NCBI RefSeq assembly: GCF_038397775.1
Contig: NZ_CP151650.1
Location: 2,852,001 to 2,916,000, forward strand
Length of the DNA: 64,000 bases
Reading direction: 5' to 3'
From: Pseudomonas sp. RC10
Lineage (GTDB): Bacteria; Pseudomonadota; Gammaproteobacteria; Pseudomonadales; Pseudomonadaceae
Positions 1-64,000 of this stretch are shown in pieces. Below the pieces are notes generated by a model. That model had not been told where the DNA came from. It ran no database searches and saw only the letters and a program-made list of their open reading frames with translations. Numbering within the stretch: the first letter of the stretch is position 1; each line of letters opens with the position of its first letter. The position numbers were made by a program, and so were the translations under genes.

Positions 1-1
1 C

Positions 2-274
2 GCTGCCGCTGCTACTGCTGACTGGGCAAGCGCCAAGGACTTCAACCTGATCATGACCAACGCCCCGGGCGCTGAGGCATGGCCAATCACTGCCACCACC
101 TGGATCATCATGTACAAGCAGCCGAAGAAGGCTGAAGAAAGCAAAGCCGCTTTCGACTTCTTCAAGTGGTCTCTGGAAAGCGGTCAGGCTCAAGCCGAGT
201 CGCTGGACTACGTTCCACTGCCTAAAGAGCTGGTCAGCAAGATCGAAACCTACTGGAAAGCCGAGTTCAAGTAA
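2..274 (+). CDS. pstS: Phosphate ABC transporter substrate-binding protein PstS, C-terminal fragment
   Basis: Only the last 90 codons lie in the window; the frame is open from base 2 to the TAA at 272-274. The fragment contains an MTNAPGAEAWPITATTW stretch followed by an amphipathic helical end, as in the C-terminal lobe of PstS proteins. PstS is the periplasmic phosphate-binding subunit. The pstC-pstA-pstB genes follow on the same strand, which supports the call. A strong hairpin lies between pstS and pstC, which would allow higher pstS than pstCAB expression. The N-terminus and signal peptide are outside the window. Confidence 0.88.
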   Translation, partial: AAAATADWASAKDFNLIMTNAPGAEAWPITATTWIIMYKQPKKAEESKAAFDFFKWSLESGQAQAESLDYVPLPKELVSKIETYWKAEFK

Positions 275-297
275 GAACTCGACGTTATCCGGCTAAC

Positions 298-325
298 CCC
301 TGTCACCGAGCGCTCGGTGACAGGG
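298..325. terminator. Perfect 28-bp palindrome between pstS and pstC
   Basis: The 14-base arm CCCTGTCACCGAGC is followed directly by its exact complement, so the transcript can fold into a very stable hairpin. Only a short TTT follows, so it is more likely an attenuator or a 3'-end stabiliser for pstS mRNA than a full stop. The functional reading is inference. Confidence 0.65.
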
Positions 326-347
326 TTTCCTTGCGAGTGGACCCACC

Positions 348-1343
348 ATGACTGAGAACACCCAATATATGTCCGCTGTGATTCCGGATGCTGAATCCGA
401 GAGCGAAAAACGCGCGGCCCGCGATCACCGACACGACGCCTGGTTCCGGCGCACGATGCTGGGAGCGGCTCTGTTGGTGCTGCTGTTGCTGGCGAGCATC
501 GCTGGCTCGACGCTCTGGGGCGGTGCCCTGGCGTTTAAAACCTTTGGCTTCGAATTTCTTACCAGTACCGAATGGGACCCGGTCGCCGGTCATTTCGGCG
601 CATTAGTGCCAATCTACGGCACGCTGGTCACCTCTTTCCTCGCGCTGCTGATCGCCGTTCCGGTGAGTTTCGGCATCGCGATTTTTCTGACTGAAGTGGC
701 GCCGCCCTGGCTGCGCACACCGATTGCTTCCGCTGTCGAGTTGCTGGCGGGCATCCCCTCCATCATCTACGGCATGTGGGGCCTGTTCGTCTTCGGCCCC
801 TTCATGGCGGCCTACCTGGCGCCCTGGATCAACGACAACCTCGGCGCATTGCCGCTGATCGGTCCGGTCTTCCAAGGCCCGCCGCTCGGCATCGGCATGC
901 TCACCGCCGGTATCGTGCTGGCGATCATGATCACGCCGTTCATTACCTCCGTCATGACGGAAGTGTTCCGCAGCGTGCCAGTGGCCCTGAAAGAGTCGGC
1001 CTACGCACTGGGCGGCACGACTTGGGAAGTGGTCTGGGACATCGTCCTGCCCTACACCCGCTCGGCGGTGGTCGGCGGCGTCTTTCTGGGGCTGGGTCGC
1101 GCACTGGGTGAAACCATGGCCGTGACGTTCGTACTGGGTAACGCCCACCAGTTCTCCGCATCACTGATGATGCCAAGCAGTTCGATTGCGTCTGTGATCG
1201 CCAACGAATTCAGTGAGGCGTACACCGACCTGCATCGCTCGTCGCTGATCGCCCTGGGCTTCTTGCTGTTCGTTGTTACGTTCATCGTGCTGGCCATTGC
1301 CCGCCTGATGCTGTCCCGTCTGTCGCGCAAGGAGGGCCTATGA
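348..1343 (+). CDS. pstC: Phosphate ABC transporter permease PstC (short form)
   Basis: Inner-membrane permease of the high-affinity phosphate importer, 331 residues. It has an N-terminal cytoplasmic tail, a first membrane helix near residues 38-58 and about five further helices. The permease EAA-type loop is visible as ESAYALGGTTWEV, and the ELLAGIPSIIYGMWGLFVFG stretch is typical of PstC. The length matches E. coli-type PstC; Pseudomonas main-locus PstC proteins are, from memory, much longer, so this looks like the secondary pst locus. The stop codon overlaps the start of pstA by 4 bases, implying translational coupling. Start chosen at the first ATG after the hairpin. Confidence 0.93.
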   Translation: MTENTQYMSAVIPDAESESEKRAARDHRHDAWFRRTMLGAALLVLLLLASIAGSTLWGGALAFKTFGFEFLTSTEWDPVAGHFGALVPIYGTLVTSFLALLIAVPVSFGIAIFLTEVAPPWLRTPIASAVELLAGIPSIIYGMWGLFVFGPFMAAYLAPWINDNLGALPLIGPVFQGPPLGIGMLTAGIVLAIMITPFITSVMTEVFRSVPVALKESAYALGGTTWEVVWDIVLPYTRSAVVGGVFLGLGRALGETMAVTFVLGNAHQFSASLMMPSSSIASVIANEFSEAYTDLHRSSLIALGFLLFVVTFIVLAIARLMLSRLSRKEGL

Positions 1344-2217
1344 GTAAGGTCGACAACGAAAACCTGTATCGGATGCGGGCTTTCAAAAACAAGCTGGCGA
1401 TGGTCCTGAGTTGCGGCGCGACCGTGTTCGGTCTGCTGTGGCTGGTGTGGATTCTGATCACCACCCTGGTCAACGGTTTCCAGGCGCTGAACCTGCGCCT
1501 GTTCACCGAAATGACCCCGCCGCCAGGCGCTGAGGGCGGTCTGGCCAACGCGTTCTACGGCAGCTTCCTGATGTCCGGCATCGGTCTGTTGATCGGCACC
1601 CCTATCGGCCTGATGGCCGGTATCTGGCTGGCGGAATTCGCGCGCCACACCAAGCTGGGCAACGCCGTTCGCTTCATCAACGACATCTTGCTGTCGGCGC
1701 CGTCGATCGTACTCGGTCTGTTTGTCTACACCGCCGTGATCCTGCCGATCAGTGCCGTGACCGACCACCGCATAGGCTTTTCGGCCTTCGCCGGTGCGCT
1801 CGCTCTGGCGTTGCTGGTGATTCCGGTCGTGGTGCGTACCACCGACGAAATGCTGCAACTGCAACCGGCGACCATGCGTGAAGCGGCGCTGGCCCTTGGC
1901 GTTCCGCAGTGGAAACTGACCCTGCAGATCGTCCTGCGTGCCGCCCGTGCCGGTGTCATCACCGGTATCTTGCTGGCCCTGGCGCGCATCACCGGCGAGA
2001 CCGCGCCGTTGCTGTTCACAGCATTTGGTAACCAGTTCTGGAGCGGTAACCTGCTCAAGCCGATCGCCAGCATTCCCGTCGTGATTTTCCAGTACGCCAT
2101 GAGCCCGTTCGATGACTGGCACTCACTGGCCTGGGCCGGTGCCCTGATCATGACCCTGTTCGTACTGTTGCTGAGCCTCAGCTCCCGTCTCCTTCTTCTG
2201 CGCAATAAGGCATCCTG

Positions 2218-2218
<1 letters not shown>
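1340..2218 (+). CDS. pstA: Phosphate ABC transporter permease PstA
   Basis: Second inner-membrane permease of the phosphate importer, 292 residues with six predicted helices. Diagnostic segments are the [14 protein letters not shown] region and the EAA-type loop [16 protein letters not shown], which contacts the PstB ATPase. It overlaps pstC by 4 bases and its last base is the first base of the pstB start codon, so the three genes form one coupled operon. The protein has the E. coli-like length, in line with a secondary pst system. Confidence 0.93.
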
Positions 2219-2997
<779 letters not shown>

Positions 2998-3090
2998 TTC
3001 ACGCTCCACGCCGTTGCCTGTGGCCGCTCAACCGGGTTGCCACAGGCACGACCCCGAACATCTTGTAGACCTGCAGCACCACGAAACCCC

Positions 3091-3180
3091 TGTAGGAGCG
3101 AATTCATTCGCGAAGGGCCGGTACATCCGACACTGCTCTATCGGATGTTTGAACGCCTAGCGAATGAATTCGCTCCTACA
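3091..3180. repeat. REPIN, type 1 (inverted pair of REP sequences)
   Basis: Left arm TGTAGGAGCGAATTCATTCG (3091-3110) and its inverted partner ending CGAATGAATTCGCTCCTACA (3161-3180) enclose about 50 bases. This is the Pseudomonas extragenic REP hairpin mobilised in trans by RAYT transposases; no RAYT gene is present in the window. It sits between the convergent pstB and LysR genes. Confidence 0.88.
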
Positions 3181-3197
3181 GTTGGGCTTGCTTCACC

Positions 3198-4130
3198 TCA
3201 GCCTTTGGGCAGCGGCGGAATCGGGCTGTAATCCCCCATGAACTGCTCCAGTCGCTTGCGCAGCCAGCGCTCGGCCGGATCAGTGTCCATCACGCTCAGC
3301 CAGACCATCGACAGCTCCAGGTTCGGGGTAATGAACGGCAGCGGCTCCCCCCTCAATAGTCCCGAATTGCCCATCGCCAACGTCAGATGATCCGGCAGGT
3401 TGCACAACAGGTCGGTCCCGGCCATCAGAGCGGGCAGGGTGCTGTATTGCGGCACAGACAGGACGGCCTTGCGCTTGCGCCCGATGGCCGCCAGCCACTC
3501 ATCCGCGAAGCTTGAAATGTTCGCCACGTGAGAAACCACCACATGCGGCCGTGAGCAGTATTCGTCCAGGGTCAAGGGTTCGGGCGAATCGTCTGCCCGC
3601 ACCACCATCGGCTGCACGCTGCGCAGCAACTTGCGCTTGGCGTTGGCCGGAAGTTCGCGGGTCAGGCACACACCGACCGTGATCTCACCGGACATGAGCA
3701 ATTCGGAGACATTCCAGTAGCTGACCTGCTGAATGACGATCACGACGCCCGGTGCTTCCTGGCGAATGGCGCGCAACAGGGGCGGCAACAGGCTGTATTC
3801 GACATCGTCGGACAGACCGATGCGGAAGGTCATGTCGCTGCTGGCGGGATCGAAGTCGCGGGTCAGGCTCAGCGCCACCGACATCGCGTCCAGCGCCGGC
3901 GAGAGGTGATGGATGATCTCGTTAGCGCGGGCCGTGGGTTCCATGCGATGGCCAACGCGGATGAACAAGGGATCGTTGAACAACGCTCGAAGCCGGTTCA
4001 GGGCGGCGCTGATGGTGGGCTGGCCAAGGAACAGCTTCTCGGCGGCTCGGGTCACGTTGCGCTCTTGCATCAAGGTCTCGAACACCACCATCAGGTTGAT
4101 GTCGGCCTTGCGCAGCTCGTTGCGATTCAT
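3198..4130 (-). CDS. LysR-family transcriptional regulator
   Basis: 310 residues. The N-terminal winged helix-turn-helix (about residues 8-67) contains LMQERNVTRAAEKLFLGQPT, followed by an effector-binding domain of the periplasmic-binding fold from about 95 on. It resembles the NodD/PcpR-like branch with N-terminal ELRKADINLMVVFE. It is divergent from the SDR-GH15 operon starting at 4537 and is the obvious candidate regulator of it. The effector is unknown. The start is preceded by GGGGATCAGGT on the coding strand. Confidence 0.88.
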   Translation of the reverse strand: MNRNELRKADINLMVVFETLMQERNVTRAAEKLFLGQPTISAALNRLRALFNDPLFIRVGHRMEPTARANEIIHHLSPALDAMSVALSLTRDFDPASSDMTFRIGLSDDVEYSLLPPLLRAIRQEAPGVVIVIQQVSYWNVSELLMSGEITVGVCLTRELPANAKRKLLRSVQPMVVRADDSPEPLTLDEYCSRPHVVVSHVANISSFADEWLAAIGRKRKAVLSVPQYSTLPALMAGTDLLCNLPDHLTLAMGNSGLLRGEPLPFITPNLELSMVWLSVMDTDPAERWLRKRLEQFMGDYSPIPPLPKG

Positions 4131-4536
4131 ACCTGATCCCCGTTACGCGACATTCGTCACCCTGCTCGTTGAAAGCCTGCGAAATGATGACCGGCAGTTT
4201 ATGAAGCACCGTCATCCGCCGTCCAGCGTAACCGTATGTTTCGCGGACCGGTTGGTTAACGAAGGGCTCTGCGCCCTGTGGCTGTCGACCGACGCACAGA
4301 CCTGTGGGAGCGAATTCATTCGCGAAAACGGTATGCCAGGCGAAGGAGATGCAGCGTCTGCGCCGACGATTCGCGAATGAATTCGCTCCCACAGCGGTTT
4401 ACCTGCGCTGCGGCGTCTGAGCCAGACACAAACCTCCCAAAGGTTTGGATCGTGTCCAGCCTGGCGACATCCGCAATGAACTTCCATCCAAGGCCATCAG
4501 TCAGCATTTAAACGCTCATCTGAGGCTCGACATTCC
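4131..4536. promoter_or_regulatory. Divergent intergenic region, LysR / SDR-GH15
   Basis: 406 bases without a gene. It must hold the promoters of both flanking genes, but no clear -35/-10 or LysR box stands out. A type 1 REPIN occupies the middle (listed separately). Confidence 0.4.
4302..4394. repeat. REPIN, type 1
   Basis: Left arm CTGTGGGAGCGAATTCATTC with CGCGAA following, and inverted partner TTCGCGAATGAATTCGCTCC plus CACAG, about 43 bases apart. Same family as the copies at 3091, 7463, 23374 and 29231. Confidence 0.88.
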
Positions 4537-5337
4537 ATGCAGATTTCCTTGAAAGGCCAGGTCGCGCTGGTAACCGGTGCCAGCTCTGGCTTGGGCCTGG
4601 GCGCGGCCCGAGGGCTGGCGGCTTCCGGCGCCGCGGTCGTGGTCAATTACCACTCCCAACCCGAACCCGCAGAAAAACTGGTAGATGAGATATTGAAAGC
4701 AGGCGGCCAAGCCATTGCCGTCCGCGCCGACGTGTCGAAAGAGGAGGAGGTCGAGGCCCTGTTCGCCGAAACCCTCAAGGCGTTCGGTCGGCTGGACATC
4801 CTGCTCGCCAACTCGGGCCTGCAAAAAGATGCCCCTATTGCCGAACTCAGCCTCGACGACTGGAACACCGTGATCAGCGTCAACCTCACCGGCCAGTTTC
4901 TCTGCGCCCGTGCGGCGTTGCGCCAGTTCGCCAAACAGGAAATCCGCCCCGAGATTTCCCGCGCACTGGGCAAGATCATTCATATGAGTTCCGTGCACCA
5001 GGTGATTCCTTGGGCCGGGCATGTCAACTACGCCGCCTCTAAAGGCGGAGTGGACCTGCTGATGCGCTCCATTGCCCAGGAAGTCGGCGAGCAGCGCATC
5101 CGCGTCAACAGCATCGCGCCGGGAGCCATTCGCACGGCGATCAACACCAAGGCCACCACCGGCGATGCTGAGAAAGCACTCCTGAAACTGATCCCCTACG
5201 GCCGCGTGGGCGAAGCCGAAGACGTCGCCAACGCCGTGGTCTGGCTAGCCTCCGACGCCTCCGATTACGTGCACGGCACGACGCTGTTCATTGATGGCGG
5301 CATGAGCCTGTACCCGGAGTTCCGCAACAATGGCTGA
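4537..5337 (+). CDS. SDR-family oxidoreductase, glucose 1-dehydrogenase-like
   Basis: 266-residue classical short-chain dehydrogenase. The dinucleotide motif TGASSGLG is at residues 13-20, an ANSG variant of NNAG at 91-94, the catalytic Ser at 151/152 and YAASK (Tyr165, Lys169) are all present. The C-terminal FIDGGMSLYPEFRNN resembles bacterial glucose 1-dehydrogenases, which oxidise beta-D-glucose with NAD(P)+. The GH15 gene starts inside its last codons (8-base overlap), so the two are co-translated. A glycosidase releasing glucose beside a glucose-oxidising SDR makes sense, but the substrate is inferred from family and context only. Confidence 0.85.
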   Translation: MQISLKGQVALVTGASSGLGLGAARGLAASGAAVVVNYHSQPEPAEKLVDEILKAGGQAIAVRADVSKEEEVEALFAETLKAFGRLDILLANSGLQKDAPIAELSLDDWNTVISVNLTGQFLCARAALRQFAKQEIRPEISRALGKIIHMSSVHQVIPWAGHVNYAASKGGVDLLMRSIAQEVGEQRIRVNSIAPGAIRTAINTKATTGDAEKALLKLIPYGRVGEAEDVANAVVWLASDASDYVHGTTLFIDGGMSLYPEFRNNG

Positions 5338-7186
5338 GCCTTCCCGCACGCAACACGACCCGCGTGACGAGCCGCAGAATGCCATCGAGAACCACGGCAT
5401 CATCGGCGACATGCGCAGCGCCGCATTGGTGGCCGATACCGGCAGCATCGACTTCTGCTGCTGGCCGGATTTCGACAGCCCGAGCATCTTCACTGCGCTG
5501 TTGGACACCCCGGACGCCGGGATCTTCCAGCTGTCGCCCATCCTTCCCGACGCACGCCGTCAGCAGTTGTACCTGCCTGAAACCAATGTGTTGATGACCC
5601 GCTGGATCGCCAAGGATGCCGTGGTCGAAGTCACCGATCTGATGCCCATCGCTGACGAAGTCGAGGACCTGCCACGGCTGGTGCGGCGCATTCACGTGCG
5701 CCATGGCACGACGAAAGTGCGGATGCTGTGCCGCGTCCGCCACGACTACAGCCGCGCGGAAACCACCGCGCAGATGGAGGGCAAGGACGTGCGCTTCGAA
5801 GCCCAGGGCCAACCGGCCATGCGCCTCTGCGCTACGGTGGACCTGTCGCTGGACGGACACGCCGCCATTGCCGAATTTGAGATGAAGCAGGGCGATATCG
5901 TCGAATTCATGCTCGGCGGGGCGGACGACGAAAACGTCCGCGCCACGCAATGCGATTGCGACCTCAAAAGCACCGTCGATTACTGGCAGCACTGGAGCCG
6001 CCACTCCAATTACCGGGGTCGTTGGCGCGAGACCGTCAACCGCTCCGCGCTGGCCCTCAAGCTCCTGACCTCGCGCAAGCATGGCGGCATCGTCGCGGCG
6101 GCCACGTTCGGGCTGCCGGAAGAAGAGGGCGGCGAGCGCAACTGGGACTACCGCTACACCTGGATTCGTGACGCGTCGTTCACGGTCTACGCCTTCATGC
6201 GCCTGGGCTACACCGACGAAGCCAACGCGTTCATGCACTGGGTCCGCGAGCGCATGGGCGACTGCTGCGACGACTCGACCAAGCTCGGCATTCTCTACTC
6301 CCTCGCGGGCCAGGAGGAACTGCCCGAAGAAAACCTGACGCACCTGTCCGGCTACGGCGGCGCGACCCCGGTGCGCATCGGCAATGAAGCCTACAAGCAA
6401 ACGCAGCTCGATATTTACGGCGAGCTGCTGGACGCCGTGTACCTGGCCAACAAATACGGCGAGGCCATCTCCCACGAAGGCTGGAAGCACGCCACTCGAT
6501 TGGTCAACGAACTCTGCGAAAACTGGCGCAGCAAGGACGTCGGCATCTGGGAAATGCGCGGCGACGACCAGCATTTCCTGCACTCGCGACTGATGTGCTG
6601 GGTGGCGCTGGATCGCGCGCTTCGTCTGTCGTTCAAGCGTTCGCTGCCTGCGCCGTTCGAGCGCTGGACCAACGAGCGTCAGGCCATTCACGACGACATC
6701 TGGGAAAACTTCTGGGACGCCGACCTGGGGCATTTCGTCCAGCACAAAGGCAGCAAAAACCTCGACGCCTCGATGCTGCTCATGCCGCTGGTGCGGTTCG
6801 TCGGCGCCAGCGACCCGAAATGGCTGCAAACCCTCGACGCCATCGAACGCACCCTGGTGCGCGACGGCATGGTCTTCCGCTACCGCAATGACGATGATTA
6901 CGGCGACGGCCTCGACGGCCTCGACGGCGATGAAGGCGCGTTCGTCGCCTGCTCGTTCTGGTACGTCGAATGCCTGGCCCGCGCCGGGCGCGTGGAGCAG
7001 GCGCACCTTGAATTCGAACAGTTGCTGCGCTACGCCAATCCTTTGGGCCTCTACGCGGAAGAGTTCGACACCCATGGTCATCACCTCGGCAACACCCCGC
7101 AGGCGCTGAGCCACTTGGCCCTCATCAGCGCCGCCACCTTCCTCGACCGCAAACTCGAAGGCAGCCAGACCCTCTGGCAACCCTGA
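5330..7186 (+). CDS. Glycoside hydrolase family 15 protein (glucoamylase/trehalase-like)
   Basis: 618 residues, typical for the bacterial GH15 group. It has an N-terminal beta-sandwich (about 15-225) and an (alpha/alpha)6 barrel (about 235-605). The family motif WDYRYTWIRDASF lies near 270. The general-acid region GIWEMRGDDQHF and the late LYAEEFDTHG with GNTPQALSHLALI are present. No signal peptide is seen, so it should be cytoplasmic. Family members hydrolyse alpha-glucans, oligosaccharides or trehalose; sequence reading alone does not decide which. It is coupled to the upstream SDR, and a DUF2945 gene follows 21 bases downstream. Confidence 0.9.
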   Translation: MAEPSRTQHDPRDEPQNAIENHGIIGDMRSAALVADTGSIDFCCWPDFDSPSIFTALLDTPDAGIFQLSPILPDARRQQLYLPETNVLMTRWIAKDAVVEVTDLMPIADEVEDLPRLVRRIHVRHGTTKVRMLCRVRHDYSRAETTAQMEGKDVRFEAQGQPAMRLCATVDLSLDGHAAIAEFEMKQGDIVEFMLGGADDENVRATQCDCDLKSTVDYWQHWSRHSNYRGRWRETVNRSALALKLLTSRKHGGIVAAATFGLPEEEGGERNWDYRYTWIRDASFTVYAFMRLGYTDEANAFMHWVRERMGDCCDDSTKLGILYSLAGQEELPEENLTHLSGYGGATPVRIGNEAYKQTQLDIYGELLDAVYLANKYGEAISHEGWKHATRLVNELCENWRSKDVGIWEMRGDDQHFLHSRLMCWVALDRALRLSFKRSLPAPFERWTNERQAIHDDIWENFWDADLGHFVQHKGSKNLDASMLLMPLVRFVGASDPKWLQTLDAIERTLVRDGMVFRYRNDDDYGDGLDGLDGDEGAFVACSFWYVECLARAGRVEQAHLEFEQLLRYANPLGLYAEEFDTHGHHLGNTPQALSHLALISAATFLDRKLEGSQTLWQP

Positions 7187-7207
7187 GCGTTAACAAGGAG
7201 CAACCCT

Positions 7208-7417
7208 ATGACCCATAAATTTAAAAAAGGCGATCACGTGCGCTGGAACTCAGACGTGGGGCATGTGGTGGGGGTGGTCACCAAGGTGCACACCAAGGAT
7301 GTTGAGTTCATGGGCAAACACCGCCCTGCGTCGGAAGATGAGCCGCAATATGAAGTGAAGAGCGACAAGACCGGGCATCTGGCGATGCATAAGGAAGGGG
7401 CGTTGGTCAACGTCTGA
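7208..7417 (+). CDS. DUF2945 (HVA1-type Tudor domain) small protein
   Basis: 69 residues. The opening FKKGDHVRWNSDVGHVVGVV, the ASEDEPQYEV segment and the KTGHLAMHKEGAL end match the small Tudor-like DUF2945/hypervirulence-associated domain. The function is unknown; the SH3-like fold suggests binding to nucleic acid or protein. The start has a good ribosome site (AAGGAGCAACCCT). It lies 21 bases after the GH15 gene and is probably its co-transcribed partner. Confidence 0.85.
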   Translation: MTHKFKKGDHVRWNSDVGHVVGVVTKVHTKDVEFMGKHRPASEDEPQYEVKSDKTGHLAMHKEGALVNV

Positions 7418-7462
7418 TCCTGTTCTGTCTCCCTACTGCCTGTCTGTACCCCGGATCTAAAC

Positions 7463-7554
7463 CTGTAGGAGCGAATTCATTCGCGATGCTGCTTTCCTGG
7501 CGATATGGATGCGTCGCCTGCCACATTTTTTCGCGAATGACTTCGCTCCCACAG
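7463..7554. repeat. REPIN, type 1
   Basis: Left arm CTGTAGGAGCGAATTCATTC and inverted right arm TTCGCGAATGACTTCGCTCC. The right arm carries one substitution in the AATTC core (ACTTC). It lies between the convergent DUF2945 and GT-C genes. Confidence 0.86.
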
Positions 7555-7580
7555 TGAATCGCGGGGTCTTCGAAACCATG

Positions 7581-9005
7581 CTACTTCACCCGCAACTCAT
7601 ACCCCACCGGCAACGTCTCCAACGTAAACCGATCCGCAATCATCCCGCAGTAACTCGTCCGCGCCAGATACGCCCCTGGCCCTTTCAAATACGCATCAAT
7701 ATCCTGCACTTCCTCACACAACTCAAACGTCCTTCCCTTCAGCAAGCCACTGGCCTGGGCCGAGCGCAACGCGCCGTTGGGGGTCCAATCGGCGATGATG
7801 AGGGCGCCTTCGGGGGCGGAGATTTCGTAGCTGCGCACGAACTCTTCGGCGGAGCGGTCGGTCAGGTACGGCACCATGAAGTAGTGAATGTCGTCGCGAA
7901 ACGGCAGGGTTTCCTTGTGCACGGGCAGCTGAATGGCGCCACTGGCGTAAACGGCGAACACCGCGAGGATGACCACGGGCGCGGCGAGGGGCGAGGCGGT
8001 GGCAAGACCTGTGGCGTTGCGCGGCAGCAGGGCGTACAGCTGAATCACGCCGATGATGCTCAGCAGCACGGCCCCTGGCAGGAAGAACGTGAAGCGGTCG
8101 GTGACGTTGTAGGAGACCGCGAAGATGAAGTTCATCATTGCCGCCGCCCACAGCACCCGCACCGCCGGACGCTTGGGAAACAGAAGCAGGCCGACGAGTT
8201 GCGGGCCGATCAGCGACAGCATCAGCAACACCACCGAGTTTTTCTCGTGCCACATGTCGTCGAAGCGGAACAGCGAGCCTTGCCAGCTCTGCTCGGTGGT
8301 CCGGTCGGGGATGCCGATCAGGTAACGATGGCCGATGTCGTAGAGGCTCAGCCCGTTATGCATTTCGTTGATGACGCCGGGGATTGCCACCCCGAAACCC
8401 ACCACGAAACCCGGCACGGTGATGAGAATCCGCGCCTTGTGCTGCCAGAGCATCTGCACGTACAGCGGGAACAATACGATGAAGGTCAGTTGGTGAATCG
8501 CAGCGGCGAGGCCGGTCAATACGCCGATCAGGAACAGCGCGGGCATCACGCCCAGTCGCTGTTTGTCGTTGAACTGGATCATGTAGGCGAAGATCACCAG
8601 CACCGTGTGCAGGATGTAGACCTCGGCCTTGGTCGAGACCCAGAACACGCAATGACACAGCACGGCAGCGGCCACGGCGATCAGCGCCTGCTGGGTGGTG
8701 GCGCCGACCCCTTTGGCCAGGCGGTAGATCGCCCAGCCCAGCGGGATCAACAACAGCGAATTCATGAAGCTCAAGACCAGCGGCCCGAAGCCGGCAAACA
8801 GCGCGGTGCTCACGAATAGATAAAGCGGGTGGTCCAGCGGGCCAAGGGTTTGGCTGAAGAAATGGCCTTGGGACGCATCGGCGAGGAACATGCCGTTGTC
8901 CATCCACTGGATGGGCCCGCTTGACGCGAGAAAGCTGGCGAGAATCGCCCCGATCATCAACAGCGCGGAAATCAGCATTGATCGATTGCGTACGGCTGCC
9001 ACCAT
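7581..9005 (-). CDS. Polytopic GT-C-type glycosyltransferase (candidate arabinosyltransferase)
   Basis: 474 residues from the chosen start. About 10-11 hydrophobic helices run to residue 380, followed by a soluble C-terminal domain of about 100 residues. The first extracytoplasmic loop carries acidic residues ([17 protein letters not shown]), as in polyprenyl-phosphate-sugar-dependent GT-C enzymes of the PMT/DUF2723 type. The ATG at 9005 has AGGAG eight bases upstream, whereas the longer open frame to 9101 would run into the preceding gene. It is the last gene of the operon and the likely user of the lipid-linked sugar made by the upstream genes. The acceptor is unknown. Confidence 0.72.
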
Positions 9006-9066
9006 GAGTTGCACTCCTGTCCCTGTTTTTGCATGACGCGCAGCCGAACGGCGGTGCGCGTGAACC

Positions 9067-10053
9067 TTACTGAACCGCTTCGCGCCGAGGCGCCGTTTCA
9101 CCTTTGAGCTTGAACAACATGACTGCGCCGATAGCCACGGCGAACCACAACGTCGCCAATCGAATCAGCACCGTCGCGGCCACGGCGTCGGCACTGTTCA
9201 TGCCTTTCCACACCAGCAGCCCGACCATCACGGCTTCTGCGCCACCGAGGCCGCCCGGCATGAAGCTCACCGCCCCCGCGAGCATCGCCAAGGCGTACAC
9301 GAACACCGCGAAGGTCAGCGGAATCTCGGCGCCCATCCAGTGCAGAATCCAGTCGAAGGCCAACGCTTCCGCGCTCCAGGCCACGACGCTCAACGCGGTC
9401 AGGCCGAGCATCAAGCGCAGGCGGTGACATTGCTGGGCATGCACCAGCACTTGCAGCAGATGACGTAACAGACCGATGACCTTGCCGCCCTCGGTGGGCA
9501 CCATCAGCATCAGGCGCTCCAGCAAGCGCCGCTGCGACAGCACCAGCAGACCCACCAGCACCAGGCTGACGGCGACCACGATCATCGGCATCGCCTCGGG
9601 GTACAGCGACAGGCCGAACAGGGTCAGCAGCACCACGGCGAACAGGTCCGACAGGCGCTCGCTGAAGAACGCCGCGAAGCTTTGCGGGTAGGGCACGCCC
9701 CAGCGTTTCAGCAGTACGCCGCGCAACGCTTCTCCGGCCTTACCGGGCGTGGTGGTCAGGGCGAACCCGGCCAGGTAAATGTTCAGGCTCGGGCGCCACG
9801 GCATGGGATGACCCAGCACCTTGAGGTACGCCTGCCAGCGCACGAAACGCAGGCCGTAGTTCACCGACGACATGAACAGCGCGATGACGATGCCGATCAG
9901 GCCGACTTCGCGCACGGCAGCCCCCACCGCCTGCCAGCCGCCCCACAGCGAGAAGGCCAGATAACCCAGCGCCGAGCCCACCACTGACAGCACGACAGCG
10001 CGGTAGCGCCAGCCCGAGAGCTGGACCGGTTCTTCGGAGGCTGTCGCGTTCAC
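9067..10053 (-). CDS. UPF0104 / LPG-synthase-TM-family membrane protein
   Basis: 328 residues with about eight transmembrane helices. [20 protein letters not shown] followed by FFSERLSDL and [18 protein letters not shown] are hallmarks of the lysylphosphatidylglycerol-synthase transmembrane (UPF0104) family, which is fused to synthases in MprF and stands alone next to many glycolipid genes. In this operon a role in moving a polyprenyl-phosphate-sugar across the inner membrane is an attractive inference, not shown. The start overlaps the upstream SDR stop by 4 bases; 61 bases separate it from the GT-C gene. Confidence 0.85.
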
Positions 10054-10805
10054 AGGTTCAGCCTCTTGAACACCGGCTGCGGGATCGAGCGGATGATCAG
10101 CATGATCAAGGCCCAGAACCCTGGCGCGTACAGGGTCGGCACTTTGTTAGCGATGCCTTTGACGATCCGTTGCGCGACCTGTGCCGGTTGCGCCAACAGC
10201 GCGGCGGGCAGCGACAGGCCTTGGGTCATCGGGGTATCGACGAAGCCCGGCTTGATCGTGGTGACGTGTACGCCGAGCTTGAACAGCCGTGCTTGCAGCC
10301 CTTCGCAGTAGGTCGAGACCGCTGCCTTGGCGCTGCCGTACAGGTAGTTCGACGGTCGCCCGCGATCCGCCGCCACCGACGAAATGATCGCCAGGCTGCC
10401 ACAGCGCTGGGTCTCGAATTGCGTTGCCAGCACCGTCAACAAGGCGATCACCGACGTGCAATTGTTGGCGAATTCACGCAAGGCCAGATGCACATCGCGT
10501 TCGCAGGCTTTCTGGTCGGGGAGGGTGCCGTGGGCGATCAGCGCGATGTCGATCTGGCCCAGGGCGGTCAGGCAGCGGCCCATCATCAGCGGGTGGGCAT
10601 CGATGTCGTTGGCGTCCATTTCATGCAGTGTGACGTTCTTCGCGCCCCGGGCCTTGAGATCTGCGGCGGTCTGTTGAAGTTTGTCGACGTTGCGCGCGAC
10701 CAGAAAGAAATCGCTGCCCTCGGTGGCCCACAAACGGGCGCAGGCGGTGGCGATGGCCGATGTCGCGCCAATGATCAGCACTTTTTTCATGTGGGGTGTG
10801 TTCAT
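10050..10805 (-). CDS. SDR oxidoreductase, DprE2-like (decaprenylphosphoryl-2-keto-erythropentose reductase type)
   Basis: 251 residues. The nucleotide-binding motif is GATSAIATACARLWA rather than the usual TGxxxGxG, which is characteristic of DprE2-type and related SDRs. The catalytic ISS and YGSAK (Tyr and Lys) motifs follow, and there is a C-terminal hydrophobic tail (FWALIMLIIRSIPQ) that fits a lipid substrate. In mycobacteria DprE2 reduces the 2-keto intermediate made by DprE1 to polyprenylphosphoryl-D-arabinose. Its start overlaps the stop of the DprE1-like gene by 4 bases, so the pair is tightly coupled. Confidence 0.82.
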   Translation of the reverse strand: MNTPHMKKVLIIGATSAIATACARLWATEGSDFFLVARNVDKLQQTAADLKARGAKNVTLHEMDANDIDAHPLMMGRCLTALGQIDIALIAHGTLPDQKACERDVHLALREFANNCTSVIALLTVLATQFETQRCGSLAIISSVAADRGRPSNYLYGSAKAAVSTYCEGLQARLFKLGVHVTTIKPGFVDTPMTQGLSLPAALLAQPAQVAQRIVKGIANKVPTLYAPGFWALIMLIIRSIPQPVFKRLNL

Positions 10806-12118
10806 AGCAGCACGCGGCTCCAGAAACGGGACATCAGAGAGGGATCGCGCAACGCTTCCAGTCGCTCCCAGTCGGGGTACGCCCGACGAAAGTCCGCGCC
10901 GCTCATATGGGCATCCTTGGCCGGATACAAGCGGCCTCCCGCAGCCCGAACGATGTCATCCAGGCGCGGGAATACAACGTCTTCCAGGTGTTCGCTCTGG
11001 GGGAAATCCAGCGCCAGCGAGGTGCCCGGCATCGGGAACGACAGCAAGCCCGGCGAGCGTACGTCGCCGCAGCGCTTGAGCACCGCGAGAAACGAGCCCT
11101 GCCCCGCATCGGCGATGGCGCGCAACAACTCACCCATTGCCGCTTCGGCGTTGGCGGTGGGAATCACGCATTGATACTGCTGAAACCCCCGGCGACCGTA
11201 GATGCGGTTCCAGTGCAGGATGCGATCCAACGGGTAGAAAAACGGTTCGTAGGCGCTGCGCCCTGGTGTGCGCTTGCTTGGATGCACGCGCCAATACAGG
11301 TTGTTGAAGGCGCTCAGGGACAGCTTGTTGATCAGCGACACCGGCGGCGTGACCGGGATGCTCAATTTGGCGCGAGACTCGGTAGCCAGCGACCCGTACT
11401 GCGCGTGATCGCCGACGATGAACACCCCGCGCCCGGTTTCGGCGCCTTTGGCCAGGCAATCGACCCAGGCGACGCTGTACTCGTGTTTGTCGTCCAGTTC
11501 ATCCGAGAGCGCGAAGAATTCGGCGAGGTTGGCGAAGCGCACGGTGGTGGTGTCGATCTGGCTGGCGCGGATCGGCATCAATTGGATTTGCGCCCAATGA
11601 ATGATCCCGGTCAGCCCCAGACCGCCAATGCTGGCTGCGAATAATGACGCGTTGACGCTGGGAGAACAGACCATCTCCGGCTGGCCATGGCGCAGCAGAC
11701 CGAAGCTGCGCACGTGACGGCCAAAGGTGCCGCGCACGTGGTGATTCTTGCCGTGTACGTCGTTGGCGATGGCGCCGCCGACGGTGGCGAATTGGGTGCC
11801 GGGGGTGACCGGGAGAAACCAGCCGTGGGGAATCGCGACGCTCAGGACTTCGGCGAGGGTGATACCCGTTTCGACCTTGAGCACGCCGTTGTCCCAGTCG
11901 GCCTCGATCAGCCGGTCCAGCGAGCGCATGTGCAGCACCTGATCGCTGGCCGCGAGGCAACTGTCGCCGTAGCTGCGGCCATTGCCATAAGGCAGGCTGC
12001 TGCGGTGATCATCGATCACCCGGTCGAGGTGCGCGGGCAGGTCGTCGAGCCAGACACAGCTGTGACCCCGTTGCGGACTCTGGGGGAAACGGCCCCAGGA
12101 ATACAGGGGTGTGCTCAT
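10802..12118 (-). CDS. FAD-linked oxidase, DprE1-like (decaprenylphosphoryl-ribose 2'-oxidase type)
   Basis: 438 residues. The FAD-binding segment PYGNGRSYGDSC starts near residue 43, with VGGAIANDVHGKNHHVRGTF in the middle of the FAD domain and the C-terminal LYPAKDAHMSGADFRRAYP typical of the DprE1/GlcD-like vanillyl-alcohol-oxidase fold. DprE1 oxidises polyprenylphosphoryl-beta-D-ribose at C2'. The true start is the ATG at 12118, which overlaps the UbiA stop codon (ATGA); the longer open frame running to 12808 lies inside the UbiA gene and is not real. The neighbours on both sides are the other two enzymes of the same pathway. Confidence 0.84.
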   Translation of the reverse strand: MSTPLYSWGRFPQSPQRGHSCVWLDDLPAHLDRVIDDHRSSLPYGNGRSYGDSCLAASDQVLHMRSLDRLIEADWDNGVLKVETGITLAEVLSVAIPHGWFLPVTPGTQFATVGGAIANDVHGKNHHVRGTFGRHVRSFGLLRHGQPEMVCSPSVNASLFAASIGGLGLTGIIHWAQIQLMPIRASQIDTTTVRFANLAEFFALSDELDDKHEYSVAWVDCLAKGAETGRGVFIVGDHAQYGSLATESRAKLSIPVTPPVSLINKLSLSAFNNLYWRVHPSKRTPGRSAYEPFFYPLDRILHWNRIYGRRGFQQYQCVIPTANAEAAMGELLRAIADAGQGSFLAVLKRCGDVRSPGLLSFPMPGTSLALDFPQSEHLEDVVFPRLDDIVRAAGGRLYPAKDAHMSGADFRRAYPDWERLEALRDPSLMSRFWSRVLL

Positions 12119-13566
12119 GCGGCGATCCAGAACATCAACAGGAAAATTGCGCCGATCAACTGGCTGGTGCGGTCGCGGATGGCGAACACCACCGGGTCTT
12201 CGTTCATCTGCCCGCGATGGGTCAGCATCCACACGCGGGTGACCCAGAACAGCAGCAGCGGGCACGCCAGCCAGATCACGTGAGGCGTGACGTACAGCGC
12301 GGTGGTCTTGGCGTCCTGGATGTACAGCGCCAGGACCATCACCGCCAGGTAGCCGGACGACGCGCCGAGGGAGGCGATCATGTCCAGGTCGCCGGGGTAA
12401 TAGCCGCGTCCTCGGGCGAAGGTGTTCACTTCCCGAGCGCGGGCGTCGCGCAGCTCGGCGTAACGCTTGACCATCGCCAGGCTCAGAAAGATGAACATCG
12501 AGAACGCCAGGATCCAGAAGGTCAACGTCAGGTTGAACGCGGCAACCCCGGCGATGATGCGTGCGGTGTAAAGCATTGCCAGCGCGATCACGTCCCAGGC
12601 CATCAGCCGTTTCAGCTTCAGCGAGTAGGCCAGCGTGAGGCCGTAATACGCGGCCATGACCGCCGAGAACTGCCAGGGCAACAACAGCAACGCGGCGCCG
12701 AAGGCGGTGAGCAATAGCGTCGGGACGAGAATCAACCCGGCCTTGATCGACAGCCGCCCGCTGGCGAACGGGCGGTTGCATTTGCTCTTGTGGTGGCGGT
12801 CGTCGCACAGGTCCAGCAGGTCATTGAGGATGTAGACGCTGGAGGCGCACAGGCCGAAACAGAAGAAGGCGAAGACCCCGTCGCGCATCAGGTCGAATTG
12901 CGCCAGGCGGTGGGACGCCAGCAGTGGCACGAAGATAAGGGCGTTTTTCAGCCACTGGTGCATGCGCAGCGCCTTGCGCCAATCCCGCAGGCTGGCGGTG
13001 TTGGTGCGAATCGTCGGTTCGACTTGGGTCATGGCCTCGACGCGGGACTCAACCCCTGAATCCGGGTTTACCACATAGGCTTGGCGGGAGACTTTCCAGA
13101 TCGGCAAATCATCTTTCGAGTTGCCGATGTAATCGAAGCCGCCTTCACCGTAGTGCGCAACTAAGAGGTCACGTTTGTTATTGCCGGACAAGTTGCGATT
13201 GGCATTGGACGCTAATACCAGATCAAACAGTTGAAGGTGTTCGGCAATCTTCTCCGCCAGACTGACATGGCTCGCCGTGGCCAATACGATCATCCGTCCC
13301 TTGGCTCTTTCGGCCTGGATCATTTCAATGATCTGGGGATCGTACGGTAATACGGATACATCGATTTCCGTCCCCAGCGCCAAGCCTTCCTTGAGCGCCG
13401 CCTTGCCTTTGAGCAACCACCGAAGGAGGCTGAACGCCTTGAGTGGCGTACCTCTGACAAAGGCCATGGCCGTTTCCATCAGCAGATCGGAACGTAACAA
13501 TGTGCCGTCCAGATCAACGACCAGCGGGGGAAACGTTTCCTGAACTCTTCCCTGAATTCTTGCCAT
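12115..13566 (-). CDS. HAD phosphatase-UbiA prenyltransferase fusion (polyprenyl-phosphate phosphoribosyltransferase type)
   Basis: 483 residues with two domains. The N-terminal HAD domain (about 14-165) has DLDGT with Asp18/Asp20, a Thr/Ser motif ATASH and the late GNSKDD. The C-terminal UbiA domain (about 195-480) has an Asp-rich motif NDLLDLCDDRHH (248-259) and a second conserved region around DVIALAMLYTARIIAG. Mycobacterial Rv3806c, a UbiA protein, joins decaprenyl phosphate to phosphoribosyl pyrophosphate; the product then needs a phosphatase. The fusion would supply both steps. Start ATG at 13566 with AAAGGAGC eight bases upstream; first gene of the five-gene operon. It has a ribose-phosphate rather than quinone context. 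Confidence 0.85.
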   Translation of the reverse strand: MARIQGRVQETFPPLVVDLDGTLLRSDLLMETAMAFVRGTPLKAFSLLRWLLKGKAALKEGLALGTEIDVSVLPYDPQIIEMIQAERAKGRMIVLATASHVSLAEKIAEHLQLFDLVLASNANRNLSGNNKRDLLVAHYGEGGFDYIGNSKDDLPIWKVSRQAYVVNPDSGVESRVEAMTQVEPTIRTNTASLRDWRKALRMHQWLKNALIFVPLLASHRLAQFDLMRDGVFAFFCFGLCASSVYILNDLLDLCDDRHHKSKCNRPFASGRLSIKAGLILVPTLLLTAFGAALLLLPWQFSAVMAAYYGLTLAYSLKLKRLMAWDVIALAMLYTARIIAGVAAFNLTLTFWILAFSMFIFLSLAMVKRYAELRDARAREVNTFARGRGYYPGDLDMIASLGASSGYLAVMVLALYIQDAKTTALYVTPHVIWLACPLLLFWVTRVWMLTHRGQMNEDPVVFAIRDRTSQLIGAIFLLMFWIAA

Positions 13567-13876
13567 GTTCGGGTGCTCCTTTGGGGATCAGCCCGACTAT
13601 AAACAAAAATGTTTTCTCGAAACTTCATTTAAATTAAAGGGTCTCGCGCGGTGCGACGAGTGTCTGACGTCAGAATAAAACAGCGATTTAAATCGGCACT
13701 ATGCAGTGCAAATGTCTCAAGGGTGAAACAGCGCGCGGCGATTAATTGGCGACCAACTAATGACGTACGCCCGGGCGGTTGCGTGGGTGAAATCGTGCGA
13801 ATTGGCCCTGGCGGCGCTTCGGGCCAGTGTCATAATGACAACGTTTTTTCGGCGCTTAACCGTGTTCTGGAGTTCT
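13567..13876. promoter_or_regulatory. Divergent intergenic region, arabinosyl-donor operon / norR
   Basis: 310 bases, noticeably AT-rich near 13600-13700. It contains a perfect 12-bp palindrome TCTGACGTCAGA at 13663-13674 and another, CGATTTAAATCG, at 13684-13695. Either could be an operator for the leftward operon. A NorR-type site at 13830-13840 is listed separately. Confidence 0.5.
13830..13840. promoter_or_regulatory. Candidate NorR-binding site (GTCA-N3-TGAC)
   Basis: GTCATAATGAC is an exact match to the inverted core GTCA-N3-TGAC described for enteric NorR enhancer sites. It lies 36 bases upstream of the norR start codon. Only one copy is seen, whereas the E. coli norVW enhancer has three, so autoregulation rather than activation of a neighbouring operon is the likelier role. 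Confidence 0.55.
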
Positions 13877-15436
13877 ATGACCCACCCCTTGCTGCTGGCC
13901 CTCGTGCCCCTTGTGGCGGACTTGTCCCGCGATTTGCCAGACCAGGAACGTTATCGGCGGCTGTTGCGCTCGCTGCGACAGTTGCTGCCCTGTGATGCCG
14001 TCGCGTTGCTCCGGCTTGAGGAGGACGTGCTGGTGCCGTTGTCGGTCGAGGGATTGAGCCCTGACACCCTGGGCCGCCGCTTTCGGCTTGGCGAGCACCC
14101 GCGGCTGGACATCATCGTGCAAAACCGCGAGCCCACGCGCTTTTCCACCGACTGTGACTTGCCGGACCCCTACGACGGTCTGGTAGACGGCGTGCATGGG
14201 GACCTCGAAGTGCACGATTGCCTCGGCTGTCCGCTGTACGTGCAGGACACGTTATGGGGCGTCATCACGCTGGACTCGCTGGACCCGGCGCGTTTCGGCA
14301 GCGCTGATCTACGTGATCTGCAAGCGTTTGCCAGCCTCGCTGCGGCGACGGTCATGGCCAGCGAACGCATGAGCCTGCTGGCCCGCAGCGTCGAAGATCA
14401 GCGGCAACTGGCTGAAGTCTACAAACGCGCTGCGGGAGGGCGCGGGCCCCGAGAGTTGATTGGGCAAAGTGCGGTGCATCGCCGCTTGCAGCAGGAAATC
14501 CAGCTGGTGGGCAACAGCCCGCTGACGGTGTTGATCACTGGGGAAACCGGGGTCGGCAAGGAGCTGGTGGCCGAAGCCATTCACCTGCAATCGCCTCGTG
14601 CCCAGAAGCCGCTGATCAGCCTCAATTGCGCCGCGCTCCCTGAGTTACTGGTGGAAAGCGAACTGTTTGGCCACGTCAAAGGCGCGTTTTCGGGGGCCAT
14701 CAGTGGGCGCAGCGGCAAGTTCGAACTGGCCGACGGGGGCTCGATCTTCCTCGACGAAGTAGGGGAGTTGCCGCTGCCGGTGCAATCCAAGTTGCTGCGG
14801 GTGTTGCAGAGCGGGCAATTGCAGCGGGTGGGGTCCGATCAGGAGCATCGCGTGGACGTGCGCATCATCGCCGCGACTAATCGTGATCTCGCGGAGGAGG
14901 TGCGCGCCGGGCGTTTCCGGGCTGACCTCTATCACCGTCTGAGCGTGTACCCGTTGGTGGTGCCGCCCTTGCGCGAGCGAGGCCGGGATGTGTTGCTGCT
15001 CGCCGGGTATTTTCTGGAAGAGAACCGCGCGCGGATGGGCTTGCGCAGCCTACGGATGAGTCCCGAGGCGCAAGGGGTGTTGCTGGGTTATTCATGGCCG
15101 GGCAACGTGCGCGAACTGGAGCACCTGATCAGCCGCGCTGTGCTGAAAGCGCTGTCGGCCCACAGCGAAAGGCCGCGCATTCTGACCATCGAGGCGCCCG
15201 CGCTGGGGCTGGAGGATGAATCGCCCGTCGCCCTCGGTACGCCATCGCTGCTCGCGGACGTGCACCCGGTGGTCAAGCCGGGCGAAGGGCTGAAAGAGGC
15301 GGTCGACGGGTTTCAGACGATGTTGATCAACGAGGCGTTGAGTCGGCACAACGGCAAATGGGCCGAGGTGGCGCGAGAGCTGAACCTGGACCGCGCCAAC
15401 CTCAGTCGGTTGGCGAAGCGGTTGGGGATCAGGTGA
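13877..15436 (+). CDS. norR: Nitric-oxide-responsive sigma-54 activator NorR
   Basis: 519 residues: GAF sensor domain (about 20-170), AAA+ domain (about 192-425; Walker A GETGVGKE at 222-229) and a Fis-type helix-turn-helix end (WAEVARELNLDRANLSRLAK). The residues I recall as non-haem iron ligands in E. coli NorR have counterparts here: Arg76 (GEHPR), Asp100 (DPYD), Cys115 (VHDC) and Asp133 (TLD). The sigma-54-contacting loop reads GAFSGA (269-274) in place of the consensus GAFTGA. Start at the ATG of 13877 after GGAG, not the longer open frame from 13760. No flavohaemoglobin or norVW target lies nearby, so its targets are elsewhere. Confidence 0.92.
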   Translation: MTHPLLLALVPLVADLSRDLPDQERYRRLLRSLRQLLPCDAVALLRLEEDVLVPLSVEGLSPDTLGRRFRLGEHPRLDIIVQNREPTRFSTDCDLPDPYDGLVDGVHGDLEVHDCLGCPLYVQDTLWGVITLDSLDPARFGSADLRDLQAFASLAAATVMASERMSLLARSVEDQRQLAEVYKRAAGGRGPRELIGQSAVHRRLQQEIQLVGNSPLTVLITGETGVGKELVAEAIHLQSPRAQKPLISLNCAALPELLVESELFGHVKGAFSGAISGRSGKFELADGGSIFLDEVGELPLPVQSKLLRVLQSGQLQRVGSDQEHRVDVRIIAATNRDLAEEVRAGRFRADLYHRLSVYPLVVPPLRERGRDVLLLAGYFLEENRARMGLRSLRMSPEAQGVLLGYSWPGNVRELEHLISRAVLKALSAHSERPRILTIEAPALGLEDESPVALGTPSLLADVHPVVKPGEGLKEAVDGFQTMLINEALSRHNGKWAEVARELNLDRANLSRLAKRLGIR

Positions 15437-15480
15437 GGCGGTAGGCCGTCGCATCAGACATCCTGGCCATCGCCGAAATT

Positions 15481-15589
15481 TGTGGGAGCAGCCGGAGGTT
15501 ACGACGGCCGCGAAAGCAATGGTTCAGTGACTAATCCGTTGGCTGACACACCGCTTTCGCTGCCGTCGTAACCTCCGGCGTCTCCCACA
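15481..15589. repeat. REPIN, type 2
   Basis: Inverted arms TGTGGGAGCAGCCGGAGGTT and its partner ending in CCGGCGTCTCCCACA enclose about 45 bases; the stem includes ACGACGGC...GCCGTCGT. This second REP family recurs twice around 18608-18908. It lies between the convergent norR and MFS genes. Confidence 0.82.
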
Positions 15590-15635
15590 TGCAATGGCGG
15601 CGTGGCGGGAAGCCAGTGAACAGTGCGGCTCCCCC

Positions 15636-17072
15636 TCACCGATGCGCAATATCCTCCAGCGCCAGGTTCCGCGTTTTCGGCCCGAACGCGCCGATGGTGA
15701 TGATCACGATCAGCATGCTGACGACGATGAAGGTCAACACCCCCGGCGTGCCGAAATGGTCGAGGAACAGGCCGATCAACAGGCTGCTGAACACCGTCGA
15801 CAACCGACTGAACGAATAGCAGAACCCCACGGCGCGGGCGCGGATGTTGGTGGGGAACAGTTCGCTCTGGTACGAGTGATAGGCGAAGCTCAGCCACGCA
15901 TTGCAGAACGTGATCATCACCCCGCAGACAATCAGCCCCACCGCCGTACTCTGTTGCGCGAAGAGGGTGCCGAAGATCATGGCCCCCAGCGCTGAGCCGA
16001 CGATCTGCCACTTGTTCTCGAAACGGTTGGCGAACTTCACGAACAGCAGCGGCCCCAGCGGGTAGGCGAGGGTGATGATGAAGGCGTATGCCAGGCTGTG
16101 GGTGACGCTGACGCCTTGACCCGAGAGCAAGGCCGGCAGCCAGTTGCCGAAGCCGAAAAAGCCGATGGCCTGGAACACATGAAACACAATGAGCATCAGC
16201 GCGCGACGGCGGTAGGGCGGCTGCCAGATGTCAGCGAAACGGCCTTTGCCTTCGACGGCGACGTTGTGGGTTTCCGGGGCGTCCAGCGCCTGGCCATGGT
16301 CTTTCACGCAGCGCGCTTCAAGGTCGTCCATGATCTTCTCGGCCTCGGCAAATCGTCCGTGCTGCGCCAGCCAGCGCGGCGATTCCGGCAACCGTGAACG
16401 CAACCACCAGATGAACAGCGCGAACACCGCACTGGCGATCACCACCCAACGCCAGCCCGCAATGCCGAACGGGTCCTGCGGCACTAGCCACCAGGACATC
16501 AGTGCCACCGACGGCACCGACAGAAACTGCACAAAGAACGCAAAGGCGAACGCCGAACTGCGCATGCGCTTGGGCACCAGTTCCGAGAGGTAGGCGTCGA
16601 TGGTCACCAGCTCGATGCCCAGGCCGATGCCCACCAGAAAACGCATGCAGATGATGCCCAGCGCTGAGGTCTGGATGCCCATCAGCACCGTGGCGACGGT
16701 GTACCAGATCAGCGCGAAGGTGAAGATTGCACGGCGGCCAAAGCGATCGGCAATCGGGCTCAGCAGGCTGGCGCCGAGAAACAGGCCGAGAAAGGTCGCC
16801 GAGGCGAAGGCGGCCTGGTCGGAAAAGCCAAACACACCTTGTGCGCCCGTGGCGAAGAGGCCGTCGCGAATCAGACCGGGGCTGATGTAGGCGGTCTGGA
16901 ACAGGTCGTAGAGTTCGAAGAAGCCGCCGATGGACAGCAACGCCACCAGTTTCCAGATCGTTGAAACGGCAGGGAGGCGATCGATGCGCGCAGAAATCCG
17001 GGGGGCGCGAACGGGGTCGATGCCATCCATTAGGGTTTGGGCAGGGTCGGAGGAGGGCGAAAGCGAAGACAT
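15636..17072 (-). CDS. MFS transporter, metabolite:H+ symporter (sugar-porter-like)
   Basis: 478 residues and twelve predicted membrane helices. The DRFGRR loop after helix 2, RFLVGIGLGIELVTIDAYLSELVP, and PESPRWLAQHGR in the long central loop are typical of the sugar-porter/metabolite-proton symporter branch. The second half contains SYQSELFPTNIRARAVGFCY, the matching motif of the C-terminal half. The substrate cannot be read from sequence. It stands alone, divergent from mntH with 115 bases between the starts. Confidence 0.85.
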   Translation of the reverse strand: MSSLSPSSDPAQTLMDGIDPVRAPRISARIDRLPAVSTIWKLVALLSIGGFFELYDLFQTAYISPGLIRDGLFATGAQGVFGFSDQAAFASATFLGLFLGASLLSPIADRFGRRAIFTFALIWYTVATVLMGIQTSALGIICMRFLVGIGLGIELVTIDAYLSELVPKRMRSSAFAFAFFVQFLSVPSVALMSWWLVPQDPFGIAGWRWVVIASAVFALFIWWLRSRLPESPRWLAQHGRFAEAEKIMDDLEARCVKDHGQALDAPETHNVAVEGKGRFADIWQPPYRRRALMLIVFHVFQAIGFFGFGNWLPALLSGQGVSVTHSLAYAFIITLAYPLGPLLFVKFANRFENKWQIVGSALGAMIFGTLFAQQSTAVGLIVCGVMITFCNAWLSFAYHSYQSELFPTNIRARAVGFCYSFSRLSTVFSSLLIGLFLDHFGTPGVLTFIVVSMLIVIITIGAFGPKTRNLALEDIAHR

Positions 17073-17187
17073 TATTGTTTTCCAGTTCCGTGGGACGACG
17101 CATGTTAGAGCTTTTGCAGAGATTCAAGACAAAATATTTCCCGGCGTTTAAGCTTCATGGCTGATCGCAATCACCCGCCGGACTCCC

Positions 17188-18507
17188 GTGAAATACAAAC
17201 TCCCCACCACCGCCACCGCGCCGTTTTGCCCCTCTGCCGTGACCGACAGCGTCGCGATTCCGGCCAATGCTTCGTTCCTGCGCAAGCTGATGTTGTTCGT
17301 CGGGCCGGGCCTGCTGATCTCCATTGGCTACATGGACCCCGGCAATTGGGCGACGGCCATCGAAGCGGGGTCGCGTTTTGGGTACGCGCTGCTGTTCGTG
17401 GTGGTGCTGGCGAGCCTGTCAGGGATGGTGTTGCAGAACCTGTGTTCGCGGCTGGGGATCGCCACCGGGCGCGACTTGGCGCAGCTGTCGGCTGAACGCT
17501 ACAGCCGTCGTGTGGGGATGGGGCAGTGGATTCTGGCCGAGCTGTCGATTCTCGCGACGGACCTGGCGGAAGTATTGGGCGCGGCGCTGGCCTTTCACTT
17601 GCTGCTCGGCGTGTCGATCACCACGGGCGTGGCGTTGACGGCGTTCGACACGGTGATTGTGCTGGCGTTGCAGGGCGCCAATTTTCGTCGTCTGGAAGCG
17701 ATCATTCTGGGCCTGATCGCGACCATCGCTACGTGTTTTTTCATCGAGCTGGTGCTGATCAAACCCTTCTGGCCGGACGTCGTGGCAGGCCTCAAACCCT
17801 CGTGGGATGTGCTGAGCCAGCAAGAGCCGTTGTACATCGCCATCGGCATTCTGGGCGCGACCGTGATGCCCCATAACCTCTATTTGCATTCGTCAGTGGT
17901 GCAGACCCGGGTCAACGGCACCTCTGTCGAGAGCAAGGCCAGTGCGATTCGTTATGCGCGTGTCGACACCATCGCCTCCCTGAGCCTGGCGCTGGTGATC
18001 AACGCGGCGATCCTGATCCTTGCTGCGGCGGCCTTTCATGGCAACGGCCATTCCGACGTGGTGGAAATTCAGGACGCCTACCACCTGCTCGATCCGCTGG
18101 TGGGCGGCGCCCTGGCCAGCGTGCTGTTCGGGATTGCGCTGCTGGCGGCGGGACAGAGTTCGACGTTCACCGGGACCATCGCCGGTCAGGTGGTGCTGGA
18201 GGGTTTCCTCAACGCCAAGATCCCGTGCTGGCAACGCCGCCTGATCACCCGGGCGCTGGCGCTGATTCCGGCACTGGCCGGTGTGATCTGGTTCGGCGAC
18301 GGGGCGGTGGGCAAGATGCTGGTGCTGAGCCAGGTCGTCCTCAGCCTGCAACTGCCGTTCGCGTTGTGGCCGCTGATCCGCTTCACCAGCGACAAACAGC
18401 TCATGGGACTGTTTGCCAATAACGCCGTGACCAAGGTGCTGACGTGGGGGCTGTTCGGCCTGATCTCGCTGGCGAACGTGATGTTGATGGTGTTTTGGGT
18501 GAGTTAA
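17188..18507 (+). CDS. mntH: Nramp-family Mn2+/divalent metal transporter MntH
   Basis: 439 residues, eleven helices. The metal-binding motif of helix 1 is GYMDPGNWATA and that of helix 6 is GATVMPHNLYLHSS, both intact. Such proteins import Mn2+ (and Fe2+) with protons. The frame opens at a GTG (17188) with only a weak upstream GGA; the nearby ATG at 17157 is in another frame. The N-terminus KLPTTATAPFCPS matches the style of Pseudomonas MntH proteins, so the GTG start is accepted. No clear MntR or Fur box was found upstream. Confidence 0.93.
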   Translation: MKYKLPTTATAPFCPSAVTDSVAIPANASFLRKLMLFVGPGLLISIGYMDPGNWATAIEAGSRFGYALLFVVVLASLSGMVLQNLCSRLGIATGRDLAQLSAERYSRRVGMGQWILAELSILATDLAEVLGAALAFHLLLGVSITTGVALTAFDTVIVLALQGANFRRLEAIILGLIATIATCFFIELVLIKPFWPDVVAGLKPSWDVLSQQEPLYIAIGILGATVMPHNLYLHSSVVQTRVNGTSVESKASAIRYARVDTIASLSLALVINAAILILAAAAFHGNGHSDVVEIQDAYHLLDPLVGGALASVLFGIALLAAGQSSTFTGTIAGQVVLEGFLNAKIPCWQRRLITRALALIPALAGVIWFGDGAVGKMLVLSQVVLSLQLPFALWPLIRFTSDKQLMGLFANNAVTKVLTWGLFGLISLANVMLMVFWVS

Positions 18508-18532
18508 GAGAGGTCGTGGTCCGTCTCGGTAG

Positions 18533-18909
18533 TGAACCTTCGTTTGTGGGCATCCTCAGGTCCGCGATGATGCGTCGGTCCCATTTAGGCGGAACGAAGA
18601 AAATCCCGTGGGAGCCGCCGGAGGCACGACGGCCGCGAAGCGGTGGGTCAGGCAATGGACAGCCGTCGCCTGATCGATCGCCGTCGCTGCCGTCGTGCCT
18701 CCGGCGTCTCCCACGGGAACAGTGTTGAGCCTATGTTTATTGGCATCCTCAGGTCCGCGATGATGCGTCGGTCCCGTTTAGGCGGACCGGAGAAAATCCC
18801 GTGGGAGCCGCCGGAGGGACGACGGCCGCGAAGCGGTGGGTCAGGCAATGGACAGCCGTCGCCTGATCGATCGCCATCGCTGCCGTCGTCCCTCCGGCAT
18901 CTCCCACAG
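18533..18909. repeat. Tandem duplication (193-bp period) of a type 2 REPIN with its flank
   Basis: Two near-identical units run head to tail, 18533-18725 and 18726-18909. Each begins with TGARCC, carries GGCATCCTCAGGTCCGCGAT and then a REPIN: GTGGGAGCCGCCGGAGG, an ACGACGGC stem, a GCAATGGACAGCCGTCGCCT centre, and the inverted CCTCCGG...TCTCCCAC. The stems differ by compensating changes: GGCACGAC pairs with GTCGTGCC in unit 1, GGGACGAC with GTCGTCCC in unit 2. This fills the 429-base gap between mntH and the next gene. Confidence 0.88.
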
Positions 18910-18936
18910 GTTATGCGTCGCGCGATGGCTGGATGC

Positions 18937-19395
18937 TCAGCTCAACAAAATCCCTCGCGCCATCCCCGTCGCCGCAACCACGATAATCACCATCAACGCC
19001 GCTTCCATGTGGCTGATGCGGGCGAAACGCCGGGAGCGGGAGGTGTCGATGGGTTGCTGTTTTTTGAACGCGATGCGCCATTTGATCAGGGCGAACATCG
19101 GCACGACTTCCAGCGCCAGAATCGCCACGAAGGCCGTAATCTTCAGGTGAAACAACGGTTGGTGCAGGTAGTAGAACGAGCCCTTCTCCAGCCCGCCGAA
19201 CGCACGAAAGGCGCCGGTGATCAGTAGAATCCCCGCTGACACCGCCCAGATGTTGTCGACCACGAACACGTCGCGAAAGGAACGGGGATCGTCCGTGCGC
19301 AATCTGCGCAGTGCGCGCCCTCTTGCCAGAACCGCCGCCAGCGCGAAACCGAACGCCAACAGATGCAACGCAGCCACTATCCACTTGACGACCAT
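18937..19395 (-). CDS. DUF2214-family membrane protein
   Basis: 152 residues with four predicted membrane helices. VDNIWAVSAGILLITGAFRA and FHLKITAFVAILALEVVPMFALIKW are the DUF2214 core. The start at 19395 has GGGGGAG eight bases upstream; the 14-residue longer reading lacks such a site. The function is unknown; the family is a small integral inner-membrane protein. It stands alone between the REPIN duplication and pbpG. Confidence 0.8.
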   Translation of the reverse strand: MVVKWIVAALHLLAFGFALAAVLARGRALRRLRTDDPRSFRDVFVVDNIWAVSAGILLITGAFRAFGGLEKGSFYYLHQPLFHLKITAFVAILALEVVPMFALIKWRIAFKKQQPIDTSRSRRFARISHMEAALMVIIVVAATGMARGILLS

Positions 19396-19584
19396 GGTGC
19401 TACTCCCCCGAGCGGTATCCGAAACAAGCCGATACACCTCAAGCGTAGCGGGTCGCGGCCATTATGCGCGGCAGGATTGATGAAACTGTTGTCAGTTCCG
19501 CAGCTTAGCGCTGTCCGGGGGGCGGGGAAGATGGCGCCTTGACGGGCGCCAACGAGGGCAAATCCGATGAAGCGAAGCGTCGAA

Positions 19585-20520
19585 TCAATCCGAGGCTTGC
19601 AGGCCTTTCTGCTTCATGACCAGATTCTTTTCCTTCTTGTACTGCAACGCGACTTCCGGCGCCGGACCGCTCTTGCCGGTCTCCATCCACAGGCGCATAC
19701 GGCTGGCGTCCGCGAAGTGGGTGAATTTGCCGAAGGCGTCCAGAATCACCACCGACACCTGACGGTTGGCCATGCTGGTCAGCAGCACCAGACAATGCCC
19801 GGCCTGGTTGGTGAAGCCGGTTTTGGTCAGCTTGATGTCCCAGTTGGACTTGCGCACCAAGTGATCCGTGTTGCTGAAACCCAAGGTGTAGTTGGGTTTG
19901 CGGAAACTCACGGTTTTCTCCTGGGTGGTGCTCAGCTCACGCAGTAATGGGTAGTTGCGCGCCGCCAGGGCCAGTTTGGTCAGGTCGCGGGCGGTGGACA
20001 CGTTGAACACCGACAGACCGGTCGGCTCCATGTACACGGTGTGGCTCATGCCCAGTGCCTTGGCCTTGGCGTTCATGGCTTTGATGAACGCCGGATAGCC
20101 GCCCGGGTAGCTGTGTGCGAGGCTCGCCGCTGCGCGGTTTTCCGACGACATCAGGGTGATCAGCAGCATGTCGCGGCGGTTGAGTTCACTGCCCAGTTTC
20201 ACGCGGGAAAACACGCCTTTCATTTCGGCGGTCTGGGAGATGTCGACCTTGACCATCTCGTCCATCGGCAACTTGGCGTCGAGGGTGACCATGGCGGTCA
20301 TCAGTTTGGTGACCGAAGCAATCGGCACGATGACGTCGGGATTGCTGGAGTACAGGACCTGGCCGGTTTGCAGGTCGGTGATCATGGCGCTGCCGGAAGC
20401 CAGATGAAGATTGGCCGGGTCACGATTGAAAGCGGCGGGTTCGTTCGCAAGGGCACCGGTGGAAAGTGCCGAGCCTGTGAGCGCAAAAAACAGGCCGATG
20501 AGGGTTGTGCGAATGTTCAA
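19585..20520 (-). CDS. pbpG: D-alanyl-D-alanine endopeptidase PbpG (PBP7/8)
   Basis: 311 residues with a cleavable signal peptide (cut near ALA25-N). The penicillin-binding motifs are SVTK (Ser69-Lys72), SEN (126-128) and KTG (233-235). The length and the [16 protein letters not shown] context match PBP7, a periplasmic endopeptidase that cleaves D-Ala-mDAP cross-links during peptidoglycan remodelling. It is monocistronic. A short GC-rich hairpin (19532-19551, TGGCGCC/GGCGCCA) follows the stop without a T-run. Confidence 0.93.
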
Positions 20521-20804
20521 GAGCGAAGCTCACTTAAAAAGAATGGAGAGGGCGTGGACAGTCGGACTTTTTTCAAGAGCGACAACAAGATGGGCGCATT
20601 TTAGGAGCATGTTTCTAACTATGTCGATGGCCGGCATAGGACGTTTTGGTATTAAAAACCCCTTGTATGGCGTCCGTTCAGGTTAAGGGCGGAAAAAACC
20701 TGTATTTGCGGTGGGCGCGTCGATATTCATGGCACGGCGGCCAGTCACGAATTAGCATTCGACGCCATTGATGTTTATTCCTCAAATGACCTAGGAGTTG
20801 TGCA

Positions 20805-21365
20805 ATGCCCAAAGGGTTTATCAGCAAGGATTACGCGTCGTTGGTGTTCGGTGCGGCCATCGTTGCGGTGCTCTTGCTCGTCGCGGGCCTGTTCGTGCGA
20901 CCGTCGGACTGGGCGGGCTGGATTCAGGCCATCGGCCTGATCGTCGGTCTGATGATGGCGATTGCGGTGCCTGCGATTCAGAAACGTCAGGACTTGGCGT
21001 TGCAGCGCAAGCAATTGCGGGATCGCGAAACCGGCTATGCGCGGCGGATGCAGTACCTGTGTGGCGAGCTCAATGAGCTGCTGGCGAAAATTACGGTGAA
21101 CCTGGTGCATTTGCGGGCGGCGGATCGGCATCGTTTGCAGCGCACGCTTGAGGATTACCTGCACCGGCTGTTCGAGTCGCACAAGCTGGACCAGAACGAC
21201 GACCGTGTGGTGATCGCTCATGAACTGCGGTTAGTGGCGAATGAGATGATCGAAGAACTGGAAAGTGGCCGTTCGGACCGGGTCGTCCTCGGGGCGTTGG
21301 AAAAACGGTTGCAGAAATTGGCACATCGCTGCCAGGTGAATGCGACCCAGGCTGAGCGGGTTTGA
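20805..21365 (+). CDS. Membrane-anchored coiled-coil protein of unknown function
   Basis: 186 residues, not recognised. Two hydrophobic helices (about 12-32 and 38-56) are followed by a long charged, probably coiled-coil region rich in Arg, Leu and Glu (QKRQDLALQRKQLRDRE onwards). The topology suggests a hairpin anchor with a cytoplasmic helical tail. A good ribosome site (CTAGGAGTTGTGCA) supports the start. Upstream are 284 bases without a gene. There is no operon partner. Confidence 0.75.
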   Translation: MPKGFISKDYASLVFGAAIVAVLLLVAGLFVRPSDWAGWIQAIGLIVGLMMAIAVPAIQKRQDLALQRKQLRDRETGYARRMQYLCGELNELLAKITVNLVHLRAADRHRLQRTLEDYLHRLFESHKLDQNDDRVVIAHELRLVANEMIEELESGRSDRVVLGALEKRLQKLAHRCQVNATQAERV

Positions 21366-21403
21366 TTCTGTTAAACAGGCGGATTCCGCCGGCGTCTACC
21401 GCG

Positions 21404-21433
21404 AAAAAAAAAGCCCGCATCTGGGATGCGGGC
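21404..21433 (-). terminator. Rho-independent terminator (leftward)
   Basis: GCCCGCATC-TGG-GATGCGGGC stem-loop at 21413-21433, followed on the minus strand by nine T residues. It ends the small leftward gene at 21483-21665 and may also stop rightward read-through from 21365. Confidence 0.9.
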
Positions 21434-21482
21434 TAAAGGGAAGTGCGGAGCAACGCACGATTCAGGGAGTAACGAATTCAGT

Positions 21483-21665
21483 TCAGCTGTTGAGCTTGCG
21501 GGTTTCAAATTGCTGGGACAGGGCTTGGGCCGCAGGCAACGAGGGCAGAGGACCGCTGACCGGTTCGCCGTTCTGGACCAGGTACCAGCAGGCCAGCAAG
21601 CCGCGTTCGCGAAGCGATGCGGGAACTGCGCTGCCGACAACCGACATGATCTGAACCTTGGTCAT
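21483..21665 (-). CDS. Small conserved hypothetical protein
   Basis: 60 residues beginning MTKVQIMSVVGSAVPASLRE, containing LLACWYLVQNGEPVSGPLP. I recognise it only as the kind of short conserved protein seen in pseudomonads; no function is known to me. GGAGG lies six bases before the ATG at 21665, and a textbook terminator follows, so it is very likely expressed. Five extra upstream codons in the open frame are not needed. Confidence 0.75.
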   Translation of the reverse strand: MTKVQIMSVVGSAVPASLRERGLLACWYLVQNGEPVSGPLPSLPAAQALSQQFETRKLNS

Positions 21666-21860
21666 AAGTGCCTCCATCAATCTATGGCGCTACTTTACGG
21701 CGCGATCCCGATCAGCAGAAATCACCGCTCTCGATAGTCGTCATTGATGAGTGACAGGTCAGTTTTTTTGCTGCCGGGGCAAAGGAATTGTGCATCCGTT
21801 CTCATCCGAAGCCTGTGACCCCTTCAGAATCGAGCGCCACGGTCGACACTCAGCAGAAAC

Positions 21861-21885
21861 GAAAACCCCGCCGGTTAGGCGGGGT
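21861..21885 (-). terminator. Rho-independent terminator (leftward)
   Basis: ACCCCGCC-GGTTA-GGCGGGGT stem-loop followed on the minus strand by TTTTC. It lies 58 bases after the stop of the leftward gene at 21943-22296. Confidence 0.75.
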
Positions 21886-21942
21886 CTGGTATTCGGGAGG
21901 CTGCCGATCGAAGACCGGCAGTTTGGATTCAGGGCATCGCTG

Positions 21943-22296
21943 TTACCAGCGACCGCCACCGTGATAACCGTGGTAGTAGCCCGGTGGTGGGCCGTAGTAG
22001 CGTGGCGGACCGTAGTAGCGTGGGCCATAAACGACGGGACGCTCAACCACGTAGGCCGGTTGATAGTAAACAGGCGGTGGCGGCGGTGCGTAGTACACCG
22101 GCGCTGGCGCTGCATACACCGGAGCCGGTGCCGCGTAGACAGGGCCGGAAGCCACGGCTGCACCCACCACGCCGCCGACGACTGCGCCGATCACTGCCGC
22201 TCCACCCCAGCCTGGGCCGCCGCCATGGGCTTCAGCCTGACCTGCGAGGGCGAGGGCACCTAACAACAAGGCAACCTTGGGGATGTGACGAATCAT
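21943..22296 (-). CDS. Secreted Pro/Tyr/Gly-rich protein with glycine zipper
   Basis: 117 residues. Signal peptide MIRHIPKVALLLGALALAGQ with cleavage near AEA. A glycine-zipper helix (GAAVIGAVVGGVVGAAVASG) follows at about 31-50, then imperfect repeats of APAPVYA/APAPVYY/APPPPPVYY and RYYGPP, ending HGYHGGGRW. This composition is common in small envelope or surface proteins of pseudomonads whose role is not established. It is monocistronic with its own terminator. Confidence 0.8.
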   Translation of the reverse strand: MIRHIPKVALLLGALALAGQAEAHGGGPGWGGAAVIGAVVGGVVGAAVASGPVYAAPAPVYAAPAPVYYAPPPPPVYYQPAYVVERPVVYGPRYYGPPRYYGPPPGYYHGYHGGGRW

Positions 22297-22522
22297 GACT
22301 GTTCCTCGGTGTTCAGTCCCGTTGTCGCGAGCCTGCGTTACGCTCAGGCACTGCCACGGGATAACTGATCAGACAGCGACTTTCGGGAAATCTGCGAAGC
22401 CGCTGCGTAAATTTTGTGTAAGGTATTCGGTGACTTTGATGACAATTGCTTCGGTTAATGCCGCAAGCAACTGAATTCTACGCTTTTCTCAGGGCGTAAA
22501 CGCATACCGTTCGGGAGATTTC

Positions 22523-23335
22523 ATGTTAGTGACTGCAAGCAAGGAAACGCTGTTATGTATGTCCCTCGCCGGGCGCCCCGGCAACTTTGGGGTGCGGTTT
22601 CATAACTATCTGTATCAACTGTTGGGCCTCAACTTTTATTACAAGGCCTTTTCCCCGACTGACTTGCCAGCCGCCATCGCGGGCATGCGCTCCCTGGGCA
22701 TTCGCGGGTGTGGTGTGTCGATGCCGTTCAAGGAGGCCAGCATTCCGTTGATCGATGAGATGGACCCCTCGGCGGCGGCGATTCAATCGATAAACACCAT
22801 CGTCAATACCGACGGACATCTGAAGGCTTACAACACCGATTACATTGCCGTCGCTCAGTTGGTGGATACCCATGCCGTGCCACGTACCCGGTTTGCTTTG
22901 CGCGGCAGCGGTGGCATGGCGAAAGCCGTAGCCTGCGCGATGCGGGATGCCGGTTTTACCGATGGCCTGATCGTGGCGCGCAATGAACAGGCGGGCAGGG
23001 CGCTGGCGAAGACCTGCGGGTTTGAATGGCAAGCGGACTTGGGCAGCGAGCGGCCGCCCTTGTTGGTCAATGTGACGCCCTTGGGGATGGCCGGGGATCA
23101 GGCGGATGCCTTGGCCTTCGAGAAAGCGGCCATTGAAGCCGCCGACACCGCGTTCGACGTCGTCGCCACCCCGGCCCGTACGCCTTTTATCGTCGCGGCG
23201 GAAAAAGCGGGCAAGCGTTTGATCACAGGGGATGAAGTCGCCGCGATTCAAGCGCTGGAGCAGTTCGTGCTCTACACCGGCGTCCGCCCCACCGATGAGC
23301 AATATCAAGCCGCGGCGACTTTTGCTCGCGGCTGA
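22523..23335 (+). CDS. Shikimate 5-dehydrogenase-like protein (AroE paralogue)
   Basis: 270 residues. The substrate domain keeps the catalytic pair Lys70 (VSMPFKEAS) and Asp106 (YNTDY) and Asn91 (NTIVN). The NAD(P) domain has GSGGMAKAVA and the basic VARNEQ segment. The N-terminal SLAGRPGNFGVRFHN departs from the usual SxSxxxHN motif of housekeeping AroE, placing it with the SDH-like paralogues. It may act on shikimate/quinate or a related acid; which is not decidable here. It stands alone, with a REP pair downstream. Confidence 0.82.
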   Translation: MLVTASKETLLCMSLAGRPGNFGVRFHNYLYQLLGLNFYYKAFSPTDLPAAIAGMRSLGIRGCGVSMPFKEASIPLIDEMDPSAAAIQSINTIVNTDGHLKAYNTDYIAVAQLVDTHAVPRTRFALRGSGGMAKAVACAMRDAGFTDGLIVARNEQAGRALAKTCGFEWQADLGSERPPLLVNVTPLGMAGDQADALAFEKAAIEAADTAFDVVATPARTPFIVAAEKAGKRLITGDEVAAIQALEQFVLYTGVRPTDEQYQAAATFARG

Positions 23336-23373
23336 CGCGTACAGCCAACACATGGGTGTCGCCTGATAAGCCT

Positions 23374-23464
23374 TTCGCGAATAAATTCGCTCCCACAGGA
23401 ATCCGTGCGCATCGAGATGTTGGGTCTGACGCAGCTCAACTGTGGGAGCGAATTCATTCGCGAT
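23374..23464. repeat. REPIN, type 1, opposite arm order
   Basis: Here the inverted arm (TTCGCGAATAAATTCGCTCC) comes first and the forward arm (TGTGGGAGCGAATTCATTCG) second, the reverse of the other type 1 copies. It lies between the convergent shikimate dehydrogenase and yceH genes. Confidence 0.82.
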
Positions 23465-23502
23465 GCGGCGGACCAGGCGACAGAGACAGATCGCTCAGAC
23501 AA

Positions 23503-24195
23503 TCAAGTCGCGGCTGTCTGTAGCCGTTCAACCTCCAGCTTCGCCAGCCGCTCTTCCAGCTCGTTAATCCGCGCTTCTAGCGCTTCGACCCGTTCCGCCA
23601 GCGCCGAGCTGCCGCCACTGGAACGCTCCAGCGGAGTCTGCCGCGCTGCAAGAATGGCCTCCATGTCTGCCGGATCCCCCAGCGCGTGCATGTAACGGTC
23701 TTCCCGTTGCCCGGCCTGTTTCGGGATCAGCACCGCCAGCCCGCGACCGATCAGGCGCTCCAGTTGATGGATCACCGCGTCGGTGTCTTCAAAATCGTGC
23801 ATGCGGTTGCTGCGCGTCAGCAGTTCGTTGACGGTTTGCGGGCCGCGCAGTAGCAACAAGCCGGTGAGGATGACCTGCGCCGGAACCAGCTCCAGCGTCT
23901 TGTCAGCCCGGTGTTCCCAGCGGTCGGCGCGGCTGCCCATCACCAGGCGTGTCAATTGCAGGCTTTCCAGCGCCCGCAGGCTTTGGCCGACCTGACCGGG
24001 CGTCAGGTTCATCACCGGCTCGCGGCTGGTCTTCTGGTTGCAGGCCAGGACCAGTGCGTTGAGGGTCAAGGGGTAGGTTTCAGGGTTGGTCGCCTGCTTC
24101 TCGATCAGGCAGCCCAAAATACGCACTTCGGTGCTGTTCAGCTGCAGCGTGTCTGCGTCGTCGCGACCGTTATCGGAATCCAGCTCGGTGGACAT
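23503..24195 (-). CDS. yceH: YceH-family (DUF480) winged-helix protein
   Basis: 230 residues. [20 protein letters not shown] and [20 protein letters not shown] are the DUF480 signature, giving two winged-helix repeats (about 18-100 and 105-180), and a C-terminal coiled coil ([21 protein letters not shown]) that probably mediates dimerisation. The function is unknown. A single gene, reading away from the DUF1993 gene. Confidence 0.9.
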
Positions 24196-24314
24196 GGCCC
24201 GTTCCCTGTGTGTTGAAAAGGCTATGAGGGTAGGGGGTGGATGAGGTAAAAGACAAGCCGCGTTCGCATGTCACTCATGCCTCCTCAATGCGACTCACTC
24301 CATCAGGAACTGTC

Positions 24315-24824
24315 ATGACCATTTCTCTGTACGCCGCTTCGATTCCTGTCTTCAAGCAAATGCTCACCGCGCTGAGCGCCGTGCTGGCCAAGGGTGAAGC
24401 CCACGCCACCGCGAAAAACATCCAGCCAGACGCACTGCTGCAGGCGCGTCTGTTCCCGGACATGTTCCAACTGGTCCGTCAGGTGCAGATCGCCGTCGAC
24501 TTCGCCAAGGGCGCGAGCGCGCGTCTGTCGGGCATCGAGCCGCCGAAGTACGAAGACACCGAAGTCACCTTCGCCGACCTGCAAGCCCTGTTGACCAAAG
24601 TGCTGGCCTTCATCGACACCGTCACCCCTGAACAGGTCGACGGTCACGAAGAGCGCGAAATCGTGTTGCGCCCAGGCACCGACAAAGAGAAGCGCATGAG
24701 CACTCAGAAATACCTGCTGCACTACTCGCTGCCTCAGTTCTTCTTCCACGTCACCACCGCGTACGACCTGCTGCGTCACAACGGTGTGGAAGTGGGCAAG
24801 CGCGACTACATGGGCACCTACTGA
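24315..24824 (+). CDS. DUF1993 domain protein
   Basis: 169 residues starting MTISLYAASIPVFKQMLTAL, with FPDMFQLVRQVQIAVDFAKG and LPQFFFHVTTAYDLLRHNGV, as in DUF1993 proteins, a DinB-like four-helix bundle family of unknown role. The start at 24315 is preceded by AGGAACTGTC; 26 additional upstream codons in the open frame contain no conserved sequence. A good inverted repeat (CCGGCCGCCG/CGGGCGGCGG with TTTTGTTTTT) at about 24857-24898 probably terminates it. Confidence 0.85.
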   Translation: MTISLYAASIPVFKQMLTALSAVLAKGEAHATAKNIQPDALLQARLFPDMFQLVRQVQIAVDFAKGASARLSGIEPPKYEDTEVTFADLQALLTKVLAFIDTVTPEQVDGHEEREIVLRPGTDKEKRMSTQKYLLHYSLPQFFFHVTTAYDLLRHNGVEVGKRDYMGTY

Positions 24825-25013
24825 TACAGCCCGTCAGCCTGCGCTGAACCTCTGAATCCGGCCGCCGTCCGATCTGTTCGGGCGGCGGTTTTGTTTTTGT
24901 GCGCCGGTCGACCGACCCTGGCGCCGATGTCTGGTACCCTCCGCGCTTCGCACTACGTCATTCCGATTGGCCACTCCGCAAGGACTGGTCTCTTGGTCGT
25001 TTTTGGAGATTTC

Positions 25014-26171
25014 ATGTTTTTCCCTATTTACCTGTTGTCGGCCGCTGGCTTTACCGTGCTGACCACAGAGTTCGTCATCGTCGGCCTGTTGCCTGCCATC
25101 GCCCGCGACCTGGCCGTGACGATCCCGCAAGCCGGTCTCCTGGTGACCCTGTTCGCCTTCACCGTGGCCTGCTTTGGCCCATTCCTGACCGCGTATTTTT
25201 CGCGCTTCGAGCGCAAGCGTCTGTTCATTTCGGTGCTGATCATGTTCGGCGTCGCCAATGTGGTCGCGGCGTTCGCGCCGAATATCTGGGTGATGGCCGT
25301 AGCCCGGCTGATTCCGGCGCTCGGGTTGCCGGTGTTCTGGGCGCTGGCCAGTGAAACGGCGGTCGATATCGTCGGCCCCGATCACGCAGGACGGGCGATC
25401 GCCAAAATCGGCTTCGGTATCGTCTGCGCCACGGTGTTCGGGATTCCCGTGGGCACGCTGATTTCCGACGGGTTCGGCTGGCGCGCCGCGTTCGTGGTGC
25501 TGGCGGTGATGGCCTTCGCCAAGGCGTTGCTGCTGTTTATTTACCTGCCGAAGAGCATGCACAAGGATCAAGCGTCGTTCAGCAGCCAGTTTCGCATCTT
25601 GCGCAGCCCCATCATGCAGGGCCACGTGCTGCTCTCGGTGCTGGTCTTCAGCGGCATGTTCACGGCCTACACGTACCTGGCCGACATGCTGGAACGCCTG
25701 GCCGGGTTCAACGGCACCGTGGTGGGATGGTGCCTCATGGGCTTCGGCGCCGTGGGCCTGCTGGGCAACTCGCTAGGTGGCCGCCTGGTGGACCGGCATC
25801 CGCTGATCGCCAGCCTGACGTTCTGCACGTTCATGATTGGCGGGATGGTGATGGTGGCGCCGAGCATGCATTCGCTGCCTGCCCTGGCGTTGGCCCTCGC
25901 AGTCTGGGGCGTGACGCAGGCGGCGTTGTTCCTGGTCAGCCATGTCCGCTTGATGAAAGCCGCCCCGGAAGCCCCGGCATTTGCCGCGTCGCTGAACATT
26001 GCCGGGGCGAATCTGGGGATCGGTATCGGTGCCATCGTCGGTGGACGGGTGATCGACCACCTCGGTCTGGCCAACCTCGGGTTCGCCGCCGCCGGGATTA
26101 TCCTGCTGTCGATTCTGCTGGCCCTGCTGCTGATGACCTTCAAGCCGCGCCCCGTCGGCTGCAACGCTTAG
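25014..26171 (+). CDS. MFS transporter, DHA1 family (AraJ/PbuE-like)
   Basis: 385 residues and twelve predicted helices. FTVLTTEFVIVGLLPAIARD in helix 1 and the following FSRFERKR loop are typical of 12-helix drug:H+ antiporter (DHA1) exporters in the AraJ/NepI/PbuE group. The start at 25014 has GGAG close upstream; the open frame extends 41 codons further without support. It converges on nhaR, with the two stop codons overlapping by 4 bases. The substrate is unknown. Confidence 0.85.
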   Translation: MFFPIYLLSAAGFTVLTTEFVIVGLLPAIARDLAVTIPQAGLLVTLFAFTVACFGPFLTAYFSRFERKRLFISVLIMFGVANVVAAFAPNIWVMAVARLIPALGLPVFWALASETAVDIVGPDHAGRAIAKIGFGIVCATVFGIPVGTLISDGFGWRAAFVVLAVMAFAKALLLFIYLPKSMHKDQASFSSQFRILRSPIMQGHVLLSVLVFSGMFTAYTYLADMLERLAGFNGTVVGWCLMGFGAVGLLGNSLGGRLVDRHPLIASLTFCTFMIGGMVMVAPSMHSLPALALALAVWGVTQAALFLVSHVRLMKAAPEAPAFAASLNIAGANLGIGIGAIVGGRVIDHLGLANLGFAAAGIILLSILLALLLMTFKPRPVGCNA

Positions 26172-27064
26172 TCGGTGAACAACTGGCGTCGCGCGCCTTC
26201 GGTGATGGCGACGATGCCGGGGTGCTTGACCTTGCGCTCGACCGAGATCGCGTAAAACGACTCGGTCACCGCATCGGTCTGGCCGATCAGTTCGACGTCG
26301 TACTGAGCCATCACTTCATCGGCGATCACGCTCGGTGCGATGAAGATGCCACTGCCGGACTTGCCAAACGCCTTCATGAGCGCGCTGTCATCGAACTCGC
26401 CGACGATCCTCGGCTGCACGTTCTGTTCGGCGAACCAGCGCATCAATCGGCTTCGCACCACGGTCTGCTGGCCGGGAATCAACAGCGGCGCGCCCTGCAT
26501 GCCGTGGGGGAAATCCTGGCCGTAGGTGCGCGCCAAGGCAGCCGTGGCGAAGAAGCTCACCCCGCATTCCCCCAGTTTCTGGCTGTAGCCCTTGATGTCC
26601 AGATGCGAAGGCATGGGGCTGTCGGAAATCACCAGATCCAGCCGCTGAATGGCGAGGTCGGCCAGCAGGCGTTCCAGTTGGTCTTCTCGGCAGGTGATGC
26701 GAATCGGCTCGCTCAATTCCATCGTCGGAGCGATCAGCCGGTAAACGATGGATTTGGGCACCACGTCCGCGACACCGACCCGGAACAAAATCTGCTGCTC
26801 ATCCGGTTGTGCCCGGAGCAATGCTTCCAGATCGCCCCCCAACTGAAACATCTGCTCGGCATAGGGCAGGGCGATGCGGCCCATCTCCGTCAGCTCCAAC
26901 TGGCGTCCCACCCGCTTGAACAGCTCCACCCCGTAGGTTTGCTCCAACAGGCTAAGCTGACCACTGATGGTTTGCGGCGTGAGGTTCAGTTGCTCGCACG
27001 CACGCACGATGCTGCCAGTCTTGGCCACCACCCAGAAATAGTGCAACTGACGGTAATTGAGCAT
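26168..27064 (-). CDS. nhaR: LysR-family regulator NhaR
   Basis: 298 residues. The N-terminus MLNYRQLHYFWVVAKTGSIV with NLTPQTISGQLSLLEQ is characteristic of NhaR, which in enterics answers Na+ and induces nhaA. The C-terminal half retains VGVADVVPKSIVYRLI and GIFIAPSVIADEV. The start at 27064 is the family start; the open frame extends 43 codons upstream into the terC promoter. No nhaA antiporter is adjacent; it diverges from terC, which is the nearest possible target. Confidence 0.82.
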   Translation of the reverse strand: MLNYRQLHYFWVVAKTGSIVRACEQLNLTPQTISGQLSLLEQTYGVELFKRVGRQLELTEMGRIALPYAEQMFQLGGDLEALLRAQPDEQQILFRVGVADVVPKSIVYRLIAPTMELSEPIRITCREDQLERLLADLAIQRLDLVISDSPMPSHLDIKGYSQKLGECGVSFFATAALARTYGQDFPHGMQGAPLLIPGQQTVVRSRLMRWFAEQNVQPRIVGEFDDSALMKAFGKSGSGIFIAPSVIADEVMAQYDVELIGQTDAVTESFYAISVERKVKHPGIVAITEGARRQLFTD

Positions 27065-27083
27065 AGGTTTGCCTGTCTCTGAC

Positions 27084-27102
27084 ACTTCGTAAAAAGCGAA
27101 GT
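27084..27102. promoter_or_regulatory. Candidate LysR-type operator between nhaR and terC
   Basis: Inverted repeat ACTTCG-N7-CGAAGT with an AT-rich centre, 20 bases upstream of the nhaR start. It fits the T-N11-A plan of LysR boxes and would suit autoregulation. A related half-site TGAAGT occurs near 27130. Sequence pattern only. Confidence 0.45.
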
Positions 27103-27193
27103 ATACGCCTGATAAATACGAATTTTTCTGAAGTGTTTCAGTCCCTAGAATGCGGCCTTGTCTCATCAACGCGACCCAAATGGATACCGGCAC

Positions 27194-27958
27194 ATGGAAT
27201 ACCTTTTAGAACTGGCTGCAAGCCCCACCGCGTGGATCGCCCTGGCCACGCTGGTGGTCATGGAAATTGTCCTCGGCATCGACAACCTGATCTTTATCTC
27301 GATCCTGACCAACAAGCTGCCGGTTCATCAGCGCACGAAGGCGCGCCGCATCGGCATCAGCATGGCGCTGATTCTGCGGCTGGGCTTGCTCAGCACGGTG
27401 GCGTGGATCGTCCAGTTGACCGAGCCGGTCATTGATGTGTTCGGTCAGGTGTTCTCGTGGAAAGACATGATCCTCATCGCCGGTGGCTTGTTCCTGGTGT
27501 GGAAGGCGACCACCGAAATTCATCACAGCATGGACATCAAGACCGAGGAAGAGGCCGCGATTTCCAAAACCGTCGTGATGAGCATGGCGGCCGCCATCGG
27601 GCAGATCCTCATGCTGGACCTGGTGTTCTCTATCGACAGCATCGTCACCGCCGTCGGCATGACCGAGCATTTGCCGATCATGGTCATCGCTGTGATTGCC
27701 GCTGTAATCGTGATGCTGGTCGCGTCCGAGCCCTTGGCGAAGTTCATTAACGAAAACCCGACGGTGGTCATGCTGGCCCTGGGCTTCTTGATCATGATCG
27801 GCATGACGCTGATTGCCGAAGGTTTCGGCGCTCACGTACCGAAGGGCTATGTCTACACGGCGATGGCGTTCTCGGCGCTGATCGAAGTGCTGAACATGCT
27901 GGTGCGTCGTTCCCGGCAGCGTAAGCTCGACGCGCAAGCAGCGGCGGTTAAAAGCTAA
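27194..27958 (+). CDS. TerC-family integral membrane protein
   Basis: 254 residues with seven or eight helices. [17 protein letters not shown] near residues 22-38 and [17 protein letters not shown] carry the paired acidic residues (Glu, Asp) typical of TerC proteins, implicated in metal-ion (Mn2+) efflux. It is of the YgdQ-like short type without CBS domains. The start [11 protein letters not shown] at 27194 is chosen over a 12-codon extension, although its ribosome site is weak. A strong terminator follows 15 bases after the stop. Confidence 0.88.
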
Positions 27959-27973
27959 AGGGCGGGCGTAATG

Positions 27974-28014
27974 AAAACGGTCGGGATGGGAACTCCATCA
28001 CCGACCGTTTTTTT
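27974..28014 (+). terminator. Rho-independent terminator after terC
   Basis: AAAACGGTCGG ... CCGACCGTTTT stem with a 16-base loop and a run of seven T residues. The symmetrical A/T ends could also stop leftward transcription from 28052. Confidence 0.9.
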
Positions 28015-28051
28015 AGGCTTTTTTTTGTGATCCGATCAGATCGGATGGGCG

Positions 28052-28231
28052 TCAATGCGCCGTGGCATGACGGGGTTTGCGCGCATTCATGGGCGCGGAT
28101 TTTGGGGTGGTTTCTGGGGTCCGATAATGCGGGTGATGACGACGGGAAATCCGCATCACCCCCCACAGCATGGCACCGGCCACAGCCAGCCAGGCAGCGA
28201 TCAACATCACAATGGTCATTCCGAGGCTCAT
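28052..28231 (-). CDS. Small single-pass membrane protein
   Basis: 59 residues: MSLGMTIVMLIAAWLAVAGA forms one membrane helix, followed by a His/Arg/Pro-rich cytoplasmic tail (RRHHPHY). GGAGGAAC lies directly upstream of the ATG at 28231, which supports real translation; the 40 further codons of open frame are unlikely. No family recognised. Confidence 0.65.
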   Translation of the reverse strand: MSLGMTIVMLIAAWLAVAGAMLWGVMRISRRHHPHYRTPETTPKSAPMNARKPRHATAH

Positions 28232-28450
28232 GTGTTCCTCCGGCTCTGCGCTCTTCGTTCTCTCAGTAATCGACAGTCTAGTACGTGGGTTGTTGCTGAA
28301 AATTGACCGATGGTAGGAATTCTGTGACCGATTTGTTCTATCCAGTTCCACCGACTGTGCAGAGAGGCTATACCCGGGCCCTCGGCGGCTCTATGATCGG
28401 CGTCCAGGCCGGGTTGCAGGTTGCCCCGGCACCTGACAAGTGAGTGAAGA

Positions 28451-29146
28451 ATGTCTCGAATGGAAGTCTCTGGAAGCAAACGGATGTGGTGGGGCCTGGC
28501 GTTGACGTTGATGCTGGCGGGGTGTGCCGACCCTCACGCGTACAAGCCGGGTTATCCGCCGGTCTATAAAAGCCTGCCGGACCGGGTCGAGCTCAACTCG
28601 GTGCCGTTCTTCCGGGGCAAGTCTTACCAGAGCGGACCGTTCGCGTTGGCGAGCATGCTGAGCGTGCGCGGCGTGCAGACCACGCCTGGCTTGCTGGAAA
28701 AGCCGCTGAAGCTGCCGGCGTCGGAGAAAACCCTCGAACTGAGCATGACGAACGTGGCGCGCGAATACGGTTTCGTGGTGTACCCGGTCGATCATCAACT
28801 GCCTGATCTGCTGGCGCAGGTGTCCGCCGGTTATCCGGTCATGGTGCGGTTCAGCGAGGGCTCGTTCTGGTGGAAAGAGCAACGCTATGGCGTGCTTGTC
28901 GGGTTCAACCAGAACAAACGCAACATGCTGATCTACACCGGGCTGGGCCGCTTGACCGTGAGTTTCGACGAGTTCACTTCGGACTGGGACAACGCGGGCA
29001 ACTGGGCGATTTTGGTGCAGGGGCCTCGTCAGTTGCCGTCCCCGGTGGATCGCGAACGTTGGCTCAAGGCTGCGAATGATCTCGCGCAGGCGGGGCAGGA
29101 GCAGGCGGCGGGTGAGGCGGTGAAGGCGTTGAATGCCGCGCATTGA
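28451..29146 (+). CDS. C39-peptidase-like lipoprotein lacking catalytic residues
   Basis: 231 residues. The signal peptide ends in the lipobox MLAGC (Cys25), so it is a lipoprotein. The region 48-170 follows the C39 papain-like fold: VPFFRGKSYQSGPFALASML aligns with the usual QCGPxALA motif, but Ser61 replaces the catalytic Cys, and Arg145 (EQRYGVLVGF) replaces the catalytic His. The C-terminal 40 residues form an Ala/Gln-rich helix. Probably a non-enzymatic binding or scaffold protein of the envelope. The start is the first ATG; the later in-frame ATG (Met12) would remove the positive n-region. Confidence 0.72.
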   Translation: MSRMEVSGSKRMWWGLALTLMLAGCADPHAYKPGYPPVYKSLPDRVELNSVPFFRGKSYQSGPFALASMLSVRGVQTTPGLLEKPLKLPASEKTLELSMTNVAREYGFVVYPVDHQLPDLLAQVSAGYPVMVRFSEGSFWWKEQRYGVLVGFNQNKRNMLIYTGLGRLTVSFDEFTSDWDNAGNWAILVQGPRQLPSPVDRERWLKAANDLAQAGQEQAAGEAVKALNAAH

Positions 29147-29230
29147 GAATGCGGCCTACGCCAGCACGTCGATGATGGGCATTTTGGCTACAGGGTTCAG
29201 GTCGGGCGCAAGAAGCCCGGCGCAGCCCAC

Positions 29231-29336
29231 CTGTGGGAGCGAATTCATTCGCGAATAGGCCCGTGCAGGCCACGCACCTCCAGCGCCTGAAAGATCTTTC
29301 GTCGGATTGCCGCCCAGAATGACTTCGCTTTCACAG
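29231..29336. repeat. REPIN, type 1, right arm degraded
   Basis: Intact left arm CTGTGGGAGCGAATTCATTC (29231-29250) and a decayed partner GAATGACTTCGCTTTCACAG about 60 bases on. The mismatches suggest an old insertion. Confidence 0.7.
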
Positions 29337-29398
29337 TGGAAAACACGTCATAAAGGGGGCATCTCATCGCCCCCGAGACCTTTTGCCGCGTGGATTGA

Positions 29399-30682
29399 TC
29401 AGAACCCCAGCTTGTCCCGCAAACTGTAATACCAGGCACCCAGCGCCGTCAGCGGCGTGCGCAGCAGCTGCCCGCCAGGGAAGGGGTAGTGCGGCAGTCC
29501 GGCGAACGCATCGAAGCGCTCCGCCTGCCCGCGCAGCGCTTCGGCCAGCACTTTGCCCGCCAAGTGGGTGTACGTCACCCCATGGCCGCTGCAACCCTGC
29601 GAGTAATAGATGTTGTCGCCCAGACGGCCGACTTGTGGTAGGCGCGACAGGGTCAGCAGGAAATTGCCGGTCCACGCGTAATCGATTTTCACGTCCTTCA
29701 GCTGCGGAAACGCTTTGAGCATTTTGGGACGGATGATGGATTCGATGTTCGCCGGGTCGCGCGCGCCATATACCACGCCGCCGCCGAAGATCAGGCGCTT
29801 GTCAGCGGAAAGACGGTAATAATCCAGCAGGTAATTGCAGTCTTCGACGCAGTAGTCTTGCGGCAACAGCGTGCTCGCAAGCTCCTCGCTCAGCGGCTCG
29901 GTCGTGATGACCTGCGTGCCGCACGGCATCGATTTCGCGGCCAGTTCCGGTACCAGATTGCCCAGATAAGCATTGCCCGCAACGATGATGAACTTCGCCC
30001 GCACCTTGCCTTGGGCGGTGTGCACCACCGGGCTGGCGCCACGATCGATCTTGATGGCGGCCGATTGCTCGTAAATCACGCCGCCCAGCGACTCGACGAC
30101 CGCCGCTTCACCGAGTGCCAGGTTCAGCGGATGGATGTGGCCGCCGCTCATGTCCAGCATGCCGCCGATGTATTCATCGCAGGCCACCACTTCGCGGATG
30201 CGGCGTTGGTCCATCAGCTCCAGCTGGGTATGGCCATAGCGCTCCCAGAGTTTTTTCTGCGCCTCCAGATGACCCATTTGCTTAGGGGTGATGGCTGCGA
30301 ACACACCGCCGTCTTTCAGGTCGCACTGAATCTGGTATTTGGCCACGCGTTCACGGATGATACGTCCGCCTTCAAACGCCATCTCGCCCATCAACTGCGC
30401 CTGTCTTGCACCGACCGTGCGCTCGATGACGTCGATGTCGCGGCTGTAACTGTTGACGATCTGGCCACCGTTCCGGCCCGACGCGCCGAAGCCTACCTTG
30501 GCCGCTTCCAGCACCGTGACCTTGAAGCCGTTCTCCAACAGGAATAGCGCGCTCGACAGCCCGGTATAACCGGCGCCGATCACGCACACATCCGTCTCCA
30601 CCTCGCCTTGCAGCGACGGACGTTCAGGGGCGTGATTGGCGGACGCGGCGTAATAAGACTGAGGGTAAGCGGTGTTCGTCAT
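29399..30682 (-). CDS. FAD-dependent oxidoreductase, gamma-glutamylputrescine oxidase type (PuuB/PauB)
   Basis: 427 residues. The N-terminal Rossmann motif VIGAGYTGLSSALFLLE lies near residue 34, followed by GFGASGRNGGQIVNSYSRD, which is typical of the PuuB/PauB group of the DAO family. The C-terminal FAD-contact YYSQGCSGHGVTYTHLAGK is present. These flavoenzymes oxidise gamma-glutamylated putrescine or related polyamines to aldehydes for GABA formation. No other puu/pau gene is adjacent, so the exact substrate is inferred from family only. It is divergent from the tRNA-Val gene. Confidence 0.85.
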   Translation of the reverse strand: MTNTAYPQSYYAASANHAPERPSLQGEVETDVCVIGAGYTGLSSALFLLENGFKVTVLEAAKVGFGASGRNGGQIVNSYSRDIDVIERTVGARQAQLMGEMAFEGGRIIRERVAKYQIQCDLKDGGVFAAITPKQMGHLEAQKKLWERYGHTQLELMDQRRIREVVACDEYIGGMLDMSGGHIHPLNLALGEAAVVESLGGVIYEQSAAIKIDRGASPVVHTAQGKVRAKFIIVAGNAYLGNLVPELAAKSMPCGTQVITTEPLSEELASTLLPQDYCVEDCNYLLDYYRLSADKRLIFGGGVVYGARDPANIESIIRPKMLKAFPQLKDVKIDYAWTGNFLLTLSRLPQVGRLGDNIYYSQGCSGHGVTYTHLAGKVLAEALRGQAERFDAFAGLPHYPFPGGQLLRTPLTALGAWYYSLRDKLGF

Positions 30683-30845
30683 CGAGTGGCCCTGTTTAAT
30701 ATTTTTTACGAATGGGGCGATCCTACCTGAGATAAATGGCGGTCACCAGCGGGAAAAAGGCCGTTGGGTGTCTTATATATGTGCCACTTGGCATGAGTGT
30801 TCTGCAAAAAACGATAGTTATCAGCCGGTTAGAAAAAATACCCCG

Positions 30846-30873
30846 TTGACAGGCTGTTGAATATCCGTAGAAT
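30846..30873 (+). promoter_or_regulatory. Sigma-70 promoter of the first tRNA-Val
   Basis: TTGACA (30846-30851), 16-base spacer, TAGAAT (30868-30873), 13 bases before the tRNA. The second tRNA-Val copy has the same arrangement at 34871-34898. Confidence 0.8.
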
Positions 30874-30886
30874 GCCGCTCCACAGC

Positions 30887-30963
30887 AGGCACGTAGCTCA
30901 GTTGGTTAGAGCACCACCTTGACATGGTGGGGGTCGTTGGTTCGAGTCCAATCGCGCCTACCA
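30887..30963 (+). tRNA. tRNA-Val(GAC)
   Basis: 77 nt including an encoded CCA end. The acceptor arms AGGCACG/CGCGCCT pair except for one A-C mismatch; the D arm is GCTC-AGTTGGTTA-GAGC, the anticodon arm is CCACC-TTGACAT-GGTGG with anticodon GAC, and the T loop is TTCGAGT. Identical in sequence to the copy at 34912. Its 3' 50 bases are repeated at 33829-33878, marking it as an integration site. Confidence 0.96.
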
Positions 30964-30992
30964 GTTGTAAGCCCCGAAATACGCGGGCTGTA

Positions 30993-31025
30993 GAAGGGCG
31001 ATCAGAAATGGTCGCCCTTTTTTTT
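30993..31025 (+). terminator. Rho-independent terminator after the first tRNA-Val
   Basis: AAGGGCGATC-AGAAAT-GGTCGCCCTT stem followed by a T-run. It belongs to the element side of attL and resembles the terminator at 33909, so tRNA transcription still ends properly after the insertion. Confidence 0.85.
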
Positions 31026-31034
31026 GCAAAACTT

Positions 31035-31047
31035 TTGCAAAACCCCC
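31035..31047 (+). repeat. Candidate integrase arm-type site, left
   Basis: TTGCAAAACCCCC, with a second TTGCAAAAC just before it at 31024. The same 13 bases occur at 33714-33726 near attR. Confidence 0.55.
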
Positions 31048-31096
31048 ACCCATATTTCGGGTAAGAGGTGCATTTCTGGCCCGGCCTGCGAGGGCA

Positions 31097-31210
31097 GAGG
31101 GCGAGTCCTGCACCTACCTCGACGTACTCGATTTCCTTGGTGCGATGTCCCACCTGGTATTCTTTCGTCATCTTCTCATCAGCGTGGCCCATGAGAGCCT
31201 GAACATGATC
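31097..31210 (-). pseudogene. Tyrosine integrase, C-terminal remnant
   Basis: About 38 codons on the minus strand read DHVQALMGHADEKMTKEYQ and then VEYVEV-like residues, which is the box II end of a phage-type tyrosine recombinase with the conserved His (GHAD) and nucleophile Tyr (KEYQ). Everything upstream, including the Arg of box I and the arm-binding domain, is absent. Its position and orientation next to attL are those expected of the element's own integrase. The frame stays open through the tRNA to 30821, but that stretch is antisense to the tRNA and meaningless. Confidence 0.78.
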
Positions 31211-31387
31211 CGCGAGCGCGGCGCGCTGTCCGACATTCTCGTCGGCAACATCGCCGCCGCGATCGACAAGGTGTCGAACATCTGCGCAAGTCTGCCAGGT
31301 GCTGGTTATGGCAAGCACGAACACCGGCTAGAAGATTTGCTGGCGCGATATCAGGCGGCGGGCGGGATACTGGCCCCTTCGGTTTAA
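31205..31387 (+). pseudogene. Truncated ORF fused at the integrase breakpoint
   Basis: 60 codons opening at an ATG that lies within the integrase scrap and ending GGILAPSV. Residues such as SDILVGNIAAAIDKV and GKHEHRLEDLLARYQAAGG look like a genuine protein C-terminus, but no ribosome site is present and I recognise no family. It is probably the 3' end of a gene deleted together with most of the element. Confidence 0.4.
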
Positions 31388-31527
31388 TCGAATGCATCCA
31401 TCCATCATTTCAGGTGATGAAAGAGTGAATTGTGGTGGGCGCGAGTTCTGCACCAAAAAAGATCGGCAGATACTCCATCGCCTGGCCATAGGCCAACCCT
31501 CTTTTCTTAATCTTGATGGAAAACCCC

Positions 31528-31968
31528 ATGCTCGGTCGCACGTTCCCCCTAGCTGTTCTCATCAGTTTCGCCACTGCTTTTTCTTCGGCCTTCGCCGCTT
31601 CTAACGCTGCGCCAGATACCACCCTGACGGTACCCGTCAGTGCAATGCACTTCTATCAGAACAAAGAGGGGCTGACTATTGCGAATGGCTGGGGCGACCC
31701 AGCAACGGGAGAGCACAGTAACTTCATCAAAATGCCGGGTAATACGGCAAGCCCGCTGCATAGTCACAGTTTCAGCTATTACGGTGTTGTCATTAATGGC
31801 GTCGTTGCAAATGAGCCTGCCGTTAATTCACCAGACCATCCCTTGGCTGCCGGATCGTACTGGTATCAAAAAGGCGGCGAATCGCACGTCACCAAATGCA
31901 TATCTCAGACAGAATGCCTGTTCTTCGTGACATCCAAAGGCGCGTTCGATTTCAGCAAAACTAAATGA
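31528..31968 (+). CDS. Exported cupin-like (DUF4437-type) protein
   Basis: 146 residues. The signal peptide MLGRTFPLAVLISFATAFSS is cut near AFA-ASN. The mature protein is a small beta-barrel with a cupin-like metal-site pattern HSHSFSYYGVVINGVV and a late GGESHVTKC. The ATG at 31528 is preferred because GGAAAACCCC precedes it and the signal peptide starts there; ATG 31516 is in frame but lacks a ribosome site. It is the first cargo gene of the tRNA-Val element; the next gene starts 24 bases later. Its role is unknown. Confidence 0.7.
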   Translation: MLGRTFPLAVLISFATAFSSAFAASNAAPDTTLTVPVSAMHFYQNKEGLTIANGWGDPATGEHSNFIKMPGNTASPLHSHSFSYYGVVINGVVANEPAVNSPDHPLAAGSYWYQKGGESHVTKCISQTECLFFVTSKGAFDFSKTK

Positions 31969-31991
31969 GTGGCGTTGATCCAGGAGGTGAT

Positions 31992-33089
31992 ATGTCTAAA
32001 TCCGACGATCATGGGCAAAACCCATTGTTCGAACCCATCCGGGTAGGTCCGTATCTGTTGCGTAATCGTATCGTCAAATCGCCAATGTCGCGCATGCGTG
32101 CCGCGCAAAACGATATGCCAACAACCCTCATGGCCGAGTATTACAGCCAGCGAGCAAGTGCCGGTCTGATCATCACTGAATCAGTGCAGATATCGCGTCA
32201 GGGCAAGGGTTATCGCAACTCTCCTGGCATTTATAACGACGAGCAGATGAGGGCTTGGAAAACCATCGCAGACGGCGTGCACGCGCGCGGCGCGGTGATC
32301 TTTATGCAATTGTGGCATTGCGGCAGGCTCTCTCACCCAGATCTACAGCTGAATGGTGGCCAACCTGTTGGTCCTTCAGCTATTCGGCCTAACGTAGAGG
32401 TCTACACCGACTCCGGCCCGCAAGCGGTGCCAGAGCCCCACGAAATGGACTCTGACGAAATCGCGCAGGTTGTTGATCAGTATTTTCAAGCTTCGCTACG
32501 GGCCAAGAAAGCCAACGTCGACGGCATTGAGGTCCATGCAGGGAATGGTTTCTTGCTGGATCAATTTCTTCGAGATGGCACCAATCGACGAACAGATCAT
32601 TACGGAGGCTCTGTCGAAAACCGAGTTCGGCTTCTGATCGAGGTCGTGGAAGCGATCATCCCGATCTGGGGGGCCGATAGAATTGGTGTAAAGATGTCTC
32701 CGCTGTCGACCTACGGCGATATCCGTGACAGCAGCCCCGAAGCGCTGTACTCGCATCTGGTTAGTCGACTGAACGGGTATGGGCTGGCCTATCTGCATTT
32801 CGCGGAAGGGGAGTTGCTGTCCAGTCGAGATGTTCCGGGTTTGGATTTCGCTCGATTACGCAGGATGTTTCATGGCCCCGTCATTGGCAACAACTGTTAC
32901 GACTTGGTCCAAGCCACCGAAGCACTGCAAAGTGGCAAAGTCGACATGATTGCCTTCGCTCGCTTATTCGCCGCCAACCCAGATCTCGTTGAGCGGTTTC
33001 GACTCGGTGCTGAATTAAATGAGCTTGACGTGACTACGTTGCAGTCCGGCGGAGCCAAAGGTTACACAGATTACCCAAAGCTGCTTTAG
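31992..33089 (+). CDS. Old Yellow Enzyme-family NADH:flavin oxidoreductase
   Basis: 365 residues, FMN-dependent TIM barrel. Substrate-anion pair His182/Asn185 (VHAGNGFLLDQFL), the FMN-contact MQLWHCGR near 105-112 and TDHYGGSVENR are all present. Such enzymes reduce activated alkenes, nitro compounds or nitrate esters using NAD(P)H. The start has an excellent ribosome site, AGGAGGTGAT, before the ATG at 31992. Second cargo gene of the element and co-directional with the cupin and DinB genes. Confidence 0.9.
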   Translation: MSKSDDHGQNPLFEPIRVGPYLLRNRIVKSPMSRMRAAQNDMPTTLMAEYYSQRASAGLIITESVQISRQGKGYRNSPGIYNDEQMRAWKTIADGVHARGAVIFMQLWHCGRLSHPDLQLNGGQPVGPSAIRPNVEVYTDSGPQAVPEPHEMDSDEIAQVVDQYFQASLRAKKANVDGIEVHAGNGFLLDQFLRDGTNRRTDHYGGSVENRVRLLIEVVEAIIPIWGADRIGVKMSPLSTYGDIRDSSPEALYSHLVSRLNGYGLAYLHFAEGELLSSRDVPGLDFARLRRMFHGPVIGNNCYDLVQATEALQSGKVDMIAFARLFAANPDLVERFRLGAELNELDVTTLQSGGAKGYTDYPKLL

Positions 33090-33147
33090 AACAGCTGTCG
33101 AAAACTGCGGATTCACTGTAATTATCCCGTATAAGGACTTGACCTTC

Positions 33148-33642
33148 ATGTTCGAAGCAATGTTCAAATTCAAGCAGAAATCCAATCGTGAAGCACTTGA
33201 GGGCCTTGCCAAATCAGGTACTGAAATAAGCCAGCCTGATGGCCTTACTGCATTCCGATTCATGAACCACATAAATGTTGTAGATCAGATTTTCAAGGCG
33301 CATCTCACAAACACGCCCCATCCTTTTGAGGCCGCGAACACGCCGGAAACTCCAAGCCTCGATGAGCTTCGAGCGCGAATTACAGAGCTTGATGAGTGGT
33401 TCGTTGGTTACGCGTCGTCGATGACGACAGAGCAATTGAATGAGCCAATCGAATTTACTTTCACTGACGGCAAACAAGGTCGCATGTTGCGGGAAGAAAT
33501 CCTGCTCCATGTTTTGGCTCACGGGATTTACCACCGAGGAGCCGTAGGATTGATCTTGCAACGGCAGGGTGCGATGCCGCCTCCCGAGACGTTTACACGG
33601 TACCTGCATGAGTTGGAGCCGTTCAGGCGAGACGCCGTTTGA
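33148..33642 (+). CDS. DinB-family protein (putative metal-dependent four-helix bundle)
   Basis: 164 residues. The three-His pattern of DinB proteins is visible: MNHINVVDQIF early, and HVLAHGIYHRGAVG, where the last two His are spaced as usual. FTDGKQGRMLREEILLHVLA between them is typical. DinB-like proteins include thiol transferases and damage-inducible proteins of unknown substrate. The start at 33148 follows AAGGACTTGACCTTC. It is the third cargo gene and the last one before attR. Confidence 0.85.
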   Translation: MFEAMFKFKQKSNREALEGLAKSGTEISQPDGLTAFRFMNHINVVDQIFKAHLTNTPHPFEAANTPETPSLDELRARITELDEWFVGYASSMTTEQLNEPIEFTFTDGKQGRMLREEILLHVLAHGIYHRGAVGLILQRQGAMPPPETFTRYLHELEPFRRDAV

Positions 33643-33713
33643 TAGATGGCCTGATACTGGCGAAAACTCAAACGTTCACACGTTAACCGAACACTTATTC
33701 AGGCCTGAAGAAT

Positions 33714-33726
33714 TTGCAAAACCCCC
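33714..33726 (+). repeat. Candidate integrase arm-type site, right
   Basis: TTGCAAAACCCCC, identical to 31035-31047, about 100 bases inside attR. Paired arm sites at both ends fit an integrase-dependent element. Confidence 0.5.
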
Positions 33727-33828
33727 TCGTAAGTTATTGATTCTTATGGAGTGAAAGGGGCGTTTTTGAAGGTGGCCGTTTAGGTGGTGATTTCCAATGA
33801 AATCAGCAAGTTAGATGTGATTTGCCGC

Positions 33829-33878
33829 CCACCTTGACATGGCGGGGGTCGTTGGTTCGAGTCCAATCGCGCCTACCA
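33829..33878 (+). repeat. attR: orphan 3' half of tRNA-Val
   Basis: Carries the anticodon arm (CCACCTTGACATGGCGGG), T arm and acceptor 3' strand with CCA, but has no D arm, no acceptor 5' strand and no promoter. One base differs from attL (C for T in the anticodon stem). It is the displaced 3' end of the original tRNA gene. Confidence 0.88.
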
Positions 33879-33908
33879 AACAAATCCGCTCTGCTGGGCG
33901 GTCATGAG

Positions 33909-33938
33909 AAGGGCGATCCGAGAGGGTCGCCCTTTTTT
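33909..33938 (+). terminator. Rho-independent terminator (original tRNA-Val terminator)
   Basis: AAGGGCGATCC-GAGA-GGGTCGCCCTT stem and T-run. It now lies behind attR. Together with the attR flank it accounts for the 324-base gap 33643-33966. Confidence 0.85.
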
Positions 33939-33966
33939 GTTGTCGAACGTGTCGAGCCTGAACACG

Positions 33967-34203
33967 CTAGGTCTCCGCTTTTCCCCGCGTAATCCGTCCC
34001 GCCTTGATCTCATCCACATACGCCCGTAACCGATCCGCGTCCTTGTACTGCTGGTTCATCAGGTGCAGCACCGCCACGACGTCTACATCGTTGATACGCT
34101 CGGCCAAACGGCTGATTTCCCCGGCTGTGCGTTCAAGATTACCGGCGATGGCGTTGAGGTCGCGCTTGAGTTCCAGCGCTGATTTTTTCATTCCCACGAT
34201 CAT
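33967..34203 (-). CDS. Small helical protein of unknown function
   Basis: 78 residues, entirely helical and charged, with heptad-like LERTAGEISRLAERIND and a conserved-looking VAVLHLMNQQYKDADRLRAY. No family recognised. The ATG at 34203 has GGGGAAC just before it; an alternative ATG at 34191 is four codons in. It lies just outside the attR boundary, so it is probably core genome rather than cargo. Confidence 0.65.
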   Translation of the reverse strand: MIVGMKKSALELKRDLNAIAGNLERTAGEISRLAERINDVDVVAVLHLMNQQYKDADRLRAYVDEIKAGRITRGKAET

Positions 34204-34305
34204 GTTCCCCAGCTATCGACAGGGCAGGGCGAGAGGTTCTGCCTTTAATACCCCTGCGATGTAACAGGGATGTGATGATACGTCAGTTCCGGCTTTTTTC
34301 CGGCC

Positions 34306-34333
34306 ATGAAAAAGGCGCCGATCGGGCGCCTTT
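34306..34333 (-). terminator. Rho-independent terminator (leftward)
   Basis: AAAGGCGCC-GATC-GGGCGCCTTT stem-loop followed on the minus strand by TTTTTC. It ends the leftward gene at 34353-34700. Confidence 0.8.
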
Positions 34334-34352
34334 TCATGAGAGGGGGCCTGGG

Positions 34353-34700
34353 TCAGCCACCAGCACCGCCTGCGCTGGAGGAGCCGCCTGACGAGCCTTT
34401 GGAACCGCTGCCAGACGAACCGCTGCCGGTGGTTGAGCCGCCTGGCAAATCGACGTCATTGCTGCCGCCGGTGCCGTTGCTCATTGCGCCGGTGTTCATG
34501 CCGCGACGAATGCCGTTGGCTGGATTCGCTGGGTCCATGTCAGTACCTTGTCGTTCGATGTCCGCGCCTTGTGTCCGTGGATCCTGGCCCGTCTGCGAGG
34601 GGGGTGGTCCCACGGAGGGAGACGCCGCGCCAGCCAGCGCTGCCATCGAACCACACGCCAGCGCACAACCCAGCGCCAGTGCCGCAAATGATTTGTTCAT
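34353..34700 (-). CDS. Secreted Gly/Ser-rich protein
   Basis: 115 residues. Signal peptide MNKSFAALALGCALACGSMA cut near ALA-GAA, then a low-complexity mature part ending in Gly/Ser repeats (GSGSSGSGSKGSSGGSSSAG). GGAG lies eight bases upstream of the ATG at 34700; the 28 codons further upstream are unsupported. No function recognised. It has its own terminator. Confidence 0.72.
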   Translation of the reverse strand: MNKSFAALALGCALACGSMAALAGAASPSVGPPPSQTGQDPRTQGADIERQGTDMDPANPANGIRRGMNTGAMSNGTGGSNDVDLPGGSTTGSGSSGSGSKGSSGGSSSAGGAGG

Positions 34701-34870
34701 CGGGAGATCTCCATGTCTAGGGTCCTGTCTTGACTTGGGCTCTCGGGAATCGAACGGAGTGCCGTCATGGCGACCAACGGTCATGGGGCGGATCGGAGCG
34801 CGGTGGAAACGCGTCCGCGACGCCTCTGCAAAAAATTCGCATATTCATAGGGTTAACGTGAAAAAAGACG

Positions 34871-34898
34871 TTGACACACATTTGAATATCCGTAGAAT
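34871..34898 (+). promoter_or_regulatory. Sigma-70 promoter of the second tRNA-Val
   Basis: TTGACA (34871-34876), 16-base spacer, TAGAAT (34893-34898), 13 bases before the tRNA. The segment TTGAATATCCGTAGAATGCC is shared with the first copy. Confidence 0.8.
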
Positions 34899-34911
34899 GC
34901 CGACCCACAGC

Positions 34912-34988
34912 AGGCACGTAGCTCAGTTGGTTAGAGCACCACCTTGACATGGTGGGGGTCGTTGGTTCGAGTCCAATCGCGCCTACCA
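34912..34988 (+). tRNA. tRNA-Val(GAC), second copy
   Basis: 77 nt, identical to the copy at 30887-30963, with anticodon GAC and encoded CCA. It is followed by the native flank and a terminator, and no insertion is present. The pair was presumably one tandem duplication before the element separated the copies by about 4 kb. Confidence 0.96.
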
Positions 34989-35018
34989 AACAAAATCCGC
35001 TCTGCTGGGCGGTCGCGA

Positions 35019-35048
35019 AAAGGGTGAGTCGAAAGACTCACCCTTTTT
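35019..35048 (+). terminator. Rho-independent terminator after the second tRNA-Val
   Basis: AAAGGGTGAGTC-GAAA-GACTCACCCTTT stem and T-run, 30 bases after the tRNA. Confidence 0.92.
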
Positions 35049-35229
35049 TGTTGTCGGTGGTTTTACGTTCCTCGAAAAGCTCCGGCTCAGGTGTGCCGGT
35101 GGCTTCAGGCATTTCTCGTCTATTTCTCAAACCCTTACGCAGAAAAAAATCCTGATTTTTCAGTCTCTCGGCTGGACCTTTTGCCACGATGCGCGATCAT
35201 CAGTGCATGGAAATCGAAAGGAGGTGCGT

Positions 35230-35787
35230 ATGTTTACTCGGTCGCTGACCCTTGCCGTTCTGTTGGCTGTTGCCGGTCCCCTATTGGCAGCGGATGCAGA
35301 CACCCCACTGGCGCAGGAGCGTGGCAAGTCGCGTCCGCTGATCATCATCGCTTCCAGTTCTGTGGACCCGACGCTGGTGACGCTGAAGAAAAGCCTCGAT
35401 GAGCCTGCCAATAAAGAAGCCTTCGCCAAGCGCAACATGGTGCTCTACACCATCGTCTCTCTGGCCGGGCAGCGGAACGGTAAGGACATGGACGCGCAGT
35501 CGACCATGGCGCTGATCCGGGAATTGAAACTCGGCGTGCTGGACAAAAGCCAGGCCCAGGTGATTCTGGTGGGCAAGGACGGCGAGAAGAAGATCGATCA
35601 CAAAGGCGCGATCGATCCCAAGGAGATTTTCAGCACCATCGACCAGATGCCGATGGCTGAGAAAGAGGCCGCAGCCGCTGCACCGGTCGCGCCCGCGGCA
35701 GAGCCCAAAGCCGCGACTCAGGGTGGCAAACCGGGCAAGGCAGGTAAAGCGGCCCCTGCCGCGCCCCCCGCCGGGCTGGATGACTGA
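35230..35787 (+). CDS. Exported DUF4174-type protein
   Basis: 185 residues. Signal peptide MFTRSLTLAVLLAVAGPLLA followed by a thioredoxin-like DUF4174 domain (about 33-135: RPLIIIASSSVDPTL, RNMVLYTIVS, QAQVILVGKDGEKK) and an Ala/Pro/Lys-rich tail. There is no Cys in the domain, so no redox activity is expected. AAGGAGGTGCGT immediately precedes the ATG at 35230. The function is unknown. Confidence 0.82.
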   Translation: MFTRSLTLAVLLAVAGPLLAADADTPLAQERGKSRPLIIIASSSVDPTLVTLKKSLDEPANKEAFAKRNMVLYTIVSLAGQRNGKDMDAQSTMALIRELKLGVLDKSQAQVILVGKDGEKKIDHKGAIDPKEIFSTIDQMPMAEKEAAAAAPVAPAAEPKAATQGGKPGKAGKAAPAAPPAGLDD

Positions 35788-35881
35788 TCAGGCGCAGTCA
35801 ACGCAGGCAATGCGCATCATGTCAGTAGGGCATGGGTACGCTTGCTGGTAAGATCGCTCCTTTTTTATCGAAGGGACTGTC

Positions 35882-36226
35882 ATGAAACATTGGGCGGGAG
35901 CTGTGGCGTTGGCGCTGCTGACGGGGTGCATGGGCTTGAATCAAACGCGTTCGGCCGGGCCTGCGCAGGTGTATGCGAGCCAAAAACCCGCCGCTGCGGT
36001 GGCCGAATGTATCAAGGTCAGTTGGGGCAATGTGCAGCTGTTCGGTGATGTCGCCGATGTCTTCATGGAGCAGGGCAAGCCTGGGGAGTTCACGGTGTAC
36101 ACCACCGAAGGCGAGTACTTCGCGGACGTGAGTGCGAAGGGCGGCTCCACCGCAATCAGCTTCTACGCCAAACCGGGCGGCAAGGCGGTGGACCAGCGTG
36201 GAGCAATGGTGGCGACGTGCTTGTGA
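35882..36226 (+). CDS. Small predicted lipoprotein
   Basis: 114 residues. MKHWAGAVALALLTGC ends in a lipobox (LLTGC, Cys16). The mature part has Cys43 and a C-terminal Cys113 that could pair. GKPGEFTVYTTEGEYFADVS looks like a small beta-rich domain. No family recognised with confidence. The ribosome site AAGGGACTGTC precedes the ATG. Confidence 0.75.
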   Translation: MKHWAGAVALALLTGCMGLNQTRSAGPAQVYASQKPAAAVAECIKVSWGNVQLFGDVADVFMEQGKPGEFTVYTTEGEYFADVSAKGGSTAISFYAKPGGKAVDQRGAMVATCL

Positions 36227-36261
36227 GGCATGCCCTCTGCTTACTGAAACGCTGTTTAAGC

Positions 36262-36297
36262 GCTTTTGATTCTGGCCACCCGGCCAGAATCAAAGCG
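36262..36297. terminator. Long hairpin between convergent genes
   Basis: TTTGATTCTGGCC-ACCC-GGCCAGAATCAAA, a 13-base-pair stem between the stops at 36226 and 36309. The A/T-rich stem base can serve as a bidirectional terminator. Confidence 0.7.
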
Positions 36298-36308
36298 GCG
36301 TGAGTGTC

Positions 36309-36941
36309 TCACATCGGCGGTGTCACGCCATTCTCACCCGCAGAAATCGACAGCGCGCTCAACGAGCCGTCCGCTGCCGGTTGTGCTTGCACGATGGCCT
36401 TCACGCCCGGCTTGAGCAGGCTGCGGTCGCCGGGGACCAGATTGACGATGGGCACGTCGTCCGGGATCACGATCTTCTTCTGACCACCTTTGTAGTTGAC
36501 GGTAATGGTGCGGCCGTTGCTGGTCACCAGATCGCCCACCGAGCCATTGGTCATCGTGCTGTCCTTGCCCAGGTCGAACGCCCGATGGCCGTCGCCTGTA
36601 CCTGCCATTTCCGGCGGGAACACGTGCACTTCCAGCGCTTTCAGCGTGCCGTCGGCCTGGGGCACGGCGGCTGAACCCACGTAACTGCCCGGTTTGATAT
36701 CGGCGACCTGTGCCAGCGTCACGCCGCGCACTTGTGTGTCTTTGGTCAGCTTGACCAGCAGGTCTTCGTTGCGGTTGCTGTGAATCTTCAGTACATCGCC
36801 GTCAATCGCGGTGATTGCCCCGCGGACGCGGGTCGGCTTCGCATCTTCTGCCTGAGAGGGTCCGGCCATCAGCATGGCGGATGCCAACAGACTGGAAATC
36901 AGCAGGGTGTCACGCAGTCGCTTGCCTGTTGTGATCTTCAT
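36309..36941 (-). CDS. Exported DUF5666-like beta-rich protein
   Basis: 210 residues. Signal peptide (MKITTGKRLRDTLLISSLLA, cut near SQA-ED) and a mature part with OB-like repeats: TRVRGAITAIDGDVLKI, VRGVTLAQVADIKPGSYVG and IVNLVPGDRSLLKPGVKAIV, which resemble DUF5666. Similar pseudomonad proteins are sometimes labelled metal ABC transporter permease, which this sequence does not support since it has no membrane helices beyond the signal. Monocistronic. Confidence 0.7.
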   Translation of the reverse strand: MKITTGKRLRDTLLISSLLASAMLMAGPSQAEDAKPTRVRGAITAIDGDVLKIHSNRNEDLLVKLTKDTQVRGVTLAQVADIKPGSYVGSAAVPQADGTLKALEVHVFPPEMAGTGDGHRAFDLGKDSTMTNGSVGDLVTSNGRTITVNYKGGQKKIVIPDDVPIVNLVPGDRSLLKPGVKAIVQAQPAADGSLSALSISAGENGVTPPM

Positions 36942-37149
36942 GGTGCCGCAATCCTGTGTGGTGAATCAGAACGCCGAGCTTAGCGTTACCCGCACAGGAA
37001 GTGGATGACATCACTGTCAGAATTGGCAGCCTGCGCTTGAAGCGTGTCAGGGCATGGCGCGGGAAATGGGGGCGCGAGGCCGTGCAAAGCAGAGAGGGGA
37101 GTCAGGCGCGCCGTCGTGAGACACGACAGCGCGCCGCTCGAAGGGCGTA

Positions 37150-38616
37150 TTACTGTTGCAGCGAGATGGACGTGTTGGCCAGTTTTGGCTGATTGAACAT
37201 GCTCACCAGCACTTCATCGAGAATCGACGAGGCACCCCATGGGCGAGCGTCGTTGAGGATCGCGACCACGACCCAGGTGTTGCCGTTGCTGTCCCGACTG
37301 AACCCGGCGATGGCGCGAACGGTATTCAGGGTGCCGGTCTTGATGTGCGCTTCCCCGCGCAGCGCGGTGCGTTTCAGGCGTTTGCGCATGGTGCCGTCCA
37401 TACCCGCCAGCGGCAGCGAGCTCATGAACTCGGCCTGGTACGAGCTGTTCCACGCGGCCTGAAGCATTTGCGCCATTTCACGAGCGCTCACCCGTTCAGC
37501 CCGGGACAGGCCAGAACCGTTCTCCATCACCAAATGCGGCGCGGTGATGCCTTTCTTCGCCAGCCACTGACGGATCACCCGTTGCGCGGCCTTGGCGTCA
37601 TCGCCATCCGCTTCGTTGCGGAACTCGGAACCCAGGCTCAGGAACAGTTGCTGGGCCATCGTGTTGTTACTGAACTTGTTGATGTCGCGAATGATTTCCG
37701 CGAGGTCCGGGGAGTAGGCCTTGGCCAGCAGCTTGGCGCTGCCCGGCACGACGTCCAGACGGTCCTTGCCGAGAATGGTGCCGCCCAGTTCTTGCCAGAT
37801 GGCGCGCACGGCACCGGCGGTGTAGGTCGGGTGGTCGAGCAGCGACAGGTAAGTCTGCGAGTTGCAGCCGTCGCCTAACTGACCGGACACCGTGACGGTG
37901 ATGCCGCCATCGGCCTCAGGGACCGGGTTGTACAGCACATCGCCGGTACACTTGTTCGACGACAGCGCCTTGACCTGATTGTTGATGTGAATGGCGGCGA
38001 TCGGTGGCTCGACCGACACCAGAATCTTGCCGCCGTCATTGCGGGTCACGAAGCGCAGGGCCTTGAGGTTGACCATAAGCGAATCGGGGCGGACCAGGAA
38101 CGGTTTGTTCTTGTCATTACCGTCGTCGTCGAACACCGGCAGTTGCGGCTGGATGAAATGGCTGCGGTCCAGCACCAGATCGCCCGTCACTTGCTGCACG
38201 CCATTGGCGCGCAGGTCACGCATCAACAGCCAGAGTTTTTCCATGTTCAGCTTCGGATCACCGCCGCCCTTGAGGAACAGATTGCCGCGCAGGACGCCGC
38301 TGCTCAGGGTGCCATCGGTGTAGAACTCGGTCTTCCACTGGTGGGTCGGGCCGAGCATTTCCAGTGACGCGTAGGTGGTGATCAGTTTCATGGTCGACGC
38401 CGGGTTCACCGAGACGTCAGCGTTGAAGACGGTGGGAGTGCCAGGACCGGTCACCGGGAGCATGACCAGCGAGAGCGCATCGTTGTTGAGTTTGGCGGCC
38501 TTCATGGCCTCCTGGACCTTGGGGGGTAACGCGGTGTTGATCGGGGCAGCAGCGACAGACAGCGAAATCGGTAGAAGCAGGGTGGCAAAAAACAACGGAC
38601 GCAAAGACTTGATCAT
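37150..38616 (-). CDS. dacB: D-alanyl-D-alanine carboxypeptidase/endopeptidase DacB (PBP4)
   Basis: 488 residues, exported (signal cut after AAA24). Penicillin-binding motifs: STMK (Ser74-Lys77), SNN in KFSNNTMAQ, and KTG in HIKTGTLN. The large insertion between SxxK and SxN (domains II/III) is typical of class C PBP4. It trims and cleaves peptidoglycan cross-links in the periplasm. A GC-rich hairpin without a T-run (37106-37134) follows the stop. It stands alone. Confidence 0.94.
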   Translation of the reverse strand: MIKSLRPLFFATLLLPISLSVAAAPINTALPPKVQEAMKAAKLNNDALSLVMLPVTGPGTPTVFNADVSVNPASTMKLITTYASLEMLGPTHQWKTEFYTDGTLSSGVLRGNLFLKGGGDPKLNMEKLWLLMRDLRANGVQQVTGDLVLDRSHFIQPQLPVFDDDGNDKNKPFLVRPDSLMVNLKALRFVTRNDGGKILVSVEPPIAAIHINNQVKALSSNKCTGDVLYNPVPEADGGITVTVSGQLGDGCNSQTYLSLLDHPTYTAGAVRAIWQELGGTILGKDRLDVVPGSAKLLAKAYSPDLAEIIRDINKFSNNTMAQQLFLSLGSEFRNEADGDDAKAAQRVIRQWLAKKGITAPHLVMENGSGLSRAERVSAREMAQMLQAAWNSSYQAEFMSSLPLAGMDGTMRKRLKRTALRGEAHIKTGTLNTVRAIAGFSRDSNGNTWVVVAILNDARPWGASSILDEVLVSMFNQPKLANTSISLQQ

Positions 38617-38947
38617 TCAATAAACCCTACTGCAATGAAGAGGGACAACCGGAGGGGATGGATTCCCTCGTGACATGAAAACGGCCGCGACTGAAAAGTG
38701 TCCCAGCCCTACGGGCAGAAAATAGCGCCCGGTGACAGTGCGGCATTATGCCCCAAGCTTTCGTGACTTGCGCCGGGGGACAGCCGTCAAACCGCGCTAT
38801 TTTTTCAAATCGTGTCGAATTGTCACGTGAAACGACAGGCTTCTGTCTGTTTTCGCGAAATCGGCGGCCGTGAAAAACCACCTTTCAGGGGGGCTTCTTG
38901 TCTTGGCAGAGGCGGAGGAAATCAAGAATCCCGGCTCAGCGCACCCG
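38617..38947. other. Intergenic region, dacB / FMN reductase
   Basis: 331 bases upstream of dacB and downstream of the FMN reductase gene. It should contain the dacB promoter, but no clear boxes are seen. A weak hairpin with TTTTT near 38870-38895 on the minus strand could end the reductase transcript. No gene is supported. Confidence 0.3.
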
Positions 38948-39538
38948 TCAATAAGGTGTGCCCTGATCCCTTTGCTGACGCAACGCCTCGGCATACCACT
39001 CGAACTCATCGAGAAACCTGTCCATCTGCTTCAACGTCCGCTCATCTTTCGGTTGACCGTCATCGGCCAACGCCTCGCCAATGCGCGGGATGGAAAAGAG
39101 GCTTGGAATGCTCGGCATGCCCAGCTCCCCCAAAATCATTCGAAGCTGCATCGCCGCACGCACGCCGCCGAAACCACCTGCCGAGTAGCAGGCAATCGCA
39201 GAAGGCCGCCACAGGTACTCTTCCAGAAAATGGTCCAGCAGGTTTTTCAATGCAGGGGGGACGCCGTGGTTGTATTCGGCACTCACTAGCAGAAAACCAT
39301 CGGCACGGCGATAAAGCGCGGCCAGGTTTTCCAGATCGGCAGGTGCGGACCCTTTGGGGTATTCCTTGTACATGCGGTCCAGCAACGGAAGGCGCGTGAC
39401 CATCGGGTCAACGAGAACGGCTTCATGTCCTCGCGCTTCGAGGGCGGTCAGGAGCAATCGAGCAGCCTTTATGCCTTGTCTGTCACTGCGAACCGAGCCT
39501 AAGAGAACCGCGACGGTGAGGGGGGGTGGGGTCGGCAT
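38948..39538 (-). CDS. NADPH-dependent FMN reductase-family protein
   Basis: 196 residues with a flavodoxin-like fold. VAVLLGSVRSDRQG binds FMN phosphate; LVSAEYNHGVPPALKNLLD is the family signature, and YSAGGFGGVRAAMQLRMIL follows. These enzymes reduce flavins, quinones or azo compounds with NAD(P)H. The start at 39538 has AGGAG six bases upstream; the 31-codon extension is unlikely. The substrate is not determined. Confidence 0.87.
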   Translation of the reverse strand: MPTPPPLTVAVLLGSVRSDRQGIKAARLLLTALEARGHEAVLVDPMVTRLPLLDRMYKEYPKGSAPADLENLAALYRRADGFLLVSAEYNHGVPPALKNLLDHFLEEYLWRPSAIACYSAGGFGGVRAAMQLRMILGELGMPSIPSLFSIPRIGEALADDGQPKDERTLKQMDRFLDEFEWYAEALRQQRDQGTPY

Positions 39539-39824
39539 GGGGTGCTCCTGAATCATGGGTCTTGGCGAATGTGTAACGCTGAACTCCAACACTGGACCTG
39601 CCCTAGGTTTGACGCGGATGACCCCGGGCAAGGCTTTAAGAAGCTATAGACCATGAGAGAAGGAAGCATGCAGATCGGCAACCGTTCAGGATGGCCCGTG
39701 CGCGCTGATTCAAACGCGGCAGGCCGCAATCAGCAGGCAGTGCGTCGCGGCGTCAAAGATCACCAGCCATCCTGACGCCTGACTCTGGTAGACTCCGCGC
39801 CGTAATTACTTAGAGGATTATTTC

Positions 39825-40169
39825 ATGGCTACCAATCGCTCCCGCCGCCTGCGCAAAAAGCTCTGCGTGGATGAATTTCAAGAGTTGGGTTTCGAACTGA
39901 ATCTGGAATTCAAGGAAGACCTGTCCGACGAGGCGATTGACGCGTTCCTGGACGCTTTCCTCTCCGACGCGATGGACGCCAACGGTCTGGATTATGTCGG
40001 TGGTGATGACTACGGCCTGGTGTGCCTGGCCAACCGCGGCTCCGTGACCGAAGAGCAGCGCGCCACCGTGGAAGCCTGGCTGAAAGGCCGTAGCGAACTC
40101 GTGAAGGTTGAAGTGAGCCCGCTGATTGACGCCTGGTACCCGGAGAAGCCGATCGAAGCTGCAAAGTAA
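39825..40169 (+). CDS. yggL: YggL-family (DUF469) protein
   Basis: 114 residues starting MATNRSRRLRKKLCVDEFQE, the YggL signature, with FLDAFLSDAMDANGLDYVGG and an acidic surface. YggL associates with the 50S ribosomal subunit. GAGGATTATTTC precedes the ATG, and a strong terminator follows. Confidence 0.92.
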   Translation: MATNRSRRLRKKLCVDEFQELGFELNLEFKEDLSDEAIDAFLDAFLSDAMDANGLDYVGGDDYGLVCLANRGSVTEEQRATVEAWLKGRSELVKVEVSPLIDAWYPEKPIEAAK

Positions 40170-40209
40170 TCGCGCCTTGATCCGGCTTTTAATGCCGGGT
40201 CTCGATCAC

Positions 40210-40235
40210 GCCACCCTGACGGGTGGCTTTTTTTT
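40210..40235 (+). terminator. Rho-independent terminator after yggL
   Basis: GCCACCC-TGAC-GGGTGGC stem followed by eight T residues, 40 bases after the yggL stop. Confidence 0.93.
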
Positions 40236-40461
40236 GTCTCGATCCGGGCGAAACACCCTTCATCCCGCCGTGCGCCCTGTCAGTCAAGTGCTTGCGCGTG
40301 CCCTGCGTCTGCCTGTCTTTCAGCCGGGCTCGACCCTGTGTTTCTCCGCGCATCTTCCCGTTTTGATCCAAGGTCCTTCGCAGTCTGGCCGGATTATCAA
40401 TGAAGCGACGAGCGCTCATAGTTCGATCCCTTGAAATGACGTGCGCCACAGGGGATCGACC

Positions 40462-41010
40462 GTGTCACGACTCACCGTTCCAACCCGCGATGATGCGCCC
40501 GAAGGGGCACGACCGCTGTTGGACGACATTTACCGACAGTTTGGCCGGGTGCCTGCCGTCTACCGGCTGATGGCGACGAGCCCGGAAATCCTCAAGGTTT
40601 TTTTTGCGATGGGCAGCGCCATCGATTCGACTCTGGATCTGAAATTGCGCCTGCGCATTTCCATCGCTGTCGCTCAGGCCAACGGCTGTGACTATTGCCT
40701 GTCGGCCAACCGCTTCGTGGCGGTCAATCGCGCGCGTATCGGTCCGGACGAAATCGAGCTGAATCGTCAGGGCGCATCTTCGGATCCGGTTTCCGACGTG
40801 GCGGTCCGGTTCGCGACCCAGGTCACGCATCGCAGAGGTCGGGTCGCTGACGACGAGGTGCGACAGGTCCGCGATGCGGGCTACAGCGAAGCCCAGATTG
40901 TCGAGATCGTCGCGTTGGTGGCGCATTGTACGTTTGCCAATTACCTCAACGAAGTGGCGCAAACGGACATCGATTTCCCTGTACTTCGCACGCAAGAGCT
41001 CAAGTCCTGA
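40462..41010 (+). CDS. Carboxymuconolactone decarboxylase/AhpD-like protein
   Basis: 182 residues of the CMD fold. The redox motif CDYC (Cys76, Cys79) lies in AQANGCDYCLSANRF, as in alkylhydroperoxidase-like AhpD proteins. The upstream PAVYRLMATSPEILKVFF is typical of the peroxidase-related family. The GTG at 40462 has AGGGGAT seven bases upstream and gives the usual MSRLTVP start; the GTG at 40441 lacks a site. An MFS transporter follows 94 bases later and may be co-regulated. Confidence 0.84.
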   Translation: MSRLTVPTRDDAPEGARPLLDDIYRQFGRVPAVYRLMATSPEILKVFFAMGSAIDSTLDLKLRLRISIAVAQANGCDYCLSANRFVAVNRARIGPDEIELNRQGASSDPVSDVAVRFATQVTHRRGRVADDEVRQVRDAGYSEAQIVEIVALVAHCTFANYLNEVAQTDIDFPVLRTQELKS

Positions 41011-41104
41011 CGGCGGCGTCACCCGTTGCCGTCATTCACGCACAGCGCTGACCACACCCAGCGTTCGTACAGTTGTTCATCCCCCTCCACCGAGGAGTAT
41101 CACT

Positions 41105-42268
41105 ATGGATCGGCGCCTGCTTGCTTTGGCGATGAGTATGTTTTCACTGGGCACCGGCGGTTTTATCGTGGCCGGACTGCTGCCACAAATCGCCGTCTCG
41201 TTCAGCGTTTCAGTGGGCGTCGCGGCGCAAATGCTGACGGTGTTCGCAGTGTCTTACGCGCTGCTGGCTCCCACCGTCGCCGCGCTCGCGGCAGGTATTC
41301 CCAGGAAAAAGCTGTTGCTGAGCGGCCTCGCACTTTTCGTGATTGCCAACCTCGCGACAGCCCTTGCCCCCAACTTCGGGTTTGCGTTGGTCGCCCGCGC
41401 GATCGCCGGACTGGGCGCGGCCATGTTCGCGCCGACAGCCACCAGCGCCGCGACCCTTTTGGTCCCGCCGGAAAAGCGCGGCTTCGCGCTGTCGATGGTG
41501 GTGGCAGGGCTGACTGCGTCGACTGCGCTCGGCTCTCCCATCGGCACCGTGATCGGAGGATTAGGTGACTGGCGCTGGTCGATGGTCTTTGTGGCCTTCA
41601 TGTCGGCGATGGCGGGGCTGGGGGTGATGGTATTGATCAAGGACATTCCGATGCCGCCAAAGGTGACCTTGCTCAAGCGACTCGCCCCGATGGTCGATCC
41701 TCGCATCGCGCTGACCCTGTTCACGACCTTTTGCATTTTGTCTGCCATTTTCGTCGTATACACCTACTTCGCCATCGTCTTCGACCGCGCCTACAACGGC
41801 AACTCGTTGATCCTCGCGCTGTTGCTCGTGTTATGGGGTGCGGGTGGCACCATCACGAATCTGGCGGCGGGTCGAGTCATCGACACCATCGGCGAACGCA
41901 AGGTGCTGATCGTGATGCTGACGCTGATGATCCTCGACCTGCTGACCCTGCCGTGGACCAGCGCGAACCTCTGGACGGCCGGCGTGGCCATTCTGATCTG
42001 GGGTGCCTGCGGCTGGGGTTTGCTCGTGCCACAGCAGCACCGGCTGGTCTCCATTGCGCCTGATGCCGCAGCGATGGTGTTGGGCCTCAACGTGTCGTTC
42101 ACCTACCTCGGCATTTCGGCCGCAGGTGTGATTGGCGCCTTCTTCATTCCGCTGGTGGGGGGCTACAACCTGGGACTCATCGGCGCAGGCTTCGCCGTGC
42201 TGGCCTTTGCGTTGTCGGAGCTGGCGACCCAAGTCATCCATGCTCGTTTTTGCGTGGCCGAGATCTAA
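41105..42268 (+). CDS. MFS transporter, DHA1 family
   Basis: 387 residues and twelve helices. The first helix SLGTGGFIVAGLLPQIAVSF and the AGIPRKKLLLSGL loop resemble the YdhP/AraJ-like exporters. The second half has GAGGTITNLAAGRVIDTIGERK. GAGGAG lies nine bases before the ATG at 41105; the open frame starting at 40874 overlaps the CMD gene in another phase and is not real. Export of sugars, drugs or nucleosides is possible; the substrate is unknown. Confidence 0.85.
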   Translation: MDRRLLALAMSMFSLGTGGFIVAGLLPQIAVSFSVSVGVAAQMLTVFAVSYALLAPTVAALAAGIPRKKLLLSGLALFVIANLATALAPNFGFALVARAIAGLGAAMFAPTATSAATLLVPPEKRGFALSMVVAGLTASTALGSPIGTVIGGLGDWRWSMVFVAFMSAMAGLGVMVLIKDIPMPPKVTLLKRLAPMVDPRIALTLFTTFCILSAIFVVYTYFAIVFDRAYNGNSLILALLLVLWGAGGTITNLAAGRVIDTIGERKVLIVMLTLMILDLLTLPWTSANLWTAGVAILIWGACGWGLLVPQQHRLVSIAPDAAAMVLGLNVSFTYLGISAAGVIGAFFIPLVGGYNLGLIGAGFAVLAFALSELATQVIHARFCVAEI

Positions 42269-42301
42269 GGGGAGGGGGCGAACACCGGCTGATCGCGGAA
42301 T

Positions 42302-42339
42302 AAAAAAGATGACGTGCCAAACCGGAGCGGCACGTCATC
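42302..42339 (-). terminator. Rho-independent terminator between convergent genes
   Basis: GATGACGTGCC ... GGCACGTCATC stem with a 10-base loop. On the minus strand a run of six T residues follows, so it best serves leftward transcription from the MOSC gene. Confidence 0.8.
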
Positions 42340-42506
42340 TGGCGTGGTTAATACCTCGATTGTCCCAGAACATCGAGGCGTGTAACCGAAGAGGGATGCC
42401 GTAAATTAGAAGAAACGGTCATTCACGTAAAATGATGATTTGTGATCCTTTGAATCACAAAAAATGAAGCCAGGAAGGCTGTCACTTCTCGCCTCTGGGC
42501 GTTGAT

Positions 42507-43172
42507 TCAACCCTGCTTTTGCAGCCATTTGGCACGTTCAGCCAGCCGCCTTTTCCATTCCTCGTTCAAGCCGCGCGTCGCCTGCAAGTCGAGCAAATCG
42601 TCGATGTTGGGCCGATGCTGCAACTGGATGTTCCAGAACTCATCAATCGAAAAACGGTGAGTGGCTCGGTCCAGCAGATGAATCAGATCCCCCTCCTGAA
42701 TCAGACCCGGCTGAATGACCCGGTAATACCAGCCGGTTATTCGCTCCCTAGCGATAAACAGGGACATGTGTTCCGTGTCGAAGCGATGATTGATTTTCCA
42801 GCACGGCGTACGGGGTTGTGATACTTGAAGAATGCTGGTGCCTAACAGGTAAATGTCGCCGATGAATACGGTTTTTTCGGTCAAGTCATAGGCCGAGATA
42901 TTTTCACCCAAACTTCCTGGCACGCATTCATCGGCACAGTGGGTGAAGCGAGCTGCCAGTTTTGAGTAATGTTCGGCGGGATAGTGATGCACGGCTTTTT
43001 CCGGGCCGCCGTGTACTCGGGTATCGGCATGTTGGTCCCCAACGATACCGTTTTTCTGTACATGCACGGCGCCAGACACTGGCCGCTTGTACATGCCGGT
43101 GGTTTGGCCTTCGGGTTTGAGTATTCCCAACCCGCCAGCACAGAGACGTTCTATTTTGGACACTAATGTCAT
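42507..43172 (-). CDS. MOSC domain protein (YiiM-like)
   Basis: 221 residues. QKNGIVGDQHADTRVHGGPEKAVHHYP is split here by family usage into GIVGDQHAD and HGGPEKAV, both MOSC hallmarks; GSLGENISAYDLTEKTVFIG and the Cys in QPRTPCWKI, the probable molybdenum ligand, follow. The YiiM type reduces N-hydroxylated bases such as 6-hydroxylaminopurine using Moco. Divergent from a LysR gene with about 100 bases between the starts. Confidence 0.87.
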   Translation of the reverse strand: MTLVSKIERLCAGGLGILKPEGQTTGMYKRPVSGAVHVQKNGIVGDQHADTRVHGGPEKAVHHYPAEHYSKLAARFTHCADECVPGSLGENISAYDLTEKTVFIGDIYLLGTSILQVSQPRTPCWKINHRFDTEHMSLFIARERITGWYYRVIQPGLIQEGDLIHLLDRATHRFSIDEFWNIQLQHRPNIDDLLDLQATRGLNEEWKRRLAERAKWLQKQG

Positions 43173-43287
43173 GGGGGAAGACCATTATCATCTGCAAGTT
43201 TTAATGACTTTACGCACCCTCGCGGAACGCCGTAAACTAATGACTCCTGATGCGAATCATCACTTTTAATGATGGATGGCAATAATC

Positions 43288-44175
43288 ATGGAAATGCGTC
43301 AACTAAAAATATTTTGTGCCGTGGCCGATCTGGGCAGCTTCACCTCAGCCGCCTTGCAGGTGAACACGGTTCAATCCAATGTGACGATGCGGGTCAAAGA
43401 GCTTGAGATCGAACTTGATCGGGAACTGTTCGTTCGCAAGAAGTCAGGTGTCGTTCTGACGGCAGCGGGTGAAACCTTTCTGGGGTACGCCAGGCGCATC
43501 CTGCAGTTGACCGATGAGAGCCGCAGCGCGCTGATGGACACCGGTACTCCGGTGGGCCTGCTCCGTCTGGGGTCCATGGAAACCACTGCCGCCATCCGCC
43601 TGCCACAGATCCTCACCAAATACCGTGAGAGTTTCCCTTCTGTTCAGCTTTCACTGCAAACGGGCACGACCTCGGAATTGCTCAAGGCCGTGGAAAGTTA
43701 TCGCCTTGACGGTGCGTTTGTGGGGGGCTATCACCAGAACGCGGCATTGGTACAGGAAGGCGTATTCGAAGAAGAGTTGGTATTGGTCAGCAGCCATGCG
43801 TTCACGTCATTGGCGACGTTGATCGAGAAAATGCCCCAGCAAACCGTGCTGGTCTTTCGCACCGGTTGTTTTTACCGTTCGACCCTTGAAAACTGGTTTT
43901 ACCAAGTTGGGCTTATTCCTAATCAAATCATGGAAATGGGAACCCTTGACGGCATCTTGTCATGCGTGGCTGCGGGCATGGGGGTGACGTTATTGCCGAA
44001 AGCCGTGGCTGAAAGTTCAAGTTTGCGGCATTCAATTCATTGTCATGCTCTGCCACCCGAGTTTGCACATATTTCAACCGTGTTCGTGCGTCGGAGTGAT
44101 TCATTGATGACTTCCGCGATGAGCGCGTTCATTGAGTTGGCGCAACATCAACTTCCTGTTGCCGCTGTTGCCTGA
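43288..44175 (+). CDS. LysR-family transcriptional regulator
   Basis: 295 residues. Helix-turn-helix MRQLKIFCAVADLGSFTSAA with NTVQSNVTMRVKELE. The effector domain starts with LLRLGSMETTAAIRLPQIL, as in the CynR/CysB-like branch. The ATG at 43288 gives the family-typical MEMRQLKIF start; an in-frame ATG at 43276 adds four residues. Divergent from the MOSC gene, so it may regulate it. The segment 43170-43290 upstream is AT-rich. Confidence 0.86.
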   Translation: MEMRQLKIFCAVADLGSFTSAALQVNTVQSNVTMRVKELEIELDRELFVRKKSGVVLTAAGETFLGYARRILQLTDESRSALMDTGTPVGLLRLGSMETTAAIRLPQILTKYRESFPSVQLSLQTGTTSELLKAVESYRLDGAFVGGYHQNAALVQEGVFEEELVLVSSHAFTSLATLIEKMPQQTVLVFRTGCFYRSTLENWFYQVGLIPNQIMEMGTLDGILSCVAAGMGVTLLPKAVAESSSLRHSIHCHALPPEFAHISTVFVRRSDSLMTSAMSAFIELAQHQLPVAAVA

Positions 44176-44183
44176 TGATCAAT

Positions 44184-44208
44184 AACGGCCCGGAATGACC
44201 GGGCCGTT
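44184..44208. terminator. Bidirectional hairpin terminator
   Basis: AACGGCCCGG-AATGA-CCGGGCCGTT, a 10-bp stem between the convergent LysR and nitronate monooxygenase genes. T-runs are short on both sides. Confidence 0.72.
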
Positions 44209-44228
44209 TAACAGACGTTCTTATTGTT

Positions 44229-45251
44229 TCAGTGCCATCCCAGGGGGCGAACGATATTGGATTCGTTATGCAGGGCGTAAGGAAGTTCAAACACTTCCTG
44301 CCGAAGTCGCGTGACCGACGAAGGCAACCCCAGCGCCAACTCCGCTACCCGCTCCGCCGCTGGCACCACGCCGTGAATCTTGCCGACGCCCTGGCCCGCA
44401 TACAGTGACAGTTTCTTTGCCATCCTGGCTTTGTCGATGGCCCGGGCGCCGCCGCCGATCAGGCGAAGCAGGTTCCACTTGTCGCGATTGGGGATCACTC
44501 GATGCGGCGTTCCCCATGTCCAACCGAACGAATAGCCGGTGCGGTATTCGGTGTCGTCGGTGGTCGCCTCCACGATCTTCTGTTTATAGAGCGGGTGCGC
44601 GTTCGATTCGTCCGTCGCCACGAACGCCGTGCCCACAGTCACGCCGGATGCACCCAGGGACATCAGCGCCCGCACATCGTCGCGGTTGACGACGCCACCC
44701 GCTGCCAAAACGGGCCGACCTTGCGCGACCTCGATGATCGAAGGCAGCAGCGACATGATGCTGATGGTGCCGCGATTCAAATGGCCGCCGCTCTCACTGC
44801 CTTGGGCAATGATGATGTCGGCACCGTTGGCGATGGCTTTTCTCGCCAACGCCACGGAACCGGCTTGCACCATCACGATCATCCCTGCGTCCTTGGCGCG
44901 GGGAATCATGTCGGCGGCGTAGGCTTCGGCGTAGAACAGGGACAGCAGCCTGGGTTTTTCCTTGAGCACTACCTGAAATTGCGCCTCGAACACATCGGGA
45001 CCGCCGAACTGAGGGACGAGGTTTACCCCGAACGGCTTGTCGGTGAGCGATCGGGCTTCCTGAAGCCAGCGGCGCAGAGTCAGGGGTGGAAGACGAAGGC
45101 CGCCCAGCACCCCCATTCCACCTGCGTTGGCCACGGCCGCCACCAGTGGCGGACTGGAAATGGCGGCCATACCGCCGAGAAAAATGGGGTACTGCACCCC
45201 ACAGAGTCGCGTCAATGCATTGCCTGAAAATGTGACTTCATTCATGGTCAT
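44229..45251 (-). CDS. Nitronate monooxygenase / 2-nitropropane dioxygenase-family flavoprotein
   Basis: 340 residues, FMN-dependent TIM barrel. PIFLGGMAAISSPPLVAAVANAG is split by the family into the N-terminal strand and first loop; IIAQGSESGGH and PVLAAGGVVNRDDV are the FMN phosphate-binding loops, followed by GASGVTVGTAFVAT. Members oxidise alkyl nitronates (for example propionate 3-nitronate) or act as FabK-like reductases. The start codon overlaps the stop of the cytochrome b561 gene by 4 bases, so the two are co-translated. Confidence 0.85.
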   Translation of the reverse strand: MTMNEVTFSGNALTRLCGVQYPIFLGGMAAISSPPLVAAVANAGGMGVLGGLRLPPLTLRRWLQEARSLTDKPFGVNLVPQFGGPDVFEAQFQVVLKEKPRLLSLFYAEAYAADMIPRAKDAGMIVMVQAGSVALARKAIANGADIIIAQGSESGGHLNRGTISIMSLLPSIIEVAQGRPVLAAGGVVNRDDVRALMSLGASGVTVGTAFVATDESNAHPLYKQKIVEATTDDTEYRTGYSFGWTWGTPHRVIPNRDKWNLLRLIGGGARAIDKARMAKKLSLYAGQGVGKIHGVVPAAERVAELALGLPSSVTRLRQEVFELPYALHNESNIVRPLGWH

Positions 45252-45802
45252 AACTCCACATGTTTTCCGAGCATCCGTTTCAGCGTGGTGTTTTTCAGCA
45301 GGAAGTGATTTTTGATGGCGCCAAATAGATGCAGCGCCAGCCCTGCCACGAACAGCGTGGCGCCGATGTTGAACAGCACGTCCACCAGGCTTTTCAGCCC
45401 TGGACTGGTGGGCAGCAGCGCCGGAATCGACAGGCCGCCAGGCAGGACGGTCGGTTCACCCCCTGCGGCCCTCGACGCCCAGATGGCGATGGGCAGCAGC
45501 ACCATTGCCAGCGCCAGGCCAGCTGCCACGGAGCGGCTGACGATGACCTCAATAGGGTTGGGTGTCCCGACCGGCAACGGGTGATAAGACGTGACCCGCG
45601 CCCAGAATCGGTAGATCGACACCAGAAACAGGATCAGCCCCACCAGGTTTTGCAGGTGAGAAAACGAGGCGCGTGCGGCCTCATCCGAGGTGAACGCGAT
45701 CTGGATCTGCAGGCCCAGCAGTGCCAGCAGCGTGAACGCGACCAGCCAGTGGAGCGCGATAGTGATGGGCGAAAAGCGTAAACCGGTATCTCGCAGTTGC
45801 AT
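45248..45802 (-). CDS. Cytochrome b561-family membrane protein
   Basis: 184 residues with four helices. His residues for two b-type haems are visible in ITIALHWLVAFTLLALLG, SFSHLQNLVGLILF, GLALHLFGAIKNHFL and the region between. These proteins move electrons between membrane quinols and periplasmic partners. It is translationally coupled to the nitronate monooxygenase gene and lies 68 bases after the ActP-type gene, so all may form one transcript. Confidence 0.87.
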   Translation of the reverse strand: MQLRDTGLRFSPITIALHWLVAFTLLALLGLQIQIAFTSDEAARASFSHLQNLVGLILFLVSIYRFWARVTSYHPLPVGTPNPIEVIVSRSVAAGLALAMVLLPIAIWASRAAGGEPTVLPGGLSIPALLPTSPGLKSLVDVLFNIGATLFVAGLALHLFGAIKNHFLLKNTTLKRMLGKHVEL

Positions 45803-45870
45803 GACAGCCTCCTGATGGCCCGAGCAGCCAAGGACAGAGATGCGCTATTGAATGGGGTGAAGCCGACGCG

Positions 45871-47544
45871 TCAGTGGTTGACGGCCTGAGCGGCGCCGAT
45901 ACCCGTTCGGGCACGGACCAGTTGGTCGTCGAACGCGCCTCGCTCTCGTTGCGCCGCGACACTGCGGTCCGTAACGGAACCGAGCCAGGTGAAGAAGAAC
46001 GCCACGTTCATCGAGATGATGGCCGGGTAGTCGAACGGAAAGATGGCATCGGGATGACCGAGCACCTTGACCCACACGGCAGGGGACAGGATCACCAGCG
46101 TGACCGAACTGATCAGACCGGCAACGCCGCCGATGAGCGCACCACGGGTCGTGAGGCCTTTCCAGTACATCGAGAGCGCAAGGATCGGGAAGTTGACCGA
46201 AGCTGCGACGCCAAAGGTGAGGGCGACCAGGAACGCGATGTTCTGGTCCTTGAACAAAATCCCGAGGACCACGGCGACGATGCCGATCCCCACCGACGCG
46301 ATCCTCGATACGCGGCGCTCATCACTGGCCCCGGCGCGGCCTTTTTTGTAGACCATCAAATAGAGGTCGTGGGAAATCGCCGAGGTCCCCGCCATGGTCA
46401 ACCCTGAAACGACGGCCAGAATGGTTGCGAACGCCACGGCGGAGATGAACCCCAGCAGCCAATCGCCACCCACTGCCTGCGCCAGGTGCATGACAGGCAT
46501 GTTGCTGCCGCCGATCAGCTTGCCGCCGACGATGCCACCTTCATAAAAAGCCGGGTCTTTTCCGACAATGACGATGGCCGCCAGGCCCAGGATGCCTACG
46601 ATGAGGTAGAAGAAGCCGATGAAACCGGTGGCCACGAATACCGATTTTCGAGCTTCCCGAGCATCGGGAACGGTGAAGAAACGCATGAGGATGTGAGGCA
46701 GGCCCGCCGTACCGAACACCAGCCCGACCGACAGCGAAATCAGCGCCAACGGATCAGCCACCAGCTTGCTCGGCAGCAGAATATGCTCGCCGTCCTTGTG
46801 CGCGGCCACGGCACTTTGAAAGAGCGACTCGAACGAAAAACCGAATCTGCTCATCGCCAGGATCGCCAGCAGCGTGCCGCCGATGAGCAGCAAGCCGGCC
46901 TTGATGATTTGCACCCACGTGGTGGCAACCATGCCTCCGAACGTCACGTACACCGCCATCAACAGCCCGACCGCGATGACTGCGTAGTGATAGGGCAGGC
47001 CGAACAGCAGTTGTATCAGTTGCCCCGCGCCCACCATTTGCACCACGAGGTAGAAGCACACCACGGTCAACGATCCGAATGCCGTCAATGTCCGGATGCG
47101 GTCCCGGTCCAGTCGAAACGACGCGATGTCGGAAATGGTGATGCGTCCGAGGTTGCGGATGCGTTCGGCGAACAGGAACAGCAGCAACGGCCATGCGACG
47201 AAGAAGCTGATCGAATACAGCACTCCGTCAAAACCGTTGAAGAAGAACATGCTGGTCACGCCCAACAGTGCGGCCGCCGACATGTAATCCCCAGCGAGCG
47301 CCAGGCCGTTTTGAAAGCCGGTGATCCCGCCGCCGGCGTTGTAGAAGTCATCCATCGACCGGGTTTTCGAGGCTGCCCAATAGGTGATCCCCAGGGTGAC
47401 CGCGACGAACACCAGAAACATCGAAATGGCCGTCACGTTGATCGGCTGTTTCACGACGTTTTGCAGTGCCTCAGCCGATGAAGCGGCGGTGGAGAACAGG
47501 CCTGACACGGCCAACGAAATGAAGCCGCGAGTGAGCGCTTTCAT
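45871..47544 (-). CDS. actP: Sodium:solute symporter, ActP-like (cation/acetate)
   Basis: 557 residues with a signal-like N-terminus and about thirteen helices. ITYWAASKTRSMDDFYNAGG and NGLALAGDYMSAAALLG are the SSS-family signature of ActP; GLPHILMRFFTVPDAREARKS is its cytoplasmic loop. ActP imports acetate and other short monocarboxylates with Na+. It overlaps the preceding DUF485 gene by 4 bases, the usual yjcH-actP arrangement. A second, longer paralogue lies at 49416-51344. Confidence 0.88.
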   Translation of the reverse strand: MKALTRGFISLAVSGLFSTAASSAEALQNVVKQPINVTAISMFLVFVAVTLGITYWAASKTRSMDDFYNAGGGITGFQNGLALAGDYMSAAALLGVTSMFFFNGFDGVLYSISFFVAWPLLLFLFAERIRNLGRITISDIASFRLDRDRIRTLTAFGSLTVVCFYLVVQMVGAGQLIQLLFGLPYHYAVIAVGLLMAVYVTFGGMVATTWVQIIKAGLLLIGGTLLAILAMSRFGFSFESLFQSAVAAHKDGEHILLPSKLVADPLALISLSVGLVFGTAGLPHILMRFFTVPDAREARKSVFVATGFIGFFYLIVGILGLAAIVIVGKDPAFYEGGIVGGKLIGGSNMPVMHLAQAVGGDWLLGFISAVAFATILAVVSGLTMAGTSAISHDLYLMVYKKGRAGASDERRVSRIASVGIGIVAVVLGILFKDQNIAFLVALTFGVAASVNFPILALSMYWKGLTTRGALIGGVAGLISSVTLVILSPAVWVKVLGHPDAIFPFDYPAIISMNVAFFFTWLGSVTDRSVAAQRERGAFDDQLVRARTGIGAAQAVNH

Positions 47545-47885
47545 GCCAGTGCTCCTTCGCGAAGTTCAGCATTGACTTGGGCGGACTCGCGAAGCTCGGC
47601 GTTGAGTCGGGTGAACTCGCCGTTCGAGCGAAGAATGTAAAGCCCTGTGAACAGCCAAGCCAGAATGATGAAGGCGGCTCCCAGCGGCCAGCCGATGCTG
47701 ATCATGCTGGTGGGGGAGAGTTTCAGGGAAAGCAGGTGAGGGGAAAACGCTGCGACGAGTATGAAACTGAAGTAGGGGACCAGTGTGGCCGCTGTCAGTA
47801 TCGCAACGAAATTTCGCTGCTTGGACACCAGTTCCTGATAACGGGGATGATTACGGATACGGATTGATTCATGGTCGTTATTCAC
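47541..47885 (-). CDS. DUF485 (YjcH-like) membrane protein
   Basis: 114 residues with two helices (LTAATLVPYFSFILVAAF and PLGAAFIILAWLFTGLYIL). HPRYQELVSKQRNF is the DUF485 start motif. The GTG at 47885 has CGGAGTC upstream and gives the family-like beginning; the 14-codon extension to 47927 is less likely. DUF485 proteins accompany ActP-type symporters and are thought to assist them. The stop overlaps actP by 4 bases. Confidence 0.86.
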   Translation of the reverse strand: MNNDHESIRIRNHPRYQELVSKQRNFVAILTAATLVPYFSFILVAAFSPHLLSLKLSPTSMISIGWPLGAAFIILAWLFTGLYILRSNGEFTRLNAELRESAQVNAELREGALA

Positions 47886-48369
47886 GATGACTCCGTGGTG
47901 CAGTGGAAAATTATTGTTGTTCCACAACCTCAGATCCGATGAGAATCTGCCACTGGTTGCGGTTTGAGTGCCAGGTCAACGTAAGCCCGTGTATGCATCA
48001 TGTAAATTAATTAATCGAGATGCTATCGATCTGTTTTCGTGAATCGAGACGTGCGGGGGGGGTATGAAGCGGTGGGGTAGCGATCAAGTGTCCGCCCCCG
48101 CCGTGGCGCTGATCGAAAGCGCAGAGCTGCCGTCACAGGGCGAACCTCTTGAGCACCTCATTCACGCCCGTGGCCAGTTGCGTCAGTTGAACGCTGGCGA
48201 CAGCCCGGAGAATGGGTTAACGCGGGTGCAACAGGGCGTCGCCGGGAAGCGTGAGCGGTCGGGCATCACGTCGCGGGACGCCCGGGGCAGCCTATCCGCT
48301 ACGCACTCAGAACCATTCTGAAATGCCGCTCAATGGCTGAGCGAAAATGTACAGAGGTCCCGCGGATGA
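47886..48369. other. 484-base gap between the two symporter blocks
   Basis: No convincing gene. A sigma-54-like element lies at 47958-47973. On the minus strand 48133-48216 is open for 27 codons and ends VNEVLKRFAL-stop, which resembles a chemoreceptor tail but has nothing upstream. A plus-strand ORF at 48064-48321 has no ribosome site or recognisable content. Confidence 0.35.
47958..47973 (-). promoter_or_regulatory. Candidate sigma-54 promoter for DUF485-actP
   Basis: Minus-strand TGGCACTCAAACCGCA has the GG-N10-GC spacing of -24/-12 elements and a perfect TGGCAC; the -12 part is CCGCA, not TTGCA. It lies about 75 bases upstream of the GTG start. Pattern match only. Confidence 0.35.
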
Positions 48370-49392
48370 TCAATCCAGCGCTGGCAACGCCTCCAGGTTC
48401 GGTCGACTTGCCGGATCGGTGTCCTTGAACGTCGCGGGGCTGATGCGGCGGCGGTCGATGGTCAGGTCGAACACGTCGAAGCGGTTGTAGTAGCCGGTGA
48501 TGTCGTGAAACTGCTTCGGCTCGATGCAATCGTTGAGGTTGAACGTGGCATACGCCAAGCCTTCCTCGTTCTGTAGAGTATCGCCAATGGTCGCGCCGGT
48601 GGGGTCGAGGAACTGCGTCGCGGCGCGAGGGCTGTTGTCGAGCACATCGATGGCCACCGGGTCGCCACTCTTTTTCAGCAGGTCGAGCATCGAATCATCG
48701 ACGAAACCGGCGTTGAGGATGCCAAACACTTTCGCTTCGAACGAGTGAGCGCCCGCACGAATGCGGTTTGCCGCCAGGTTATCGAAGTTCTGGCCTCCGG
48801 GTTTGCGCGTCGGCCAGATGGCCGGCCACGCGGAAATGTGGATGTGTTCGCCTTGCGCCGCCAGCGAATAGCGGGCGAGGGGGTTGGTGTTTTCGCCGCA
48901 GATGAGCGCGCCGATGTTGCCGATACGCGTATTCGAGACCTGCAGGCCGTGGCCGTCGCCAGGTGCCCAAACCATCTTTTCGTAGAAGGTCGGGACGAGC
49001 TTGCGGTGGTGATTGAGGACCGTGCCTTCCTCGTCGATCAGGACGTTCGAGTTCCAGATGCAACCCACGCTTGCCCGTGTCGATTCGCTGAAACCCAACG
49101 ACACGATGATCTTGTGGCGACGGGCTGCGGAACGGATCGCGGTGATTTCCGGGCCGTCGATCATCACGCTGTTTTCCACCATCAGACGAAACCAGTCGTG
49201 GTTGTAGATGGGGGCCCAGAGTGCCGCCCAGACCGGGAAACCGGGGATGAACGATTCCGGAAACACGACGAGCTCCGCGCCGTTGGCGGCGGCCTCTGCG
49301 ATGAACGAACAGGCTTTGTCGACGCAGGCGGCCTTGTTCATGTAAACGGACGCGGCGTGCGCGGCGGCGACTTTGACAGTGGGGAGTGCCAT
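48370..49392 (-). CDS. Nitrilase
   Basis: 340 residues of the nitrilase superfamily, branch 1. The catalytic triad is Glu46 (VFPESFIPG), Lys131 (NHHRKLVPT) and Cys165 (ALICGENTNPLARY). The AWPAIWPT and long C-terminal extension fit nitrilases sensu stricto, which hydrolyse nitriles to carboxylic acids and ammonia; the substrate range (aliphatic or aryl) is open. The ATG at 49392 is preceded by AAGGTAAAGGTT; the TTG at 49410 is less likely. It starts 23 bases after the ActP-type gene, so the transported acid and the nitrilase are probably linked. Confidence 0.9.
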   Translation of the reverse strand: MALPTVKVAAAHAASVYMNKAACVDKACSFIAEAAANGAELVVFPESFIPGFPVWAALWAPIYNHDWFRLMVENSVMIDGPEITAIRSAARRHKIIVSLGFSESTRASVGCIWNSNVLIDEEGTVLNHHRKLVPTFYEKMVWAPGDGHGLQVSNTRIGNIGALICGENTNPLARYSLAAQGEHIHISAWPAIWPTRKPGGQNFDNLAANRIRAGAHSFEAKVFGILNAGFVDDSMLDLLKKSGDPVAIDVLDNSPRAATQFLDPTGATIGDTLQNEEGLAYATFNLNDCIEPKQFHDITGYYNRFDVFDLTIDRRRISPATFKDTDPASRPNLEALPALD

Positions 49393-49415
49393 AACCTTTA
49401 CCTTATTCAAACGAT

Positions 49416-51344
49416 TTAGTGATGTGCCGCTTCGGCGACGCCCAGCCCGGTCTCGCGCCGGACGGAAAATTCAACCCAGCGCGACTGAGAGAGCTGGCTC
49501 GGGAACAGCAGCGAAAACAGCACCACCAGCAAGAAGCCCAACGGGATGGAAATCAGGCCGGGGTTGCGAAGCTGGATCAACGGCTCGCTCAGGCCGACAA
49601 GGCTGGTGGCCAAGGCTGGAATCCCGTTCGCGATGGCCGTTTGCGCGGCGGCATCGCTGACCCATTTGGCGCGCTCTTCCGGTGTCGCTTGCAGGCTGCC
49701 GTTGTCGATCTTCTCGACCTTGGTGCTGGCGGCCGTCGCCGCGCTGATCGCCGCCTGTTTTTGCATCAGCGGGTAGGTCATGTTCGGCGACACCAGTACC
49801 AGTCCGATGGACAGGATCGTCCCGCCCAGCAACCCGGCCACCACGCCAGCGGTGCTGCAGCGTTTCCAGTACAACGTCAGCAGGAGGGCAGGCAGGTTCG
49901 CCGACGCTGCTACCGCATAACCAAGGCCGACGAGCTGCGCGACGTTCTGACCCTTGGCGGAGATGCCCGCCAGAATGGCCACGGCGGCGATGGCCAGGGT
50001 CGCGATGCGTGCGGCGTTGGTCTGCTCCCGTTCGGTGGCCTTGCCTTGGCGAACCGCCCCGACGTACACGTCATGGGCCAGGGTGGACGCGGCGGCGAGG
50101 GTGAGGCCTGCAACCACCGCGACGATGGTGGCGAAGGACACCGCCGCGACGAAGGCCAGCATCAGGTTGCCGGCGAGGCTGTCAGGGCCGCCCCCGAGGA
50201 ATTGCGCGAGCATCGGCGCTGCGAGGTTGCCGCCTTTGTCCATGGAAACTACCGCGAACGGCCCGAGGTGCAGCGCGGCGGAGAAGCCGATCACCACGAT
50301 GAACAGGTGGCAGAGGCCGATGAGCAGCATCGCGGTCAGCGCCGAGGTTCGGGCCTGCTGGGCGTCGCGCACCGTGAAGAAGCGCATCAGAATGTGTGGC
50401 ATGGCGGCCGTGCCCAGCACCAGCGCCAGGCTCAGCGAGATCTGCTCAACCGGGTTTTTCAGGTACAGGCCAGGCTCCATGAAGCGTTGGCCGGCCTGTT
50501 CAAACGACAGATTCGACACCCCGTTCAGCAGCGTTCCGAGCACATGTTTCTGTACGGCGGCGTTGCCAACAAGGTCGCTGAAAAACGCGCTGATATTGAA
50601 GCCATAGGGTGCCCAACTCAGCACCACCAGCAAGAAGCAGAACGAGATCAGCAGGGTGGCTTTGAGAATCTGTACCGAGGTAGTCGCCCGCATGCCGCCG
50701 AACAGCACATAAATCAACATCAGACCGCCCACCGACACCACCGATATCTCGAACGGAATGCCAATCAACGCGGCGATGATGACGGCGCCGCCGACGATTT
50801 GCGGGACCATGTAAAACAGCGCCACCAGCACGCTTGATATGGCCACGGCAGACTTGGACGCACGGAAGCTGTTGCGGAAGGCGAGCACGTCACCGAGGGT
50901 GAACTTGCCCAGATTGCGGCAAGGTTCTGCCACTAATAAAAGGACCGGAATGAAAGAGATGAAGAAGCCGATGACGTAGGTGATGCCGTCCAGGCCGTAA
51001 ATGGCAATCAGGCCGGACACGCCAAGAAATGCGGCAGCGGACAAGTAATCACCCGCAATTGCCAGCCCGTTCATTTTCCCGGAGAGCGCACCGCCGGCGG
51101 TGTAGAAATCCTTGACGGAATTGTTCTTTCGCGCAGCCCAGTAAGTAATCGCCAGGGTAATAAAGAACAACAGTGCGAACACGCTAAAGGTCATGGCCCG
51201 GTTGCCGTCCGACACTAAGGTCGCGGCCTGGCTGTGAGTGGCAACCACGGAAAGTAGGGCAGCCGCCAGGAGTTTCGCCTTGCCTGAAACATGAGCGGAT
51301 GCGCGAGGGGAGCAGAGGAGGCGTGCGGAATTAATGTTTGACAT
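49416..51344 (-). CDS. Sodium:solute symporter, ActP-like, long form
   Basis: 642 residues. ITYWAARKNNSVKDFYTAGG and NGLAIAGDYLSAAAFLG give the SSS/ActP signature; AAMPHILMRFFTVRDAQQAR is the conserved loop. Near residues 525-575 it has an extra hydrophilic insert (AATAASTKVEKIDNGSLQ) before the last helices, absent from the shorter paralogue at 45871. It probably imports a monocarboxylate with Na+. The ATG at 51344 has AGGATGAAC upstream. It overlaps its DUF485 partner by 14 bases and precedes the nitrilase by 23. Confidence 0.86.
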   Translation of the reverse strand: MSNINSARLLCSPRASAHVSGKAKLLAAALLSVVATHSQAATLVSDGNRAMTFSVFALLFFITLAITYWAARKNNSVKDFYTAGGALSGKMNGLAIAGDYLSAAAFLGVSGLIAIYGLDGITYVIGFFISFIPVLLLVAEPCRNLGKFTLGDVLAFRNSFRASKSAVAISSVLVALFYMVPQIVGGAVIIAALIGIPFEISVVSVGGLMLIYVLFGGMRATTSVQILKATLLISFCFLLVVLSWAPYGFNISAFFSDLVGNAAVQKHVLGTLLNGVSNLSFEQAGQRFMEPGLYLKNPVEQISLSLALVLGTAAMPHILMRFFTVRDAQQARTSALTAMLLIGLCHLFIVVIGFSAALHLGPFAVVSMDKGGNLAAPMLAQFLGGGPDSLAGNLMLAFVAAVSFATIVAVVAGLTLAAASTLAHDVYVGAVRQGKATEREQTNAARIATLAIAAVAILAGISAKGQNVAQLVGLGYAVAASANLPALLLTLYWKRCSTAGVVAGLLGGTILSIGLVLVSPNMTYPLMQKQAAISAATAASTKVEKIDNGSLQATPEERAKWVSDAAAQTAIANGIPALATSLVGLSEPLIQLRNPGLISIPLGFLLVVLFSLLFPSQLSQSRWVEFSVRRETGLGVAEAAHH

Positions 51345-51663
51345 GTTCATCCTGGAATCTCACGGAAACTTCAGTCACGAGGGAGGCGGCCATGCGATCA
51401 ATGCCTTTCAGGCGATAGGCGTAGAGCACGGCAATGGCGGCGCCGAAAAAGTACTGGCCCACGAGATAAATCAATCCGACGTTAATTGCGCCGATGACCT
51501 TGTAAGCCAGAAACTCGGGGAAGTAGGCGGACAGGACCGGGATCGCGAAGTACACGGCCATGCTGACAAACATCAAAAGAGACACCAGCCTTCTTCGGCG
51601 TCTAATCAATACGGCGAAATCGGGGTGCGCATAAATGGCGTTCCAGATGTTTTCAGGTTTCAT
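51331..51663 (-). CDS. DUF485 membrane protein, partner of the long ActP-like symporter
   Basis: 110 residues with two helices (LLMFVSMAVYFAIPVLSAYF and GAINVGLIYLVGQYFFGAAI). HPDFAVLIRRRRRLVS is the family start motif. The ATG at 51663 follows GAGG with a seven-base spacer. First gene of the DUF485-symporter-nitrilase operon. 298 bases without a recognisable element separate it from the upstream LysR gene. Confidence 0.85.
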   Translation of the reverse strand: MKPENIWNAIYAHPDFAVLIRRRRRLVSLLMFVSMAVYFAIPVLSAYFPEFLAYKVIGAINVGLIYLVGQYFFGAAIAVLYAYRLKGIDRMAASLVTEVSVRFQDEHVKH

Positions 51664-51961
51664 GAACAGGCCTCGCAAGTGTGCAGTACGTTGGCGAGTC
51701 TAAATCAATGAAATGCTTCGCCAATCAGCAATGCCACAAGGCCTGTTGCATTCCTGCATCCCTATCTCAGTGCCCTGAAACCGGATGTGCGACACTTTGG
51801 TGCGATTTGAAAATGCGAGGTGCTGACGGCGGCTAAATGGGCTGTCAGTGCACTGCTTAAAGGCGGGTTGAGAATAAGGTCGGGACGATCGGGCGCACGT
51901 GGGCGGGGCAGCGTGTTTGCATGCGCTGGGTTTTAAACACTAAGAAAGGGGTAGGCCTGTA

Positions 51962-52861
51962 CTAAGCGTTTTGGAAATGCTCGTCGTTTTTAAACAGCCG
52001 GGTCAAATAAGCGGTCATGGTTTTGATGCGGGCAATGTAACGCAGGTCCTGATGAACGCTCAGCCAGAGTTCTCGGGTAATGGCTGGGGTCGTCAGTTCG
52101 ATTTTCCGAAGGCCGAAGCGCTCGGCTTCAGAAAACGACGGCAACATGACCAGGCCCACGCCCGCCGCCGCGGCGAACATCTGCGACAGCATGCTATTGG
52201 AGTAAAACACGATGTTCGGCTTTTGGATCAGGTCATCCAGCCAGCGCACGGCGCTGATCTCGATCAGCTCTTCGACGTAACCGACGAAATCGTGTTCGGC
52301 CAGATTCTGCGCATCTGGCAAGCCTTTCTGGGCGATGTAATCGTCTGAGGCGTAGAGGTTCAGTTCAAAGCTGGCCAGCCGTTCGGAATGGAAGCCATGA
52401 CCCTTGGGTTCGAAGAAGCCGAGGAAGACGTCAGCCTCGCGCCGGGTGACCTGCAATTGATGGGTCGACGTCACCAGCTCCAGGGTCACGTTCGGGTGCA
52501 GCGCTTGAAGCCTGGGAATCTGCCGGGTGAGGTACAGCGAAGCGAGCCCTTCCATTGTGCCGACTCTGACGCGGCCCGCGATTTCGTTGGTGCCTGTGTA
52601 CAGCTCGTCCAGCAGCCCGGAAAAACCGGCGCCCATCAGTTCGACCTGCGCCAGCAGCCGGGCGCCCTGATCATTCAGTTGCAGCCCGGTGTTGCCGCGT
52701 TCGAACAGGCTGAACCCCAGGCTGTATTCCAAGTGATTGAGTCGACGGCTCACCGTCGATTGATCGACCTTGAGCTGCTTGCTGGCCTTGGACAGGTTTT
52801 CGCAGCGGGCCACGTGCATGAAAATCCGGAGGTCGTCCCAGCTTAGATTTTCAGCTCTCAT
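51962..52861 (-). CDS. LysR-family transcriptional regulator
   Basis: 299 residues. Helix-turn-helix WDDLRIFMHVARCENLSKAS with KVDQSTVSRRLNHLE; the effector domain begins at GRVRVGTMEGLASLYLTRQI. Members with the DLRIF/VDQSTVSRR signature often control neighbouring catabolic genes. It is codirectional with, and upstream of, the symporter-nitrilase operon and is the natural candidate regulator of it. The effector is unknown. Confidence 0.87.
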   Translation of the reverse strand: MRAENLSWDDLRIFMHVARCENLSKASKQLKVDQSTVSRRLNHLEYSLGFSLFERGNTGLQLNDQGARLLAQVELMGAGFSGLLDELYTGTNEIAGRVRVGTMEGLASLYLTRQIPRLQALHPNVTLELVTSTHQLQVTRREADVFLGFFEPKGHGFHSERLASFELNLYASDDYIAQKGLPDAQNLAEHDFVGYVEELIEISAVRWLDDLIQKPNIVFYSNSMLSQMFAAAAGVGLVMLPSFSEAERFGLRKIELTTPAITRELWLSVHQDLRYIARIKTMTAYLTRLFKNDEHFQNA

Positions 52862-52952
52862 CGATACGTCCTGGCGGGAGAAAGGCGAGGCTCATTATCG
52901 AGTGGCCCTTGCTCAAGCTCAAGGGCGTATATCACCGGGGCGTCTGGCCTGA

Positions 52953-54893
52953 TCAGGTCACCTTGAAACGCTGCACCAGCGCCGTGAGTTCGATGCTCAG
53001 GCGCGACAGTTCGGCACTCGCCTCTGTGGTCCTCAAGCTGTTTTCCACCGACTCGTCCGCGATGTCGCGCACCTGCACCAGACGGCTGCTGATCTGTTTC
53101 GAGGCTTCGGTTTGCTGGTCCGCCGCGGCTGCAATGTTCAGGTTCATGCTGTGAATCGACGCCACCGAGCCGCGGATTTCGCTCAGCACCTGTCCGGCAG
53201 CCCGGGCCAGTTCCACGCTGGAGTGGCTCATGCTTTCGCTTTGCGCCATCAGCGCCGTGGCGTCCCGTGCCCCGTTCTGCAATGACAGGATGAGTTGCTC
53301 GATCTCTTGAGTGGATTGCTGCGTGCGCTGTGCGAGGCCGCGAACTTCATCGGCCACGACCGCAAACCCTCGTCCACTTTCGCCTGCACGTGCGGCTTCG
53401 ATGGCCGCATTGAGGGCGAGCAGGTTGGTCTGGTCGGCGACTTCGCGAATGACGCCCAACACCCCGTCGATCTGTTCGCTGTCATGGCGCAAGCGAGTCA
53501 TGGCCGTGCTGCATTGCGTCACGTGGGTCAGCAACTGATCGAAGTGAAGCAAGGCCTGGGCGATGATCTGGTCGCCCTCGACAGTGCGTTGCTCCGTCAC
53601 CTCGGTGGCGTGGGAGGTGTCTCGGGCGTTTTGCGCAACGTGCTGCGCGCTGGCGACCATGTCTGCGACCGCCACGGCCACTTGCGAGGTCTGCTCCCGT
53701 TGCTGTCCGGCACCCACGTCGTTTTGCGTGGTGATAACAGACAGTGCCTGGGCGGCCGAGGTCAGGCGCTCGGCACCGCCGCCAATACGGCCGATGATTT
53801 GCCGAAGCTGTTCGCCCATGTCCTGCATGGCCGTCATCATCTGGCCGATCTCGTCCCGGTTGTCGGTGCTGAATTCGCTCGACCCGAACTGGCCGGTCTT
53901 GCGCTCGCCGGTCACATCCCCCGACGCGATCTGACGGGCAAGCAGCAGGGCGCGGTTCAACGGCGGGATGATTTGTCGCGTGATGAGCCACGCGGCGCCC
54001 AGCCCCAACAACAGCGTCAGCGTGGCGGTGGTGAAGAGGAACCATTGCGCGAAACGCACATCCGCCTGACGCCCCTCGACATGCTGGCGATAGAGGGTGT
54101 CGCCCAGAGTTTGCAGCTCCTTCGCCTGTGCAAGCATCTGCGCCTTGGCCTCCAGGCTGGTTTGCATGTCCTGACGGAATTGCGCCACCTGATCCTGATA
54201 CACCAGCACGGTGCTGAGGGCTTCTTCCAACAGTTGCTGGAGGTTTTCGTTCGGCAACTGCTCCCACAAGTCGTTGCCCTGCTGGCGAATGCTGTCAGCA
54301 CTGGAGGACAGCATGCGGTGAGCGTCGTCTGTCGGGTTCTGCACGTAACTGTCGACCTGATCCTGCAACGTGGCAGTCAGTGATTGCAGTGTCACGGCGG
54401 ACTGAAGGGCGGCGCCAATGCGCACAGGGTCACCCGCCAGCGCGTCGAACAGTCCGCCGGTGACGTGCTCCAGTCGGCTTTTGATCTTGCCGATCACCGG
54501 CGTCATCAGGTGTTGGGCGTCTTGAGCGTGACGACGGGCCGCGACGAATTGGTTGAACGTGTCCTGATAGTGACCGCGCACGGCCCTGATGCGCTGGACG
54601 GACGCCAGAGCGCGGTCACCGGAATCGCTCTGGACGCTGGCGACGATCTGGTCGAACCGTTCGATTTCCTGGTGAAAGGCTTCAACCGCCGACGCCTCCA
54701 TGCCGCGGTCGAAGTCATGCTCCTGAAGGCGAATCTTCGCGATCTGACTGTCCAGGGAAATGCTGTCCACCAGCGACTGGCTGCGGGTGGCGAGTTGGTT
54801 GACGTTATACAGCGCGCTCCAGGTCAGCAGCGCGGTCAACAGCAGTACCGCACCAAACCCGGCGATCAATTTGCCCCTGACCGACGTCATCAT
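52953..54893 (-). CDS. Methyl-accepting chemotaxis protein with HBM-type sensor
   Basis: 646 residues. TM1 at about 8-28, a periplasmic all-helical sensor of about 250 residues (30-282), TM2 at about 284-304, then HAMP and the cytoplasmic signalling domain with the hairpin tip [20 protein letters not shown] 250-residue helical sensor fits the HBM (helical bimodular) class, known for organic-acid receptors. The start codon overlaps the stop of the chlorite-dismutase-family gene (ATGA). A C-terminal CheR-binding pentapeptide is absent. The ligand is unknown. Confidence 0.9.
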
Positions 54894-55465
54894 GCCGGGC
54901 CTGCCTGCACCAGACGGATGTCCACTTCCCGGTCGACGAATTGCCATTCCGCCGATTCGCGCAATTGCGCCAGCAGATCGTCGAACGCGGCACTGTCCGC
55001 AGGGGCAAACTCGAACCAGGTGACGAAATCAAAGGGCTGAGCCATGGCAAGGTCGCGGCAGTGGTACAGCCGGCGGGCGATGGCGGGGAGGTAGCGCATG
55101 CCGATGGCAATGTGGTTGGACTGCGTTTCGATGATCGCTCGGCGCTCGTCCTGGGTCAGCGCCCACCACGCCGGATTCTTGCGCAGCGCGATCAAGGCCG
55201 CGCAGGTGGCGGCGGGGCGCCCGAGATCGGGCTGGCGGGCAGCGAGCGCGGTTTTCTCATCGCGGGTCACGTAGCGCTCGTTGCTGGTAATGCCTTGCAG
55301 GTGCCAGACGGACACGCGTGGGGCCTCACCTGCGACGCCCGGCAGAACCGACACGCGCGCGGCATCTGGCAACGGCGCCCCCGTAAGGTTTGTCTGACGC
55401 TGAATCTGCCAGGACCCTTGTTCCCCGCCGATAAAACTGAACAGCCGTTGTGATGTTGCGCTCAT
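54890..55465 (-). CDS. Chlorite dismutase-family haem protein (short type)
   Basis: 191 residues, the length of the short, dimeric Cld lineage. [20 protein letters not shown] carries the candidate proximal haem ligand His118; 13 residues later is Arg131 ([10 protein letters not shown]), the spacing I recall for the haem His and catalytic distal Arg of the Nitrobacter enzyme. [10 protein letters not shown] and [12 protein letters not shown] are family motifs. Clds decompose chlorite to chloride and oxygen; relatives make haem b. It is translationally coupled to a chemoreceptor and lies 52 bases after an HD-GYP gene. No chlorate reductase is nearby. Confidence 0.85.
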
Positions 55466-55517
55466 CGTGAATACTCGAAGAAGACTGCACGGCTCGGGTG
55501 CAGCGTGTGGATGAACA

Positions 55518-56420
55518 TCAGGCAGCCACCGACGGTGTGAGCCGTTGGGCGAGGTGCTGGATCAACGCCTGATCGGGGACCGGTTTCAACTGGTCAGCCG
55601 TGCCTTTTTTGCCGGTGCCACGGACCCTGAGCAGGTTCCCCTGATCGGGCCGATAAAGTTCGTAACCCATTTCGCAGGCCGGGCAGAACACCAGATCGCC
55701 TGCGCCATGGGTGCGCGACACGACGACCGTGGGCCCGCAGTTCTCGCAGCGCCTGAGCGGAATGCCGGCATCGGTATGGCCCAAAATGTGCTGCAACCCG
55801 CCTTCACGGCCCAGGCTGACGAACAAATGCGCATAAGCCTCGTGAAACTGGCTGCCTGCGCTGTCCTCGACGATCTTCAGTGCGTCATCGAGTGGCATGC
55901 CCTTGCGATAGGGCCGGTCGCTGGTCATTGCGTCGAAGGCATCGCAAATGCCGGTGATGGCGGCCATTCGCGGAATCTGGTCGCCGCTCAGTCCTCGCGG
56001 ATAGCCCCGTCCGTTGGGCATTTCGTGGTGGGACCAGACCGCATCCATTACCAGCCCGGCCAGCGGGTGGGTTTCCAGTAAACGTTTGCCGATCTCGGGA
56101 TGGGTCTTGATGACGTCGTATTCGTTCTCCTCAAGCCGACCTGCTTTGCGCAGCACCGCATCGGGAATGCCGATCTTGCCCAGGTCATGAACAAAACCTC
56201 CCAGCGCGATCAATTGCACCTCGGTCGCGGGCAGACCGGCTTTATCTGCCAGCAGCGCGCAATACTGAGAAACCCGCCACAAATGCCCGCCGGTGTAGGG
56301 GTCCCGTGCTTCCACCAACCAGGCCATCGACAACAGGCTCGCCAACAATGGCGTGTCGGCGGAGGGCGATGGGGGCACTGGCGTTCCCAGCCAGTCGTTC
56401 AACCTTTGCATCAGTTTCAT
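55518..56420 (-). CDS. HD-GYP phosphodiesterase with C-terminal zinc-ribbon-like domain
   Basis: 300 residues. The HD-GYP domain spans about 25-200: His46 (GGHLWRV), HD at 78-79 (FVHDLGKIGIPD), HHE at 121-123 and an intact GYP at 129-131, so c-di-GMP hydrolysis is plausible. A tail with CENCG ... FCPAC (about 224-250) looks like a zinc ribbon, an unusual addition. There is no receiver or membrane segment, so the input signal may enter through the tail. First gene of the HD-GYP/Cld/MCP operon. Confidence 0.86.
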   Translation of the reverse strand: MKLMQRLNDWLGTPVPPSPSADTPLLASLLSMAWLVEARDPYTGGHLWRVSQYCALLADKAGLPATEVQLIALGGFVHDLGKIGIPDAVLRKAGRLEENEYDVIKTHPEIGKRLLETHPLAGLVMDAVWSHHEMPNGRGYPRGLSGDQIPRMAAITGICDAFDAMTSDRPYRKGMPLDDALKIVEDSAGSQFHEAYAHLFVSLGREGGLQHILGHTDAGIPLRRCENCGPTVVVSRTHGAGDLVFCPACEMGYELYRPDQGNLLRVRGTGKKGTADQLKPVPDQALIQHLAQRLTPSVAA

Positions 56421-56729
56421 GGGGTATCGGCTTCCGAAGGAGGAGTGAGCACGGCTGGCTTTGTGCCGCTATGCCACCCATTTCGTTGGCGAAGAGCGTT
56501 TGGTTACAGGCCTTTGAAATATTTTTTTGGGGGCGGCGTGGAGGTGGCAATTTTGGTGAGTCGGCTGTGGCACAGGCTGAGCAAGCTCATCGGAGCCTGT
56601 GCATTTTTTATCAGCCGTTGAGATCAGATGGTGAATTTTCAAGTGCCTTTGGCGAACCTAAAATCGACTCCCCTGTTTGAATACGGCTGTTCTGCAATGA
56701 CCTGCCGATCTTTTTTGGAGAGTAGAACC
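56421..56729. promoter_or_regulatory. Divergent intergenic region, HD-GYP operon / SDR
   Basis: 309 bases that must hold the promoter of the leftward chemoreceptor operon and that of the SDR gene. An AT-rich patch (GAAATATTTTTTTGG near 56516-56530) is present. No operator or repeat is recognised. Confidence 0.4.
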
Positions 56730-57443
56730 ATGAGAAATTCGCAAAAAGTCGCCATCGTCACCGGCGCATCCCAAGGTCTTGGCGCGGCAATCGTCGCGGG
56801 CTATCGCAATGCCGGTTTTGCCGTGATCGCGAATTCCCGGAACATCAAGCCATCGTCGGACGCGGGCGTTATCGCCGTGCCGGGTGACATCGCCAGCCGC
56901 GAAACGGCGCAGAAGCTGATCGACACCGCCATTGAACGTTTCGGTCGCGTCGACACGCTGATCAACAATGCCGGCATCTTTATCGGTAAGCCGTTCACGG
57001 AATACACCGCCGATGACCTGGCCCGCATGCTGCAAACCAATATTCACGGCTTCTTCAACATTACCCAGCTGGCCATCCCGGAAATGCTGAAGCACAAGAA
57101 CGGCCACATCGTTCAAATCACGACCACCTTGGTCAACCAGGCGTTGACTGATATTCCAGCGGGCCTGGCACTGATCACCAAAGGGGGCCTGGACGCGGTC
57201 ACTCGCGGTCTGGCCATCGAATACGCGACTCAGGGCATCCGCGTGAATTCCGTGGCACCCGGCATTATCAAGACGCCAATGCACGGTCCGGAAAATCATG
57301 AGTTCCTGGGCAAGCTGCACCCAATGGGCCGTATGGGTGAAGAGCAGGAAATCGTTGATGCCGTGATGTACTTGGAAAACGGCGCGTTCGTCACCGGCGA
57401 GCGCTTGAACGTCGACGGCGGCCAGCACGCCGGTCGCTGGTAA
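56730..57443 (+). CDS. SDR-family protein lacking the catalytic tyrosine
   Basis: 237 residues. The NAD(P) motif TGASQGLG (11-18) and INNAGIF are normal. The active site is not: the YxxxK motif reads ALITK, with Ala147 in place of Tyr and Lys151 kept, and the Ser position lies in ITTT. I know this LxxLTKGGL form from a subgroup of proteobacterial SDRs, so it is a family trait rather than a decay event. Its reaction is unknown and may not be a standard dehydrogenation. GGAG lies nine bases before the ATG at 56730. Confidence 0.84.
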   Translation: MRNSQKVAIVTGASQGLGAAIVAGYRNAGFAVIANSRNIKPSSDAGVIAVPGDIASRETAQKLIDTAIERFGRVDTLINNAGIFIGKPFTEYTADDLARMLQTNIHGFFNITQLAIPEMLKHKNGHIVQITTTLVNQALTDIPAGLALITKGGLDAVTRGLAIEYATQGIRVNSVAPGIIKTPMHGPENHEFLGKLHPMGRMGEEQEIVDAVMYLENGAFVTGERLNVDGGQHAGRW

Positions 57444-57692
57444 TCGACGGCTTGTCGACGCGGGTCGTGGATCACGCGGCGCCGCTCTGAATGCGCGGCT
57501 CGCAGCACGGTGTTTGGTGTCGCACTTGAGAGCGAGTCGGGGGTGGTTTCGGAATGAAGGGCGGGGCGGGAACTCGCGGCCTCGCTTGATTTCGAAAGGG
57601 CCACACCCGGTTGTCATTCCGGGCCCAGGCCTCACGCTTTAACGCTGTCTTAACCAGCGAGTGGAAGCCTGCCTTTTTTCAGAGGGCTTTTC

Positions 57693-58715
57693 ATGTTGCG
57701 ATCAGAACTCTCGCGCCTGGCGTTCGCCTGTGCGTTCATTGTCACGGCAACCACCGCCGCTGCGGCCGATGCTTCCACGTCCCGCTATGGGGAAAATCTG
57801 GAAGGCTTCAAATACCCTTATCCGTTGCATTATTTCGCCTTCGAATCCCAAGGCACCCAGCTGCAAATGGGCTACATGGACGTGCCGCCCACAGCGAACG
57901 CCAACGGTCGAACGGCGGTGTTGATGCACGGCAAGAATTTTTGCGGCGCCACCTGGGAAGACAGCATCAAATCCCTGAGCGCTGGCGGATATCGCGTGGT
58001 CGTGCCCGACCAGATCGGCTTTTGCACCTCGACCAAACCGGATCACTATCAATACAGTTTCCATCAGCTGGCGGACAACACCCATGGGTTGCTGGCCAGC
58101 CTCGGCATCAAGAACGCTGACATCATCGGTCACTCTACGGGCGGCATGCTTGCCGCTCGCTACGCGCTGAGCTACCCCGAGCAGACCGCTAAACTCGTCA
58201 TGGTCAACCCCATCGGCCTGGAAGACTGGAAAGCGAAAGGGGTGCCGTGGCGCAGCGTCGATCAGTGGTATCAGCGTGAAATGAAGCTTAATGCCGACGG
58301 CATTCGCAAATACGAGCAGGCGACCTATTACGCTGGCCACTGGAAGACGGAATACGAGCGCTGGGTGGACATGCTCGCGGGGCTGAACGCGGGTGCCGGG
58401 CATCAGAAAGTGGCGTGGAACTCCGCGCTGATCTACGACATGATTTTCACCCAGCCGGTCGTTTACGAGTTGCCCAGCCTCAAGGTGCCCACGGTGTTGC
58501 TGATCGGTGATGCCGACACCACGGCGATTGGCAGCGACATTGCGCCACCCGAGGTGAAAGCCCGGATCGGGCATTACAACGTCCTGGGCAAAGAAACCGC
58601 CAAGCTCATCCCGGGCGCCAGGCTGGTGGAGTTCCCCGGGAAAGGACACGCACCACAAATGGAAGATCCGGTGCTGTTCAACAAGACGCTGCTCACCGAG
58701 CTGGACCGCAACTGA
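57693..58715 (+). CDS. Exported alpha/beta hydrolase
   Basis: 340 residues. A signal peptide (about 1-25, cut after AAA) precedes the hydrolase fold. Nucleophile Ser148 in GHSTGG, acid Asp in LLIGDADTTAIG and His in GKGHAPQMEDP form the triad; the oxyanion region is LMHGKNFCGATWED. The lid is about 190-260. It may be an esterase or haloperoxidase-like enzyme of the periplasm; the substrate is unknown. AGAGGGC precedes the ATG. A strong terminator follows. Confidence 0.88.
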   Translation: MLRSELSRLAFACAFIVTATTAAAADASTSRYGENLEGFKYPYPLHYFAFESQGTQLQMGYMDVPPTANANGRTAVLMHGKNFCGATWEDSIKSLSAGGYRVVVPDQIGFCTSTKPDHYQYSFHQLADNTHGLLASLGIKNADIIGHSTGGMLAARYALSYPEQTAKLVMVNPIGLEDWKAKGVPWRSVDQWYQREMKLNADGIRKYEQATYYAGHWKTEYERWVDMLAGLNAGAGHQKVAWNSALIYDMIFTQPVVYELPSLKVPTVLLIGDADTTAIGSDIAPPEVKARIGHYNVLGKETAKLIPGARLVEFPGKGHAPQMEDPVLFNKTLLTELDRN

Positions 58716-58731
58716 TAGCGTGAGGTGCGTA

Positions 58732-58766
58732 AAGGGAAGCCGCTGTCGGGGGGCTTCCCTTTTTTG
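58732..58766 (+). terminator. Rho-independent terminator after the alpha/beta hydrolase
   Basis: AAGGGAAGCC ... GGCTTCCCTT stem with a 10-base loop and six T residues. It also separates this gene from the convergent kinase gene at 58790. Confidence 0.92.
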
Positions 58767-58789
58767 TATTCGGTTCTCAGCGCTCACCG

Positions 58790-61700
58790 CTAGGATTGGC
58801 GGTGCTGAAGCAATGCGCGTTCGAGCCTCATCAGTGCGCCTCTCAATGCCTGTGCGTGATCCTTCAGCGTGATCGGCGGGCTTTCGTCGTCACAGGCGTG
58901 TTCAAGCTGGTCGCAAAGAGCAATGACCTCACTGGCGCTGATGATCCGCGCGGCGCCTTTGATCTTGTGTGCAATGTCGCGCATCTCCTGGCGATTGCCC
59001 CGTGTGCTCACGTCGTTCAGCTCTTGGGCATCGTCACGACAGCTGCTGATCAACTGTTTGATCAGGTGTTCGATCATCGTCGGACGGTCGCCGGTCAGCG
59101 CCAGGATACTGCCCATGTCGAATGGTGGATTTTCGGTCTTGAGCCCCCGGTAGCGCTGCCCGACCCCGATTCGTGACAGCCGATCATTGAGCGCGGTGAG
59201 GCTGATCGGCTTGAACAGGCAATCGTCCATGCCGGCCTCGCGGCAGCGCAGGATCTCCTCGGGTTGTGCATTGGCGGTGAAGCCGAGAATGGTGCACGGT
59301 TGCTGACCACCCTCACGTTCGTGGGTGCGGATTGCCCGTGTCAGGTCGTACCCATTCATGACGGGCATGTTGCAATCGACGATCACCAGATCGAAGTGTC
59401 GGGCCAGCCAATGCTCCAACCCTTGGGCCCCCTGTTCGGCCACCTCGCAACGATGCCCCAGGAACTCCAGTTGCTGGCAGAGCAACAGGCGGTTGGCGGG
59501 ATGATCGTCGACCACCAGAATGTCCAGCGTCGCGCTGTCATGCTCGCCGTTCTCCTTGACCACGGGAAGGTTGGCCAGCGGGTCGAGAGGCGTCAGGTCG
59601 AACATCATGTGCACGCGGGTGCCCTGGCCGGGCTCACTGTCGAGGGTCAGGGTGCCGCCCATCATTTCGCACAGACTGCGACAGATGACCAGTCCCAGCC
59701 CGGCGCCGGTTCGGGCCAGTTGCCCGCTGTTGTCCGCCTGAGCGAAGGGCGCGAACAGCCGGGCCTGATCCTCCCGTGTAATGCCGATGCCGCTGTCCTG
59801 GATGACCACGTGCAGGCGAACCTGTTGCTCGGTGGCGGAGTCCTCGGCTTGCAGGCTGATGCGGACCTGGCCCTGCTGGGTGAACTTGATCGCGTTGCTG
59901 ATGAGGTTGGAAAGAATCTGCTTGAAGCGCAGGGGATCGATGAGCACATCGATGTTGATGCGGCTGTCCAGGTCCAGTTGCAGCGACAGGCTTTTTTGCC
60001 GGGCAAGGCCGTCGAAAACCCGGACCACCGACTCTACCAACTGCCGAAGATTCGCCCGCTCAGGACTGAGGGTCAGGCGGCCCGATTCGATGCGCGCGAT
60101 GTCGAGAATGTCGCCAATCAGCTCCAGCAGGTCCTTGGCGGAGCTGTACGCCACTTCAATGGCAGGACGGTCGAGCTGACCCTGATCCGCACGTTTGAGG
60201 GCCAGTTCGAGCATGCCAATGACAGCGTTCATTGGTGTCCGGATTTCATGGCTCATGGTCGCCAGAAAAGTACTCTTGGCGCGGTTCGCGTCGTCAGCCT
60301 GTTGTTTGGCTGTTTGCAGTTCCTCGATCAATTGGCGGCGTTCGCTGATGTCGATCCAGCCGCCGATAATGCCTTGTACCTTGCCGAGGGAATCCCGGAA
60401 CGGAAGAATCCAGTGGTAGATGGTTAATGAGCGATCACCGATGTGCAGCGAACGGTCGAGGATCAGCGGCGTGTCGTTCTGCATGACCTGTTGATAGTCA
60501 GCAACGTACTGCCGGGCTTCCTGGGCATCGCTCAGCACCCCGTCGAGGATGCTCTTGCCGATCACGTCTTCGCGGTTAGCCGAAAAGGCGGTCAGGTAGC
60601 TGTCGTTGCACAGTTGCAGCAACCCGGCACTGTCGCGCACGTAGATGGGGTGGGGCGTGCCGTTGACCAGCGCGCTCATGAATTCGAACTGGTCACCCAG
60701 CGCACGTTCGGCACGTACGCGCTGCTTGATCTGACGCCGCATCCAGGCGTTCCAGGCCAGCAAGCCGAGCAGCAACAGGCCCGCGCCGATGACGATCTGA
60801 TAAATCAGCAGTTGATAGTCCTGCCAGGCGCCACCCCCTGAAGGGACATAAGTGCGCCAGCGGTTGTTGATCACCGCCAGGTCTTCCGGCGCAATGCTCG
60901 ACAGCGCCTTGTCGATGATGCCGCTCAGTTCCGGGGCGTTGCGCGACGTTGCCATGGCGATGCGCGCCGGGTCACGGCCCACCGTTACCCGCATCTGCAA
61001 GGCATCGCTCAGCCCGCGTGATGAGATGAAATAATTGGCGCTGAACAACGAGGTGATAGCCCCTTCCACGCGACCATGGGCCAGCATGTCGAGCGCCTGG
61101 GCGGGATTGTCGACTTCCACGGGGTAAATGCGCGGGTACGCTTGCTGGAGGTATTCCATCACCGGGCTGCCGAGGGTGAGGGCAATACGTTTGTCTTCCA
61201 GTTGATCGAGATTGGATGGACTGGACGTTTCCTTGCGGGTCACCAGCACAAAGGCGTTGTCCATGTAGGGGCGACTGAAGTTGAAGCGGTTTTCGCGTTC
61301 GTCGCTGGGCACCATGGCGCCGATAAGGTCGGCCTGCCCTTGGGTCAGCCGGTTCATCATGTCGCGCATGCTCGGCGCGTGACTGACCTCGAAGCGCAGC
61401 CCGGTGCGCAGCTTGACAAGGTCCAGCAGGTCCGCCGTCAGGCCGCGAAAGTTACCGTTGACGTCGAAAAAAGTCAGCGGTGCGTAAGCGTCGTTGATCA
61501 CCACCCGAACCGTTGGATGCTGGGCGATCCAGCGTTCCTCGCGTTGGGTCAGTTGCAGTTTCTGGTCAGTGAGCAGCAGGTCGGCCCCTGCACCCCAGCG
61601 TTTGGAAATGGCGATGCGTTCCTCGATGGGAATGCCTTTGAGGACCAGGTTGACGATCTCCAGCAGCGCTGTGTTGTCGCCTTTGACGGCAAAGCTGAAC

Positions 61701-62422
61701 CCGTTGGGCTCGTGCTTGCCAAAGTTGGCCATCTGAACGTTGTTGAGGTAACCCTTGTTGATGACGTAGTGGGTTGAAATGGCGTCGCCCAGAAAGACGT
61801 CGGCCTGATTGAACGCGACCGCATTGATCGCGCTCTGGAATGACGGGAATGTCTGCAAGCTCGCCTTGGGGTAAAGCGCGCTGATTTCGTCCGGAGGCAG
61901 GTAGTGATAGACCATGCTCAGGCGCAGGCCATTGAGACCATCGGTCAGACTCCGGTTCTCGCCCGTACGCGTCACCAGTACCGGCTGGTCAACGGCGTAC
62001 GGAGACGAAAGCTTGAGTTCGGACGCAGCGGCCTCGTAACCGTTGGCGCTGCCCAGCAGGTCGATTTCCCCGCTCAGCAGTGCGTCGATGGCCGCGTTCC
62101 TTGAGTCATAGCGCAGGACCCTGATGGGCAGGTCCAGTGCCCGCCCCAGAATACCCGTGTAGTCGGCGGTGAAGCCTTCGTAATCACGGCCGGTGAGGGT
62201 CATGTCGAAAGGGGGGTAGTCCGGAGCGGAAGTGCCCAGAACCAGCTCGCGCTTGTTGCGCACCCACTGCCACTGCGTCCGGTCCAGCGTCACATCCATG
62301 TGCGCCGGGTTGGCACGGCTGAGCAGGGTATAGCGTTCGGCCGCAGCCGATCCGGCATGAATACCCATGCTCAGGCACGCCAACACGCATGCTATCCAAT
62401 AGTCCTTTAGCCCCTTAGACAT
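58790..62422 (-). CDS. BvgS/RocS1-type unorthodox hybrid sensor kinase
   Basis: 1210 residues. A signal peptide is followed by two periplasmic Venus-flytrap domains (about 55-280 and 300-520), one membrane helix (about 537-560), PAS (about 575-695), HisKA with His725 (TMSHEIRTPMN), HATPase, receiver with Asp1016 (LVIVDCNMPVMNG) and HPt with His1152 (DIAHKIKGAA). All four phosphorelay residues are present. The ATG at 62422 is chosen; a GTG at 62434 overlaps the regulator's stop codon (GTGA) and would couple translation. Cognate regulator is the gene just upstream. Signal unknown. Confidence 0.92.
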   Translation of the reverse strand: MSKGLKDYWIACVLACLSMGIHAGSAAAERYTLLSRANPAHMDVTLDRTQWQWVRNKRELVLGTSAPDYPPFDMTLTGRDYEGFTADYTGILGRALDLPIRVLRYDSRNAAIDALLSGEIDLLGSANGYEAAASELKLSSPYAVDQPVLVTRTGENRSLTDGLNGLRLSMVYHYLPPDEISALYPKASLQTFPSFQSAINAVAFNQADVFLGDAISTHYVINKGYLNNVQMANFGKHEPNGFSFAVKGDNTALLEIVNLVLKGIPIEERIAISKRWGAGADLLLTDQKLQLTQREERWIAQHPTVRVVINDAYAPLTFFDVNGNFRGLTADLLDLVKLRTGLRFEVSHAPSMRDMMNRLTQGQADLIGAMVPSDERENRFNFSRPYMDNAFVLVTRKETSSPSNLDQLEDKRIALTLGSPVMEYLQQAYPRIYPVEVDNPAQALDMLAHGRVEGAITSLFSANYFISSRGLSDALQMRVTVGRDPARIAMATSRNAPELSGIIDKALSSIAPEDLAVINNRWRTYVPSGGGAWQDYQLLIYQIVIGAGLLLLGLLAWNAWMRRQIKQRVRAERALGDQFEFMSALVNGTPHPIYVRDSAGLLQLCNDSYLTAFSANREDVIGKSILDGVLSDAQEARQYVADYQQVMQNDTPLILDRSLHIGDRSLTIYHWILPFRDSLGKVQGIIGGWIDISERRQLIEELQTAKQQADDANRAKSTFLATMSHEIRTPMNAVIGMLELALKRADQGQLDRPAIEVAYSSAKDLLELIGDILDIARIESGRLTLSPERANLRQLVESVVRVFDGLARQKSLSLQLDLDSRINIDVLIDPLRFKQILSNLISNAIKFTQQGQVRISLQAEDSATEQQVRLHVVIQDSGIGITREDQARLFAPFAQADNSGQLARTGAGLGLVICRSLCEMMGGTLTLDSEPGQGTRVHMMFDLTPLDPLANLPVVKENGEHDSATLDILVVDDHPANRLLLCQQLEFLGHRCEVAEQGAQGLEHWLARHFDLVIVDCNMPVMNGYDLTRAIRTHEREGGQQPCTILGFTANAQPEEILRCREAGMDDCLFKPISLTALNDRLSRIGVGQRYRGLKTENPPFDMGSILALTGDRPTMIEHLIKQLISSCRDDAQELNDVSTRGNRQEMRDIAHKIKGAARIISASEVIALCDQLEHACDDESPPITLKDHAQALRGALMRLERALLQHRQS

Positions 62423-62430
62423 CCTATCTC

Positions 62431-63054
62431 TCACACTAGCGAATTGCGTTTTGCCATCTCGATAAGTTCTACGAGCGTCTTGACTTTCAATTTTTGCATC
62501 AGACGGGTTTTATAAGTGCTCACCGTCTTGTTGCTGAGAAACATGCCTTTGGCGATTTCCTTGTTTGTCCGCCCCTGGGCAAATAGCTGAAGGACCATCA
62601 GTTCTCGGTCATTGACTATTTTGAAGCGCTCCAGTTCTTCGGGAATTCCGTCTGTCTGCAACCTTCCCAGCGCCTGACTCGGGAAATAATTGTAGCCAGA
62701 GAGTACCGCTTTCACCGAACTGACAAGTTCGCTGAGGTCTTCTTGCTTGCATACATAGCCCGCGGCGCCGTTTTGCATGCAACGGATGGCGAACAAACTG
62801 GGTGCTTGTCCGGTCAGTACCAGAATCTTTGCTGGCAGATTCATGGCATTGAAGCGCGTCAGGACCTCAAGGCCGTCGAGTTTGGGAATGCTGATGTCCA
62901 GGATGATCAGGTCCGGCATGCATTCGCGGACCATCTGCATGGCATCCACCCCGTTGTCGGTCTCGCCCACGATCTCGTAATTCTCATTCTCAAGCAGCAT
63001 CCGGATGGCGAGACGAATCACAGGATGATCATCGATGATAAAAACTGTTTTCAT
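62431..63054 (-). CDS. LuxR/NarL-type response regulator (BvgA/EvgA/RocA1-like)
   Basis: 207 residues. Receiver domain with acidic pair Asp8/Asp9 and phosphoacceptor Asp53 (LIILDISIPKLDG), then a C-terminal LuxR-type helix-turn-helix (GRTNKEIAKGMFLSNKTVST). The sequence and pairing with a BvgS-like kinase put it in the BvgA/EvgA/RocA1 group of transcriptional regulators. It is transcribed ahead of the kinase in the same operon. An inverted repeat about 95 bases upstream could be an autoregulatory site. Confidence 0.92.
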   Translation of the reverse strand: MKTVFIIDDHPVIRLAIRMLLENENYEIVGETDNGVDAMQMVRECMPDLIILDISIPKLDGLEVLTRFNAMNLPAKILVLTGQAPSLFAIRCMQNGAAGYVCKQEDLSELVSSVKAVLSGYNYFPSQALGRLQTDGIPEELERFKIVNDRELMVLQLFAQGRTNKEIAKGMFLSNKTVSTYKTRLMQKLKVKTLVELIEMAKRNSLV

Positions 63055-63437
63055 AATTCAATCCATAACGAGCAACGAAGAAAGCGCGCACCTTATCTCA
63101 GAAACTAGAGGGCGCGCATGAGCTGAAAGGGCTCATGGCTGTATATAGGAAATGTCCTACAAAAAATGGCGTATTGCCGTACGTCATTACTCAAGCGGCT
63201 CAAAAAAGTTTAAAAAACGAGGGATATAGTCGTCGAAAAAAAGTTATCAGGCGCATGGCGTTTATTGCGAATCGGAATGATCCTACATTGAAGTCAGGCG
63301 CTGACTACATATTTAAACCACTCAAAAAGGTGATGCAGCAACGCCTACCCTCAAAATGGGGTATTCATTAACGACTGGGCAGCGTGATGTTATTAACTTG
63401 CCAGCGATGCAAGTGCCAATGAGATGCCGCGATAGCG
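63055..63437. other. AT-rich intergenic region with inverted repeat
   Basis: 383 bases, much more AT-rich than the neighbours. It contains the inverted repeat TAGGAAATGTCCTA at 63146-63159; TAGGAAA is the complement of the TTTCCTA heptad bound by BvgA in Bordetella. A plus-strand ORF of 78 codons (63135-63371) has codon use unlike Pseudomonas genes and is not accepted. Confidence 0.45.
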
Positions 63438-63836
63438 TCAGCAGTCACCGGGAACGGAAGAAATAAGTCGGAACAGTTCCAGCGTGTTCAACGGTTTGAT
63501 CAGGCAACCGAGTAATGGGATGCCGTTTCTGATGGCCTGGGTTTCGATATCCCGCAACTGCGACGGTTCCAGACCACTCAGCAAGACGGCCTCTCTTACC
63601 AGGCACTGTCGGCTTGCCTGTTCGATCAATTCGATGCCGCTCATGTCCGGCAGGCGTTGATCGCAGAGCAGGAGGTCGTAAGGGATGTCGCTGCGCTCCA
63701 TTGCCGCCAGCGCTTCACTGGCGGTCAGGGCGGGGGTCACGCGGTAGAAGCCGTGGTTGTTGAGCAGGATCTGCAGCGCGATGAGCTGAAACGGATGATC
63801 CTCTACCAGCAAAATGCGAAGGGTGTGTCTGGACAT
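63438..63836 (-). CDS. Stand-alone receiver protein, RocR-like REC without EAL
   Basis: 132 residues, receiver domain only. Acidic Glu12/Asp13 (LVEDHPFQ), phosphoacceptor Asp59 (LLLCDQRLPDMSG) and Lys in CLIKPLN complete the phosphorylation site. VEDHPFQ and the overall pattern recall the receiver of RocR, which in P. aeruginosa carries an EAL domain that hydrolyses c-di-GMP; here the protein stops after the receiver. The ATG at 63836 follows CAGGT; 22 upstream codons are unlikely. It is probably a phosphate sink or competitor for the adjacent kinase. Confidence 0.8.
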   Translation of the reverse strand: MSRHTLRILLVEDHPFQLIALQILLNNHGFYRVTPALTASEALAAMERSDIPYDLLLCDQRLPDMSGIELIEQASRQCLVREAVLLSGLEPSQLRDIETQAIRNGIPLLGCLIKPLNTLELFRLISSVPGDC

Positions 63837-64000
63837 CGTGGGTACCTGGCAGAGCGAGGGGTTCGCATCGATGCGCAGCCTTGGCGCAGTAGATGGGAAC
63901 ACACAGGATTGAAGCGCCTTGGCGGGCGAATAAGCGGCGCCCCCAGCGTTTGAGGGCTGCCGGATTATTCGGTAGCGGTCTGAGGGCTGCGATAGGGTAT

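Follow-up and report, generated by a model that had tools for sequence, protein, structure and literature searches.

Organization of the locus

Analysis of a 64,000-nucleotide stretch of the Pseudomonas sp. RC10 genome (the window) identified five genes on the minus strand, from position 13566 to position 7581, which code, in this order, for a HAD-UbiA fusion protein, a DprE1-like protein, a DprE2-like SDR, a UPF0104 membrane protein and a GT-C protein (Table 1). The open reading frames of the five-gene operon described in the initial annotation were all present on the minus strand, at the places and in the order that it gave; the overlaps of 4 bases that it reported among the first four genes were exact at each of the three junctions, and no gene beyond the five was found inside the operon.

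The GTG codon at position 9101, called mechanically as the start of the GT-C gene, is probably too early, since AGGAG is found 8 bases upstream from an ATG codon at 9005 and several relatives start nearby. With the ATG start the gene codes for 474 amino acids and begins 61 bases past the fourth gene.

Table 1. Features of the operon and of the region upstream from it (positions in the window)
Feature	Position	Strand	Remarks
GT-C glycosyltransferase, remotely TMEM260-like (predicted)	7581..9005	-	start corrected to ATG at 9005
UPF0104 / LPG_synthase_TM membrane protein	9067..10053	-	328 aa; candidate flippase for lipid-linked sugar
DprE2-like SDR reductase	10050..10805	-	251 aa
DprE1-like FAD oxidase	10802..12118	-	438 aa
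HAD phosphatase-UbiA fusion	12115..13566	-	483 aa; probable polyprenyl-phosphate phosphoribosyltransferase + 5'-phosphatase
Perfect palindrome TCTGACGTCAGA	13663..13674	.	possible operator upstream of operon
Divergent GAF-AAA-Fis sigma-54 activator	13760..15436	+	PF00158 228 bits, PF01590 57 bits

The sequence TYTGRCGYCA was found 105-112 bp ahead of the first gene in all loci having that gene (39/39), and the looser form TGRCGYCA was found upstream of the GT-C gene in the eight loci that contain this gene only (8/8). A homologue of the sigma-54 activator was present in 35 of 47 GT-C loci; it is probably a conserved neighbour and not part of the pathway.

A predicted pathway for a lipid-linked pentofuranose donor

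The HAD-UbiA protein matched the Pfam models UbiA (72.5 bits) and HAD (40.7 bits) and scored 662 bits against the NCBIfam family NF006088 (cut-off 351), the name of which states no function past UbiA prenyltransferase. Profile scores did not place the UbiA half with quinone or heme enzymes, and a grouping with the quinone enzymes, named in the initial annotation as a refutation, was thus not observed: the model of decaprenyl-phosphate phosphoribosyltransferase (DPPR synthase) gave 144 bits, against 27.6 for UbiA and 27.2 for CyoE. Among solved structures, two DPPR synthase entries, one of them PDB 8j8j (E=1.8e-20), were the sole matches at E<=0.001. Residues N248, D249, D252 and D256, which form the N/D/D/D motif of cytoplasmic loop II, align with the motif of the solved DPPR synthase; by motif and numbering, with an offset of one and no sequence alignment, they also match the residues described as mutated in ORF15 of Citrobacter youngae (PMC11127046). 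By numbering, here without an offset, D18 corresponds to the nucleophilic Asp given for the HAD domain of ORF15 (PMC11127046). The UbiA half is thus probably a polyprenyl-phosphate phosphoribosyltransferase of the Rv3806c / ORF15 type, joined to a 5'-phosphatase.

The DprE1-like protein matched FAD_binding_4 (60.5 bits, Pfam), and its best solved relatives were DprE1 (nine chain sequences, E 1e-61 to 2e-64). It keeps K401 and, at position 122, HGKNHH, which we take to be residues with a catalytic role, and has Ala369 in place of the Cys of the aligned chain 4aut. The DprE2-like protein matched adh_short (105 bits, Pfam) and PRK07102 (345 bits, over the cut-off of 267); its best PDB match was DprE2 (E=9.5e-31) and the SDR motif Y156xxxK is present. 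None of the three proteins reached the curated NCBIfam cut-off of the corresponding equivalog (144/207 bits for DPPR synthase, 359.5/500 for DprE1 and 188/250 for DprE2), and the class III proteins tested (see below) were also under these values. Profile scores and residues uphold, of the lipid-linked D-arabinofuranose donor claimed earlier, a pentofuranose pathway of the Rv3806c/DprE1/DprE2 type; the D-arabino nature of the product we infer.

The UPF0104 protein as a candidate flippase

The fourth protein matched PF03706 (LPG_synthase_TM) with 170 bits. Among related loci, the partner of the A-B-C module was GtrA in class II and class III loci and UPF0104 in class I loci, a distribution suggesting that UPF0104 takes over as flippase: three GtrA queries detected no GtrA gene in nine class I stretches (0/9), while UPF0104 was present in all nine. 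According to PMC5898192, COG0392 is predicted to be a flippase family and the flippase domain of MprF is among the PF03706 proteins. These observations support the protein as a flippase candidate, in agreement with the earlier claim that a separate membrane protein moves the lipid-linked sugar; the flipping itself we infer from sequence.

With an unchanged donor pathway, a GtrA/SMR protein encoded elsewhere could instead flip the lipid, and UPF0104 could aid the transferase or act in another lipid step. Two GtrA genes do occur elsewhere in the RC10 genome, and class I' loci contain GtrA directly upstream in addition to UPF0104 (4/4), so that UPF0104 need not be the flippase. However, both RC10 GtrA genes, judged by eye, adjoin GT2-type and large membrane-protein genes of their own; this, the lack of a detected GtrA in the class I stretches fetched and the families to which UPF0104 belongs make flipping by another protein unlikely, and UPF0104 is retained as the candidate.

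Fold and family of the GT-C protein

No Pfam or NCBIfam match at E<=0.001 was obtained for the fifth protein. Its AlphaFold model (pLDDT 86.1, pTM 0.88) has a GT-C glycosyltransferase fold as predicted: Foldseek gave 13 matches at E<=0.001, all of them to oligosaccharyltransferase/PglB, ArnT, ALG9/ALG12 or Pmt4, with moderate TM scores (0.43-0.61). They included ALG12 (TM 0.61) and ArnT (0.59), as well as PglB and Pmt4; AftA matched more weakly. The assignment of the fifth gene to a GT-C transferase is supported by these matches of a predicted structure to solved GT-C enzymes.

The protein scored 19.1 bits against PF11028, under the gathering cut-off of 24.2, and 21 of its 31 relatives matched this family at E<=10 (best E 1e-5). 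Alignment of the GT-C family with PF11028 proteins by hhalign gave a probability of 93.6% over 158 columns and paired the Asp of a DNG/DDG motif, PLY, AEVY and a later His. The protein is unlike the GT-C proteins that adjoin related donor genes in class II and III loci, and by profile it is unrelated to that of class III (probability 0.75%).

Distribution of the operon and GT-C genes without donor genes

A profile search of genome contigs identified 47 GT-C loci, 38 with all five genes, eight with the GT-C gene alone and one with HAD-UbiA and GT-C. The five genes keep one order in these 38 loci, which is far beyond chance. In Nitrospira moscoviensis, HAD-UbiA is located directly before the GT-C gene, a pairing which ties this transferase to the expected product, polyprenyl-phosphoribose.

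Among 398 genomes, 32 were GT-C-positive and eight of these were without HAD-UbiA; in the genomes of the eight GT-C-only loci neither HAD-UbiA nor DprE1 was detected. At least five changes of state were counted on the tree, and three of the lineages show traces of a lost leader or first gene. The survival of the GT-C gene without donor genes was missed in the initial annotation, and it complicates the reading of the enzyme as a dedicated arabinosyltransferase.

The GT-C protein could act outside the cytoplasm as a general transferase, mainly with a donor other than the arabinose lipid, genes 1-4 being an optional add-on. Its retention without donor genes in 8/47 loci and 8/32 GT-C-positive genomes suggests that arabinose may not be its dedicated substrate; the only close GT-C-only pair tested showed 11 nonsynonymous versus 30 synonymous differences (p=9e-10), which indicates purifying selection, and the upstream element is kept in every GT-C-only locus. 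Against this, several GT-C-only sequences lie on long branches of the tree, they repeatedly change otherwise invariant positions such as Q172, and the gene is split in two frames in one (G080) of the eight GT-C-positive genomes without HAD-UbiA, all of which fits a function altered or lost after the loss of the donor genes. In addition, the profile matched, across 369 gammaproteobacterial genomes, its own genome and two weak places only, and Nitrospira pairs the gene with HAD-UbiA. We consider a general transferase improbable.

We propose, tentatively and with more doubt than confidence, that the GT-C protein is a donor-swapping enzyme, which after donor loss would transfer another polyprenyl-phosphate sugar to the same acceptor, UPF0104 being a flippase dedicated to polyprenyl-phosphate-arabinofuranose. 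Changes recur at a few positions, F40, Q172, F376 and W407, as would be expected from a move to another polyprenyl-phosphate sugar. If this is true, the acceptor is the constant element and the sugar the changeable one. The natural GT-C-only lineages provide ready comparisons in a search for the acceptor and for the residues that select the sugar.

The type IV pilin as a possible acceptor

The only PF00114 pilin gene found in the genome lies about 3.1 Mb from the operon, in agreement with the earlier statement that no pilin gene is adjacent. The gene immediately after it is pilB-like (identified by eye), with no tfpW-like gene between the two and no GT-C gene beside pilA. An operon that arabinosylates the type IV pilin, like that of P. 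paraeruginosa, would have a precedent in the candidate system of P. syringae B728a, likened here by description, for which, according to PMC11127046, a pilin acceptor was predicted by Harvey et al. 2011. The distance and surroundings of the pilin gene, and the lack of profile relationship to the GT-C of class III loci, which are PA7-like by gene content alone, make a pilin acceptor quite unlikely in RC10.

Proposed function of the operon

In the reading that we prefer, with a probability of roughly 0.75, the five genes together form a self-contained system for pentofuranosylation outside the cytoplasm. The HAD-UbiA protein, as phosphoribosyltransferase and 5'-phosphatase, would produce polyprenyl-phosphate-linked ribose; the DprE1-like and DprE2-like proteins would invert C2 to give polyprenyl-phosphate-D-arabinofuranose; and UPF0104 would flip this lipid to the periplasmic side, where the GT-C enzyme would move the arabinofuranose onto a putative envelope acceptor. 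A role of the UbiA domain in the synthesis of a quinone or other prenylated small molecule, on which the redox pair would act, is hardly credible despite the membership of the domain in the UbiA superfamily: the DPPR synthase model gave five times the bits of UbiA, two further genes of the UbiA family in the genome score higher (255 and 202 bits), and the HAD, DprE1 and DprE2 partners would be left unexplained.

Such a pentofuranosylation system points to the mycobacterial D-arabinofuranose route as a self-contained, long-kept Pseudomonas operon outside pilin or O-antigen loci, and the UPF0104 family offers a flippase candidate for a weakly known step. Many of the Pseudomonas species bearing the operon are, from their names, presumably plant-associated. 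Bacteria of the P. syringae group are important plant colonisers, so a surface pentose could matter for recognition by phage, plant or competitor.

Comparison with known systems

The mycobacterial pathway (Rv3806c, Rv3807c, DprE1, DprE2 and Rv3789) has homologous UbiA, DprE1 and DprE2 proteins and would be expected to follow the same order of chemistry, although the RC10 proteins fall under the equivalog cut-offs given above. In RC10 the unrelated phosphatase is replaced by HAD, UPF0104 stands where Rv3789 has been proposed, and one GT-C protein is found in contrast to several arabinosyltransferases.

The layout of three-component pentofuranose systems described in PMC11127046 is also found here: donor synthase, flippase candidate and GT-C occur together, with epimerase genes present. 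The system of C. youngae O1/O2 described there consists of ORF15 (HAD-UbiA), ORF14 (flippase), ORF12 (GT136) and ORF13 (epimerase), and resembles that of RC10 in its N-terminal HAD-UbiA protein, whose catalytic residues agree by motif, separate flippase candidate, GT-C and epimerase genes setting the sugar (PMC11127046). It differs, as described, in belonging to an O-antigen locus, whereas the RC10 operon stands alone; in an ORF13-type epimerase instead of DprE1/DprE2; in a small transporter, called MATE family in that paper, instead of UPF0104; and in GT136, set apart by description from the remotely TMEM260-like GT-C (PMC11127046). No small EmrE-like or GtrA-like flippase gene is found in the RC10 operon, which has the PF03706 protein instead.

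The system of P. paraeruginosa PA7/Pa5196 (PSPA7_6245-6251 and TfpW), as described in PMC11127046 and PMC12369383, shares a UbiA phosphoribosyltransferase, a predicted lipid-linked arabinose donor and extracytoplasmic transfer. By these descriptions its phosphatase is a separate protein, while HAD is fused in RC10, and TfpW is encoded with pilA, the acceptor being the pilin, while RC10 has no transferase near pilA (PMC11127046, PMC12369383). Class III loci, PA7-like in gene content, use GtrA and a DUF212 protein.

A candidate system in P. syringae B728a is mentioned by Kelly et al. 2024 (PMC11127046), and homologous systems are reported in B728a and 1448A (PMC12369383). Compared by description, the phosphatase domain of the B728a protein is C-terminal according to Kelly et al. 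(PMC11127046) and HAD is N-terminal in RC10. The same kind of system is already in print, and the novelty is lower than the initial annotation implied. The TMEM260-like proteins (PF11028, GT-C) share with the RC10 protein a profile alignment including motif residues, but the latter is under the Pfam cut-off and a different donor would be expected. What appears to differ from the known systems is a UPF0104 protein in the place of GtrA, together with this remotely TMEM260-like GT-C.

Organisation of the operon

The window is part of a one-contig genome of 6.71 Mb (C1:2852001-2916000) whose nearest titled relatives, judged by the GT-C protein E, are Pseudomonas sp. SLFW (98%), UBA1879 and P. bohemica. 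The junctions A/B, B/C and C/D each consist of a 4-base overlap, as stated in the initial annotation. The start of E is most likely the ATG at 9005, since an AGGAG stands 8 bases before it.

Positions of the operon genes and of other features in the window
Feature	Position	Strand	Remark
A, HAD-UbiA fusion	13566-12115	minus	intact ORF, first transcribed
B, DprE1-like oxidase	12118-10802	minus	intact ORF
C, DprE2-like SDR	10805-10050	minus	intact ORF
D, UPF0104/LPG_synthase_TM	10053-9067	minus	intact ORF
E, GT-C protein	9101 or 9005-7581	minus	intact ORF
Palindrome	13663-13674		upstream of the operon
tRNA-Val(gac)	30887-30963		first of two
tRNA-Val(gac)	34912-34988		second, about 4 kb from the first

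GC3 was 0.80-0.86 across A-E, similar to the neighbouring genes, the GC content of the operon also resembled that of its surroundings, and no plasmid match was found for protein E; recent mobile transfer of the operon is therefore not supported. A single phage record was matched by protein A: MT837543.1, a 6.6 kb unannotated sequence from human faecal samples, carries at 4916-5731 a coding region whose product matches the UbiA part at 30%.

Proteins of the proposed donor pathway

Protein A matched the Pfam families HAD (40.7 bits) and UbiA (72.5 bits) and scored 662 bits with the NCBIfam HAD-UbiA model NF006088, passing the cut-off of 351. On three DPPR synthase models it scored 144, 131 and 100 bits, each under the cut-off; the best of these against 27.6 bits on the UbiA model sustains the view that the UbiA domain is not of the quinone type. 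In the PDB, relatives at E<=0.001 were limited to two entries, both DPPR synthases (best E=1.8e-20). By motif and numbering, N248, D249, D252, D256 and the HAD nucleophile D18 of A match N247, D248, D251, D255 and D18 of C. youngae ORF15, the residues tested in that protein (PMC11127046).

Protein B aligned with DprE1 chains at E-values of 1e-61 to 2e-64, and scored 359.5 bits on the NCBIfam DprE1 model, under the equivalog cut-off of 500. When aligned to chain 4aut, B keeps the lysine and the HGKNHH motif; its residue 369 is an alanine where this mycobacterial DprE1 chain has a cysteine, the residue that benzothiazinones attack. The best solved relative of C was DprE2 (E=9.5e-31), and its score on the DprE2 model, 188 bits, fell short of the cut-off of 250. 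The earlier descriptions of B as a DprE1-like FAD oxidase and of C as a DprE2-like SDR are thus borne out.

Protein D belongs to LPG_synthase_TM (170 bits). Its family and gene context make it a candidate flippase, because PF03706 includes the MprF flippase domain and COG0392 is a predicted flippase family in glycosylation (PMC5898192). A sequence search of solved structures with the UPF0104 profile gave no match.

Homology, residues and context would together fit the following pathway. The UbiA part of A would form polyprenyl-P-ribose-5-P from PRPP and polyprenyl phosphate, and the HAD part would remove the phosphate; inversion at C2 would be carried out by B and C, D would flip the lipid-linked sugar and E would transfer the sugar outside. 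The presence of B and C is what points to a D-arabino sugar.

Fold and family of the GT-C protein

No Pfam or NCBIfam family matched E at E<=0.001, and a sequence search of solved structures with the GT-C profile gave no match. The predicted structure, an AlphaFold model built with 31 sequences (pLDDT 86.1, pTM 0.88), matches GT-C enzymes, in line with the class first proposed for the last gene: the 13 structure matches at E<=0.001 were oligosaccharyltransferase/PglB, ArnT, ALG9/ALG12 or Pmt4 entries (TM 0.43-0.61), the best TM values being those of ALG12 (0.61) and ArnT (0.59). PimE, AftA, ALG3 and ALG6 were among the matches that followed these 13, with a GPI transamidase chain at rank 19.

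By sequence, E appears remotely TMEM260-like. PF11028 was matched at E<=10 by 21 of 31 E members (best 1e-5), the E of the window itself being under the cut-off; the E profile compared with PF11028 proteins of other gammaproteobacteria gave a probability of 93.6% over 158 columns, with Asp, PLY, AEVY and His aligned.

Architectures of A-containing loci in Pseudomonas

A match to A at E<=0.001 was present in 38 of 149 Pseudomonas genomes; at 24 places, including that of the window, the match was a HAD-UbiA protein scoring 577 bits or more. We fetched 26 loci and mapped their genes by tblastn, excluding the weaker matches: 23 HAD-UbiA places, one of them cut by a contig end, and three UbiA places. 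These are places and not genomes, since three genomes (G054, G085, G115) contribute two each.

Architectures found in the window and the 26 loci
Class or locus	Gene content	n
I	A-B-C-D-E, no GtrA detected	9
I'	GtrA-A-B-C-D + PMT_2-type GT-C (L051-L054)	4
II	A-B-C + epimerase-type protein + amine-oxidase-type flavoprotein + GtrA (8/9), no D (L040, L041, L044-L049, L055)	9
L050	A-B-C-GtrA	1
L056 (G054:C17)	HAD-UbiA (A) without B-E	1
III	UbiA without HAD, DUF212 (PAP2-like) protein, GtrA, B, C	3

The differences in content between the classes indicate that an A-B-C donor module is paired with varied flippase candidates and varied GT-C proteins. Profile comparison of E with the large membrane proteins of classes II and III that were tested found no relation (probabilities 0.03-1.2%), and a weak one with the GT-C type of class I' (35%). 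In a tree of 39 A proteins, the 23 from class I formed one group with a support of 83/100.

The epimerase-type protein of class II is of the NAD epimerase type and stands with the flavoprotein and GtrA after A-B-C; these extra genes perhaps serve a further modification of arabinose. In class I', GtrA and UPF0104 occur together, a GtrII-type gene lies upstream in three of the four loci, and the PMT_2-type transferase has an unusually low GC3 (0.45-0.48). The other queried pathway genes were not found in the 19 kb stretch of L056.

Distribution of the operon and its upstream element

Scanning genome contigs with the E profile yielded 47 loci, of which 45 carry a Pseudomonas title, one belongs to a gammaproteobacterial assembly and one to Nitrospira moscoviensis. 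P. syringae, viridiflava, cichorii, congelans, tremae, amygdali, graminis and abietaniphila are among the species named. A search of 369 gammaproteobacterial genomes found E in the genome of the window and gave weak matches in two others. A-E stood together in 38 of the 47 loci. A sigma-54 activator was nearby in 35, and many loci share MFS, NRAMP, GH15 and SDR neighbours; these common neighbours suggest that class I was inherited vertically.

In N. moscoviensis, A immediately precedes E, B, C and D are absent from the locus, and no DprE1 match was found in the genome. A HAD-UbiA and a GT-C protein in a genome with no DprE1 match suggest that ribose, not arabinose, is transferred there.

The palindrome upstream of the operon is a perfect one of 12 bases, TCTGACGTCAGA. 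Its core, TYTGRCGYCA, was present 105-112 bp before A in 39/39 loci, and the looser TGRCGYCA, sought in more upstream sequence than was used for the A-carrying loci, 116-420 bp before E in all eight loci that have E without A-D. In Nitrospira, no such element was found upstream of A. Genome-wide, TTYTGRCGYCA had 23 occurrences, and the same pattern reversed, as a control, had 13; 14 of the 23 sites lie inside an ORF by a heuristic call, and none of the others pointed clearly to another envelope operon.

Transferase genes without donor genes

E occurred without A-D in eight of the 47 loci (L084, L089, L090, L098, L099, L101, L103 and L106). Searches of these eight Pseudomonas genomes detected neither a protein of HAD-UbiA or similar UbiA type (26-36 bits in six, nothing in two) nor a DprE1 (43 bits or less in each). 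PF03706 proteins were present in all eight, D of the window matching just two 29% relatives among them. Across 398 genomes of the genus, with A counted at E<=1e-15 and mostly four candidates scored per genome, E was present in 32 and A in 56: both in 24, E alone in eight and A alone in 32.

On the tree of E, six changes account for the E-only state, and well supported branches force five or more of them. In L084 a stretch of 113 bases remains, 89% identical to the leader plus the opening 38 coding bases of A, and leader remnants of 46 and 40 bases persist in L089 and L106; the loss of A-D thus took place at these three loci. The remaining five adjoin different neighbours, and for them the direction of change would follow from the tree.

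On one reading, lone E acts with a changed donor. Continued function is favoured by low dN/dS: the E-only pair L098 and L099 differed by 11 nonsynonymous and 30 synonymous changes (dN/dS 0.125; p=9e-10 against equal rates), and L090 and L101 gave 0.226, the range for 13 full-operon pairs being 0.04-0.17. One locus, L073, was excluded from these pairs and from the column analyses. In 38 operon E proteins 142 columns are invariant; among these, F40, Q172, F376 and W407 were each altered in five of seven E-only groups, and none of 20000 shuffles reached that number of columns, in a test which takes the seven groups as independent (the tree forces at least five changes; the L090 and L101 groups are sisters) and in which mutability may vary between columns. 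Nitrospira E keeps Q172 and F376, and not F40 and W407.

The other reading is relaxed constraint ahead of decay. Drift of lone E is favoured by the branches of most E-only rows, longer than those of their kin, by the higher dN/dS between E-only and operon proteins (0.13-0.40, highest for L103 and L106) and by one broken copy among the eight genomes with E alone in the 398-genome survey, the E of G080, which is split into two frames.

Acceptor candidates

The PF00114 pilin gene lies at 5.95 Mb, in keeping with the initial remark that none is adjacent to the operon. The gene right after it is pilB-like, so that the pilin gene has no TfpW-like neighbour, and this neighbourhood makes pilin an unlikely acceptor. 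As to O-antigen, a polysaccharide cluster of the ABC-transporter type, recognised by eye, lies elsewhere in the genome with gmd/rmd-like genes and a GtrA of its own, and no tie to the operon was found. Other surface-glycan clusters, identified largely by eye, also sit elsewhere with their own GtrA.

Comparison with known systems

A five-gene arabinose-lipid operon had been proposed at the outset; the biochemistry of that proposal is largely right and its novelty was overstated, the class of system being in print (PMC11127046). There, Kelly et al. 2024 present systems built from HAD-UbiA, a flippase and a GT-C enzyme, to which epimerases may be added, tie Araf to DprE1/E2 homologues and give additional candidates whose glycans are unknown; they also mention a candidate of P. 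syringae B728a whose phosphatase domain is C-terminal. According to PMC12369383, P. syringae B728a and 1448A have homologous systems. A literature search, with most subscription journals outside its coverage, turned up no report of UPF0104 acting as a flippase for pentofuranose, nor of an operon of this kind with a TMEM260-like transferase. The system class is already known; new here are the variant, in which UPF0104 and a TMEM260-like GT-C protein form part of a stand-alone, long-kept operon, and a transferase that repeatedly outlives its donor genes.
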